Source: Leptospiraceae bacterium
GTDB lineage: Bacteria > Spirochaetota > Leptospiria > Leptospirales > Leptonemataceae
Direction: 5' to 3'
Assembly: GCA_026418015.1 (NCBI GenBank)
Contig: JAOACE010000023.1
Location: 1 to 43,676, forward strand
Length of the DNA: 43,676 nt
Positions 1 through 43,676 of the stretch are shown piece after piece (the first letter of the stretch is position 1; the number at the start of each line of letters is the position of its first letter). Under the pieces are notes generated by a model. That model was not told the origin of the DNA. It did not search any database and worked only from the letters and a program-made list of their open reading frames with translations. A program made the position numbers and the translations under genes.

Positions 1-94
1 TAAATTAACCGTCGCTGGGCTATGCACAGCGACAACTCGGGGTGGGTTGGGCGGGTTAAATTAACCGTCGCTGGGCTATGCACAGCGACAACTC
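1..94. repeat. GC-rich tandem repeat, 56-bp period, with hairpin and G-quadruplex motif
   Basis: A 38-bp block at 1-38 recurs identically at 57-94 (period 56), so the window starts inside or at the edge of an array. Each block has an inverted repeat, GTCGCTG...CAGCGAC (11-17/27-33 and 67-73/83-89), which can extend to ten pairs with one G-A mismatch and a TAT loop. Between the blocks is GGGGTGGGTTGGGCGGG (39-55), four G-runs with 1-2 base loops, the textbook intramolecular G-quadruplex pattern. It is followed by the palindrome GGTTAAATTAACC (54-66). The composition contrasts sharply with the surrounding AT-rich DNA. The second copy ends 15 bp before the etfA start. Function unknown. Confidence 0.85.
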
Positions 95-109
95 TAATGG
101 AGGAATAGA

Positions 110-1051
110 ATGTCAATATTAGCAATAGCAGAACTAAAAGATGGAAACTTAAAAAAAATATCCAAGGAACTTGCATCCGCTGGTAGAAAATTAGGCGGGC
201 CGGTAAATATTGTTTTATTCAATGGAAATGATAACCACGCAAATGAATTATTTAGCGCTGGTGCAGAAACAGTAATCAAAGTTGATGGGAAAGAATACTC
301 ACCAGAAGCGTGGGCAAATATGATATCTCAGTTAGCAAAAGAAAAAGGTGCAAAAGTGATATTAATTCCCCACTCTATCGAAGGAAAAGATTATGCTGGT
401 AGAGTAGCAATTCAGTTGGGGGCAAACCTAATTGCTGATGTCGTTTCTATACAAGGTGATAGTAATAGTGTTCAAGTGAAAAAACCTATATATTCCGGTA
501 AAGCTTATGCAAACATCAAAGTAAGTGCACCAGTAGTAATTACTATAAGACCAAACTCTCAAGAAGTACTAGAAAATTATCAAAGTCCTAAGAATATCGA
601 AACAGCTTCTCCAAGCGAAGGAACCGTTAAATCAAAGATTACGAATAAACAACAAGCGGAAGCTGGAAAGGTTCAACTTACAGAAGCATCTATAATTGTA
701 TCTGGTGGTAGAGGTATCAAAGGACCAGAGAATTGGCCTATACTCCAAGAATTAGCAGATACATTAGGAGCAGCATTAGGTGCGAGTAGAGCAGCTGTTG
801 ATGCAGGTTGGATTGATCATAGTCACCAAGTTGGTCAAACAGGTAAAACTGTTTCACCCAATTTATACATCGCATGCGGTATATCTGGTGCAATTCAACA
901 TTTAGCTGGTATGGGTTCTTCTAAAATTATTGTTGCTATCAACAAAGATCCCGATGCAAACATATTTAAAGTTGCAACTTATGGCGTTGTAGATGATCTC
1001 TTTAAAGTTGTACCAGCCATGACACAAGAAATTAAAAAATTATATAGCTAA
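110..1051 (+). CDS. etfA: Electron transfer flavoprotein alpha subunit
   Basis: EtfA pairs with EtfB, binds FAD, and passes electrons from acyl-CoA dehydrogenases to the quinone pool through ETF:quinone oxidoreductase. The 313-residue length is normal. The N-terminal half is the nucleotide-binding-like domain. The C-terminal FAD domain begins at about residue 197 (SGGRGI) and contains the family signature LYIACGISGAIQH followed by AINKDPDA (about 246-278). The start at 110 has a strong Shine-Dalgarno GGAGG at 99-103. etfB normally sits directly upstream and is presumably outside the window, but here the tandem repeat at 1-94 lies immediately before etfA. A hairpin terminator follows 8 bases after the stop. 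Confidence 0.96.
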   Translation: MSILAIAELKDGNLKKISKELASAGRKLGGPVNIVLFNGNDNHANELFSAGAETVIKVDGKEYSPEAWANMISQLAKEKGAKVILIPHSIEGKDYAGRVAIQLGANLIADVVSIQGDSNSVQVKKPIYSGKAYANIKVSAPVVITIRPNSQEVLENYQSPKNIETASPSEGTVKSKITNKQQAEAGKVQLTEASIIVSGGRGIKGPENWPILQELADTLGAALGASRAAVDAGWIDHSHQVGQTGKTVSPNLYIACGISGAIQHLAGMGSSKIIVAINKDPDANIFKVATYGVVDDLFKVVPAMTQEIKKLYS

Positions 1052-1059
1052 TTACATAA

Positions 1060-1087
1060 GGGAAGCAATGCTTCCCGTGATTTTTTT
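1060..1087 (+). terminator. Rho-independent terminator after etfA, abutting the next ATG
   Basis: Stem GGGAAGC (1060-1066), loop AAT, stem GCTTCCC (1070-1076), then GTGA and seven T residues (1081-1087). The last T directly precedes the ATG of the next gene at 1088, so the terminator occupies the whole place where a ribosome binding site would be. Confidence 0.8.
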
Positions 1088-1636
1088 ATGAAATTCCAAA
1101 ACCTTTTAATCTTTTTATTTATCCATATTAATTTATATTCACAAAGCTTAGAGACAGTAATAAATAAATTTAGTTCTTCGACTTTTAAAGCAAATCTAAC
1201 CATAGAACAAGATGGAAGCTCTATCATAGGAAAAATTTATTATCAGCAAGGAAATGTACATTTTCAACTCAATGATGGTCGAATAGTTGCTTCTAATACA
1301 CGATACATTATCGTTTATGATCCAGAAACCAAAGTATTAGGAAAGCAAGAAAAATCCTCCGGAGGGGATTTAAGTTGGGTATTAAAATACCCCTATAAAA
1401 TTGTTGGCAATAAAGCTATTATAGAACCAGAAAACGAAAAGCCCTACAAAAAAATTATCATCAGTTGGAATTCTGACAACTTTCCTATATTGATTCAATT
1501 CTTATCCGACGAAAAATCGATCACCTATCGTTTTAGTGGTATTACCTATTTAAATAATTTACCATCAAGCCTGTTTTCTTACAAACCTCCTGCTGGTTCA
1601 AGAAGTGTTGAAAATCCATTGAACGAGAAAAAATAG
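1088..1636 (+). CDS. lolA: LolA-like outer-membrane lipoprotein carrier
   Basis: A 182-residue protein with a signal peptide (hydrophobic residues 5-15, probable cleavage near residue 20 after YSQS). The mature part shows the LolA/LolB half-barrel pattern: a beta-strand series with FKANLTIEQ, GKIYYQQGNVHFQ and YIIVYDPETK, and the closing PSSLFSYKPPAGS. LolA-type chaperones carry lipoproteins across the periplasm from LolCDE to the outer membrane. The call rests on fold-like features and length rather than an invariant motif. The start is forced, because no other in-frame Met precedes the signal peptide, yet there is no Shine-Dalgarno: the etfA terminator ends at the base before ATG. Expression may depend on read-through. 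Confidence 0.65.
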   Translation: MKFQNLLIFLFIHINLYSQSLETVINKFSSSTFKANLTIEQDGSSIIGKIYYQQGNVHFQLNDGRIVASNTRYIIVYDPETKVLGKQEKSSGGDLSWVLKYPYKIVGNKAIIEPENEKPYKKIIISWNSDNFPILIQFLSDEKSITYRFSGITYLNNLPSSLFSYKPPAGSRSVENPLNEKK

Positions 1637-1642
1637 TTCCTA
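1608..1642 (+). promoter_or_regulatory. Putative promoter for the 594-residue gene, leaderless geometry
   Basis: TTGAAA at 1608-1613 inside the 3' end of the lolA-like gene, 35 nt before ATG 1643, with an AAAAAT -10-like hexamer 15 nt further on. No Shine-Dalgarno is present. Weak alone; included because many other genes in the window share the spacing. Confidence 0.3.
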
Positions 1643-3427
1643 ATGGATGAACCTCTAACACGAACGCAAGCACACAAATTATTTGGAGAACTCTATAATA
1701 AACCGCGTCCACCAGAACTACAAAAGCAAGTGGACGAAATAGTTAATAGATATTCAGACATATATGTTAGAATAAAAAAAATCCATGAATTAGATCAAAA
1801 ATACCAAGAACAACAAAAGAAAGAATTACCCAAAGATAATTCGTCCAATTCAAGACAAACGAATAAAAACCAAATAACTATAAGAGAAAATAAAAAATCA
1901 AAAACCATTGTAAAAAATAAAAAAGCAAGTTTTTTTGAATCTCTTTTTAAAGGTGGGGATATTCCCCAATGGGGCAAACAAACAGGTACACTCATCCATG
2001 GGTTGTTTGGAGTAAATATTCGATTGTCTCCTAATGTATACAAATCATTTCAATTGTTCGAAGATAGTCAAATCATCGATGCAATCAAAGGAATGGGGTA
2101 TTTTATCCAAAAAGGATGGGATGATTTCCCTCCATCAAAATACAATGTAGTAGTTACTACCTTTCAATTTTTTAAAGAATATATAAACGTAGATTCATTG
2201 TTAAAAAAAATAGAGGATATTTCCGTTATTATTCAACAAACATTAAAAATGCAGGTACTCTATGCAACACTTTTATTCTATCCTAATTATAAAACAATTT
2301 TAGAAAACGATTTTATTGAATGGATAAAAAAACAAAAAGACATTCAACCTCATATTTCCAATACAATCGCTGTAATTAGAATCCTTGCAAATTTCGAAAA
2401 CCGAAGACCAAAATTTACTGATGTAATTTTATCGTTCTATGTTTTAGAAAGAAAAAAACTCATCACATGGAATGATTTAATTCAAGAATTGGGTGTAAAA
2501 GCCCCCAATATTAATACATACAAAGCACCAGAAAAAATATTAAACTTAATCTATCAAAAAATTGATAAATTAAAATTAGAAATAGAAAAAAGAGAAAGAA
2601 TGATCAAAGATATTAACTACATAAAAAGTAAATACTTTCTAATTAACGAAAAAGGAAAAATCAATATTCAATTCTTAAACTCTATTGTAATAAACGTTCT
2701 AAAAAGGAACTGGGGAGAATCCCGGGTAACCAAAGACATGGTAAATCAACATATTGCAGAACCCCATAGATTTTTATATATAATCCTTCAAGATTTTGAT
2801 ATTAATTTTATAAACTTTTTTGTTTCTACTGTGACCATTCAAGATCAAAGAGGTCATGGACAAGATGTTTCGATTTTTAAACCAAATGTATTTAAAAAAG
2901 AAATGGAACTTTTTACAGAAATAAATCAAGATTTACAGGATTTTTTAAAACAATACAAAAATGCTCAGTTAAGTTTTAATGATTATTACTTAGCGATAAA
3001 ATCCAAAGGGAAAGATATTATTATGCAAAATTTTGTTAATATTATCAATAAATCCTTTAGTTTTTTTAGAAAAATGATTCAAGGTATTAGGTTAATATTA
3101 GACAACCACGAAGAGGCTTATCAACTAGAAAACAGTGGAAAACTCAAAGAAGCAGTAGTGCGAACAAAGATTCTTCCCATAGAAGATTTAAATCCTCAAC
3201 CACGTTTTATTCCTTATGCAGATTCTAAATTATTATCATCCGGAAGAATACATGACATGACAGTTAAAAATGCCTTAGAAGAATTAGTAAAAGATTTTTA
3301 TAATTATCTTTATTTATATCACGACTCTGTATTATTAGAAAATTTTTCTTCGATACCTCGATTACAATCAGAAATTGAAATTTACAAGAAAAAGTTATTG
3401 CAATATGGTATTGATATAAAAAATTAA
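1643..3427 (+). CDS. Conserved-looking hypothetical protein, 594 residues
   Basis: I do not recognise this protein. It is soluble, with no signal peptide or membrane segment. Residues 1-55 look helical and charged. Residues 55-90 are a low-complexity Lys/Asn/Gln linker. Most of the rest is predicted helical with many aromatic residues and a possible coiled coil around residues 305-335 (IDKLKLEIEKRERMIK). Near residues 98-112 is a Gly/Trp-rich stretch, SLFKGGDIPQWGK. It follows the lolA-like gene by 6 bases and precedes hfq by 24, so the three may be co-expressed. No Shine-Dalgarno is seen; a TTGAAA box lies 35 nt upstream. The size and placement resemble lineage-specific spirochaete hypotheticals, but no function can be inferred. 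Confidence 0.85.
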   Translation: MDEPLTRTQAHKLFGELYNKPRPPELQKQVDEIVNRYSDIYVRIKKIHELDQKYQEQQKKELPKDNSSNSRQTNKNQITIRENKKSKTIVKNKKASFFESLFKGGDIPQWGKQTGTLIHGLFGVNIRLSPNVYKSFQLFEDSQIIDAIKGMGYFIQKGWDDFPPSKYNVVVTTFQFFKEYINVDSLLKKIEDISVIIQQTLKMQVLYATLLFYPNYKTILENDFIEWIKKQKDIQPHISNTIAVIRILANFENRRPKFTDVILSFYVLERKKLITWNDLIQELGVKAPNINTYKAPEKILNLIYQKIDKLKLEIEKRERMIKDINYIKSKYFLINEKGKINIQFLNSIVINVLKRNWGESRVTKDMVNQHIAEPHRFLYIILQDFDINFINFFVSTVTIQDQRGHGQDVSIFKPNVFKKEMELFTEINQDLQDFLKQYKNAQLSFNDYYLAIKSKGKDIIMQNFVNIINKSFSFFRKMIQGIRLILDNHEEAYQLENSGKLKEAVVRTKILPIEDLNPQPRFIPYADSKLLSSGRIHDMTVKNALEELVKDFYNYLYLYHDSVLLENFSSIPRLQSEIEIYKKKLLQYGIDIKN

Positions 3428-3451
3428 TTAAAAAAACAAAAGGAAACTACA

Positions 3452-3769
3452 ATGCCAAGTAAATACGGTGCTTTCGAACAAAATCAAATCATCGATAAAG
3501 CACGAAAGAGAAGACTGCCTGTTCAGATATTCTTAAAAAATGGAATTGTTTTAAAAGGAAAAGTTGTACGTTTTGATCTTTTTACAGTTTTATTTAAAAC
3601 AGAAAAAGGTTATAATTTGATCTATAAACATGCTATTTCTACAATCATACCATTAAAAAAGAAAAGCAAAAAAAAATCATCCAAACCGATAGAAGAAAAA
3701 AAAAGCTCTAAGCTACCTTCTAAAAAAACGATTAAAATCAAAAAAAAGAAGAATCCCAATGATGTATGA
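3452..3769 (+). CDS. hfq: RNA chaperone Hfq with lysine-rich C-terminal tail
   Basis: Hfq forms a hexameric Sm-like ring that pairs small RNAs with mRNA targets. Sm1 is seen in PVQIFLKNGIVLKGKVVRFD (residues 24-43) and Sm2 in LIYKHAISTIIP (about 58-69), including the diagnostic YKHA motif. Basic residues KARKRR (16-21) correspond to the rim that helps RNA annealing. The core ends near residue 70. The remaining 35 residues are an extended tail with about half lysine, unlike the acidic-tipped disordered tail of enterobacterial Hfq. The start has a good Shine-Dalgarno (AAAGGAAA, 3439-3446). The stop overlaps the next gene as ATGA (3766-3769), which implies translational coupling. Confidence 0.93.
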   Translation: MPSKYGAFEQNQIIDKARKRRLPVQIFLKNGIVLKGKVVRFDLFTVLFKTEKGYNLIYKHAISTIIPLKKKSKKKSSKPIEEKKSSKLPSKKTIKIKKKKNPNDV

Positions 3770-4872
3770 AAAAATTTCTGATAGCAGTAGATGCAAGGCC
3801 TTTAAGTTCTCCTGTTTCGGGAGTTTCGCGCACAATTAGTAAAATCATCCAAAATATAAAAGACGATTTTGAATTTCATCTTTTTTCTCATCTTCCCTAC
3901 CATAAGGATTTTGAAAATTTAGTAAAACAGGATAATGTTGTCTGGAATCATTCCCACAATTTTATCACAAAAAAAGGCGGTCTATGGTATACAATTGATT
4001 TACCAAACATAATACGAAAATTAAAACCAGATATATTTTGGGGGACTCAGCAAACTATACCACCAACGATTCCTAAATCAATTAAGACGGCTTTAACAAT
4101 ACATGATTTTGTTTCGATTTTATATCCAAAATCAATGCGAAAAATTGCATTGTTGCAACAAAGATTTTTGATGAATTCCAGCATAAAAAAAGCAGATATA
4201 TTGATATGTAATTCGAAACAAACAGAAAATGACTTAAAGAATTTTTATCCAGTAACCAAAAAAACGATGGTAATACCCTGGGGATTTGATCTACCAAAAA
4301 ACCATCAATTACAAAACATTGTTCCAGTTAAAAATTATATTTTAGCTGTTTCTACGATTGAACCTAGAAAAAATTATACAACCCTATTAGAAGCATATTA
4401 CAAATACTATTTATCCGAAACGCAAGAACCTTATAATCTAATCATTGTAGGTAGAAGAGGATGGGAATCGAAAAAATTCTATCAACGTTTAGAAGAATTA
4501 CAACAAAAAACTGGTACCATCATTTTATTAGATGGTGTTCAGGATGAACAGCTATATTCGTTGTACCAAAATAGTGCTTTTTTTTGCATGCCATCCCTCT
4601 ACGAAGGATTTGGTATACCGGTTCTAGAAGCATTATGTTTTCAGAAAAAAGTAATTGTTTCGGATATACCATGTTTTCGCGAAATTGCTCAGGGATATGG
4701 AACATTTTTACCTCCACAAGATATCGATCAATGGGCAACTACTATTACGAAATTCGTAGAACTCCATAGAAAAAAACAATTACCACCAAGCAAATTTCCT
4801 TACGAAAAATGGAGTTGGAAAATTGTAGCAAATCGTTATAAAGAGGTTTTTAATTCATTGATTTCTTCTTGA
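3766..4872 (+). CDS. GT4-family glycosyltransferase (GT-B fold)
   Basis: A 368-residue retaining glycosyltransferase of the family 4 / Glycos_transf_1 type, probably transferring a sugar from a nucleotide donor during surface polysaccharide or LPS synthesis. The C-terminal nucleotide-sugar domain contains STIEPRKN (about 196-203) and the family E-x7-E motif in EGFGIPVLE (about 280-288), followed by VIVSDIPCFREIA. The N-terminal domain has the GVSR loop at residues 19-22. The STIEPRKN and GVSR features are common in mannosyl- and rhamnosyltransferases of O-antigen clusters, but the donor cannot be fixed. It starts inside the hfq stop codon. Its last 37 bases overlap the convergent bactofilin gene. 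Confidence 0.88.
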   Translation: MKKFLIAVDARPLSSPVSGVSRTISKIIQNIKDDFEFHLFSHLPYHKDFENLVKQDNVVWNHSHNFITKKGGLWYTIDLPNIIRKLKPDIFWGTQQTIPPTIPKSIKTALTIHDFVSILYPKSMRKIALLQQRFLMNSSIKKADILICNSKQTENDLKNFYPVTKKTMVIPWGFDLPKNHQLQNIVPVKNYILAVSTIEPRKNYTTLLEAYYKYYLSETQEPYNLIIVGRRGWESKKFYQRLEELQQKTGTIILLDGVQDEQLYSLYQNSAFFCMPSLYEGFGIPVLEALCFQKKVIVSDIPCFREIAQGYGTFLPPQDIDQWATTITKFVELHRKKQLPPSKFPYEKWSWKIVANRYKEVFNSLISS

Positions 4873-5216
4873 CTCAACATTTCGCAATTTCCATCGAATA
4901 TTACACCTTCTGCAATGTATAATTTTGCTGTTCGAATATTTCCAATGATTTTTCCCGTATTCAACATTTCTATTTTATCATAGGCTTCTATATTTCCGAT
5001 CACTTCTCCTCCAACAATGACGGTGCCAGCTTTAATATTCGCTTTTATTTTACCTTTATCTCCAATAATTAAAATGCCTTTGGAACGAATTTCGCCTTCA
5101 AAAAAACCATTGATTAGTAGTGGTTTTTCGAATTCCAACACACCATGAAAATACGTCCCCTCTTCGAAAGTTGTTTCTACACTAGATGTATCTTGAACGG
5201 TTGTTTTTTTTGCCAT
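4836..5216 (-). CDS. Bactofilin
   Basis: Bactofilins polymerise without nucleotide into membrane-associated filaments that organise cell shape or envelope machinery. This 126-residue protein has a short disordered N-terminus (1-17) and one bactofilin beta-helix from about residue 20 to 112, visible as repeating short beta-turns (LLINGFFEGEI, GILIIGDKGKIKANI, TVIVGGEVIGNI, KLYIAEGVIFDGN). It is the last gene of a minus-strand group, 35 bases after the mini-TPR gene. Its 3' end overlaps the glycosyltransferase gene by 37 bases in opposite orientation. No peptidase or peptidoglycan enzyme partner is adjacent. Confidence 0.9.
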   Translation of the reverse strand: MAKKTTVQDTSSVETTFEEGTYFHGVLEFEKPLLINGFFEGEIRSKGILIIGDKGKIKANIKAGTVIVGGEVIGNIEAYDKIEMLNTGKIIGNIRTAKLYIAEGVIFDGNCEMLSQEEINELKTSL

Positions 5217-5251
5217 AAGACAATTTTTTTACAAAAAGCCAACTTGCAATT

Positions 5252-5470
5252 TTATTTTGTCTTCATTACAAAAACACCATCCCAATCTTCTGGAGGAGGA
5301 TTTTTAATATATTCTAAACATCTTTCTACATATAATTTGGATGGTCCATCGTCAGGAACAATTTGTAATGCTTTTTTAAATTCTTCTAATGCCTCTTGGA
5401 ACTTACGCTGTTTGTATAACGCTAAGGCTTTATTGTATTGTTCTAATAGTTGTAATTGTTGTTGTGTCAT
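5252..5470 (-). CDS. Stand-alone mini-TPR protein
   Basis: Only 72 residues: one TPR-like helix pair (about 8-42, YNKALALYKQRKFQEALEEF) followed by DDGPSKLYVERC (about 40-51) and the tail NPPPEDWDGVFVMKTK. The tail and the preceding DDGPSKLY motif are what I know as the extreme C-terminus of many class III adenylate/guanylate cyclases with TPR tails, especially in spirochaetes. Here there is no cyclase domain in front: the upstream gene stops 4 bases before this ATG and is an aldo/keto reductase. It may be a detached partner module or a remnant of a larger gene. Coupling to the upstream stop is likely. Confidence 0.8.
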   Translation of the reverse strand: MTQQQLQLLEQYNKALALYKQRKFQEALEEFKKALQIVPDDGPSKLYVERCLEYIKNPPPEDWDGVFVMKTK

Positions 5471-5474
5471 ACAA

Positions 5475-6959
5475 CTATAAATTAAATGTTAGTTGCGAAT
5501 TTGCAATAATTTTTTTTGATGGAATCTTGATCGTAAAAATTTTTTGAAGTTGCCTAACATAAGTGATTTTTCTCATTCCTGCTAAGACTGTATCGATTCC
5601 ATCGTTCAGTAGTATTACGAGGATTTGTAGCGTTAAAGGTAGATTCTCTAATCTTTTATCTAATTTGGATAATTCTTCTTCGATGTGCTTCATTTTTAGG
5701 TGATTTTTATAAGAAATATAATTGGGTAAAAACAACAAAGCATGATTAAGGGTTTTTAAATATGCATCAAAAATTCTTAGAGCAATTTCTTTTTCTTGTT
5801 CTTTTTTTTGATTATCATCCAAGATTAAAAAACGAACATAAGAAACAGTTTTTTGCAAATACAAAGAAATTGTTCTTAGAAAACTATATACACTTTCTGG
5901 GTCCTGAAGATAATTTTTGTAATAGTTCAATGTCGCGAAGGGAGACGGATATTGTTCATCGAAGCGAAAATGTTTATTTGAAAGAATTTTTAATATTTGA
6001 TTTTCTAAATCCTTTAATCGTTCTTCTAAATAAAGCATGACAGATTCGGGATTTTTTTCTCCTTCTTCGGGTTCTACGGGTAAACGTGTAAATCGATACA
6101 ACTGATTGTTAAATATTACATTAAAGGGGCGATTGGATAATGTCCATAATCGATTTTCTTGTGCTATTTCTAGTAGAGACCTTCCGTTAAAAAAATGTTC
6201 TTTATAACCAGTTTCAAGTAGATTTGCTGGAAATTGAATTACTTTAAACCCCGCAGGAGCTATTTCTAAAATTTTTAGTAGATTTGTTGATTCTCTATGT
6301 TCCGGTGGAAGGGAAAACGTATTCGAAGAAATTCCGTAATAACGAATGAGATTTTCTTCTCTTTTTTTTTCCAGAAAATTCAATGCTTTCTCGATTCTTT
6401 TTAGATAGATTTCTTGATCTCCATAAACATTTAAATAATATTCTGGATTATGGAGCAAAAAAACATCTATGGTATCTATGCCCATTCGTCTTAAAGATGT
6501 TTCTATCTGTACTTCTAAAAATTCTGGATGAATGGAATGATATAAAGTATTAGAAAGCTTGACAGTTTCGGGAAAATTTTTTTCTAAATATAGTTTTAGG
6601 TTTTTTCCTTGAATATATCCAGCTTTTGTAATAATAACAATTTCGTCTCTTTGAATTCGTTTTGCATCGATCAATTCTTTTAAAACGTTTCCAACTAAAA
6701 TTTCCGCAGAACCATCACCATAGTTGCTTGCTGTATCGATTACATTGATTCCACTGATTAAAGCTTCTCTTAAAGCATCGATGTGTTCATGATCTTTATA
6801 AGAAACTCTATATGTACCAAAACCTAAACTACTGGGATAGAAATCTATACCATTGATTCGTTTGTACCACGTTTCAGAAACAATATTGGGATATGTTTTA
6901 TAAATTCTGTTAAAATATCTCTCTGTTCCTAATCGCGTAGCATAACCGACAATACTCAT
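5475..6959 (-). CDS. Aldo/keto reductase with long C-terminal extension
   Basis: The N-terminal 320 residues are an AKR TIM barrel using NADPH to reduce carbonyls. The catalytic tetrad is intact: D75 and Y80 in IDTASNYGDG, K112 in ITKAGY, and H170 in LLHNPEYY. Typical AKRs have 280-350 residues; this one has 494. The extra C-terminal part (about 320-494) is mainly helical, ending with a segment resembling the usual AKR cofactor-binding tail (DTVLAGMRKITYVRQLQKI, about 455-473). A helical insertion before that last segment is therefore likelier than a simple extension. It sits 6 bases after the unknown 272-residue gene and 4 before the mini-TPR gene. Substrate unknown. Confidence 0.9.
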   Translation of the reverse strand: MSIVGYATRLGTERYFNRIYKTYPNIVSETWYKRINGIDFYPSSLGFGTYRVSYKDHEHIDALREALISGINVIDTASNYGDGSAEILVGNVLKELIDAKRIQRDEIVIITKAGYIQGKNLKLYLEKNFPETVKLSNTLYHSIHPEFLEVQIETSLRRMGIDTIDVFLLHNPEYYLNVYGDQEIYLKRIEKALNFLEKKREENLIRYYGISSNTFSLPPEHRESTNLLKILEIAPAGFKVIQFPANLLETGYKEHFFNGRSLLEIAQENRLWTLSNRPFNVIFNNQLYRFTRLPVEPEEGEKNPESVMLYLEERLKDLENQILKILSNKHFRFDEQYPSPFATLNYYKNYLQDPESVYSFLRTISLYLQKTVSYVRFLILDDNQKKEQEKEIALRIFDAYLKTLNHALLFLPNYISYKNHLKMKHIEEELSKLDKRLENLPLTLQILVILLNDGIDTVLAGMRKITYVRQLQKIFTIKIPSKKIIANSQLTFNL

Positions 6960-6965
6960 AAAAGA

Positions 6966-7784
6966 TTATTTTTTTTGTTTTATAGCATTGATCCTATTTT
7001 GAAAGTATTGTGCAGTTTCGTAGCGTTCGTCAATAATTGCATAGTATTTGTGGAGATAGAGATTTGCTAACATAATGTCATTATTTTCCAATGCTTTTTC
7101 GAAATTTATTATATCGATTTCTGGATGATATTTTTTGATAAATGCAATGTATGGCTTAAATTCATCCAGACGAATTACTGTTTTATTGCTTTCTTTAACG
7201 GTTTTAGTTTTGGTAGTTTTTTTCGATGTTTTGGTAGATTCTAATTCTTTTTTAGAACTGTTTAAAAGTTCTTCCATGCGTTTTAAGCTATTTTGCAAAT
7301 TTAAAGGGTTTTCTTTCTTTTTTCGTTTTTTAATCTTAGAATTTAGGTTTCCTTTAAACGGTAGTGCTAATTGTTCAAAATCCAAAAGATAGTCAAAAAT
7401 TGCAATATCTTGTTCTTGAACATTGTTTGCATAATTTTTTTGGAATGCATCTACATAATCTTGAACAACATCATTTAACATCTTCATTCTTTTTTTTATG
7501 TACTCTTCTTGATCTTCATTTTCGGGAATTTGAAAATCTTCGAGTTGTACTACATCACAATTCCCCATAAAATCAACAATTTTAAAAAATTGGGATTTGT
7601 TAGCAAATGCAGATACAGGAAAAACAACCACAGGATAATTATAAGAGTGCGCAGATAAAGGACTAACCACTATATGAACCGCTAAGATTTTTGCATCGGG
7701 TTCAATGGGATTATAGCCTTTGACTTCACTAAAAGCAACTAACGATCCAGAAGGATATTTGGGATCTCCTTTGATAAATTTCAT
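6966..7784 (-). CDS. Hypothetical protein, 272 residues
   Basis: Not recognised. Residues 1-80 look like a beta-rich domain (ILAVHIVVSPL, YPVVVFPVSAF), 85-130 are helical and acidic, 145-200 form a Lys/Thr-rich linker (KTSKKTTKTKT), and 205-272 form a compact helical end with NDIMLANLYLHKYYAI, reminiscent of one TPR-like hairpin. There is no signal peptide, so it is likely cytoplasmic. It is the first gene of the minus-strand group that runs through the reductase and mini-TPR gene to bactofilin. No Shine-Dalgarno precedes the ATG; a TTGACT box begins 36 nt upstream, fitting a leaderless transcript. Confidence 0.82.
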   Translation of the reverse strand: MKFIKGDPKYPSGSLVAFSEVKGYNPIEPDAKILAVHIVVSPLSAHSYNYPVVVFPVSAFANKSQFFKIVDFMGNCDVVQLEDFQIPENEDQEEYIKKRMKMLNDVVQDYVDAFQKNYANNVQEQDIAIFDYLLDFEQLALPFKGNLNSKIKKRKKKENPLNLQNSLKRMEELLNSSKKELESTKTSKKTTKTKTVKESNKTVIRLDEFKPYIAFIKKYHPEIDIINFEKALENNDIMLANLYLHKYYAIIDERYETAQYFQNRINAIKQKK

Positions 7785-7820
7785 ACATTAACAATTTAAA
7801 GAAAAATGATTATAAGTCAA
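7785..7820 (-). promoter_or_regulatory. Promoter with leaderless geometry for the AKR-bactofilin group
   Basis: On the minus strand TTGACT (7820-7815) begins 36 nt before the A of the ATG at 7784; a 4/6 -10-like TTAAAT lies 15 nt on. No purine-rich ribosome site lies between it and the ATG. The predicted +1 falls on or next to the start codon. Confidence 0.5.
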
Positions 7821-7889
7821 TACTTTTATTTAAAAATCTTAAATCAATTTTAATGGCATTCTTCATAAAAAAGGATTTATTTTTTATCT

Positions 7890-8252
7890 ATGGAACTTTG
7901 GTGGATTTTTTTAGACTATTTTTTTCATCTTTTACACATTCTTCTGATAGTTTGGAATTTAACAGGGTGGATGTTCAAAAAATTAAGATTTCTTCATTTT
8001 TTAAGTTTAAACCTCTTATGGTTTTTTTGGATTATTGTGGGTTTTTTCTATGGATTTGGATATTGTCCACTAACGGATTATCATTGGAGAGTTAAATTTT
8101 ACAAAGGAGAACAGAACTTACCTTCTTCGTACATCACTTATTTGTTAAACCAAATGAATTTTTATCCCAACGAAACGATGGTAGATATGTTTGTTTTATC
8201 TATTACAATCTTGATCTATGCAATATCTTTTTATTTATTAAAAAAAACTTAA
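7890..8252 (+). CDS. DUF2784-family small membrane protein
   Basis: A 120-residue inner-membrane protein with three hydrophobic segments (about 5-25, 34-56, 98-116). It matches the DUF2784 plan: an N-terminal helix with Asp and His (WWIFLDYFFHLLHI), a second helix ending in the conserved CPLT motif (residues 58-61), then a soluble loop with SSYITYLLNQMNFYP and a last helix. Function of the family is unknown. The start at 7890 follows AAGGA (7871-7875), spaced somewhat long. Its stop codon lies within the tetranucleotide TTAA at 8249-8252, which also supplies the stop of the convergent yihY gene. Confidence 0.8.
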   Translation: MELWWIFLDYFFHLLHILLIVWNLTGWMFKKLRFLHFLSLNLLWFFWIIVGFFYGFGYCPLTDYHWRVKFYKGEQNLPSSYITYLLNQMNFYPNETMVDMFVLSITILIYAISFYLLKKT

Positions 8253-10102
8253 TTTTCTTTGTTGGCATTCAACAGCTTTTGAAAGATTTTATCCGAAATC
8301 AGGTTTGGATTCATATGAACACGGGTTATTTCTAAACCAAACAAAAAGATTTGAATCGTTATTAATAAAATCATCAATCCAATAGGAATAGAAAACCATA
8401 TTCCATAGATCAAACGTGAACTGGTAAAAAATGGCAATAAAAATTTAAAAACTGCCATAAAAATCACCATTCCAACAGAGCTAAGCAGCCCACCTACTAA
8501 AGCAGATTTGATTGCAACCTTTTTGTTGGGTAGAATCAGATAAAAAAACGTAAAGATGATTACAATATAGAGATAATTTAATCCCAATACAATCATTGTA
8601 GGTAAATACAACCGCCATTGGGGTGTTTGGCTTTTATAGTTGATTTTAAACTTAATAAGGGGTAAATCTGTTTTAGGATCTATCGAAACAGAAAATATCT
8701 CTGCAACTACATAGTTTTTATTTTCTCCGATAAAATAATATGTATTCTCTTTTCTTTCTGCGTCAATGATGGGAAATAACTTCACTTCTTGGTCATTTTC
8801 GAAAAACTTAACAATATACCAATCTTTCCCAAAATTTAATGTATAGCGAATGTCTGTTCCTAATATTAAGCCTTTTCCGTCAGGAAATATTTTTAATGCT
8901 TTGATATTGTTCAATTGGTTAATACGAATTAAAGGATAAAAAATCTTACCTTTTTCGAATACAATCACTCGTTTTGTTGCAGTTAACAAAGTTGTAAAAT
9001 TAGGATTCATAAAAACACTTTCGAAGGTAGTGTTCATTTGTGGTATAGTTAAATAGTTCCATTCCCACTTTGCTAAATCGCTGTACAACAAAATTCCTTG
9101 TCCCAACAAGAAAATACGATCTTCGTAAAAATAGATTTTATTGTAAAAGCTTTGGAAAACAAATCGTTCTTTCACATCAAAATAATTTTTGTCGAGTATG
9201 TATAAATAGCTTTGTTTATCTAATGTTAATAATACATAGACCTGATTTTTATGTATTTTGATATCTTCTAATAAAGGAAATTCAAACGATTTTCCTTTGT
9301 TAGAAAAGATAAAATAGCGAAAATCCCAGTTAAACCCAGCATCTGTACTATAAAACAAAAATGCAGGTAAACATCCAACAACGACTAAATCCTTCTCCAC
9401 ATCGATTTTTTTGGGTTGTTTTAAAAATGCTTTTATAGTATCTCCGGAAATATCATAATCAAATTCTTCTTGATTGATAACAATTTTTCTGTTAAGAGCT
9501 AATAAATCAGTTTTTTTTAGAAAATCGATTTCTTCTTCGAAATAAAAATTCTGGTTGTAAATTTCTATATTCTTATTCTGATCTAACAAAAAAAACTTTT
9601 TGTTGTTGGATACAACATTGAGATAATCTGGCGGTGTTAGGAGTTTTTGAACCTTTCTGGAAAAATCAAACATAAACACCAATACCAATGGAATAAATAC
9701 AAGCCAGGTAGTATAAATGGATGTTCGGATTAAAAAACCCCGCGAAGGAACGCGAAAAACCTGATTGGCACTTTCCTCTAAATGTTGAAATATATTGAGC
9801 GATGCATAAATAAGAAAAATTAAACCAATTCCACTAATGGTATTTGCTCTACTCAAAATATCTTGGATTATATCAATAATTGGTTGACTTCCTGTAATAC
9901 CATAGATGGCAAAAATTCTGTTGATACTTTCTACCAACTCTTGTTCGTTAATATTAGCAATGCGCATTAACACAGTAAGTAGAGGAATAGTAGCTACAAT
10001 GATGGAATAGGCAATTGCATTTGCTCTTAAAGGTAATTTATCTTTTAGGTATAAATAAAACGAGGTAGCTAATAAATAGACAAAATTTTTTATAACTTTC
10101 AT
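8249..10102 (-). CDS. YihY/BrkB-family membrane protein with a large extracytoplasmic beta-rich insertion
   Basis: The two ends form a YihY (formerly wrongly RNase BN) integral membrane protein: residues 1-155 hold the conserved N-terminus (LRANAIAYSIIVATIPLL, then a helix with IYASLNIFQHLEESANQVF) and residues 491-617 hold the last helices (GLNYLYIVIIFTFFYLILP, SALVGGLLSSVG, IPIGLMILLI, ending FLFGLEITR). The usual family length is 280-420; this protein has 617 because about 335 residues are inserted after TM4. The insert is beta-rich and includes an Asp-box, STDAGFNW (about 252-259), plus a degenerate copy, NFGKDW (about 420-425), suggesting a BNR/Ycf48-like propeller outside the membrane. 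No Shine-Dalgarno is present. Confidence 0.87.
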   Translation of the reverse strand: MKVIKNFVYLLATSFYLYLKDKLPLRANAIAYSIIVATIPLLTVLMRIANINEQELVESINRIFAIYGITGSQPIIDIIQDILSRANTISGIGLIFLIYASLNIFQHLEESANQVFRVPSRGFLIRTSIYTTWLVFIPLVLVFMFDFSRKVQKLLTPPDYLNVVSNNKKFFLLDQNKNIEIYNQNFYFEEEIDFLKKTDLLALNRKIVINQEEFDYDISGDTIKAFLKQPKKIDVEKDLVVVGCLPAFLFYSTDAGFNWDFRYFIFSNKGKSFEFPLLEDIKIHKNQVYVLLTLDKQSYLYILDKNYFDVKERFVFQSFYNKIYFYEDRIFLLGQGILLYSDLAKWEWNYLTIPQMNTTFESVFMNPNFTTLLTATKRVIVFEKGKIFYPLIRINQLNNIKALKIFPDGKGLILGTDIRYTLNFGKDWYIVKFFENDQEVKLFPIIDAERKENTYYFIGENKNYVVAEIFSVSIDPKTDLPLIKFKINYKSQTPQWRLYLPTMIVLGLNYLYIVIIFTFFYLILPNKKVAIKSALVGGLLSSVGMVIFMAVFKFLLPFFTSSRLIYGIWFSIPIGLMILLITIQIFLFGLEITRVHMNPNLISDKIFQKLLNANKEN

Positions 10103-10138
10103 GAATTTCTATAATTTGATCTGAATTGTATTTTTCAA
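10103..10138 (-). promoter_or_regulatory. Promoter with leaderless geometry for the YihY gene
   Basis: Minus-strand TTGAAA (10138-10133) begins 36 nt before the ATG at 10102; AATTAT (4/6 match to a -10) lies 16 nt downstream. The remaining intergenic DNA up to 10260 is very AT-rich with no further structure seen. Confidence 0.42.
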
Positions 10139-10274
10139 ATATTTTTTTTGTTGAAAGTCTAATTTTCAGTATTCGAAAAAAATAAAAAATTTTGTAAAAT
10201 ATACAAAAGATTTCTAAAATTTTTTTAAGAGCTTTTTTAAAGATTTTAAGATATAAAATTTTGAGGAGAGAGTT

Positions 10275-10658
10275 ATGCAATATGACGAAATCCGAGAATT
10301 AAAAACAAGAAAAGAGGATTTTGTTAAAATTTTAAAAGATTTGATCGAATGGGACGAACAAATAAAAACAAAATCTCCTAAATTATTAGAAAATCTTAAA
10401 ATCAAGAAAACCCTTGCAGAAATGCCTTCGAAAAAATTAAAAATTACGTTTTTAAAATTAGATGAATTTATTTTTTATGTTGTAGTTCAGTATAAATCGT
10501 TAAACGGAGAGATTACCACATCTTGGGTGCACGAAGATGAAATCTATAAAGAACGATTGTTAAACAACAAGGATCATCTTTCGTATAAAGTGGTTTGTTT
10601 AACGGATCTATACGAAGTAGCAGAACCCATTCACTATTTTTACAAAGATGTGGCATAA
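10275..10658 (+). CDS. Hypothetical protein, 127 residues
   Basis: Not recognised. A small, charged, cytoplasmic protein: a helical N-terminus (residues 1-45, ELKTRKEDFVKILKDLIEW), then a beta-rich core (KITFLKLDEFIFYVVVQYK, about 55-73; ITTSWVHEDEIY, about 79-90) and a short C-terminus with VVCLTDLYEVAEPIHYF. The start is supported by a clear Shine-Dalgarno, GAGGAGAG, at 10262-10269. It is divergent from the YihY gene and 74 bases upstream of gspK, from which it is separated by a TATAAT-containing inverted repeat. Confidence 0.82.
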   Translation: MQYDEIRELKTRKEDFVKILKDLIEWDEQIKTKSPKLLENLKIKKTLAEMPSKKLKITFLKLDEFIFYVVVQYKSLNGEITTSWVHEDEIYKERLLNNKDHLSYKVVCLTDLYEVAEPIHYFYKDVA

Positions 10659-10698
10659 AAAACAAAAAGAGAAATATAAATCGTTCTATTTTTTTCGG

Positions 10699-10732
10699 TT
10701 GATTTTATAATAAATCAATTTTATGTAAAATT
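10699..10732 (+). promoter_or_regulatory. Inverted repeat enclosing TATAAT before gspK
   Basis: TTGATTT (10699-10705), TATAAT (10706-10711) and AAATCAA (10712-10718) form a perfect 7-bp inverted repeat with a consensus -10 box as the central 6 bases. Two readings are possible: an operator over the -10 element, or TTGATT as a -35 box starting 34 nt before the gspK ATG. The TTTT after it also allows a weak AT-only terminator for the upstream gene. Confidence 0.45.
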
Positions 10733-11851
10733 ATGAAGCTACCAAAAAACAACTTATGGGTAAAGATGGGTTCTGCGGTAATTCTTTTGATTTTCGCTAT
10801 GGGGCTTTCTTCGTTAACGGTAGCATTAAAATTCTGGAATGATGTTCAAGAAGAATACGCGGCAACTAAAACCCTCACAGAAGGATATAGAGCACATTTA
10901 TTGGCTTTATCGGGTTTTCAGGCTGGTCTTTCTGCATTACAAACAATTCCCGAAGAATATTTATTCCAAACGGGATTAGCACTAAGTCCCCCAGATATTG
11001 ATGTAGGCAAGGATTGTAAACCAAAATGTTTTGTTCGATATAGCATACAACCAGAAGATGGAAAACTCAACGTAAACTTTTTAGTACGAAAAATTGATGA
11101 TGGCGTAGACGAAACCTATCGAAATATCTTTATTCGATTGTTTACAACGTTCAAAATCCCATTAGATAATGTGGATGCTTTAATCGATTGGATCGATCAA
11201 AACGATACCACAGAAGGTAAAGGTGCCGAACGAAGCTACTACGAATCATTAAAACCACCTCAGAAGATAAAAAATTATTTTATTTTTTCTTTGCCAGAAG
11301 TAACACAAGTTAAAGGGTTTACACCGGAAATGATCTTTTCTCCAAGAGCACCAGATGGATGGGAAGAGCAACAAAAGGAATTGGCATTTTTAACCGAAGA
11401 CGAAAAAACCTTACTCACTATGGACGATTGGATCTTAGCAAATAACATCACAGCCTATATGCCATCCGATTCAGATACGGGAAAAATCAACATTAATGCT
11501 GCGCGATATCACGTTTTGATGAGTCTATCGGATGTAATGACGCGACAAGCAGTTTTAGAAATATTTAAACTAAGAAACAAAGAAAATGGTTATATAAAAG
11601 ACCTTAAACTATTAGAAAACCTACCAGCCTTGCAAATCCAAACACCAGCAGGTGTAAAATTATACGAAGAATTGATCGGTAAAGGTGGTTCTTTTACTGG
11701 AATGCTTAAAACCGAAGGAGAAATCTATCGCGTAACAGGCATAGGAACAATTCTTCCCGCAAATGGAAACGCGAACCAAGCAACCATCCGAAAAGTATGG
11801 GGATTATACGACAAAAGAATGAGGCGATTAATCTTCTATCAAGAAGATTGA
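10733..11851 (+). CDS. gspK: Type II secretion minor pseudopilin GspK
   Basis: GspK caps the type II secretion pseudopilus. A short basic leader (KLPKNNLWVK) is followed by G13 and the hydrophobic helix SAVILLIFAMGLSSLTV. The prepilin cleavage site would be after G13; the Glu5 of other pseudopilins is absent, as is normal for GspK. Core motifs are GKLNVNFL (about 112-119), DALIDWIDQND (about 147-157, including the calcium-site acidic residues) and GKININAARYHVL (about 249-261). Length 372 is slightly above the usual 300-340. No other gsp gene is in the window. No Shine-Dalgarno is present. The last 13 bases overlap the convergent SDR gene. Confidence 0.88.
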   Translation: MKLPKNNLWVKMGSAVILLIFAMGLSSLTVALKFWNDVQEEYAATKTLTEGYRAHLLALSGFQAGLSALQTIPEEYLFQTGLALSPPDIDVGKDCKPKCFVRYSIQPEDGKLNVNFLVRKIDDGVDETYRNIFIRLFTTFKIPLDNVDALIDWIDQNDTTEGKGAERSYYESLKPPQKIKNYFIFSLPEVTQVKGFTPEMIFSPRAPDGWEEQQKELAFLTEDEKTLLTMDDWILANNITAYMPSDSDTGKININAARYHVLMSLSDVMTRQAVLEIFKLRNKENGYIKDLKLLENLPALQIQTPAGVKLYEELIGKGGSFTGMLKTEGEIYRVTGIGTILPANGNANQATIRKVWGLYDKRMRRLIFYQED

Positions 11852-12885
11852 TTTTTATAATATTCTATAATGGTATGCATTGCTTCGTAAAAGGTTACTT
11901 TGGAACGATAATTCAATTGTTTAAGGGATTTTTCGTTATCTACGGGGTTATTTCTAAGCAAAAAATTTACACCATCAGGATGAACCCATGGTTTTATCCC
12001 AAACATTTTTTGGAAATAATATAATAGAAACAATAAAAACTTCATTAAGTTTTGGTTTAAAGATAAAGGTTCTAACCCAAAAGGAAGAATTTTTAAATTT
12101 TTAAACAAATACCGATAGAATTCCCTGACGGTTATAAATTCATCTCTTATGTTATAGGATTGTCCTTTAATAGAATCATCAGGCATTCTTTTGATGATCT
12201 GATAGACCAACTCGTTTAAGTTTTGTATGTACAATAAATTTAAAATTCCAACTCCATAATTGGGATAAGCAAAAAGATATTTTTTTGCAAGAAAAATTGG
12301 TCGTATAATCCATGGAACAGAATGGATTCCTATTATATCTCCTGGTCTTAAAATAATTAAATTAAAATTTTTATCATTTTTATACAATTCGTATAGCTCT
12401 TCTTCGCCTTGAATTTTTGTAACACAATAAGGGTTCTTGGTTTTTAATACCGTTTCTTTTAAGTCCTGCCACTTTTCTTCTTTTACCATAAAAGGATAGT
12501 CAAAACCATACACCATTACACTCGATAGATGTATAAAAGATTTAACATTATACTGAATAGATAACTTTGCCAATTCTATGGTAGCTTTTACGTTTACATG
12601 ATAAAAATCAGAAATATTCCCATGTTCTTCGACGATTGCAGCAGTATGGTAAACATGATGAATCTCATTATCCTGAAATATTTTTTTTAACAAAGATAAG
12701 TCCGTAGTTGAACCCAAGTAACAATTTAATCCCATTTTTAAAAGAACGTCGTATTTTTTTGGATCAACTTCTATTGCAACGATGTTATAATCGCCACTTT
12801 GCAACAAATATTCAATAAATGACCTTCCAACAAATCCCCCTGCACCTGTGATAAAAACCGTTTCTTTAATGTTTAGATTTTTCAT
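11839..12885 (-). CDS. NAD-dependent epimerase/dehydratase-like extended SDR
   Basis: Extended short-chain dehydrogenase, 348 residues. It has a Rossmann start with ITGAGGFVGRSF (13-24; GxxGxxG), acidic residue at the end of the second strand (IEVDPKK), the NAD-contact segment YHTAAIVEE, catalytic Ser in HLSSVMVYG and the YxxxK pair in YCVTK, followed by LRPGDIIG. The LRPGDIIG segment and the C-terminal half are reminiscent of 3-beta-hydroxysteroid dehydrogenase/isomerase-like members as much as of nucleotide-sugar epimerases, so the substrate is open. The start overlaps the end of the GGDEF/EAL gene by 20 bases, so the two are co-transcribed. Confidence 0.87.
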   Translation of the reverse strand: MKNLNIKETVFITGAGGFVGRSFIEYLLQSGDYNIVAIEVDPKKYDVLLKMGLNCYLGSTTDLSLLKKIFQDNEIHHVYHTAAIVEEHGNISDFYHVNVKATIELAKLSIQYNVKSFIHLSSVMVYGFDYPFMVKEEKWQDLKETVLKTKNPYCVTKIQGEEELYELYKNDKNFNLIILRPGDIIGIHSVPWIIRPIFLAKKYLFAYPNYGVGILNLLYIQNLNELVYQIIKRMPDDSIKGQSYNIRDEFITVREFYRYLFKNLKILPFGLEPLSLNQNLMKFLLFLLYYFQKMFGIKPWVHPDGVNFLLRNNPVDNEKSLKQLNYRSKVTFYEAMHTIIEYYKNQSS

Positions 12886-15800
12886 ACAATAATTTTTCTA
12901 TTTCTTTTGATGATAAGGGATAAGATAAATAATACCCTTGCCCCCATTTACATCCTTCTTTTAATAAAATCTCCATTTGTTCTTTAGTTTCTATTCCCTC
13001 TGCAATCGTATGAATGTTTAAATTTTTAGATATTTGTATGATTGTGCGAATTAGTTTTAATGCATCGGAATCCTTGTGATGATTTTCTGTTAAACTTTTT
13101 ACAAAAAACTGATCAATTTTTATCACATCAAACTTGTATTTTAACAAATAACTTAAAGAAGAATATCCAATCCCAAAATCATCGATCAAGAGTTTTATAC
13201 CCATCTCTTTTAATTCGTTCAAAATTTTTTTTGTTATCTCGTTATCTTGTAAAAAGGAATTTTCGGTAATCTCGAATTCTATCAATGATGGATCGATTCG
13301 ATATTCTTTTAAGAGCTTTCGCAAAACCTCGATGAATTCGTATTTTTGTAATTGTACATAAGATATGTTGATTCCAATAGGGACAACAGGGATGTCATTT
13401 TCTTGCCAAGAAATAATTTGCTTGATCACTTCTTCGATAACAAAATAGCCCAAAGGAATGATTAATCGATTTTTTTCTGCTACTGGAATAAATCTTATGG
13501 GAGATATTTTACCTAATGTTGGATGTTCCCAACGTAAGAGTGCTTCTAAAAAGACAACTTTTTCTTTTTCTAAGTCAAAAATGGGCTGATACTCTAATTT
13601 AAAACCTGTTTGTTGAATTTTTGCTTTATCCTTCGTTTGCAGCATAAATACATTGGTTTGGAGTATCGATTCTAATTGAACCTTTTCCACGATGTCTTTT
13701 TCGATCTCTCTGGTTAAAAAAGCATAATTTCCATCTCCTTTTTCTTCTTTGGAACGTCGAAAGGCAATCTCTGCTAATCTTAACAATTCGTCGGGTGTTT
13801 TTGCATTGTCAGGAAAAATAGAAATTCCAACACTTAAAGATAAATAATATTCTTTGTTGTATATTCTATAAGTACGTTTAGAGAATTCTATCAGTTTTTC
13901 TACGAATTGAATTACACGTTCTAAACTTTGATCTTTTATAATCATTGCGAATTCATCATTTCCTATACGAGCAAAAAAGATGGAATCGTAAATATTTTGG
14001 TTTTCTATAAATGTTTTTATGTTGATTACAAATTCTTCTAAAAACCTATCAGAAATAATAAATCCATCTTTACGCGATATCTGAGAAAAATTATCAATAT
14101 CTAAATACAATAGATAAAATGTTTTGTTGTTATAGACTTCTTGGTTTAAACGTTCAATAAAATAATTTCTGTTGGGAAGGTTGGTTAAGCTATCGTAAAA
14201 TTTTGTTCTTTCGATTTGTTCTTGATAATATCGTTCTAACGTAATATCTTCCATAATTTGGATAAAATGAGATATCTCGTTTTTATCGTTAAAAATAGGA
14301 GAAATAAAACACCTTGTTAAGAATAAACTTCCATCTTTACGTTTGTTGATAATCTCTCCTCTCCAATCTTTTTTACTTAGTAACGTATCCCAGATCTCTT
14401 TATAGAAAACGTCTTCATGTAAACCAGATTTTAAGATATTAATGTTTTCTCCTATAACTTCGTTCATAAGATAACCACTAATTTCTTCGAACTTTTTGTT
14501 TACATACAAGATTTTCCCTTGATTCGAAATAACCAATATACCTACATTGGTATTATCCAAAATTTTGGTTAACAGAATATTTTGTTCTAACAGTTTAAGT
14601 TTGGATTTTCGTTCTCTTAATAAATTTATACCAAACCCTAAATTGATAGCAATCTCTTTAAGAATGTCGACTTCTTCTTTATAGAATGCATCAGGATAAG
14701 GAGAATATACAACTAAACAACCAATCACACGATCAATTAATACAATGGGAATTCCAATAACCGATTGCAACCCAAATTTCATCGCAAAATCTTTAACTGG
14801 TTTAAAGCGTTCGCTAAAATATATATTTTGTTCTATGTCGATACGCCCTTCTCTACATGCAATACCAGCTGGTCCCATTCCATAAGGATTATCGTCGCGC
14901 CAGTTCAGTTTTAGGTTTTTTACATACTCTTGGCATTCTTTTTCTCTGGTATGATAAGCTACAATTTCTATGTTTTTTTCTTGATCGTATTTTTTTAATC
15001 CAAACCAAGCAATTTTATAACCACCTGTTTCTACTATCACTTTACAAATTTGCTTTAATAAAGCATCTTCGTCTTGGGCATAAATCAGTACCTTATGACA
15101 TTCCGATAACATTTTTAGATAACGATTTTTATCTTGAATTAATTGCAATTGCTCTTGGAATTTTGTTATGTCTTTAAAAAGACTTAATATATTTTTATTA
15201 AACGAAAAGAGTTGAAAATTCAAAATTTTACGTTGTCCATCTACAAAAATCGTAAAATCTTTTTGTTTAATAAATGTATTATTTTTAACATCTTCGTTGG
15301 GTATATTTAAAATAAAATCTTGAAATTCTTCTTGTTGTTCTTTTGATATTAAAAAAATCAATTGTTTCAATCGTATTGCATCTGAGGAAATTCCCAAAAC
15401 ACTTTTTGCACCATCAGACAGAAAAAAAATCGGATTTTTGTATTTTGGATTATACATTGCAGTTCCTTGGTTAAAAATCCTTTCCGATTCTAGAATAATT
15501 CGACTTAGATGAATTATTTTTCTTTCCAATTTTTTGGTTTTTGAAATATCGATAAATAATCCAATGATGTATTTTTTATTGTTAAATTCAAAAGTGCGAG
15601 AATAAATCTCAATAGGAATAATTTTTCCCGAGCTATGTTGAACAAATAAATCCTTTGTTTGGGATTTTCTTTTTTTTGGATAATTGACTCGAACACTTGT
15701 ATCTTCTTCGAAGACTTTTTTATAATAAATAGTATCTTCCGAAGGATGGAGTTGAGATTGATGAATTCCAATCAGTTTTTCTTTGGGTAATCCTAATAAT

Positions 15801-15904
15801 TTTTCTGCACTTTTATTGGCATAAATAATTATGCCTGTATCTATCTCTGCAACAAAAATAGCCTCTGGAAATTCTTCAAAGATGATTTCAAATATTTCCC
15901 CCAT
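12866..15904 (-). CDS. Multi-sensor c-di-GMP protein, PAS-PAS-GAF-PAS-GGDEF-EAL
   Basis: A 1012-residue soluble signalling protein. Domains: PAS 1-120, a weaker PAS-like region 130-255, GAF about 270-435 (MKFGLQSVIGIPIVLIDRVIG), PAS about 440-560 (FEEISGYLMNEVIGENI), GGDEF about 565-735, EAL about 750-1005. The GGDEF signature is RIGNDEF (about 645-651), with Asn for the second Gly, so cyclase activity is uncertain. The EAL site is complete: EALLRW (about 783), ITENSF, DDFGIGYSS, KIDQFFV, AEGIET and the final GQGYYLS. Net activity is probably c-di-GMP hydrolysis tuned by PAS/GAF signals. It has no membrane segment. No Shine-Dalgarno is present; TTGTCA lies 36 nt upstream of ATG. Confidence 0.94.
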   Translation of the reverse strand: MGEIFEIIFEEFPEAIFVAEIDTGIIIYANKSAEKLLGLPKEKLIGIHQSQLHPSEDTIYYKKVFEEDTSVRVNYPKKRKSQTKDLFVQHSSGKIIPIEIYSRTFEFNNKKYIIGLFIDISKTKKLERKIIHLSRIILESERIFNQGTAMYNPKYKNPIFFLSDGAKSVLGISSDAIRLKQLIFLISKEQQEEFQDFILNIPNEDVKNNTFIKQKDFTIFVDGQRKILNFQLFSFNKNILSLFKDITKFQEQLQLIQDKNRYLKMLSECHKVLIYAQDEDALLKQICKVIVETGGYKIAWFGLKKYDQEKNIEIVAYHTREKECQEYVKNLKLNWRDDNPYGMGPAGIACREGRIDIEQNIYFSERFKPVKDFAMKFGLQSVIGIPIVLIDRVIGCLVVYSPYPDAFYKEEVDILKEIAINLGFGINLLRERKSKLKLLEQNILLTKILDNTNVGILVISNQGKILYVNKKFEEISGYLMNEVIGENINILKSGLHEDVFYKEIWDTLLSKKDWRGEIINKRKDGSLFLTRCFISPIFNDKNEISHFIQIMEDITLERYYQEQIERTKFYDSLTNLPNRNYFIERLNQEVYNNKTFYLLYLDIDNFSQISRKDGFIISDRFLEEFVINIKTFIENQNIYDSIFFARIGNDEFAMIIKDQSLERVIQFVEKLIEFSKRTYRIYNKEYYLSLSVGISIFPDNAKTPDELLRLAEIAFRRSKEEKGDGNYAFLTREIEKDIVEKVQLESILQTNVFMLQTKDKAKIQQTGFKLEYQPIFDLEKEKVVFLEALLRWEHPTLGKISPIRFIPVAEKNRLIIPLGYFVIEEVIKQIISWQENDIPVVPIGINISYVQLQKYEFIEVLRKLLKEYRIDPSLIEFEITENSFLQDNEITKKILNELKEMGIKLLIDDFGIGYSSLSYLLKYKFDVIKIDQFFVKSLTENHHKDSDALKLIRTIIQISKNLNIHTIAEGIETKEQMEILLKEGCKWGQGYYLSYPLSSKEIEKLLYEKSKH

Positions 15905-15940
15905 CAGATTTTAAAATTATCGCGACGATTTTTTTGACAA
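15905..15940 (-). promoter_or_regulatory. Promoter with leaderless geometry for the GGDEF/EAL gene
   Basis: Minus-strand TTGTCA (15940-15935) begins 36 nt before the A of ATG 15904. The -10 region is AT-rich but poorly conserved. The same bases read TTGACA on the plus strand (15934-15939), though too far from the FNR gene to be its best promoter. Confidence 0.4.
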
Positions 15941-15982
15941 GCAATATTTTTTATTTTTGATTCTTATATTACGTTTTATTTC

Positions 15983-16016
15983 TTGACTTTTAAAAAAAAT
16001 AGAAATAATGCTTTAT
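15983..16016 (+). promoter_or_regulatory. Promoter placing +1 at the FNR start codon
   Basis: TTGACT (15983-15988), 15-nt spacer, AATAAT (16004-16009, 5/6 match to TATAAT). The expected +1 is about 16016-16018, exactly on the ATG at 16017 and downstream of the ATG at 16008, which overlaps the -10 box. The tRNA-Asn promoter at 30976-31002 has the same 15-nt spacing. Confidence 0.58.
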
Positions 16017-16937
16017 ATGAGAACCCTAGAAGATTTCCTACCACCAGTCGCGAAATTAACCCATGCACATGATATGATTTATAAACCTAAAAATCCACTA
16101 AAAGTAAAGGTATTATTAAATCATAAATTGGTTCCTCAGGATTACGACGAAGATGTAAGACACATTATTTTGGACTTAAAAAATACAGATTATCGATACA
16201 CAGAAGGACAATCCTTAGGGGTTTTACCACCTGGTCTAGATAAAGATGGAAAGCCCCACAAATTACGATTATATTCGATTGCTTCTGCTTTTGGTGGGGA
16301 TCCAGAATTTCCTAATACTGTTAGTTTATGTGTAAAAAGAGTTGTTTACAAAGACGAAAATGGCAATACAATAAAAGGTGTTTGTTCTAATTATCTATGC
16401 GATTTACAAGTTGGAGATGAAGTTTTCGTTACTGGTCCATCGGGGAAACATTTTGTTCTACCAGAAGATCCCAATACAGATTTAATTTTTTTTGCCACAG
16501 GAACAGGAATTGCTCCGTTTAGAGCATTTTTGTTTAAAATATTTTATAAAGGTCATCAACATAAAGGAAAAATCATTCTTTTTTTTGGAACACGCTACAA
16601 AAAAGATCATCTTTATGCAAACGATATCAACCAAGATTTACTAAAATTACAGAATGACCAATTTAAGATTTATTCTGCACTTTCGCGAGAAAATCCTACA
16701 AAAAAAGTATATGTACATCACTTATTAGAAGAAAAAAAAGAAGAAATAGAAGACATTCTCGAAAAAAACAACTATATTGTCTATATTTGTGGTTTAAAAG
16801 GAATGGAAGATCCTATTTCTATATTTTTTAAACGTTTTTTCGAAAATAAATATAAAATCAACTTTACAGAAGAAGAATGGAATCATTTTGCTAAACAATT
16901 AGAAAAACAACATCGACTTATTGTAGAGACTTATTAG
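16017..16937 (+). CDS. fpr: Plastid-type ferredoxin-NADP(+) reductase
   Basis: FNR transfers electrons between ferredoxin (or flavodoxin) and NADP(H) using FAD. FAD binding is shown by RLYSIAS (about 87-93 counted from the upstream ATG) and GVCSNYLCDL; NADP binding by ATGTGIAPFRAF and the GLKGME segment. It ends in VETY, so a terminal Tyr stacks on the flavin as in plastidic-type enzymes and the Leptospira FNR. I chose the ATG at 16017 because a -35/-10 pair puts +1 there and the -10 box covers the ATG at 16008; the longer form would add only MLY. The 3' end overlaps the convergent cyclase gene by 20 bases. Confidence 0.92.
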   Translation: MRTLEDFLPPVAKLTHAHDMIYKPKNPLKVKVLLNHKLVPQDYDEDVRHIILDLKNTDYRYTEGQSLGVLPPGLDKDGKPHKLRLYSIASAFGGDPEFPNTVSLCVKRVVYKDENGNTIKGVCSNYLCDLQVGDEVFVTGPSGKHFVLPEDPNTDLIFFATGTGIAPFRAFLFKIFYKGHQHKGKIILFFGTRYKKDHLYANDINQDLLKLQNDQFKIYSALSRENPTKKVYVHHLLEEKKEEIEDILEKNNYIVYICGLKGMEDPISIFFKRFFENKYKINFTEEEWNHFAKQLEKQHRLIVETY

Positions 16938-18051
16938 CAGTTAAGTAATATAGTGGAATTCGCTCTTGGATCCCTTTTAGGTTAGCTCTTTTACGAAAAA
17001 GTTTTATGTCTTGTTGATTTTCTTTATTTTGTTTGATAAATCCTAGAAGCAAAGTTTTTATATTACGATCCTGAAAAATACTTTCTGTAAAGCCAACAGA
17101 ATGTTTTTTTAATTGGGATTGAATACGCGAAGCAATGTTAACATGATGACCAAAATAGTCGAGATGTTCGTTAGAATTAACGACTATTACTGGCCCTTTA
17201 TTCAAACCAATTTTAATCTCTAATTTACCTGCGGGATCCCAAATCCTATCCAAAAAATTCTGGAATATTTCTAAAGAAGCTTTGATTGCATCTTCGGTTT
17301 TGATAAAAGAAGCCATCACTGCATCGCCAATGGTTTTTATCACAACGCCATGGTGATTTTCGATGGTAGCAAACAACAATTTAAAATGTTCTCTTACAAT
17401 ATTATAAGAAACGGTATCTCCCAACTGATCATACATTGCAGTAGAATCTTTTAAATCTGTAAACATAATGACAATGTTCTGTATACTAAGACTTTCTTCC
17501 ACCGATAGAACATATTTACCAAACAATTCTTGGAAATAATGCGAATTTATACATTCTAACCCAGTTAAAAAAGGTTTTTCTAATTGATATTGATGTTGTA
17601 AAATTTTTTGGTACATATCGTTTCTATATTCTTCTTCGATTTTACTAGGAATAAGATAATATTCTGGATGAATGGTAAAAGTAACTTCTATGTTTTGATC
17701 TAATATGGCACGAAATTTAACATCACATAAAGAGCAAAAACCTTCTCCTCGTAGTTCAGAAAAATTATGTTTAAAGTCTGCTAATCCATTACAATGAGGA
17801 CAATGATATTCCCAATTCAGAATAAATATACCTTCTTTTACTAAGATCAGAAATCCATTTATCAGCGAATACAGATCAATATTTAGTTCATCCGATAATC
17901 GATATAAGTTAATGCGAAAAAATTTTTCGGGCGATTCGTAATTGATTTCTATCCACTTCTGAACCTGCAAAATAACTTCTTTTAGGTTTGTTTTGCCATT
18001 TTCTTGATTCTTGTTTATAACTTCACTAAATTTATTCTTTAAATTTTGCAT
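16918..18051 (-). CDS. Class III adenylate/guanylate cyclase with N-terminal zinc-ribbon region
   Basis: The C-terminal half (about 185-345) is a class III cyclase catalytic domain. The two metal Asp residues are in FTDLKDST (about 195) and IGDAVMASF (about 239); a Lys precedes the latter (KTIGD), and transition-state residues Asn and Arg fit HHVNIASRI. It would make cAMP or cGMP as a dimer; the substrate pair is not decided here. The N-terminal half has a CPHC...CSLC four-cysteine set (about 83-107) likely to bind zinc, followed by VTFTIHPEYYLIP, like the DUF5939 type of cyclase partner domain. It is cytoplasmic. No Shine-Dalgarno or leaderless-type -35 box is seen, so it may be expressed from upstream. 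Confidence 0.87.
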   Translation of the reverse strand: MQNLKNKFSEVINKNQENGKTNLKEVILQVQKWIEINYESPEKFFRINLYRLSDELNIDLYSLINGFLILVKEGIFILNWEYHCPHCNGLADFKHNFSELRGEGFCSLCDVKFRAILDQNIEVTFTIHPEYYLIPSKIEEEYRNDMYQKILQHQYQLEKPFLTGLECINSHYFQELFGKYVLSVEESLSIQNIVIMFTDLKDSTAMYDQLGDTVSYNIVREHFKLLFATIENHHGVVIKTIGDAVMASFIKTEDAIKASLEIFQNFLDRIWDPAGKLEIKIGLNKGPVIVVNSNEHLDYFGHHVNIASRIQSQLKKHSVGFTESIFQDRNIKTLLLGFIKQNKENQQDIKLFRKRANLKGIQERIPLYYLTANKSLQ

Positions 18052-18060
18052 ATGACTTCT

Positions 18061-18265
18061 TGAATTACTCTAATTTAACTAAATCTATATCTTCTTCAAC
18101 CATTTTTTTAGGCTAAAAATTTTTCTCTTTCTTTTTAAAAAAATTAATCAAATGGATATGTTTTATTACATAAATCATTTTGATATAACAACGCGAACTG
18201 CTCATTATATAACTATCAGCAAAACCACAACCAATATTACCCCAAAACGCATTTATAAAAATTAC
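18061..18265 (-). pseudogene. Decayed copy of the AGCS symporter 3' end
   Basis: Read on the minus strand, 18063-18155 gives INFFKKKEKNF, a stop, then MVEEDIDLVKLE and a stop. This aligns with the last residues of the intact symporter next door (NFIKKETDRFL...IEEEDIELIKLE). Further upstream, 18200-18265 reads NAFWGNIGCGFADSYIM, against STLNIVWGFSDIANALM in the intact protein. At the DNA level TCTAATTTAACTAAATCTAT (18069-18088) matches the corresponding part of 18490-18515 with a few, mostly transition, changes. Between the matching blocks the frame is broken by stops. The parent reading frame is not recoverable beyond about 70 codons. I infer a duplicated and degraded agcS. Confidence 0.55.
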
Positions 18266-18478
18266 AATAGAGATTTAAAAAAAATTTCTAATCCAACTTT
18301 TATCTCTTGAACTTAAATTTTTTAAATTATCTCGAACATAAACATTAAGTCTATGTTTTTTTTTCTGAGATTTTGCATCCGATAAATCTTCGCGTTTAAT
18401 AAGCAACTTTTTTCAAGAAAATCAGCATTTTCTATATCTCTAAATTTGCGAATAGATTCTTTTCTTGCTATTCTTTTA
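18266..18478 (-). other. Gene-free remnant with a frameshifted small ORF
   Basis: This is the upstream half of the 427-bp gap between agcS and the cyclase gene. On the minus strand one frame (about 18475-18390) reads RIARKESIRKFRDIENADFL and a second (about 18400-18280) reads KREDLSDAKSQKKKHRLNVY, then VRDNLKNLSSRDKSWIRNFF and a stop. Joined by one frameshift they would give a basic protein of roughly 60-70 residues. No family is recognised and no start site is clear. Probably a broken small gene. Confidence 0.35.
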
Positions 18479-19852
18479 TTACTTTTCGAACTGTTCTAAC
18501 TTGATTAATTCTATGTCTTCTTCTTCTATTTTTTCTTTGGATAAAAATCTATCTGTTTCTTTTTTGATAAAATTACTCAATAACAAAAGGGAGATTAAAT
18601 TGGGTATTGCCATTAAAGCATTTGCAATGTCAGAAAATCCCCAAACAATGTTTAAAGTACTAATCGAACCAATAAAAACAAAGAAAACCCAAAAAATTCG
18701 AAAAATCAAAATACTTTTAACACCCAACAAATATTCTAATGCTTTTTCGCCATAATAAGACCATCCTAAGATAGTACTAAACACAAATAGTAACAGAGAT
18801 ACAGAAAGTATGATTCCACCTACATCCCCAAGTAAAGAAAACATCTTACCAGGAATTTCTGCTCCTTTTAGACCGAACATCCAAGCATCAGTATTTATTA
18901 TGCCAATTCCTGTTAGGGCACATATAATAACTGTATCCCAAAATGTACCAGTAGAAGAAACAAGAGCTTGTCTTACAGCATTTTTCGTCTTTGCAGCAGC
19001 TGCTACAATAGGAGCACTTCCTAAACCAGATTCATTCGAAAATAGCCCTCTTGCAACACCAGCGCGAATTGCTTCTTTTACACCTGCACCAGCAAAACCA
19101 CCAACAGCAGCTTGTCCAGTAAATGCAGAAGATAGAATTAAACTAATGGTTTGAGGAATCTTATCGATAGTCATCACTATAATAATAATCAACGAAACAA
19201 CGTATAAAATTGCCATAAAGGGTACAAGCATTTCGCATACTCTTGCAATTGAACGAATTCCCCCAAGAATTACAACACCAGTTAGAATTGTTAATACAAT
19301 TCCAGTAATTATGGGAGATATACCAAATTGATCACTCAATAAATGCGAAATAGAATTTGCCTGAACCATGTTTCCAATACCAAACGATGCAATGACTGTT
19401 AAAACCGCAAAGGTAATACCTAGCCATTTTTGTTTTAAGCCTTTTTCTAAGACAAACATCGGTCCGCCAACAATGTTGCCATTTTTATCAACTTCGCGAA
19501 ACTTTATCGATAATAATGCTTCGGAATATTTTGTAGCAATGCCAAAAACCCCCGTTAACCACATCCATAGAAGAGCCCCCGGTCCTCCAATAGCAATTGC
19601 TGATGCTACACCAACGATATTGCCAGTCCCAATCGTTGCAGCCAATGCAGTAGTTAACGCAGCAAATTGCGATATATCTCCCTTTCCTCCTTCTTTCGAG
19701 ACGGAAAGTTTAATCCCTAATCCAATAAATCGTTGGATAAATTTTAACCTTATAGTTAAATAGACATGCGTTCCAAAAAGCAAGATTAATAGAACTGGCC
19801 CCCAAACAAAGTCGTTGATTTGATTGATCCATTGCTCAATGTTCGTAAGCAT
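18479..19852 (-). CDS. AGCS-family sodium:alanine/glycine symporter
   Basis: A 457-residue inner-membrane protein with about 11 hydrophobic segments that imports alanine, glycine or a related amino acid with sodium. The family signature is complete: ALAATIGTGNIVGVASAIA (about 69-87) then GGPGALLWMWLTG (about 89-101) with KYSEALLSIKFR. Another conserved stretch is RGLFSNESGLGSAPIVAAAA (about 269-288). The acidic C-terminus (IEEEDIELIKLE) is the part duplicated in the adjacent ghost. It is the last gene of the ilvD operon, 10 bases after the alpha-galactosidase, with a Shine-Dalgarno AGGAGAG. Position beside ddl suggests D/L-alanine supply, but this is inference. Confidence 0.93.
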   Translation of the reverse strand: MLTNIEQWINQINDFVWGPVLLILLFGTHVYLTIRLKFIQRFIGLGIKLSVSKEGGKGDISQFAALTTALAATIGTGNIVGVASAIAIGGPGALLWMWLTGVFGIATKYSEALLSIKFREVDKNGNIVGGPMFVLEKGLKQKWLGITFAVLTVIASFGIGNMVQANSISHLLSDQFGISPIITGIVLTILTGVVILGGIRSIARVCEMLVPFMAILYVVSLIIIIVMTIDKIPQTISLILSSAFTGQAAVGGFAGAGVKEAIRAGVARGLFSNESGLGSAPIVAAAAKTKNAVRQALVSSTGTFWDTVIICALTGIGIINTDAWMFGLKGAEIPGKMFSLLGDVGGIILSVSLLLFVFSTILGWSYYGEKALEYLLGVKSILIFRIFWVFFVFIGSISTLNIVWGFSDIANALMAIPNLISLLLLSNFIKKETDRFLSKEKIEEEDIELIKLEQFEK

Positions 19853-19862
19853 AATCTCTCTC

Positions 19863-22001
19863 CTATTTAATTATGTCTAAAGCAATGTAAGAAACACCTT
19901 CTGTTTCTAATACTTTATATTTACCCGTATATTTTTCTTTTTCTTTTTGTGGAATGTATATATATAAATTACTATATTCAAAAGCTTGATCTTGCATTTC
20001 TATGGTAAATCCTTGAACTTTTCTTGTATAAGATTTAAATTCTACCAAAGGCAAAATATGTCCATTGGAACCGATTAATTCAAAAGGTGTTAAATGAAGT
20101 TTTAAAAGCAATAAAGAATGATGTGCCTTTAATTCTATGCTTTCTTTATTCACAATCAATGTTCCATAAGTATCTTGAAAAGGAAATGCTACAAAATATG
20201 CTTGATTTTTTTCTAATGGAAACACAACATTCTTGTTGGATAAATTTGTCAAAAATAGATAATCTACTTCGTAATCGATAAAATTGTTCATTTTGGGATT
20301 TTTTAAAAATTTTTCTTTTAGGACAGAAAAATGCACTTCGAAGGCATGTTCGTTTACAGGATAAAATTTTTTAAATTGTTTTTTAACAAAGGGAAAGGTT
20401 TTTTTGTAGAGATGAAGAATTTCTTTTGGATAAAGTTCTATGGGATCAGAGGTAAAAACGAGTCCTCCAAAAATGTGATTTATGTACAATAACGTTAGTT
20501 TTTCTTGCTCGGTTAGTTTGATCTTTTCTAGGATCTCTTTTGTTTTTAATTTTCGAAAATTTTGCCTTAAATAAAAAACATCTGGATCATTAAGAAAATT
20601 TTTACCATTAAAGAAATGTCTGTAAATCGTTGAATTCAAAGAACTAAATGTAGAAACCCTTTCTAAAAAATTAAAATGTTTAAGATAATGTTCCCATTTT
20701 TCTTCTACGTCGCTTCCTACCCTTGTAAAATTTACATTACCAAAAGCATGCGAAAAGGGTATACCACAACCTAACAATTTTACTGGGCTTTTTTTCCATT
20801 GAACACTCTGATGAATTAAATCTAATGCATCTTGCATTTGTTGAGCTCTTGTTTTTCTCTTTGCTGGGTAAATACAACTTGCATAAAGAAAATCTAATTT
20901 TAACAATTCGAATCCCCAATCTTCTGTAAAAGTTTTAAAAACACTTCTTATATACTCTTGAAAATCCGGATTATAAATATTTAGTGAATAAAATTTACCA
21001 CTCCATAATGGATTAAAGCCAGCAACAATAGGTTTGTCTTTTTCGTCTCTTAACAACCATTCTTGGTGATATTGATAAATCGATGATTTCCGCTCACAAA
21101 TAAAGGGAGCAATCCATATACCAGGTTTAATGTTATATTTTTTTATTCTTCCTACGAGTTCTTTCATCCTGTCGTGAAAATCTTCTTTAAGGTTTGTCCA
21201 ATCACCTACACGTTTCTGATAACCATCATCGATCTGAAAGTAATCAATAGGAATTTTATTTATTCCATAGAACTCAATTCGTCTAATCAATTCGTCTATG
21301 TTTAAATTATTATAATGATAGTACCAGCTGGTATAACCAGTAACAAAATTTTCTTTAACAGATTCTAATTTTTGCGAAATATTATCGAAGATATCGTAAT
21401 AATCACCGTAGCCAATAAATAGCTTTAAGAATTCGAATCTTGCTCCAACAAAGTAATTCTGAAAATCTTTAATAATTCTAAGTATTGAATTTTTGTAATC
21501 CAATTGAAAAATTGTATAGGATATTTTTTCGTTTAAAGAACAAAATGCTAAGATTTGATTGTTTTTATCTCTTAAATATGTATAAAAATGAGAACGTAAA
21601 AAATTTTTATTAAAATTTTTTATAAATTTTATAATAGTATATTCACCAAAAGGAGAAAGCAACCATTTAATTATATTACTAACATTCATTTGTTTAGAAG
21701 AAATAGGAACCTCGTGGGTCTGCGTCCAGTTATTGTATCCTTGGTGTAGAAAGCTAATAAAATTATCGATAGAAGGAATTACTATATCTAATGTAACAAA
21801 GTCTATGGGAATATCATCTCTATTGACAAAATCGGTAAAAAAGGCATTTAAGATCTGGTTTTGAAATTCAAAATTTAAATAACCAAATTCTGTCCTTAAA
21901 ACTAACTTCTCCTGAATTTGTTTATTTACAGAGAATTCATAAAAACGATTTTTTTTTTGGAAAATCACTCTTTTAAGTTCTATATTTTCTGTTATACTCA
22001 T
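19863..22001 (-). CDS. GH36-family alpha-galactosidase
   Basis: A 712-residue retaining alpha-galactosidase of the GH36/clan D type. The core TIM barrel holds the start motif DYFQIDDGYQ (about 247-256), the nucleophile Asp in LLKLDFLYA (about 368), and the acid/base Asp in RVGSDVEEKW (about 429), with GCGIPFSHAFG between. Flanks are beta-rich: an N-terminal supersandwich (1-220) and a C-terminal sheet (about 560-712). No signal peptide is visible, so it should act in the cytoplasm on imported galactosides. Its ATG overlaps the galK stop (21998-22001). With galK next to it, galactose release and phosphorylation are paired, although galT and galE are not in the window. Confidence 0.88.
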   Translation of the reverse strand: MSITENIELKRVIFQKKNRFYEFSVNKQIQEKLVLRTEFGYLNFEFQNQILNAFFTDFVNRDDIPIDFVTLDIVIPSIDNFISFLHQGYNNWTQTHEVPISSKQMNVSNIIKWLLSPFGEYTIIKFIKNFNKNFLRSHFYTYLRDKNNQILAFCSLNEKISYTIFQLDYKNSILRIIKDFQNYFVGARFEFLKLFIGYGDYYDIFDNISQKLESVKENFVTGYTSWYYHYNNLNIDELIRRIEFYGINKIPIDYFQIDDGYQKRVGDWTNLKEDFHDRMKELVGRIKKYNIKPGIWIAPFICERKSSIYQYHQEWLLRDEKDKPIVAGFNPLWSGKFYSLNIYNPDFQEYIRSVFKTFTEDWGFELLKLDFLYASCIYPAKRKTRAQQMQDALDLIHQSVQWKKSPVKLLGCGIPFSHAFGNVNFTRVGSDVEEKWEHYLKHFNFLERVSTFSSLNSTIYRHFFNGKNFLNDPDVFYLRQNFRKLKTKEILEKIKLTEQEKLTLLYINHIFGGLVFTSDPIELYPKEILHLYKKTFPFVKKQFKKFYPVNEHAFEVHFSVLKEKFLKNPKMNNFIDYEVDYLFLTNLSNKNVVFPLEKNQAYFVAFPFQDTYGTLIVNKESIELKAHHSLLLLKLHLTPFELIGSNGHILPLVEFKSYTRKVQGFTIEMQDQAFEYSNLYIYIPQKEKEKYTGKYKVLETEGVSYIALDIIK

Positions 22002-23188
22002 AATTCATTTACCCCATCTTCGATTTGAACTTCGAATACATCTGGTATTAAATTGGTTCTTTCGCGATAAATTTTGGCAATCAAAGGAATATATTCTTCG
22101 ACATTTCTCTTATCGACTATTGCAATTGCACATCCACCAAACCCAGCACCAGTCATACGTGCGCCATAAACACCTGAGATTTTTTTCGATTCTTCTACGA
22201 TAACATCTAATTCATAACAAGATACTTCGTAGTAGTTTTTTAAAGATTCGTGAGAATCATACAAAAATTTACCAATTTGTTGCAAGACTTCTTCTAAATC
22301 TTTTCGAGATACATCTAACGAATTCAACAATTGTTTGATATTTTGAACTCTTCGATTTTCTTGTATTACATGTAGAGTACGTTTTTTTAATGTTTCGCTA
22401 TTTAAATCGTTTAACATTTCTTCGCTTGCTTCTACCAAAGATTTAATCTTATAATTTTTTTGTAAGATTTCCAAAGATAAATTGCACTCTGTTCTTCTTT
22501 CGTTATACTTAGAATCAGAAAGTTTTCTGGGTTTATTCGTATTGATTACAACAATGGATACATTCGGAAAAAGGAATTTAATGTATTCGTACTCTAACGA
22601 ATGTGTATCTAATAGAATAAAATGATTCTTTTTTCCCATCGCCACAGAAAACTGATCCATTATGCCGCACTTAACACCAATATATTGATTTTCGACTTGT
22701 TGGCACAAAATAGCCATTTGTACTCTGTCGATTTGATTCTTTGCTTTTACTTGAAGATAAAACACATATGCAGTAAGTACTTCGATAGCAGCAGAAGAAG
22801 ACAACCCAGAACCAACAGGCAAATTGCTCCAATAATAAATGGCAATGCCTTTAAACCGAAAACCTTGATTCTTTAATGCTTGTATAATTCCAATAGGATA
22901 TTTTATCCATAAATGAGTGTTTCTGTATTGATCCAAATCATCATCGAATTTAATCTCGTAGATTTTTTCATCAATATTAGAACAAAGCTGAATGACATCC
23001 TTTTCGAGAAATTTTACAGCAGCATAAATCCCTCTATCTATGGCAAACGGTAATACTTTCCCACCATTATAATCAATGTGCTCACCGATAAAATTGACTC
23101 TACCAGGTGCAAAGAAAAACTTTTGTGGTAAATCATTATAAATAAATTTAAATTTTTCTATTAGTAAATTTTTTATAGTTTCCATCAT
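21998..23188 (-). CDS. galK: Galactokinase
   Basis: A 396-residue GHMP kinase converting galactose and ATP to galactose 1-phosphate. All family motifs are present: the galactokinase signature GRVNFIGEHIDYNGG (29-43), the phosphate-binding loop LPVGSGLSSSAA (about 127-138), catalytic Asp in KCGIMDQFSVAMG (about 174-186), and the third motif GARMTGAGFGGCA (about 343-355). It overlaps ddl by 4 bases upstream and the alpha-galactosidase by 4 bases downstream, so translation of all three is probably coupled. No Leloir partner (galT, galE, galM) is nearby. Confidence 0.95.
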   Translation of the reverse strand: MMETIKNLLIEKFKFIYNDLPQKFFFAPGRVNFIGEHIDYNGGKVLPFAIDRGIYAAVKFLEKDVIQLCSNIDEKIYEIKFDDDLDQYRNTHLWIKYPIGIIQALKNQGFRFKGIAIYYWSNLPVGSGLSSSAAIEVLTAYVFYLQVKAKNQIDRVQMAILCQQVENQYIGVKCGIMDQFSVAMGKKNHFILLDTHSLEYEYIKFLFPNVSIVVINTNKPRKLSDSKYNERRTECNLSLEILQKNYKIKSLVEASEEMLNDLNSETLKKRTLHVIQENRRVQNIKQLLNSLDVSRKDLEEVLQQIGKFLYDSHESLKNYYEVSCYELDVIVEESKKISGVYGARMTGAGFGGCAIAIVDKRNVEEYIPLIAKIYRERTNLIPDVFEVQIEDGVNEL

Positions 23189-24282
23189 ACAACTTCGTAA
23201 CTATACTTGATTTTTTTTAAATTTCCAAAACGTTCTTCTGCAAGTAAAATTAATTTATCGATTAATTGAGTCTGGGTTAATCCTTCGTATTCCCACAGTT
23301 TTGGATACATACTAATGTTTGTAAAACCAGGCAATGTATTTACTTCGTTTACATAGATTTCTCCATTTTGGTAGAACATATCAACTCTTGCAAAACCTTC
23401 GCAATACAATGCTTTATAAGTTAAATAAGCAATATGCTTGATTTTCTGAACTTCCTCTGGTAATAAGTTTTGAGCTGGGATAAACAAACCTGCACCATCA
23501 GGATCTACATACTTTGCATCATAAGAATAAAATTCATGCTTGGGTTTGATTTCGCCCGGAATTGTTACCTCTGGATCTTCGTTTCCTAATACAGCACATT
23601 CAATTTCTCTTCCCTTAATTTCTTTTTCTACAAGAATTTTGGTATCAAACTCAAAAGATTTTTCTATGAATTGTTTTAACTCTTCGATGGTTTTTGCTTT
23701 ATAAACCCCCACAGAGGATCCTTGTCGCGCTGGTTTTATAAAAAGAGGCAATTGGAATTTCTTTACAATTTCTTCGTATGGTATAGAAGATTTTTCGTGA
23801 ATCTGATAACTTACATAGGGTGTGATAGGTATTTGATTTGCTGTTAAGATTTGCTTCATCGCTTCTTTATCCATACACAAGGCAGAAGCTAATACATCGC
23901 AACCTACAAAAGGAATTTGAGTTAATTTTAAGAGTCCCTGCAAGGATCCATCTTCGCCAAAAGTACCATGTGTTATCGGAAAAAATATATCGACACTAAT
24001 AACATGCATCTCTTGATTTTCCCAGTAAACAAAGGGACTTTTATCATCGATTTGAAAGTACAACAAATGTTTTTTGTGTTGTTCGATTTCTTTTAAGTTC
24101 TCTGGAAAATTTTTCGAATCTTCGATGTAATAAAATTTTCCTTCTTTCGATACATAAATGTTTAGAACCTGGTATTTTTCTTTATCGATAGCGCGATAAA
24201 TATTTTTTGCCGAAAGAATCGAAATTTCGTGTTCTGTGGAACGACCACCAAAGATCAAAGCGACTTTCTTTTTTGAGTTCAT
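23185..24282 (-). CDS. ddl: D-alanine--D-alanine ligase
   Basis: A 365-residue ATP-grasp ligase making the D-Ala-D-Ala dipeptide for peptidoglycan. Motifs: GGRSTEHEISILSAKN (12-27), THGTFGEDGSLQG, the ATP-binding QGSSVGV, ECAVLGN, FYSYDAKYVDPDGA, and the C-terminal magnesium and substrate loop YVNEVNTLPGFTNISMYP. The Tyr in the FYSYDAKY loop fits D-Ala-D-Ala rather than D-Ala-D-Lac ligases, which usually have Phe there. It starts 3 bases after meaB and overlaps galK by 4 bases. Finding it inside an acyl-CoA and galactose operon, away from mur or fts genes, is unusual. Confidence 0.95.
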   Translation of the reverse strand: MNSKKKVALIFGGRSTEHEISILSAKNIYRAIDKEKYQVLNIYVSKEGKFYYIEDSKNFPENLKEIEQHKKHLLYFQIDDKSPFVYWENQEMHVISVDIFFPITHGTFGEDGSLQGLLKLTQIPFVGCDVLASALCMDKEAMKQILTANQIPITPYVSYQIHEKSSIPYEEIVKKFQLPLFIKPARQGSSVGVYKAKTIEELKQFIEKSFEFDTKILVEKEIKGREIECAVLGNEDPEVTIPGEIKPKHEFYSYDAKYVDPDGAGLFIPAQNLLPEEVQKIKHIAYLTYKALYCEGFARVDMFYQNGEIYVNEVNTLPGFTNISMYPKLWEYEGLTQTQLIDKLILLAEERFGNLKKIKYSYEVV

Positions 24283-24285
24283 AGT

Positions 24286-25260
24286 TCAAAACACATATTT
24301 CAATTTTGAAAATTCTTTTATTGCTAAATCAAAAGAACCTTTTTTTTCTATAAAATGACTCGCTCCACCCTCTTGTTTTAAAAGCTCTAATCCCATCATC
24401 CCATACTGATTTTTTACCCATTTTTCGAAATAATAAACCTCTTTTTTGCTAAGAGAATTTTTTAAATTCGAAAATCCTTCTTTAATGCCAGAAATATAAT
24501 CCATCAATTCTTTTATTCCATAACCTGAATAAGCACTTACAGGAAAAATGGGAGTTTCTTTAGAATCGGGTCTTATAAAAGAAAGCGTAGATTTTAATGC
24601 ATAATAAGTTTTTTGTGCTTCTTTATGTTGATCCCATTTGTTGATAATAAAAGCATCGGGGATTTCCATAACACCAGCCTTCATAAATTGGATCTGATCT
24701 CCTGTTAAAGGCTGTAATACCAAGAAAACATGATCTGCTATATGTTGAACTTCTATTTCGCTTTGTCCAATTCCCACAGTTTCGATAAAGATAAAATCGA
24801 ATAGATAATACAAGACTCTGCAAACATTAAAGGTATGTTTACTAAGGCCACCTAATTCTTTATCCGAAGCCTGGCTTCTAAAATAGATCCGCTTTTCGTC
24901 GATGGGTAATTTTACTCGTGTTCGGTCCCCCAAAAGAGAACCACCAGAAACTTGGCTCGATGGATCTACTGCAAGAATAGCAACACTGATATCTTCGCGT
25001 TGTCGAATTAGTTCTAATGCTAATCGACCTGTTAGAGTAGATTTTCCTGCACCTGGCGTCCCTGTAATTCCAACAAAATATCCTTTGGGAGAAGTTTTTT
25101 CTTTTAGATAGTCTATGATGATTTTTTTGTATTCATAGAATTCTGGTTTTGTATTTTCGAAGATGCTGATTAATTTCGCTAAACTAAACTTATCGCCTTG
25201 TAATGATTTATCTACGAGTTGAATTAGCTCTTCTTTTGGTGTCATCTTTAACGTTATCAT
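24286..25260 (-). CDS. meaB: MeaB-type GTPase chaperone of the B12-dependent mutase
   Basis: A 324-residue G3E-family GTPase that gates cobalamin loading and protects acyl-CoA mutases from inactivation. Motifs: P-loop GTPGAGKST (about 65-73), switch residues AVDPSSQVSGGSLLGDRTR, Walker B-like FIETVGIGQSE (about 160-170), and base-specificity NKWD (about 214). The paired-dimer arm is the helical C-terminus. It starts inside the mutase stop codon (ATGA, 25257-25260), the expected tight coupling between mutase and chaperone. The first Met at 25260 was chosen for that overlap; a second Met six codons on is an alternative. Confidence 0.95.
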   Translation of the reverse strand: MITLKMTPKEELIQLVDKSLQGDKFSLAKLISIFENTKPEFYEYKKIIIDYLKEKTSPKGYFVGITGTPGAGKSTLTGRLALELIRQREDISVAILAVDPSSQVSGGSLLGDRTRVKLPIDEKRIYFRSQASDKELGGLSKHTFNVCRVLYYLFDFIFIETVGIGQSEIEVQHIADHVFLVLQPLTGDQIQFMKAGVMEIPDAFIINKWDQHKEAQKTYYALKSTLSFIRPDSKETPIFPVSAYSGYGIKELMDYISGIKEGFSNLKNSLSKKEVYYFEKWVKNQYGMMGLELLKQEGGASHFIEKKGSFDLAIKEFSKLKYVF

Positions 25261-27293
25261 ACCAAAACTTTTCCTTTTTGGTTTTCTTCGATGGTATCCA
25301 TGATCTTTTCCATAATTTCTATTAATTGATAATCTGATGGTGTAAATACTCTTTTTACCCCCATAGAAATTAAAACATCGAAATCTTGTTGTGGAATAAT
25401 ACCTCCAACAACTACGGGAATTTCGTTAAAAGCATTAAGTTTTTTTAGTTCATCCACGATTTGTTGAGTCAATTCTTTATGCGAACCAGATAGAATAGAA
25501 ACACCAATGATATCGGCATTTTCTTCTACTGCTGTGTGAACAATCTCTTGGGGTGTTAGACGAATACCGGAATAGATTACATCAAAACCGCAGTGTCTTG
25601 CAGCAACAGCAATCATTTCTGCTCCGTTGGAATGTCCATCTAATCCTGGTTTTCCTACAACGATTCTGGGTCTATGGCCCTTTTCTTTCGCGAAGTTTTC
25701 TACGCGCTTTCTTAATTTTTCTACGCGTGCATCTTCTAAGTACAATCGTTGACCTTCTATACCTGTTGGAGGTCTATATTCACCAAAGACTTCGCGTAAT
25801 GCATCTGCCCACTCACCAGTTGTGACCCTTGCTAATGCGCATTCAATCGAAGCTGGCATAAGATTTTCGCCTTTTCGCGCACAATCTTTCAAGTATTCTA
25901 ATGCTTCTTTTACTTTTTTTGGATCTCTATTTTTTTTGGTTTTTTCTAATGCATCGAGGGTTTTTTGTGCAGCTTCGGGATCAACTTTAAAAATACCTCC
26001 ATCGCCAGCTTGTAATGGTGATGGCAATCCTTCTGTCCATTTGTTTAAACCCACAACAATGATTTCTCCAGAATTGATCTTGCTCATTCTTTCGGACATA
26101 GAACGAACAAGTTGGGTTTTTATATACCCAGATTCTACTGCTGCACGAATTCCTCCCATTTTTAAGATTTTGTCTATTTCTTCTCTTGCTTGTTCTTTTA
26201 GTTCATTTACTTTTGATTCAATAACAACACTGCCGTCAAAAATATCGGGATATTCTAACAAATCCGTTTCGTATGCCAATATTTGTTGCAATCGTAAGGA
26301 CCATTGTTGATCCCAAGGCCTTGGTAGAGATAATGCTTCGTTCCATGCGGGTAATTGCAATGCTCTACATCTTGCTTTTCTACTTAGAGTAACACCTAAT
26401 GCTTCTATTAAAATGCGCCAAGCATTGTTCTCTGGCTGTTTTTCTGTTAAACCTAAGGAATTCACTTGTACTCCATAGCGGAAGATTCTATACTTTGGGT
26501 TTTGAACATTATAACGCTCTTTAGTAATTTCGTCCCATAATTCTACAAAAGCACGCATTTTACACATTTCTTCTATAAAGCGAATTCCAGAGTTCACAAA
26601 AAAGCTGATTCTACCCACTACCTTTTCGAATTCTTCTCCTTTAACATGTCCTCGTTCTTTGATGGTATCCAATAAACCGATTGCATTTGCTAGTGCATAA
26701 GCCAATTCTTGAACAGGAGTTGCTCCTGCTTCTTGTAAGTGGTAAGAACAAATATTCGATGGATTCCATTTGGGAATATACTGAATACAATATTCATACA
26801 TCTCGCTAATCAAACGAAAACTGGGCTCTGGGGGGAATATATATGTTCCTCGTGCTAAATATTCTTTTACTAAATCATTTTGTGTTGTACCATTCAACAA
26901 AGAAATATCTACACCGCGTTCTTTTGCCAATGCGATATACAGAGCAAGAAGCCACATAGAAGTTGCATTGATAGTCATAGATGTATTCATCTCTTCGATA
27001 GGTATACCATCAAATAAGATATGAAAATCATCCAAAGAATTGATGGGTACTCCCACCTTACCGATTTCTGGTCTTGCTAATGGGTGATCCGAAGAATAAC
27101 CACACTGGGTTGGCAAATCAAAAGCAATGGAAAGCCCCGTTTGTCCTCGTTTTAGACCTTCGCGGTATAATTTATTGGTTTCCCAAACATTTGTATGACC
27201 AGCATAAGTACGAAAAATCCAAGGTTTATCTTTGGTAGGATTACCATTTTCGTCGTATAATACATGTTTTTTTCTTTCTGGATTTTTTTGCAT
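25257..27293 (-). CDS. meaA: B12-dependent acyl-CoA mutase, ethylmalonyl-CoA mutase type
   Basis: A 678-residue single-chain mutase: substrate TIM barrel (about 20-540) and C-terminal cobalamin domain with DGHSNG (about 560-565), the His being the lower cobalt ligand, then SILSGSH. The barrel has WIFRTYAGHTNVWETN where methylmalonyl-CoA mutases have a YAGFST-like segment; the His and the following GQTGLSIAFDLPTQCGYSSD are typical of the ethylmalonyl-CoA mutase (MeaA/Ecm) clade, which interconverts ethylmalonyl- and methylsuccinyl-CoA. Methylmalonyl-CoA cannot be excluded by eye. No crotonyl-CoA carboxylase/reductase is in the window. It follows ilvD by 11 bases with a strong AAGGAG and is coupled to meaB. 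Confidence 0.85.
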   Translation of the reverse strand: MQKNPERKKHVLYDENGNPTKDKPWIFRTYAGHTNVWETNKLYREGLKRGQTGLSIAFDLPTQCGYSSDHPLARPEIGKVGVPINSLDDFHILFDGIPIEEMNTSMTINATSMWLLALYIALAKERGVDISLLNGTTQNDLVKEYLARGTYIFPPEPSFRLISEMYEYCIQYIPKWNPSNICSYHLQEAGATPVQELAYALANAIGLLDTIKERGHVKGEEFEKVVGRISFFVNSGIRFIEEMCKMRAFVELWDEITKERYNVQNPKYRIFRYGVQVNSLGLTEKQPENNAWRILIEALGVTLSRKARCRALQLPAWNEALSLPRPWDQQWSLRLQQILAYETDLLEYPDIFDGSVVIESKVNELKEQAREEIDKILKMGGIRAAVESGYIKTQLVRSMSERMSKINSGEIIVVGLNKWTEGLPSPLQAGDGGIFKVDPEAAQKTLDALEKTKKNRDPKKVKEALEYLKDCARKGENLMPASIECALARVTTGEWADALREVFGEYRPPTGIEGQRLYLEDARVEKLRKRVENFAKEKGHRPRIVVGKPGLDGHSNGAEMIAVAARHCGFDVIYSGIRLTPQEIVHTAVEENADIIGVSILSGSHKELTQQIVDELKKLNAFNEIPVVVGGIIPQQDFDVLISMGVKRVFTPSDYQLIEIMEKIMDTIEENQKGKVLV

Positions 27294-27304
27294 ATCTTTC
27301 TCCT

Positions 27305-29008
27305 TTAAATTTCGTAGGAGTCTGTTACAGCTCCAAATTCCGCAGAGCCAACTAATTTGTAATACTTATACATCACCCCACTTTTGTAGCGAGGTTCTGG
27401 TGGACTCCATTCTTTTCGTCTTGCTTCTAGTTCTTCTTCGGTTAAATGAACGTTTAATTCATTCCTGGAAGCATCGATAGTAATTAGATCGCCATCGCGA
27501 ACTAATGCAATAGGACCACCGACTGCTGCTTCTGGTGCAACATGTCCAACTACCATACCATAAGTACCACCAGAAAACCTTCCATCTGTGATTAAACCTA
27601 CTTTATCGCCTAATCCTTTTCCAATCAGAGCAGAAGTGGGCGAAAGCATTTCCCTCATCCCTGGACCACCTTTGGGACCTTCGTATCGTATAACAATTAC
27701 ATCACCTTCTTCTATTTTGTTGGATAGAATTGCTTCCATGCATTCTTCTTCGGAATTATAAACCTTCGCAGGTCCTGTAATGGAAAAATGTTTTACTCCA
27801 GAAATTTTCGCAACTGCTCCACCTGGTGCCAAATTTCCTTTTAAAATTACAAGATGACCTCTTGGATACAAAGGCTTATCTAATGGATAAATTACATCTT
27901 GATTTTTTGGTATATTCGCATCTAAATGTTTTAGGTTTTCTTCTACGGTTTTTCCAGTTACAGTTAGACAATCGCCGTGGATTAAACCAGCTTCGAGTAA
28001 GATTTTCATGATTTTGGGAATACCACCATACTGATGCAAATGTGCTGTTAGGTATCTTCCCGAAGGCTTCATATCTGCTATGTGGGGAACTTTACGAGCT
28101 ATGCGTTCAAAATCATCGATGGATAAAGGAACCTTCATCGCATGAGCTATTGCCAAAAGATGCAATACCGCATTTGTGGAACCACCAATTGCCATCACAA
28201 CAGCAATAGCATTTTCGAAGGCTTTTCTTGTCATGATCATAGATGGAGTAATGCCATTTTTGATTAGGTTGACTAATGCTTCGCCAGATTCAAAAGCAGA
28301 ACGTTCTTTTTCGGAAGCAACTGCTGGCATAGTAGAGGAACCAGGTAAACTCATTCCCATTGCTTCGATGGCAGACGACATAGTGTTTGCTGTATACATT
28401 CCACCACAACTTCCTGGTCCAGGGATTGCGTGTTTTTCTATTGCTAAAAATTCTTCTTCTGTAATTTTACCTGCATTGTATTCCCCTACTGCTTCGAAAA
28501 CCGAAACAATGTTTAATTCTTTGCCGTTATAATAACCAGGTAGAATCGTTCCTCCATAAACAAAAATCGAAGGAATATTTAGACGTGCCATAGCAATTAG
28601 AGCACCCGGCATATTTTTATCACAACCACCAATAGCCAAAACACCATCCATTCTTTGACCATTGCACACAGTCTCGATAGCATCTGCTATGACTTCTCTA
28701 CTTACTAAGGAATACTTCATCCCTTCGGTTCCCATAGAAATACCATCAGAAATTGTAATTGTCCCAAAGAGTTGAGGCATTCCTCCAGCTTCGTAAATGC
28801 CATTGATTGCAGCTTGTTCTAATATACGTATACCAGAATTGCAAGGTGTAATAGTACTATAAGCACTTGCAACACCACAGATAGGTTTCGAAAAATCTTG
28901 ATCACGAAAACCCACTGCACGCAACATGGAACGATTGGGCGCTCTAGTTATACCCTCGGTAATTAAGTAAGAACGATAATTGAGTTTTTTAACGGATTGA
29001 ATTTGCAT
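27305..29008 (-). CDS. ilvD: Dihydroxy-acid dehydratase
   Basis: A 567-residue Fe-S dehydratase making the 2-keto acids of valine and isoleucine. The family signatures are present: [14 protein letters not shown] (about 122-135) and [17 protein letters not shown] (about 196-212). Cluster-ligand cysteines are in ITPCNSG, GCDKN and SCGGM. The C-terminal beta-barrel has KGGPGMREM and [12 protein letters not shown]. It is the first gene of the operon. There is no Shine-Dalgarno before the ATG at 29008; TTTACA begins 34 nt upstream. No leader peptide, T-box or attenuator is seen, and no other ilv gene is adjacent. Confidence 0.95.
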
Positions 29009-29042
29009 AATTACAAAATTTAAGATAATTTATATTTGTAAA
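29009..29042 (-). promoter_or_regulatory. Putative leaderless-type promoter of the ilvD operon
   Basis: Minus-strand TTTACA (29042-29037) begins 34 nt before the ilvD ATG. The -10 candidates (TAAATT, AAATTT) are weak. No ribosome site is seen between it and the start codon. Confidence 0.38.
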
Positions 29043-29360
29043 TAATTTATTGAAATGTTTTGTAAATTTATAGGTTTGATCAATATAAAATACTCGTTAG
29101 CGCCAAATTTATTTTATAAATATACTTGACAAAATTTGATAGTTTAGCATAAGAATATAAAAATTATTATTAATTTTATTTATTAAAAAGTTTTTATATA
29201 AAAATGCAAGATTCGGTTCGCTTCATAATCAAATTTTTTATAATGATTGGGATGAATTCGATAAAAAGAAAGCGCCAGACAATGGAAAATGAATTGCCTG
29301 ACGCAAAATCGCGTTTAGATTTATGCAATTTCTTCGTTATTTCAACAAACAAAGAGTCTG
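29043..29360. other. Intergenic region between ilvD and the DUF4352 gene
   Basis: It holds the terminator of the DUF4352 gene (29263-29304). A TTGACA at 29126-29131 on the plus strand has no gene to serve. The rest is AT-rich DNA without recognisable features. A 76-codon plus-strand frame starting at 29204 runs across the terminator and into the DUF4352 gene; I regard it as spurious. Confidence 0.6.
29263..29304 (-). terminator. Rho-independent terminator of the DUF4352 gene
   Basis: On the minus strand GCGTCAGGCAAT (29304-29293) pairs with ATTGTCTGGCGC (29283-29272) over 12 bp including two G-U pairs, followed by TTTCTTTTT. In plus-strand RNA the two wobble positions become C-A and A-C mismatches and no U-tract follows, so the element is strand-specific. 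Confidence 0.82.
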
Positions 29361-30011
29361 TTATTTTAAATTCCCTAAATAAACTTTTTGATCTCTACGA
29401 GAACGGCCTGGTTGCCAATAAGCTTCTCCTTTAATTTCCGCAGGAATTTTATAAACCAAATTCGTTGTCTTCGTTGTTAGAGGATTGAGTTGATCAAACA
29501 TCAGTCCCCAACCATCAACCAAGATAGTTTCGGATTTGTCGAATTGATAGTTTTTACCATTGTAGTTAATCCAAACAGAACCATCCGTAGGCATACGACT
29601 TTCGGTGTCGATATTTTTAAATGTCACGTTTATAATCAAATACAGATTGTCTCTTTCTGGCTTTAAGTCTGCGAACATATTTCCCGTATTTACCGCATTT
29701 GTTAAGCTCACTTTATTTACTTTGATTTCGAAATAGTCAGTGCGAAGAACATCTCCAACGCGCACAACATTTTTTTCGTCAAGATTAAAAGATGAATGAT
29801 CAGTCGTTGAAGAACTGTTTTTAGTGTCTTCACCAAGTTGAGCAAGAACAATTAAAGCTATTACTATTGTAATACCAATTTTCCACCCTTTCGAGATAGA
29901 TTGATTTTTCCATAGTGCATAAAGCCCTACTGGAAAGAAAACAATGCAAAGAAGAATTACCAACCAAGTGTTGTCGTACCATTTTTTTAATTGTGTTGTT
30001 GTGTTGTCCAT
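29361..30011 (-). CDS. DUF4352-like membrane-anchored protein
   Basis: A 216-residue protein with two membrane segments near the N-terminus (about 16-33, WLVILLCIVFFPVGLYAL, and 43-59) and an external domain from about residue 80 to 216. That domain begins with VGDVLRTDYFEIKVNKVSLT and has YLIINVTFKNIDTE, the pattern of the DUF4352/Ig-like domain found on lipoproteins and membrane proteins. A KAW..GW.IG linker between the helices (LWKNQSISKGWKIG) is typical. Function unknown. A strong Shine-Dalgarno AAGGAGG lies 6 bases upstream. It follows the TPR lipoprotein by 47 bases and ends in a good terminator. Confidence 0.8.
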   Translation of the reverse strand: MDNTTTQLKKWYDNTWLVILLCIVFFPVGLYALWKNQSISKGWKIGITIVIALIVLAQLGEDTKNSSSTTDHSSFNLDEKNVVRVGDVLRTDYFEIKVNKVSLTNAVNTGNMFADLKPERDNLYLIINVTFKNIDTESRMPTDGSVWINYNGKNYQFDKSETILVDGWGLMFDQLNPLTTKTTNLVYKIPAEIKGEAYWQPGRSRRDQKVYLGNLK

Positions 30012-30058
30012 TTTTTCCTCCTTAAATTTTTTATGTTTATTGTATTGATTTATAAAAT

Positions 30059-30808
30059 TTATTTTGCAAGTAGCTTAATTTGATTGTACAATCTTATATA
30101 CAAATTATTATCTGGCGCAAGTTCAATAGCCTTTTCTATGTTTTCTAAAGACTTTTTATAATCTTTCTCTCGAAAATAATAATCTGCAAGAACAGCATAA
30201 GTCATATGCTTAAACTTAATTTGAGTAAATTTTTTTTCATTAACTGCTTTAAGCCATGTTTTTTCTGCTTCTTGCTTTTGACCGTCTAAAAATAAATATC
30301 TACCAAGTTGAAAATATAATTCCCCTTCATCTCTTAATTCTATAGCTTTTTTAATGGTTTCAATAGCCTTTTTATAATCTTTTTTTCTTGCATATAAATT
30401 TGCAAGACCACTTATATAAATACTTTTCCTAATTTTATTCGGCGCCATTTCGATAGCTTTATTGAAATTCTTTTCTGCTAAATCATATTGTTCTTCCTCA
30501 TCAAAAACTAAGGCTAATCCATAATACCCATCTGCGAAATTTGGATCGATACGAATACAATTTGCAAAATCTAATTTGGCATTATAAAGATTATTTTTTT
30601 CATAATAACAATAACCTCTTTTATAATAGAATCTTGCATCATTGGGATATTTTTCTATTGCTTTTGACGCAAATTGTATAGCATCAGAACACCTATCGGA
30701 ATTAATCATTTTTTTTAGTTCGTCGTAATCTTTATCCGCCTGCGATTTACAACTAATAAAAAAAGCAAAGACAAATAAAAAAATACTAACCTTCGTAATT
30801 TTAAACAT
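30059..30808 (-). CDS. TPR-repeat lipoprotein
   Basis: A 249-residue protein with a lipoprotein signal: hydrophobic FLFVFAFF and lipobox FISC (Cys19). The mature part is made of about six TPR units, for example DARFYYKRGYCYYEKNNLYN, FADGYYGLALVFDEEEQYD and YAVLADYYFREKDYKKSLEN, spanning about residues 30-245. It should be an envelope-bound scaffold for protein contacts; partners are unknown. A strong Shine-Dalgarno AAGGAGG lies 4 bases before ATG, preceded by a TATAAT-like element in AATATAATATA. It lies directly downstream of tRNA-Asn on the same strand and upstream of the DUF4352 gene. Confidence 0.88.
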   Translation of the reverse strand: MFKITKVSIFLFVFAFFISCKSQADKDYDELKKMINSDRCSDAIQFASKAIEKYPNDARFYYKRGYCYYEKNNLYNAKLDFANCIRIDPNFADGYYGLALVFDEEEQYDLAEKNFNKAIEMAPNKIRKSIYISGLANLYARKKDYKKAIETIKKAIELRDEGELYFQLGRYLFLDGQKQEAEKTWLKAVNEKKFTQIKFKHMTYAVLADYYFREKDYKKSLENIEKAIELAPDNNLYIRLYNQIKLLAK

Positions 30809-30888
30809 ACCGTCCTCCTTAGATATATTATATTGGACAGTCGGACATTTATTGGAAAGAATTGTGGTTGGAAGAAAAAGAGTTTCGC

Positions 30889-30961
30889 TCCCCAGGCAGG
30901 ACTCGAACCTGCGACCTGGTGGTTAACAGCCACTCGCTCTACCGGCTGAGCTACTGGGGAG
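30889..30961 (-). tRNA. tRNA-Asn (anticodon GUU)
   Basis: Cloverleaf on the minus strand: acceptor TCCCCAG (30961-30955) pairs with CTGGGGA (30896-30890) with discriminator G at 30889. It has the D-loop AGCTCAGCCGGTAGAGC, anticodon loop CTGTTAA with GTT (30928-30926), and a T-arm with GGTTCGAGTCC. CCA is not encoded (next bases CGA). An 86-codon frame across it is the usual tRNA shadow. Confidence 0.97.
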
Positions 30962-30968
30962 TTTGTAG

Positions 30969-31002
30969 GATCCACTTATACAAATAGATTTTCCAAGTCA
31001 AC
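30969..31002 (-). promoter_or_regulatory. tRNA-Asn promoter
   Basis: Minus-strand TTGACT (31002-30997), 15-nt spacer, TATAAG (30981-30976). The predicted +1 is about 30969, eight bases before the mature tRNA. This is the clearest -35/-10 pair in the window and sets the spacing used to judge the others. Confidence 0.65.
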
Positions 31003-31031
31003 TCAATTTTAGGTTAAGAATGCAAATTTTT

Positions 31032-32012
31032 TTAGACTTCGTTTAACCATTGAGCAACTTCTTTTGCATGATAAGTTAAAATCATATCGGCACCTGCTCG
31101 TTTAAAAGAAAGCATAATTTCCATCACACATTTTTTGTAATCTAACCAACCATTTAAAGAAGCAGCTTTCACCATGGCATATTCCCCCGATACATTATAA
31201 ACAGCAACAGGTACAGGGCTATGTTGAGAAAATTCTCTTACAACATCTAAATAGGGTAATCCTGGTTTAACCATTACAATATCTGCACCTTCTTCTAAAT
31301 CCAATTCGAGTTCGAGTAAAGCTTCGCGAATGTTTGCTGGATCCATCTGATAAGTTTTTTTATCGCCAAATCGCGGTGCGCTATCTAATGCATCGCGAAA
31401 TGGTCCATAGAATGAGGAAGCATATTTCGCGGTGTAAGATAAAATACCTACATTGATAAATCCTTCGGAATCAAGAACCTTTCTTAAATAACCTACCCTT
31501 CCATCCATCATATCGCTTGGCGCAATAATGTCTGCACCTGCTTTTGCTTGGGTAATAGCCATTTTGCCCAAAATTTCTAACGTCTCGTCGTTTAAAATTT
31601 CTCCATTTTTAACTACACCATCATGCCCGTCGGAATTATATGGATCCATTGCAACATCAGTAATAACGATTAATTCGGGGATATGATCTTTAATCATCTT
31701 TAATACTGTTGGATAAAGTCCGTTAGGATTGTAAGACTCTTTTGCTAATTGATCCTTTTTTTCTTCGGGGATTGCTGGAAAAATCACCACAGCAGGTATA
31801 CCTAACTGATAAATTTCTTTACATTCTTTTAACAGCTCATCTGGGCTAAAACGAAATATACCTGGCATAGATGGAATCGGCTCTCTAATGGAATTTCCTT
31901 CTTTTACGAACAAAGGCATGATTAAATCATCTACTCTGACATTACTTTCTCTTACCAATCGGCGAATATTTTCTGATTTTCGATTTCTTCGCGGTCTTCT
32001 GATGATGTCCAT
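31032..32012 (-). CDS. hemB: Delta-aminolevulinic acid dehydratase (porphobilinogen synthase)
   Basis: A 326-residue enzyme condensing two aminolevulinate molecules to porphobilinogen for haem and possibly cobalamin. The two Schiff-base lysines are in YTAKYASSFYGPFRDA (about 192-207) and MVKPGLPYLD (about 245-254). The metal segment DVAMDPYNSDGHDG has Asp residues in place of the three-Cys zinc site, so it is the magnesium/potassium-dependent class. It stands alone between a tRNA and the coiled-coil gene. No Shine-Dalgarno is present; TTGACC begins exactly 35 nt before ATG. Confidence 0.96.
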   Translation of the reverse strand: MDIIRRPRRNRKSENIRRLVRESNVRVDDLIMPLFVKEGNSIREPIPSMPGIFRFSPDELLKECKEIYQLGIPAVVIFPAIPEEKKDQLAKESYNPNGLYPTVLKMIKDHIPELIVITDVAMDPYNSDGHDGVVKNGEILNDETLEILGKMAITQAKAGADIIAPSDMMDGRVGYLRKVLDSEGFINVGILSYTAKYASSFYGPFRDALDSAPRFGDKKTYQMDPANIREALLELELDLEEGADIVMVKPGLPYLDVVREFSQHSPVPVAVYNVSGEYAMVKAASLNGWLDYKKCVMEIMLSFKRAGADMILTYHAKEVAQWLNEV

Positions 32013-32047
32013 ACGAAAAATGATTTTTTAATAAAGATTACGGTCAA
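32013..32047 (-). promoter_or_regulatory. Promoter with leaderless geometry for hemB
   Basis: Minus-strand TTGACC (32047-32042), 16-nt spacer, AATCAT (4/6 match to a -10), then 7 nt to the ATG at 32012. Confidence 0.5.
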
Positions 32048-32063
32048 TTCAATTCAAGAGGGA

Positions 32064-32630
32064 TCACTTATTTTTTAATTCTGCTTGTATTTGTTGGTTA
32101 GATTCTAATATTTTATTTAGCAAATCCATTTGTTTATAATTAAAATAAGTTAATAATCCAAAAAGTAGACTCATAAAAAATGCCATTACCCATTGCAAAA
32201 AATTAATCCTTGCATTCATATCTTCGAAACGTTTATCTACGTGATGCAATAAATCATTAAATCGTTTTTCTGTAAATTGTATTAAATCATTAAATCGTTT
32301 TTCTATATACTGCATTAATTCATTAGATCTTTTCTCTGTATAGTACATAAAATCACTGAATCGCTTATCCGTAGATTGCATTAAATCATTAGATCGTTTC
32401 TCTGTAAATTGTATTAAATCATTAAATCGCTTATCCATCATTTTAAAGCCTTCTCGCATCTCGATAATCAGCTCTCTAATTTCTGGCCTTGTTACAAAAT
32501 TTTGATGTTCTTCCACTATATCTTCGAAAACTTCCTCTAATTCTTTTGCTGCAAAATCGTCTTTATTTTCTCTAACATACATCAAAAATTTTTTGATTTT
32601 ATCCAAACGAAATTCTGCGCTCTTTGGCAT
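32064..32630 (-). CDS. Hendecad-repeat coiled-coil protein with C-terminal membrane anchor
   Basis: A protein of about 188 residues. After a helical N-terminal part (MPKSAEFRLDKIKKF...) it has seven consecutive 11-residue units of the form KRFNDLIQFTE, encoded by 33-bp units from about 32218 to 32448. A membrane helix follows (FLQWVMAFFMSLLFGLLTYF), then a short polar tail. Right-handed coiled coils with hendecad periodicity and a terminal anchor occur in DUF1640/CCDC90-like proteins and in the Bdr proteins of Borrelia; homology to either is not shown. An ATG at 32675 would add 15 residues, but a TTGACA lies within that stretch exactly 35 nt before the ATG at 32630, so I prefer the shorter form. 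Confidence 0.8.
   Translation of the reverse strand: MPKSAEFRLDKIKKFLMYVRENKDDFAAKELEEVFEDIVEEHQNFVTRPEIRELIIEMREGFKMMDKRFNDLIQFTEKRSNDLMQSTDKRFSDFMYYTEKRSNELMQYIEKRFNDLIQFTEKRFNDLLHHVDKRFEDMNARINFLQWVMAFFMSLLFGLLTYFNYKQMDLLNKILESNQQIQAELKNK
32218..32448 (-). repeat. Seven 33-bp tandem repeats inside the coiled-coil gene
   Basis: Units start at 32218, 32251, 32284, 32317, 32350, 32383 and 32416 on the plus strand, most beginning AAATCATTAAATCG. Units 32251, 32284 and 32383 are closest to one another. Each encodes 11 residues, so gain or loss of units keeps the frame. Confidence 0.88.
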
Positions 32631-32665
32631 ACTATCAATAAACCTATAAGAAAACAGAATGTCAA
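32631..32665 (-). promoter_or_regulatory. Promoter with leaderless geometry for the coiled-coil gene
   Basis: Minus-strand TTGACA (32665-32660, full consensus) begins 35 nt before the ATG at 32630. TTTATT (4/6) lies 17 nt on, six bases before ATG. Just upstream is a direct repeat of AATGATCTTT. Confidence 0.45.
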
Positions 32666-32691
32666 GAAAGATCATTAAAGATCATTTATGA

Positions 32692-34425
32692 TTATTTTGA
32701 TTTTTTAAAAACAAAGCCAGAATAATAAACCTCATCGTTTTTAAATACTAACACATCGCCTAATTGACGTCCTAAACCTGGAATTTTTAATTTATCTTTT
32801 CCATAAGGTATTACATAAAATATCAAAGGCATGGGATTATTAGGATAAAAAATCTTTAAAATCAATTTATGATCCTTCTCTTCTACCGCTATCTTTTCTA
32901 TGTAAAAAAATGGTTTTTGATTTTTCTCCACTGGATATACATATTCTCCTATCATTTTTTTTGCTTGTTCAATTTCCGAAAAAGAAATCTTACTTCCCAT
33001 AAGCATGGTAGAATTGCCCATAACAGAATACAAAAGAATTTGATCGTTTATTTTTTTAAAAACAAAATCGGTATCCTTCATAATTTCTACGGGAATAAAC
33101 TTTAAAATGCGAAGGTAAAACCGAAAAAGACCATTATTTAGGATAAATTCGCAAGAAAAGTCTAAATAAGAACATTTGATCGATTCAAAATCATCATCCA
33201 AAATTTGTAGCATTCCAAAAGTAGTGTTATAATAACCAGAAATTTCTTTTTTGTTATAGATTGCATTGTTTAAAGCAATACGAGAAGGACGATCTCTTTT
33301 TATAGAAAACTTATGATTCGCGAAAAATGATAATGTTTCAACTGCTACTTGCGAAGATATGAACCTACCAGTGGTTGTGTTGGTCATAACTAAAATTCCC
33401 ATAGGCAATTCGGGAAGTAAAATCATCATAGAATGATAGGTTAATGTTGCCCCACCATGATTCGCTTGAAGGACTTTACCAAAACCCAAATCGTTCAAGA
33501 AAAAAGGAAGTCCCATTTTTAGCTGATCATCAAAAGGTGGTAGCTCTTGCAACCGAAACATTTCGCTTACAGAATTTTGCGATAGATAAGTTTTATCTTT
33601 GATTCTTCCGCGATTTAAGATCATTTGCATAAATTTTGCCATATCTTCTGCATTCGTATAAATACCTCCCGCGGGAACCATAACAATTGGTGGTTCATGG
33701 ATACTTTTTGTTCCAAAGAGATCAACATCATAACCATTAGATACATTTTTCGCGCGAAATAAATTTGTAGATGTTTGATTCATTTCTAATTCGCGAAACA
33801 TTTCTTGTAGATAATCACTATATTTTTTGCCACTTAAAACTTCGATAATTCTTCCCGAAAGTGTAACGCCTAAATTCGAATAAGAAAAAACTTCGCCAGG
33901 TGGATTCGCTAAATAAATAAGTCGGATTTCTTTTGTGATTTGTTCAAGTTCTAAGTAGTCCTCATTCCAGAGAAACTTCATCAAATCGGACGGTAAACCA
34001 CTATGATGCGTTAATAATTGTTTAATCGTAATGGGGCGATGATAGTCATAATCAATAGGAAGATCATCGACATATTTATGAATTGGATCATTTAAATTCA
34101 ATTTTTTTTCTTCGACAAGTTTTAAAATTGCAACAGCATTAATAACTTTTGCAATGGAACCTATATTAAAATTCGTGTTATCTCTAACAGGGATTTTTTT
34201 TTCTTTGTTTTCGTATCCTGCCTGAAATTTCCATAGAACTTGCTTATCATCTACAACCACCAATGATAACCCTACAACTTTATAATCTTCCATAGTTTTT
34301 AATATCCAACCTTGTAAGTACTCTAATGCCTGATTATAATCTTGTGTTTTATATTCAGTTGGTTTAGTTGAATAGGATTTACAAAACAAAAAAAATAAAA
34401 TTAATAATATGTTTAACCACTTCAT
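32692..34425 (-). CDS. Beta-lactamase-fold serine hydrolase lipoprotein
   Basis: A 577-residue envelope protein. The N-terminus is a lipoprotein signal with Cys15 after FFLF. Residues about 30-385 are the beta-lactamase/class C penicillin-binding fold: SxxK as SIAK in NIGSIAKVINA (about 89), YxN as YSN in FSYSNLGV (about 180), and HGG in place of KTG (about 323), as in EstB-type esterases and D-aminopeptidases. Residues about 390-577 form a beta-rich C-terminal domain. It could be an esterase, peptidase or cell-wall enzyme; resistance function is not implied. GGAG lies too close to the ATG to be a normal Shine-Dalgarno; TTGTAA begins 34 nt upstream. Confidence 0.88.
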   Translation of the reverse strand: MKWLNILLILFFLFCKSYSTKPTEYKTQDYNQALEYLQGWILKTMEDYKVVGLSLVVVDDKQVLWKFQAGYENKEKKIPVRDNTNFNIGSIAKVINAVAILKLVEEKKLNLNDPIHKYVDDLPIDYDYHRPITIKQLLTHHSGLPSDLMKFLWNEDYLELEQITKEIRLIYLANPPGEVFSYSNLGVTLSGRIIEVLSGKKYSDYLQEMFRELEMNQTSTNLFRAKNVSNGYDVDLFGTKSIHEPPIVMVPAGGIYTNAEDMAKFMQMILNRGRIKDKTYLSQNSVSEMFRLQELPPFDDQLKMGLPFFLNDLGFGKVLQANHGGATLTYHSMMILLPELPMGILVMTNTTTGRFISSQVAVETLSFFANHKFSIKRDRPSRIALNNAIYNKKEISGYYNTTFGMLQILDDDFESIKCSYLDFSCEFILNNGLFRFYLRILKFIPVEIMKDTDFVFKKINDQILLYSVMGNSTMLMGSKISFSEIEQAKKMIGEYVYPVEKNQKPFFYIEKIAVEEKDHKLILKIFYPNNPMPLIFYVIPYGKDKLKIPGLGRQLGDVLVFKNDEVYYSGFVFKKSK

Positions 34426-34512
34426 AACTCCATTTTTTTTGTTAAAATCTTTATTACAAATGTTATTTTAAAAAAACGAAACAACCATATACATTATACA
34501 TGTATAAAGTAT

Positions 34513-34547
34513 TTGACATAATATTTTTTAAAATTTTTTTGGAAATT
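34513..34547 (+). promoter_or_regulatory. Putative promoter with leaderless geometry for the C_GCAxxG gene
   Basis: TTGACA (34513-34518) begins 35 nt before the ATG at 34548. The -10 region is an A/T tract without a clear hexamer. This box lies inside the frame if the ATG at 34500 is used. Confidence 0.38.
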
Positions 34548-35090
34548 ATGGAAAAAATGTCTACAATGGAGAAAAATAACCATCATAAAGAATACATCGA
34601 AAATTTAGTTCAAAAATCATTTGAGGAATTTCAATCTTACATAAAAAAAGCTTCGGATAACTTTGTTTACGGAAGTGATAACTGTTCCGAAGCAATAGCA
34701 AGTAGTATAGCAGAATTCGAAGGAAAAAACAAAGAAATCTACAAAGGCATGGTAAGTGGGTTTGGCAAAGGCATAGCAGGAAATGCAGAAACCTGTGGAG
34801 CAATGTTAACAGGAATCAGTTTTGTTAGTAAAATTGCATTCGAAAACGGTTACAACAAAAAAGAAATACGAAACTTTTGTAACAACTTTTACAAGAAGTT
34901 CCAAGAAGAATTCAAATCTACTCAATGTAGTATTTTAAGTGGACATGATTGTGATCAACCTTTTGATAGTGATTTTGACTTACATACATGTGGTAAGTAT
35001 ATAGCTTTTACTACCAAAGAAATTCTAAACTTTAAAAGAAATATTCAACCTGCAAATGAATCCCAAAATCTAAAAAATTCTTTACAATAA
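34548..35090 (+). CDS. C_GCAxxG_C_C-family putative redox protein
   Basis: About 180 residues. The cysteine pattern of the family is present: DNCSEAIASS, GNAETCGAMLTGISFV (the CGAxxTG core), then TQCSILSGHDC and a last HTCGKYIAF. A Gly-rich GMVSGFGKGIAG segment precedes the core. Members are thought to be redox-active or metal/cluster-binding, without an established reaction. I chose the ATG at 34548 because a TTGACA lies 35 nt before it and the extra residues of the ATG at 34500 form an odd hydrophobic start. It is 24 bases before rpsR, whose putative promoter overlaps its stop codon. Confidence 0.82.
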   Translation: MEKMSTMEKNNHHKEYIENLVQKSFEEFQSYIKKASDNFVYGSDNCSEAIASSIAEFEGKNKEIYKGMVSGFGKGIAGNAETCGAMLTGISFVSKIAFENGYNKKEIRNFCNNFYKKFQEEFKSTQCSILSGHDCDQPFDSDFDLHTCGKYIAFTTKEILNFKRNIQPANESQNLKNSLQ

Positions 35091-35114
35091 AAATTCCTAC
35101 AAAAAAATGTAAGC
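35081..35114 (+). promoter_or_regulatory. Putative leaderless-type promoter of rpsR
   Basis: TTTACA (35081-35086) overlaps the end of the preceding gene and begins 34 nt before the rpsR ATG. No good Shine-Dalgarno is present (only TAAG near the start codon). Confidence 0.4.
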
Positions 35115-35375
35115 ATGAGTGAAGAATTTAAAGAAGAACATCAAAAAGAACAAGAAAAAAATCCTATTAAGTTTCGTTATAGAAAAAAGATACTAGATAT
35201 TCGTGGTATAGAAATAGACTACAGAAAACCAGAAATTTTGCAACGATTTATTTCTAAAACAGGGAAAATACTCCCAAGAAGAATGACCGGTGCATCTGCA
35301 AAAATTCAAAGAAAAATTGCAAGAGAAATCAAAAGAGCAAGAATGGCGAACTTATTACCATTTACAAAACGTTAA
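35115..35375 (+). CDS. rpsR: 30S ribosomal protein S18
   Basis: An 86-residue protein of the small-subunit platform, partner of S6. The core is diagnostic: [20 protein letters not shown] (about 33-52), then [20 protein letters not shown] and [10 protein letters not shown]. The N-terminal 30 residues are a charged extension and carry no zinc-binding cysteines. It is unusual that rpsF, ssb and rplI are not next to it; instead it lies between a cysteine-rich redox protein and sucA, 81 bases before the latter. No strong Shine-Dalgarno is present. Confidence 0.96.
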
Positions 35376-35456
35376 AATTAGATTGCTTAAATATTATTCA
35401 TTAATTTTTTTAAATATAAAAATATTTCAGAAGAGAGAGTATTAAAGGTTAACGTT

Positions 35457-38228
35457 ATGAAGTCCTTCCAATATATCTCCGTGCTCCAGGGAGATCAAAA
35501 AGAATACTTGGAGCAATTGTACGAGAAGTATTTAAAAAGTCCTGAAAGCATTCCCCAAGATTGGAGAATCCTCTTCGATTCTATCGAAGATAAAGGCGAA
35601 GTTCAAATAAAAAAACCTGTTTCATTTACTGCGGATGTTCAACCAGAAGATATTCCTTCTTCTTGGTACGAATCGGATTTAAATTTAAAGGTTCACAAAT
35701 TGATTCAGGATTATAGAAGACATGGACACTCTGTTGCAAAAATTGATCCATTAGGATTATACAACAAAGATCCCAAAATCTTTTTTGATTTAGCAAAATA
35801 TGGCATAACAGAATCGGACTTAAAAAAGAAAATCACTACTTCCATTGCGAACAAAAATTACACCGATACCGTAGAAAATATTATTAAAAAAATAGAACAA
35901 ATCTATTGTTCTACTACTGGTTTTGAATTTTTCTACATAAGAGATGATGAAAAACGTAATTGGATTATAAACCATGTAGAAGCAGAGGACTTTTTTAATC
36001 CATTATCTTACGAAGAAATTAAATTACTTTATTCGAAGCTTTTTAGTGCTGAATATTTCGAAAAATTTTTAGCTATCAAATATCCAGGTAAAAAGCGGTT
36101 TTCCCTCGAAGGTGGAGAAAGTTTAATCCCAGCATTAGCAGTCCTTATCGAAGAAGCAGGAAAGTACGATGTAAAACAAATTGTCTTAGGAATGGCTCAT
36201 AGAGGTCGTTTGAACGTATTAGCCAACATAATGGGAAAAGATGCTGCCCATATATTTGCAGAATTTAACGAAAATGTTGGTGAAGATATTACTATGGGAG
36301 ATGTTAAATATCACATGGGATATTCTTCTGATTATAAAACCTCTAACAATAAACTTATCCACTTAAGTTTAGCATTCAATCCAAGTCATCTAGAAGTAAT
36401 AAATCCCGTCGTAATGGGATCTGTTCGCGCAAGACAATCAAAAAATAACGACATAAACAGAGACAAACATCTAGCACTATTAATCCATGGTGATGCAGCG
36501 ATAGCTGGACAAGGTATCAATTACGAAATGATCAACATGGCGCTTCTTAAAGGATATACAATCGGTGGTACTATCCATATAGTGGTAAACAATCAAATCG
36601 GTTTTACAACAGAACCACAAGATGCACGTTCTACTCCTTATGCAACCGACATCGCAAAATTACTGCAAACTCCTATCTTCCATGTGAATGGTGATGATCC
36701 CATTGCTGTATATCGCGCAATTAAATTGGCCGTTGAATTTCGTCAAACCTTCCATACCGATGTTTTTATCGATTTGATTTGTTTTAGGAAATGGGGACAT
36801 AACGAAACAGACGAACCCACATTCACCCAACCTATTATGTACAAAAAAATAAAACAACATCCAGGAACATTTAGTCTTTTTGATCAATCACCTGCAACGA
36901 ATCTTTTACCGAAAGAAGAAAAAGAAAAGATTAAATCTGAATATATCCATTATCTAGAAAATTCACATAAACGATTGGAGTCCGAAGATATAAAAGTTTA
37001 TATTCAAACATTAACAGATCAATGGAAAGGTCTAAAAAAGATTGATTTCGATAACGAACCAAATACAAGTGTTGATCTAACAACTTTGCAAAAAATAGCA
37101 GAAAAAATTACACAAGTTCCCAAAGGATTCCACTTAAACTCTAAACTTGTAAGATTATTCCAAGATCGTTATAATATGATCTTTAAACCAGAAGAGAAAA
37201 AGATTGATTGGGGAATGGGAGAATTATTAGCTTATGGTTCATTACTCCTCGAAGGCACACCTGTGAGAATTTCTGGTCAGGACTGTAAACGAGGTACATT
37301 TAGCCATAGACATGCAGTAGTTTTTGATTCCGAAACAGGCGAAGAATACTCACCATTACAAAATTTAGATCCAAATCAAGCAAAGTTCGAAGTAATCAAC
37401 TCTTTACTTTCCGAAGAAGCAGTACTTGCATTTGAGTTTGGATATTCCTTAGCAGATCCAAGAACTCTTGTTATATGGGAAGCACAATTCGGTGATTTTG
37501 CCAATGGAGCACAAGTGATTATCGATCAGTTTATTAGTAGTTCAGAAGCAAAATGGCAAAGGATGTCTGGAATTACCTTATTCTTACCCCATGGATACGA
37601 AGGACAGGGTCCAGAACATTCCAGTGCTCGATTAGAGCGATATCTACAACTATGTAGTCAACATAATATACAAGTTGTATATCCAACTCTACCATCTCAA
37701 ATATTTCATTTATTAAGACGGCAAATTAAACGTAATTACAGAAAACCTCTAATTGTGATGACTCCAAAATCTCTTTTACGACATGTAGAAGCTGTAAGTG
37801 AAATTAAAGATTTCACTAACGGTAGTTTTATCGAGGTTATCGACGAAACAGATCAAGAAATCAAACCCAAAGACGTAAAAAAACTTATCTTCTGTACTGG
37901 CAAAATTTATTATGAATTAAGAGAAGCCCGAAGAAATAAAAACAAAAATCATATTGCAATTATTCGTGTTGAGCAACTCTATCCTTTTCCAGAGAACAAA
38001 ATTAAAGAAATTATTGCGAAATATTCTAATGCAAAAGAATATTACTGGGTACAAGAAGAACCAAGAAATCAAGGCGCTTGGATATATGTAGAAAACCATT
38101 TGGGCAACATTTGTCCCACAAAATTAAAATACATTGGAAGACAAGCATCCCCAAGCCCAGCAACAGGATATTACAAAGTTCACCTAAAAGAACAAGAAGC
38201 TATAATTAAAGAAGCGATAGAATTATAA
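35457..38228 (+). CDS. sucA: 2-oxoglutarate dehydrogenase E1 component
   Basis: A 923-residue thiamine-diphosphate enzyme that decarboxylates 2-oxoglutarate and passes the succinyl group to E2. It has the E2-contact tail [16 protein letters not shown] (about 22-37), HRGR in [11 protein letters not shown] (about 244-254), the ThDP/Mg motif GDAAIAGQG...NNQIG (about 345-382), a transketolase-like domain with [12 protein letters not shown], and [20 protein letters not shown] (about 705-724). The start has AAAGG (35441-35445) about 10 bases upstream. It begins a three-gene operon for the whole complex, with sucB 14 bases downstream. Confidence 0.97.
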
Positions 38229-38242
38229 AAAAAGGAAGCTAT

Positions 38243-39433
38243 ATGTCGACAGAAATTAAAGTTCCCCCCATGGGAGAATCTATTACAGAAGCAACAGTTG
38301 CCTCTTGGCACAAAAATGTTGGCGAAGCAGTTAAGGAAGGAGAGATTTTAGTAGAACTCGAAACGGATAAGGTAACAATGGAGGTTCCAAGTCCTAAAAG
38401 TGGTGTTCTAAAACAAATTATCAAACAAACAGGAGAAACCGTTCGTATAGACGAAGTCTTAGCAATTCTAGAAGATTCTGTAACCTCGCAAGAACCAACA
38501 CCAACACCGAAACCAACAGAACCCAAAAAAGAAGAAACTCAGCAGGTAGAAATGGCGCCTTCTGCTAAAAGACTAGTAATGGAAAATAATCTCGATCCAT
38601 CCAAAATTTCTGGCTCTGGTAAGCATGGTCAAATCACCAAAGAAGATGTTATACATCATCTCGAAAAAAAAGAAATTAAACAAGAACCCAAAATAGAAGT
38701 CCAACAAGAAGTTAGACCTGCGATTACAGAACCTAAGCGAGAAGAAATCGTTCCGATGAGTAGGCTTCGACAAAGAATCGCAGAACGATTGGTAGAAGCT
38801 CAACACACTGCTGCAATTTTAACGACTTTTAACGAAGCCGATATGTCTAAAATCATGGAATATAGAGAAAAATACAACGAAATCTTCCAGAAAAAATATG
38901 GTATAAAATTAGGATTTATGTCTTTTTTTGTTAAAGCATGTGTTCAGGCTTTAAAAGAATTTCCTGCGGTAAATGCAGAAATACGCGATAAAAATATTGT
39001 ATACAAATATTATTATGATATAGGTGTTGCAGTTGGTGGTCCAAGAGGTCTTGTTGTTCCAGTTGTTCGAAATGCAGATAAATTAAGTTTTGCAGAAATT
39101 GAACTCGAAATAGCAAGACTTGCACAAAAAGTTCGCGAAGGCACAATAACATTAGAAGAACTTAGCGGAGGTACTTTTACAATTTCTAACGGCGGTATCT
39201 ATGGATCTATGATGTCTACACCGATTCTAAACCCTCCACAAGTAGGCATACTTGGAATGCATAACATCGTCAAAAGAGCTGTTGTTGTAAACGATCAAAT
39301 CGTAATTCGACCCATGATGTATTTAGCATTATCTTATGATCACAGAATAATCGATGGGAAAGAAGCAGTAAGCTTTTTAGTTCGCGTAAAAGAATGCGTA
39401 GAAAACCCAGAGCGAATGATGTTCGAGATCTAA
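38243..39433 (+). CDS. sucB: 2-oxoglutarate dehydrogenase E2 (dihydrolipoyl succinyltransferase)
   Basis: A 396-residue E2. Domains: one lipoyl domain (1-77) with lipoylated Lys43 in [12 protein letters not shown], a Pro/Thr-rich linker (80-100), the peripheral subunit-binding domain (about 106-140, [14 protein letters not shown]...GQITKEDV), a charged linker, and the catalytic domain (about 165-396) with the active-site [13 protein letters not shown] (His about 368, Asp about 372). Product is succinyl-CoA. Shine-Dalgarno AGGAAG is present. It has E1 in front and E3 behind, so the complex is stoichiometrically co-expressed. Confidence 0.97.
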
Positions 39434-39446
39434 AAGGAGTAATACT

Positions 39447-40862
39447 ATGTATGATGTTGTTGTGATTGGAAGTGGTCCAGGTGGTTATGTCTGTGCAATT
39501 CGCTGTGCTCAGTTGGGTTTAAAAACAGCTATCATAGAAAAAAATGCAACATTAGGAGGAACATGTCTTAACATAGGTTGTATTCCTTCTAAAGCGTTGT
39601 TAGATAGCTCAGAAAAATACTATCAAGCAATCCATCATTTTAAAGAACATGGTATACAGGTTGGGAATGTTTCTATCGATCTCGATACGATGATGAAAAG
39701 AAAAGATCAAGTTGTAAAAGAACTAACCGATGGCGTTCGATTTTTAATGAATAAAAATAAAATCCAAGTGTATTCTGGCGTAGGTAGCTTTTATTCTTAT
39801 TCCCTAAACAAAATAGAAATCCAAGTAAAAAATCCTCAAAAAGAAGAAATCATCGAAACAAAAAAATGTGTAATCGCAACAGGTTCTCAGGTAATAACAC
39901 CGAAAGATATTGGTCTTAACGTAGAAATTGATGGCGAAAAAATCATTGTTTCGGATCATGCCTTAGCATTAAAAAGCATTCCTAAAAGCATGTTGGTTAT
40001 TGGCGGTGGAGTAATTGGGTTAGAATTAGGTTCTGTTTGGAGTCGTTTAGGAACGAACGTAACCATCGTAGAAGTTCTACCAGATATCTTAATGAACTTA
40101 GATGGAAAAATGAGGCAGATTGCGCGAAAGGCATTAGAAAAACAAGGGTTGAAATTTTTATTAAACCACAAAGTAGTAGATATCCAGCTAAAAAAAGATA
40201 GCGTAATATCCAAAATACAAACACCTAAAAACGAAACCATCGAAATAGAAACGGAAAAAGTATTAGTTGCAGTAGGAAGAAAACCCTACACAAATGGATT
40301 AAACCTCGAAAAAATCGGAGTAGAATTAAACCAACGCGGTCGCATTAAAGTTAATCAACACTTAGAAACTAACCTAAAAAATATCTATGCTATTGGCGAT
40401 GTTATAGAAGGTCCCATGTTAGCACACAAAGCAGAAGAAGAAGGGATTGCTGTTGCACATCATATCGCGAATAAATATGCTCATGTAAATTATGATTTAT
40501 GTCCATATGTTGTATATACTTGGCCAGAAATTGCATGGGTAGGCAAAAGCGAAGAAAAGCTTATCGAAGAAGGGATTGAATACAACGTAGGTACATTTCT
40601 TTTTAAAGCAAACGGAAGAGCAAAAGGAATGGGCGAAACCGAAGGTCAGGTTAAAATCTTAGCACACAAAAAAACCGATAAAATTTTAGGTGTATCCATC
40701 GTTGGACCTTATGCATCAGAAATCTTAGGCGAAGCTGTTATCGCAATGGAATTTTCGGGTTCCTCAGAAGATTTAGGAAGATCCTTCCATTCTCATCCCA
40801 ACCTTCTCGAAGTAATAAAAGAAGCAGCTTTGGATGTAAACAAAGAAGCGATTCATAAATAA
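39447..40862 (+). CDS. lpd: Dihydrolipoyl dehydrogenase (E3)
   Basis: A 471-residue FAD flavoprotein that reoxidises lipoamide with NAD. FAD motif GSGPGGYVCA (8-17), redox disulfide C40/C45 in TCLNIGCIPSK, NAD-binding GGGVIGLELGSVW (about 187-199), second FAD motif IYAIGDVIEGPMLAH, and catalytic His in FHSHPNLLEVIKEA (about 448). Shine-Dalgarno AAGGAG is present 7 bases before ATG. It ends 2 bases from the stop of the convergent cbiO gene. Confidence 0.97.
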   Translation: MYDVVVIGSGPGGYVCAIRCAQLGLKTAIIEKNATLGGTCLNIGCIPSKALLDSSEKYYQAIHHFKEHGIQVGNVSIDLDTMMKRKDQVVKELTDGVRFLMNKNKIQVYSGVGSFYSYSLNKIEIQVKNPQKEEIIETKKCVIATGSQVITPKDIGLNVEIDGEKIIVSDHALALKSIPKSMLVIGGGVIGLELGSVWSRLGTNVTIVEVLPDILMNLDGKMRQIARKALEKQGLKFLLNHKVVDIQLKKDSVISKIQTPKNETIEIETEKVLVAVGRKPYTNGLNLEKIGVELNQRGRIKVNQHLETNLKNIYAIGDVIEGPMLAHKAEEEGIAVAHHIANKYAHVNYDLCPYVVYTWPEIAWVGKSEEKLIEEGIEYNVGTFLFKANGRAKGMGETEGQVKILAHKKTDKILGVSIVGPYASEILGEAVIAMEFSGSSEDLGRSFHSHPNLLEVIKEAALDVNKEAIHK

Positions 40863-40864
40863 TA

Positions 40865-41641
40865 TCAAAAATCATGAAAGTGATAATGGGAATGTTCTAC
40901 ATTCCCATGTCTATGTCTATGTTTATGCAAAAGACCCGCAGCGAGCATTTTTTCTTTATCGTTTAAAAATTGCATCGTTGGGCCATCATATATAATACGA
41001 TGATTTTCTCCCATTACAATCAATCTTTCTCCTAATTCTGGGGCCAAACTGATATTGTGTGTAGTTACGACAGTAGCAATTTGAAGATCATAGAGTAAAT
41101 CGATTAGCCATCCCGATGTTTTAGGGTCCAAGTTTGCTGTTGGTTCGTCCAAAAGTAAAAATTTCGGTTCTATCGCGAGGAGACATGCTAAACAAAGCTT
41201 TTGTTTTTGCCCGCCACTAAGCTTAAATGGTGGAAGATCAAGAAATGATGTAAGCTCAAACAAATTTGCCCAATATAAAACTCGGTCTTTAACCTCATTT
41301 TCGTTCAATTGCAATTGTCTTAACGAAAAAGCTATCTCATCATAAACTGTTGGATTAAAAAGCATTACGTCTGGATTCTGAAATAGCAAAACAACTTCTC
41401 TACGAAATCTTCTACTAAAATCCTTTTCTCTGATTTTTTTTTCTGTGATCAATACATCATTATAAGTATAGCTTCCCTTTTGAGGAAAAATCAATGCATT
41501 AAGGATTTTTAAAAGAGTAGTTTTTCCACAACCATTGATTCCTAATATCACAATTCTTTCTTTTTGTTTTATAGATAGATGAATATCGTTTAAGACAACC
41601 TTACTATCATATTGATAATAAATATTTTTAAGTATTATCAT
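40865..41641 (-). CDS. cbiO: ECF-type cobalt/nickel transporter ATPase with His-rich tail
   Basis: A 258-residue ABC ATPase energising metal uptake. Walker A GINGCGKTT (34-42), signature LSGGQKQK (about 141-148), Walker B FLLLDEPTANLD (about 161-172) and the switch TTHN. After the ATPase core the last 22 residues carry eight histidines (HKHRHRHG, then HSHYHFHDF). A His-rich C-terminus is not a standard part of CbiO and could bind cytoplasmic Co or Ni, for buffering or feedback. It overlaps cbiQ by 14 bases. The tail-coding DNA has ATGTCT repeats and a 9-bp hairpin. Confidence 0.92.
   Translation of the reverse strand: MIILKNIYYQYDSKVVLNDIHLSIKQKERIVILGINGCGKTTLLKILNALIFPQKGSYTYNDVLITEKKIREKDFSRRFRREVVLLFQNPDVMLFNPTVYDEIAFSLRQLQLNENEVKDRVLYWANLFELTSFLDLPPFKLSGGQKQKLCLACLLAIEPKFLLLDEPTANLDPKTSGWLIDLLYDLQIATVVTTHNISLAPELGERLIVMGENHRIIYDGPTMQFLNDKEKMLAAGLLHKHRHRHGNVEHSHYHFHDF
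40886..40908. terminator. Hairpin at the lpd/cbiO convergence, possible bidirectional terminator
   Basis: ATGGGAATG (40886-40894), loop TTCTA, CATTCCCAT (40900-40908). The 9-bp stem lies 24 bases after the lpd stop and inside the cbiO 3' coding end (His-rich tail). No adjacent T-tract follows on the plus strand; on the minus strand only a delayed TTTTTGA. Termination is therefore a weak call. Confidence 0.35.
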
Positions 41642-42203
41642 AATAAAATCCGCGTGACTTCATCGCTAGGTAAGTTTCTTGGGATGTTTCTTTGGATTTT
41701 TCGAAGAAAAAAACAACAACCCTTTTTATGTAATTTCTTAATTCTTGGATCTGAACTTTTTTTTCTATCGTTCTGCTATTAAATGCATCTTGAAAATCCT
41801 TCAACGTTTTTGAATATATTACAACAAAACCAGAAACTAATACCAACAATATTGTTAAATTTTTCGAAAAATCCAGTGCTTTAAAAAGGTTAATTTTCGA
41901 CAAAAATATCACGGTAAGAAAAGCTAATTCGAAAGTTCTAAGATTTATAGCAAAAAAATAATTCCATCTATTTTCGCCCATAAAAAAACCTGCAACAAAA
42001 TAAGGCAACGTTACTATACCACTAAATAAACTTACAGTAAAAAAAACCTTTTTAAGAGATTTGATTTTATTTATTTTTAATGGAAGAATCAAATATACTA
42101 AAAACAATACAACCAAAGAGATTAAAAGTACATCAAGAGATCGAAGCAAGGAAATAAATACTAATAAAATTAAATAAATTAATAATAATATTTTATCCTT
42201 CAT
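41628..42203 (-). CDS. cbiQ: ECF transporter transmembrane coupling subunit CbiQ
   Basis: A 191-residue inner-membrane protein with four to five hydrophobic helices. It links the CbiO ATPases to CbiM. The EcfT coupling motif A-x-x-x-R-G is visible in LAMKSRGF near the C-terminus (about 180-187). It is shorter than typical CbiQ (about 220-260) and lacks an obvious second A-x-x-x-R-G-like motif; the QELRNYIKRVVVFFFEKS helix before it may serve as the other coupling helix. It overlaps cbiM by 11 bases and cbiO by 14. Confidence 0.85.
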   Translation of the reverse strand: MKDKILLLIYLILLVFISLLRSLDVLLISLVVLFLVYLILPLKINKIKSLKKVFFTVSLFSGIVTLPYFVAGFFMGENRWNYFFAINLRTFELAFLTVIFLSKINLFKALDFSKNLTILLVLVSGFVVIYSKTLKDFQDAFNSRTIEKKVQIQELRNYIKRVVVFFFEKSKETSQETYLAMKSRGFYYDNT

Positions 42204-42840
42204 TGCGTACCTTATTTTTTAAGTTTAACACGATCAGGTTTGTTAATACTCCTTCTATGATTCCCACAATTAGATGAGGAATTATCATTGCAGGGATCAC
42301 AACAGAAAAACCATAAGGAAAGTAAAGTGGCTTACCACTAGAATCTATGAACAATACTGGATGAATACCCAATACAATTGCAATCAACAAAACCGATAAT
42401 ATTGTAGAAAGAAAACCAGAAAGAAAAAGCGTAATCTTTTCTTTAATAAATTTTATAAATAATTTATAAGAATAATATGCAATCATGCTTCCAAAGAATC
42501 CTACACTAAGAGCATTTATGGGGAAAGTCGTAATTCCTCCTTCCCCCAGTAAAACTGCTTGAAGAAACAAAACAACCGATATACTAATAAAAGAAACCCA
42601 CGGACCAAACAACAAAGAAATAGAAGCAACCCCCATACCATGAATCGATGTTCCTCCTGGTATGGGGATCATTATAGACATCAAGATAAAAGAAAAAACT
42701 GATAGAGCTGCCAAGTAGGGTATAGTTTTTTCTTCTAAGGATTTTTTAAATCTTTTAAAAGTATACGAAACGAGTAAAACCTCTACTGCATAGCTTGGAA
42801 TATAAATCTCTGGTGCTACAAATCCATCTGGTATGTGCAT
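42193..42840 (-). CDS. cbiM: Cobalt/nickel substrate-binding membrane subunit CbiM/NikM
   Basis: A 215-residue membrane protein starting MHIPDG, whose free N-terminus and His2 form the metal site, together with His67 in PIPGGTSIHGMG (about 60-70). About six to seven helices follow (VSFISISVVLFLQAVLLGEGG is conserved). The ATG is fixed by the required MHIPDG start. Co and Ni cannot be told apart by eye; cobalt is favoured by the B12-dependent mutase in the same window. No CbiN or NikN/NikL partner is seen. It follows the outer-membrane barrel gene by 8 bases. Confidence 0.92.
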   Translation of the reverse strand: MHIPDGFVAPEIYIPSYAVEVLLVSYTFKRFKKSLEEKTIPYLAALSVFSFILMSIMIPIPGGTSIHGMGVASISLLFGPWVSFISISVVLFLQAVLLGEGGITTFPINALSVGFFGSMIAYYSYKLFIKFIKEKITLFLSGFLSTILSVLLIAIVLGIHPVLFIDSSGKPLYFPYGFSVVIPAMIIPHLIVGIIEGVLTNLIVLNLKNKVRNEG

Positions 42841-42848
42841 TTAAACCC

Positions 42849-43676
42849 CTAAAATATTGTTGATATTGTTATAATGATTCTTTGCAACTCTTTTCCTTCT
42901 CCCCCTTGTTGAACATTTTCTTCGTTAAGATTTTTCCAAACTGGTTTCTTGTATCCTATTCCAATCGAAAGAGCATTGTAATACAACCTCGTTCCGATTA
43001 TGCCATAAACCATACTACCACCAGATGCTTCTAATCGCTTTCCGTTTTCTTTATCGCGTTGATTGTGTTGATAATTTGCCTCTAACAATAAATCTGCTCG
43101 AAAATTTTTATCGGGATTCTTATACACTCTATATGACATCGCTAAATTAAACCTAAATTCATCGCCAAATTTGTAGTTCTTTTTAGAAAGATCTTGTTGG
43201 AGAACTTTATAATTCCAAAGGGATTTTTCTAAATCTGGGATTTCTAAGCCTCCTTTATCTTGAAAATTATCATATTTATATTTATAAGGAAAAAATTTAA
43301 AATAATTTGTGTCGAACAAAAATGTAAATTCCGGATGATCTACTAATTGTTTGGTTGCAGTAAATCCAAACGATAATGACGGTTTACCAAAACCTGTTGC
43401 AAGATCAGGAGCAAATTCTCCGAAAGAATTACGTGATCGATCAAATTTATTTGGGTTTCCAGTAGGCAAAGAAAATCCACCATACATCGTAAAATGCCAG
43501 TCGATTAAATCGTCTAAACTTTCTTTTTTGGGAACAAGTTTAAATCCATTGTCATACTTAAAGCCAAATACTACCATAAAAGAAACATCAGAAAATCCAG
43601 CATTCGTAAAAGTATATTGACCTTGGCTTGGATCTGTATCTACTCGAGATTTGATTTCTTTTTTTACATAATAAGG
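42849..43676 (-). CDS. Outer-membrane beta-barrel protein, 5' end outside the window
   Basis: The frame is open from its stop at 42849 to the window edge (276 codons), so the true start lies beyond 43676; the internal Met at 43577 is not a convincing start because coding-like sequence continues upstream (QYTFTNAGFSDVSFM). Alternating hydrophobic strands and the terminal Phe (IIITISTIF) mark an outer-membrane barrel. Segments AGFSDVSFMVVFGFKY and FTMYGGFSLPTGNPNK are like the MetA-pathway/transporter-type barrels. Located 8 bases before cbiM, it may be the outer-membrane pore for Co or Ni, by position only. Confidence 0.78.
   Translation of the reverse strand, partial: PYYVKKEIKSRVDTDPSQGQYTFTNAGFSDVSFMVVFGFKYDNGFKLVPKKESLDDLIDWHFTMYGGFSLPTGNPNKFDRSRNSFGEFAPDLATGFGKPSLSFGFTATKQLVDHPEFTFLFDTNYFKFFPYKYKYDNFQDKGGLEIPDLEKSLWNYKVLQQDLSKKNYKFGDEFRFNLAMSYRVYKNPDKNFRADLLLEANYQHNQRDKENGKRLEASGGSMVYGIIGTRLYYNALSIGIGYKKPVWKNLNEENVQQGGEGKELQRIIITISTIF

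What the first reader, a model, noticed from the sequence alone, without database searches (positions are those of the whole stretch)
1..94. GC-rich tandem repeat with G-quadruplex, palindrome and hairpin directly before etfA
A 56-bp-period unit, in two visible copies at the window edge, combines a perfect hairpin (GTCGCTG/CAGCGAC), a palindrome (GGTTAAATTAACC) and GGGGTGGGTTGGGCGGG. In an AT-rich genome this is a strong outlier. The identical copies imply recent expansion or selection. It sits where an etfB-etfA junction or the etfA promoter would be expected. The window beginning at a repeat boundary hints that the array is longer and may have broken the assembly.
Basis: seen in the sequence. 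Interest (0 to 1): 0.58.

Follow-up and report, generated by a model that had tools for sequence, protein, structure and literature searches.

The report
Spreading hairpin arrays before bacterial genes
The repeat at the window edge belongs to a family of small GC-rich hairpins, alternating with runs of G, that this bacterium and one close relative carry directly in front of the ribosome-binding sites of important genes, probably to tune how strongly those genes are translated.

Summary
The repeat is real. Window 1-94 holds two hairpins (11-33, 67-89) in a 56-bp register with one G-tract between them (39-55), ending 9 nt before the etfA Shine-Dalgarno (SD) sequence. The window is a whole contig. 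Contig C22 of the same genome ends in the same units directly after etfB, so an etfB-array-etfA junction broke the assembly. In three congeners that junction is only 13-26 nt. Covariance-model searches find the family in two of four genomes of the genus: at least 7 units here and at least 74 in congener G003, in tandem arrays with 49-69 bp spacing. The stems co-vary. All 21 clusters lie on the sense strand of the next gene. In 19 of 21 the last hairpin ends 8-9 nt before the SD and 18-22 nt before ATG. Targets include etfA, recA, rplJ, acsA, ppdK, cbb3 oxidase genes and hsp20. There is no Rfam match, no Y1 transposase, and nothing credible outside the genus. Best reading: a dispersing 5'-leader module of G-tract plus hairpin plus SD that acts on the mRNA, most likely raising or setting translation, as a published synthetic G-quadruplex/hairpin leader does in E. 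coli. Location, covariation and recent spread are shown; the effect on translation is inferred.

The parts
1..10 (+). Linker TAAATTAACC: 3' tail of a unit cut by the contig edge
   Evidence: Identical to 57-66; window = contig C9 from base 1
11..33 (+). Hairpin 1: 7-bp stem GTCGCTG/CAGCGAC, loop GGCTATGCA
   Evidence: covariance model hit, 56.6 bits
39..55 (+). G-tract GGGGTGGGTTGGGCGGG: four G-runs, predicted quadruplex-former
   Evidence: Sequence; G4 pattern and G4Hunter 1.09 for its spacer; in the G4-aware MFE
54..66 (.). Palindrome GGTTAAATTAACC: incidental, not kept in other units
67..89 (+). Hairpin 2, the SD-proximal (terminal) unit
   Evidence: R2 62.2 bits
90..98 (+). Linker AACTCTAAT between hairpin and SD; in 19 of 21 clusters the SD begins 8-9 nt after the hairpin
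99..103 (+). Shine-Dalgarno sequence GGAGG of etfA
   Evidence: Sequence
110..1051 (+). etfA, electron transfer flavoprotein alpha subunit (313 aa)
   Evidence: found in 4 of 4 genomes of the genus

Best explanation
This is one copy of a dispersed 5'-leader module: a G-tract, a 7-bp GC-rich hairpin, an 8-9 nt linker, then the gene's own SD and start codon. It works as mRNA. Shown: its family, strand, fixed distance to the SD, co-varying stems, recent arrival at etfA, and presence at recA and one lipoprotein gene in two species. Inferred: the G-tract (as an RNA quadruplex) and the hairpin form a bulky block just upstream of the ribosome-binding site. This keeps the site clear of upstream structure and biases a bound 30S toward the start codon, so the downstream gene is translated more, and more independently of its upstream neighbour. 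Units multiply in tandem, the SD-proximal copy is kept intact, and older copies pushed upstream decay. How units are copied to new genes is unknown; recombination or template switching at SD-like G-rich stretches is the simplest idea.
For: Covariance model R1: 7 strong units in this genome and 40 matches in congener G003. R2: 74 in G003 and 7 here at E<=0.1 (only 150 candidates per genome were scored, so lower bounds). Covariation, 72 distinct units: 96.8% of stem cells paired against 82.0% shuffled, 79 two-sided changes against 23.7, 0 of 500 shuffles as high; likewise on the 25-unit alignment made by MAFFT, not fitted to the model. 21 of 21 clusters are sense to the next gene; in 19 of 21 the SD begins 8-9 nt and the ATG 18-22 nt after the last hairpin. 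The farthest units are more defective (permutation p 0.0017) and the terminal unit less so (p 0.047) across 16 arrays. etfB-etfA is 20, 13 and 26 nt long in G003, G001 and G002. recA and the lipoprotein gene carry it in both species. ccoP: an array in G003; in this genome a G-rich stretch plus a hairpin of different sequence at the same spot (-13.2 kcal/mol). Precedent: an RNA G4 in the 5'UTR raises translation in E. coli and a hairpin with it raises it further, with the barrier model proposed (PMC11087576, abstract and passages). There the G4 lay 46 bp before the SD; here the etfA tract ends 43 nt before it.
Against: No expression data exist for these organisms in what I could search. In the cited work the hairpin lay upstream of the G4, hairpins alone did not help, two hairpins reached only the level of a single G4, and a G4 20 bp from the start codon reduced translation. 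Here a hairpin lies between G-tract and SD, one copy (DUF2147 gene) has no G-tract, and at the DJ-1 gene the G-tract lies directly before the SD region. Only 14 of 67 distinct spacers have four runs of GGG (41 of 67 have four runs of GG). Predicted SD openness is only moderate (mean 0.57 in 22 leaders, no control). The G.U versus A.C asymmetry expected of sense RNA is weak: 17 against 6 cells (p 0.035), 11 against 6 when counted once per locus. Two of four congeners do without it.
Confidence: 0.5

Rival explanations
1. A selfish miniature repeat (like BOX, REP or yeast mitochondrial GC clusters) spreads at DNA level. It survives mainly where it does little harm, just upstream of SDs, and the hairpin is kept because transposition needs it, not because the host does.
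For: Lineage-specific insertion at etfBA; long exact stretches shared between unrelated genes: 61 nt etfB/DJ-1, 58 nt acsA/acidic ORF, 56 nt ccoN/ppdK; absent from G001 and G002.
Against: No insertion on the antisense strand or away from an SD among 21 clusters. No Y1 transposase in 4 of 4 genomes while 5 of 14 controls gave matches. The terminal copy is the best kept. Shared positions in two species (recA, lipoprotein, ccoP) suggest retention.
Confidence: 0.25
2. A regulated RNA element: a protein or small molecule binds the hairpin loop (GGCTNTGCA or GGTTTACT) and switches translation of an energy and acyl-CoA regulon; tandem copies raise affinity.
For: Two well-kept loop types while stems vary. 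Many targets fit one metabolism: etfA, AMP-forming acyl-CoA ligase, acsA, CoA transferase, cbb3 oxidase, PPDK, DctP.
Against: Targets also include recA, rplJ, hsp20, a TetR gene and unknowns. The recA copy in this genome and the ccoP hairpin have other loops. No Rfam match. No candidate binder could be sought.
Confidence: 0.15
3. A 5' mRNA stabiliser: hairpin and G4 arrays block 5'-dependent decay and prolong the life of strongly expressed mRNAs.
For: Position in leaders, stable hairpins (-10 to -15 kcal/mol), several housekeeping targets.
Against: No RNase J (TIGR00649) match in 4 of 4 genomes although 13 of 14 controls gave matches; the etfA and ccoP copies sit inside operons; in the E. coli precedent mRNA lifetime did not change.
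Confidence: 0.1

Closest known systems
Synthetic RNA G-quadruplex plus hairpin leaders that raise translation (PMC11087576; abstract and passages read)
   Same: Sense-strand G-tract tens of nt before the SD, with a GC hairpin in the same leader; a C-rich orientation is harmful there and was not seen here.
   Different: Designed constructs with the hairpin upstream of the G4; here natural, tandem, hairpin between G-tract and SD, and spreading through a genome.
Pneumococcal BOX elements (PMC3049150; passages read)
   Same: Short dispersed repeats with a variable number of tandem stem-loop modules in transcribed leaders; reported to alter downstream expression.
   Different: No boxA/boxC-like ends seen; here only one orientation and a fixed distance to the SD.
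Yeast mitochondrial GC clusters (PMC4478555; abstract, introduction and passages read)
   Same: GC-rich palindromes in an A+T-rich genome, stems under constraint, proliferating; tandem arrays named in a cited title.
   Different: Not anchored to an SD; no alternating G-tract described in what I read.
REP/RAYT and other palindromic repeats (recalled; review PMC2229807, passages read)
   Same: Small dispersed hairpins, some active at mRNA level.
   Different: No Y1 transposase in the genus sample; strict sense-strand SD-proximal placement.

Membership tests
REP elements mobilised by RAYT (Y1 transposase) | RAYT/Y1_Tnp gene in the genome | tested here: not met
   PF01797: 0 of 4 genomes, controls ring in 5 of 14
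BOX-type / MITE element | Terminal inverted repeats or box A/C-like ends around the tandem modules, target-site duplication | tested here: inconclusive
   Array ends read by eye show no shared end module; the etfBA filled and empty sites are too diverged to show a duplication
BOX-type / MITE element | Inserts in both orientations relative to genes | tested here: not met
   21 of 21 clusters sense
Known structured RNA or riboswitch in Rfam 15 | Match at gathering score | tested here: not met
   Only tRNAs in 12 sources; permissive scans of one array and of window 1-130 gave chance hits only
Intrinsic terminator | U-run after the hairpin | tested here: not met
   Sequences after the terminal hairpins, read, are A-rich linkers, G-tracts and SDs, no U-runs
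G4 + hairpin translation enhancer (works like) | Sense G-tract upstream of the SD | tested here: met
   67 distinct spacers: 14 with four GGG runs, 41 with four GG runs; etfA tract 39-55
G4 + hairpin translation enhancer (works like) | RNA G4 forms and raises translation | not testable with these tools
   Prediction only: G4 in the MFE of 14 of 22 leaders

The most novel reading that the evidence does not exclude
A bacterial genus has evolved a self-spreading translation-enhancer cassette: alternating RNA G-quadruplexes and co-varying hairpins that copy themselves to the Shine-Dalgarno sequences of chosen genes, with tandem copy number as a tunable dial on protein output.
Probability: 0.3. Interest if true: 0.82.

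Novelty: new variant of a known kind. Interest (0 to 1): 0.6.

Why it matters
If true, it is a natural counterpart of a G4-plus-hairpin leader known so far (to the extent searched) from constructs, and dozens of copies with different unit numbers in front of known genes would let the barrier model of translation initiation be tested by comparison. It also shows a small repeat whose spread is tied to Shine-Dalgarno sequences, which would link selfish DNA to operon-internal control: the etfA copy may uncouple etfA from etfB output.

Tried and rejected
Assembly or adapter artefact: rejected, because mid-contig copies with different, co-varying stems exist in two genomes. The C22 end is still ambiguous: its last 61 nt equal the copy before the DJ-1 gene on C26, so up to that much of C22 could be mis-extended; the unit count in the etfBA gap is unknown.

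Spread beyond the genus: R1 over 61 genomes gave weak matches (E 0.003 to 0.96) in 13 genomes outside the genus; seven of these loci read (L027-L032, L041) show no G-tract/SD setting. R2 over 22 genomes of the family: only G000 and G003. A 17-mer scan of genome contigs gave 13 loci, which I took as chance and did not read. The exact 23-mer gave 0 in viral contigs; two looser patterns gave 4 and 5 viral loci, none with complementary arms.

Dropped before counting: weak R2 matches C3:450864 and C8:87474 (G003), C16:76225 (own) and C9:57394 (G001), with E 0.27-0.95, and an R1 match C26:236366 (own, E 0.01, inside coding-like sequence), were read and left out of the 21 clusters. The list used is the 83 matches without L099 and with the own recA unit added; own recA was found by position (R1 E 3.3) and is not among the 21. 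The G003 cluster before an IS110-like gene (L052) is not independent: its upstream 0.9 kb is 92% identical to that of ppdK. A first regex-based unit count had a loop pattern that excluded most units and was discarded.

A general habit of hairpins before SDs: not seen. Strong hairpins occur in 4 of 57, 4 of 76, 2 of 36 and 4 of 42 sampled leaders of G000, G003, G001 and G002, against 6/171, 8/228, 2/108 and 3/126 shuffles (my own crude gene caller). Integron attC and CRISPR were considered from recalled features and set aside: no cassette-like alternation of unit and gene, and the spacers are G-rich relatives of each other. RNase J road-block: no RNase J match.

Full report
WHAT IS IN THE WINDOW. 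Bases 1-38 and 57-94 are identical, giving a 56-bp register with two copies of GTCGCTG-GGCTATGCA-CAGCGAC (11-33, 67-89) and one G-tract GGGGTGGGTTGGGCGGG (39-55). After the second hairpin come AACTCTAAT, the SD GGAGG (99-103) and ATG at 110. The gene is etfA. The hairpin is not expected by chance (0 in 100 shuffles; z -4.45 as RNA). Tandem Repeats Finder did not list it at its default score, probably because under two units are present.

THE ARRAY BROKE THE ASSEMBLY. The window is contig C9 from base 1, in a 2.9-Mb genome of 28 contigs. Contig C22 begins (reverse strand) with two more units, 47 nt after the stop codon of etfB. In three congeners etfB and etfA are separated by 20 nt (G003), 13 nt (G001) and 26 nt (G002), without any unit. 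So C22 and C9 very probably face each other across one array that arrived in this lineage. Its length is unknown, and the last 61 nt of C22 equal a copy on C26, so a mis-extension there is possible.

A FAMILY IN TWO SPECIES. A covariance model of the hairpin (R1) finds 7 strong units here and, among 61 genomes, 40 matches in congener G003 and none at E<=1 in congeners G001 and G002. A wider model (R2) finds 74 in G003 and 7 here at E<=0.1 among 22 genomes of the family; only 150 candidates per genome were scored, so these are lower bounds. In the fetched loci R2 finds 83 matches at E<=0.05. Units lie 49-69 bp apart in arrays of up to 8 detected units.

THE STEM CO-VARIES. Stems include GTCGCTG/CAGCGAC, GACGCTG/CAGCGTC, GTTGCTG/CAGCAAC, GTCGTCG/CGACGAC, GTCGGCG/CGCCGAC and GCCGTTG/CAACGGC. 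On 25 units aligned by MAFFT, 99.4% of cells pair against 84.2% shuffled, with 26 two-sided changes against 6.0. On 72 distinct units aligned to the model, the figures are 96.8% against 82.0% and 79 against 23.7; in both cases 0 of 500 shuffles were as high. Four of seven pairs change on both sides. The loop is mostly GGCTNTGCA or GGTTTACT. Paralogous units share history, so cells are not independent events.

PLACEMENT. I counted 21 clusters: 17 in G003 and 4 here. All 21 are sense to the next gene. In 19 of 21 the SD begins 8-9 nt and the ATG 18-22 nt after the last hairpin (start codons were also read). The two exceptions, dctP and the DJ-1 gene, have a further G-tract between hairpin and SD. 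In G003 the genes are an acyl-CoA ligase, two cbb3 oxidase subunits, recA, a lipoprotein, rplJ, acsA, an acidic ORF with a frameshift, a 101-aa unknown, ppdK, dctP, an Mpo1-like gene, a tetR, hsp20, a CoA transferase, a DUF3332 gene and one start followed by an IS110-like gene; here etfA, DJ-1/PfpI, the same lipoprotein, and a DUF2147 gene. The IS110 and lipoprotein labels are my reading of the sequence; no family search supports them. The IS110-linked array is not independent of ppdK: 92% identity over 0.9 kb upstream.

INHERITANCE AND TURNOVER. recA: G003 has an array and this genome one diverged unit (stem still fully paired with one wobble, -10.1 kcal/mol), while G001 and G002 have neither. 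The lipoprotein gene has units in both G003 and this genome. ccoP: G003 has an array; this genome has a G-rich stretch plus a hairpin of other sequence (GGCAATGTG-TACT-CACATTGCC) at the same spot; G001 has a G-rich stretch alone; G002 has neither. rplJ: G003 has an array; this genome has a short unrelated hairpin; the other two have almost no leader. Long identical stretches between unrelated genes (61, 58, 56 nt) show recent copying. In 16 arrays of two or more units the unit farthest from the SD is more defective than the rest (permutation p 0.0017) and the SD-proximal one less so (p 0.047). Old copies therefore decay upstream while the copy beside the SD is kept or renewed.

G-TRACTS. Of 67 distinct spacers and upstream flanks, 14 hold four runs of GGG and 41 four runs of GG. 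G4-aware folding puts a G4 into the MFE of 14 of 22 leaders. In sampled DNA, non-coding GGG-rich motifs lay within 60 nt upstream of a sense start in 3 of 5 cases (G000, 444 kb), 5 of 6 (G003, 400 kb), 0 of 3 (G001, 400 kb) and 1 of 3 (G002, 280 kb) (crude gene calls). One other G000 case looks like 5S rRNA by recall. Two of the G003 cases and one of the G000 cases lack a family hairpin recognised by the models, so the G-tract may be the older part.

MECHANISM. No U-run follows the hairpins, so they are not terminators. The fixed distance to the SD, single strand, co-varying stem and retained terminal copy point to the mRNA. G.U exceeds A.C among imperfect pairs, 17 to 6 (p 0.035), but only 11 to 6 per locus, so this strand test is weak. 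A published study found that RNA G4s in the 5'UTR raise translation in vitro and in E. coli, that a hairpin with the G4 raises it further up to 12-fold, and that ribosome affinity, site accessibility and mRNA lifetime do not explain it; a physical-barrier model was proposed. It placed the G4 46 bp before the SD and notes that a G4 20 bp from the start codon was inhibitory in earlier work (PMC11087576; abstract and passages). Here the etfA G-tract ends 43 nt before the SD. The analogy is close but not exact: their hairpin was upstream of the G4, hairpins alone did nothing, and two hairpins only matched one G4. I therefore hold the translation effect at about 0.5.

ALTERNATIVES. A selfish repeat is the main rival: turnover is clear, but insertions against the gene or away from an SD were not found, and Y1 transposases are absent (0 of 4 genomes). 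A ligand- or protein-controlled leader is possible because loops are kept and many targets concern acyl-CoA and respiration, but recA, rplJ and hsp20 do not fit one pathway. mRNA stabilisation by blocking RNase J is unlikely, since none was found in 4 of 4 genomes.

NOVELTY. No Rfam family, no credible relative outside the genus in the collections searched, and no paper describing it in the searches, which cover open-licence papers only. Dispersed stem-loop repeats are a known kind (BOX elements, PMC3049150; yeast mitochondrial GC clusters, PMC4478555). The SD-anchored alternation of G-tract and hairpin is the new variant.

Noticed in passing
L052:2900-3420 and L058:1-1132 (G003): Two 92%-identical copies of the ppdK upstream region with arrays; in one an IS110-like gene follows shortly after the start codon.
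   Followed up: partly
L125 about 1410-1500 (own genome, ccoP): Diverged leader element, G-rich stretch plus a 9-bp hairpin of unrelated sequence, missed by the covariance models; more such elements may exist.
   Followed up: partly
L126 about 1440-1500 (G001, ccoP); own genome C17 about 24,202-24,212 on the minus strand (L141): G-rich tracts 20-60 nt before start codons without a family hairpin, possibly the ancestral form.
   Followed up: no
window 32245-32438: Tandem repeat of 33/66-bp period, about 76-78% alike, not examined.
   Followed up: no
L057:3185-3600 (G003): Very acidic D/E-rich ORF downstream of an array, with an apparent frameshift near its start.
   Followed up: no
own genome C22:114-160: A 47-nt A+T-rich stretch with a 16-nt palindrome (TTAATTTTAAAATTAA) between etfB and the array, absent from congeners; it may have come with the array or hold a promoter.
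   Followed up: no
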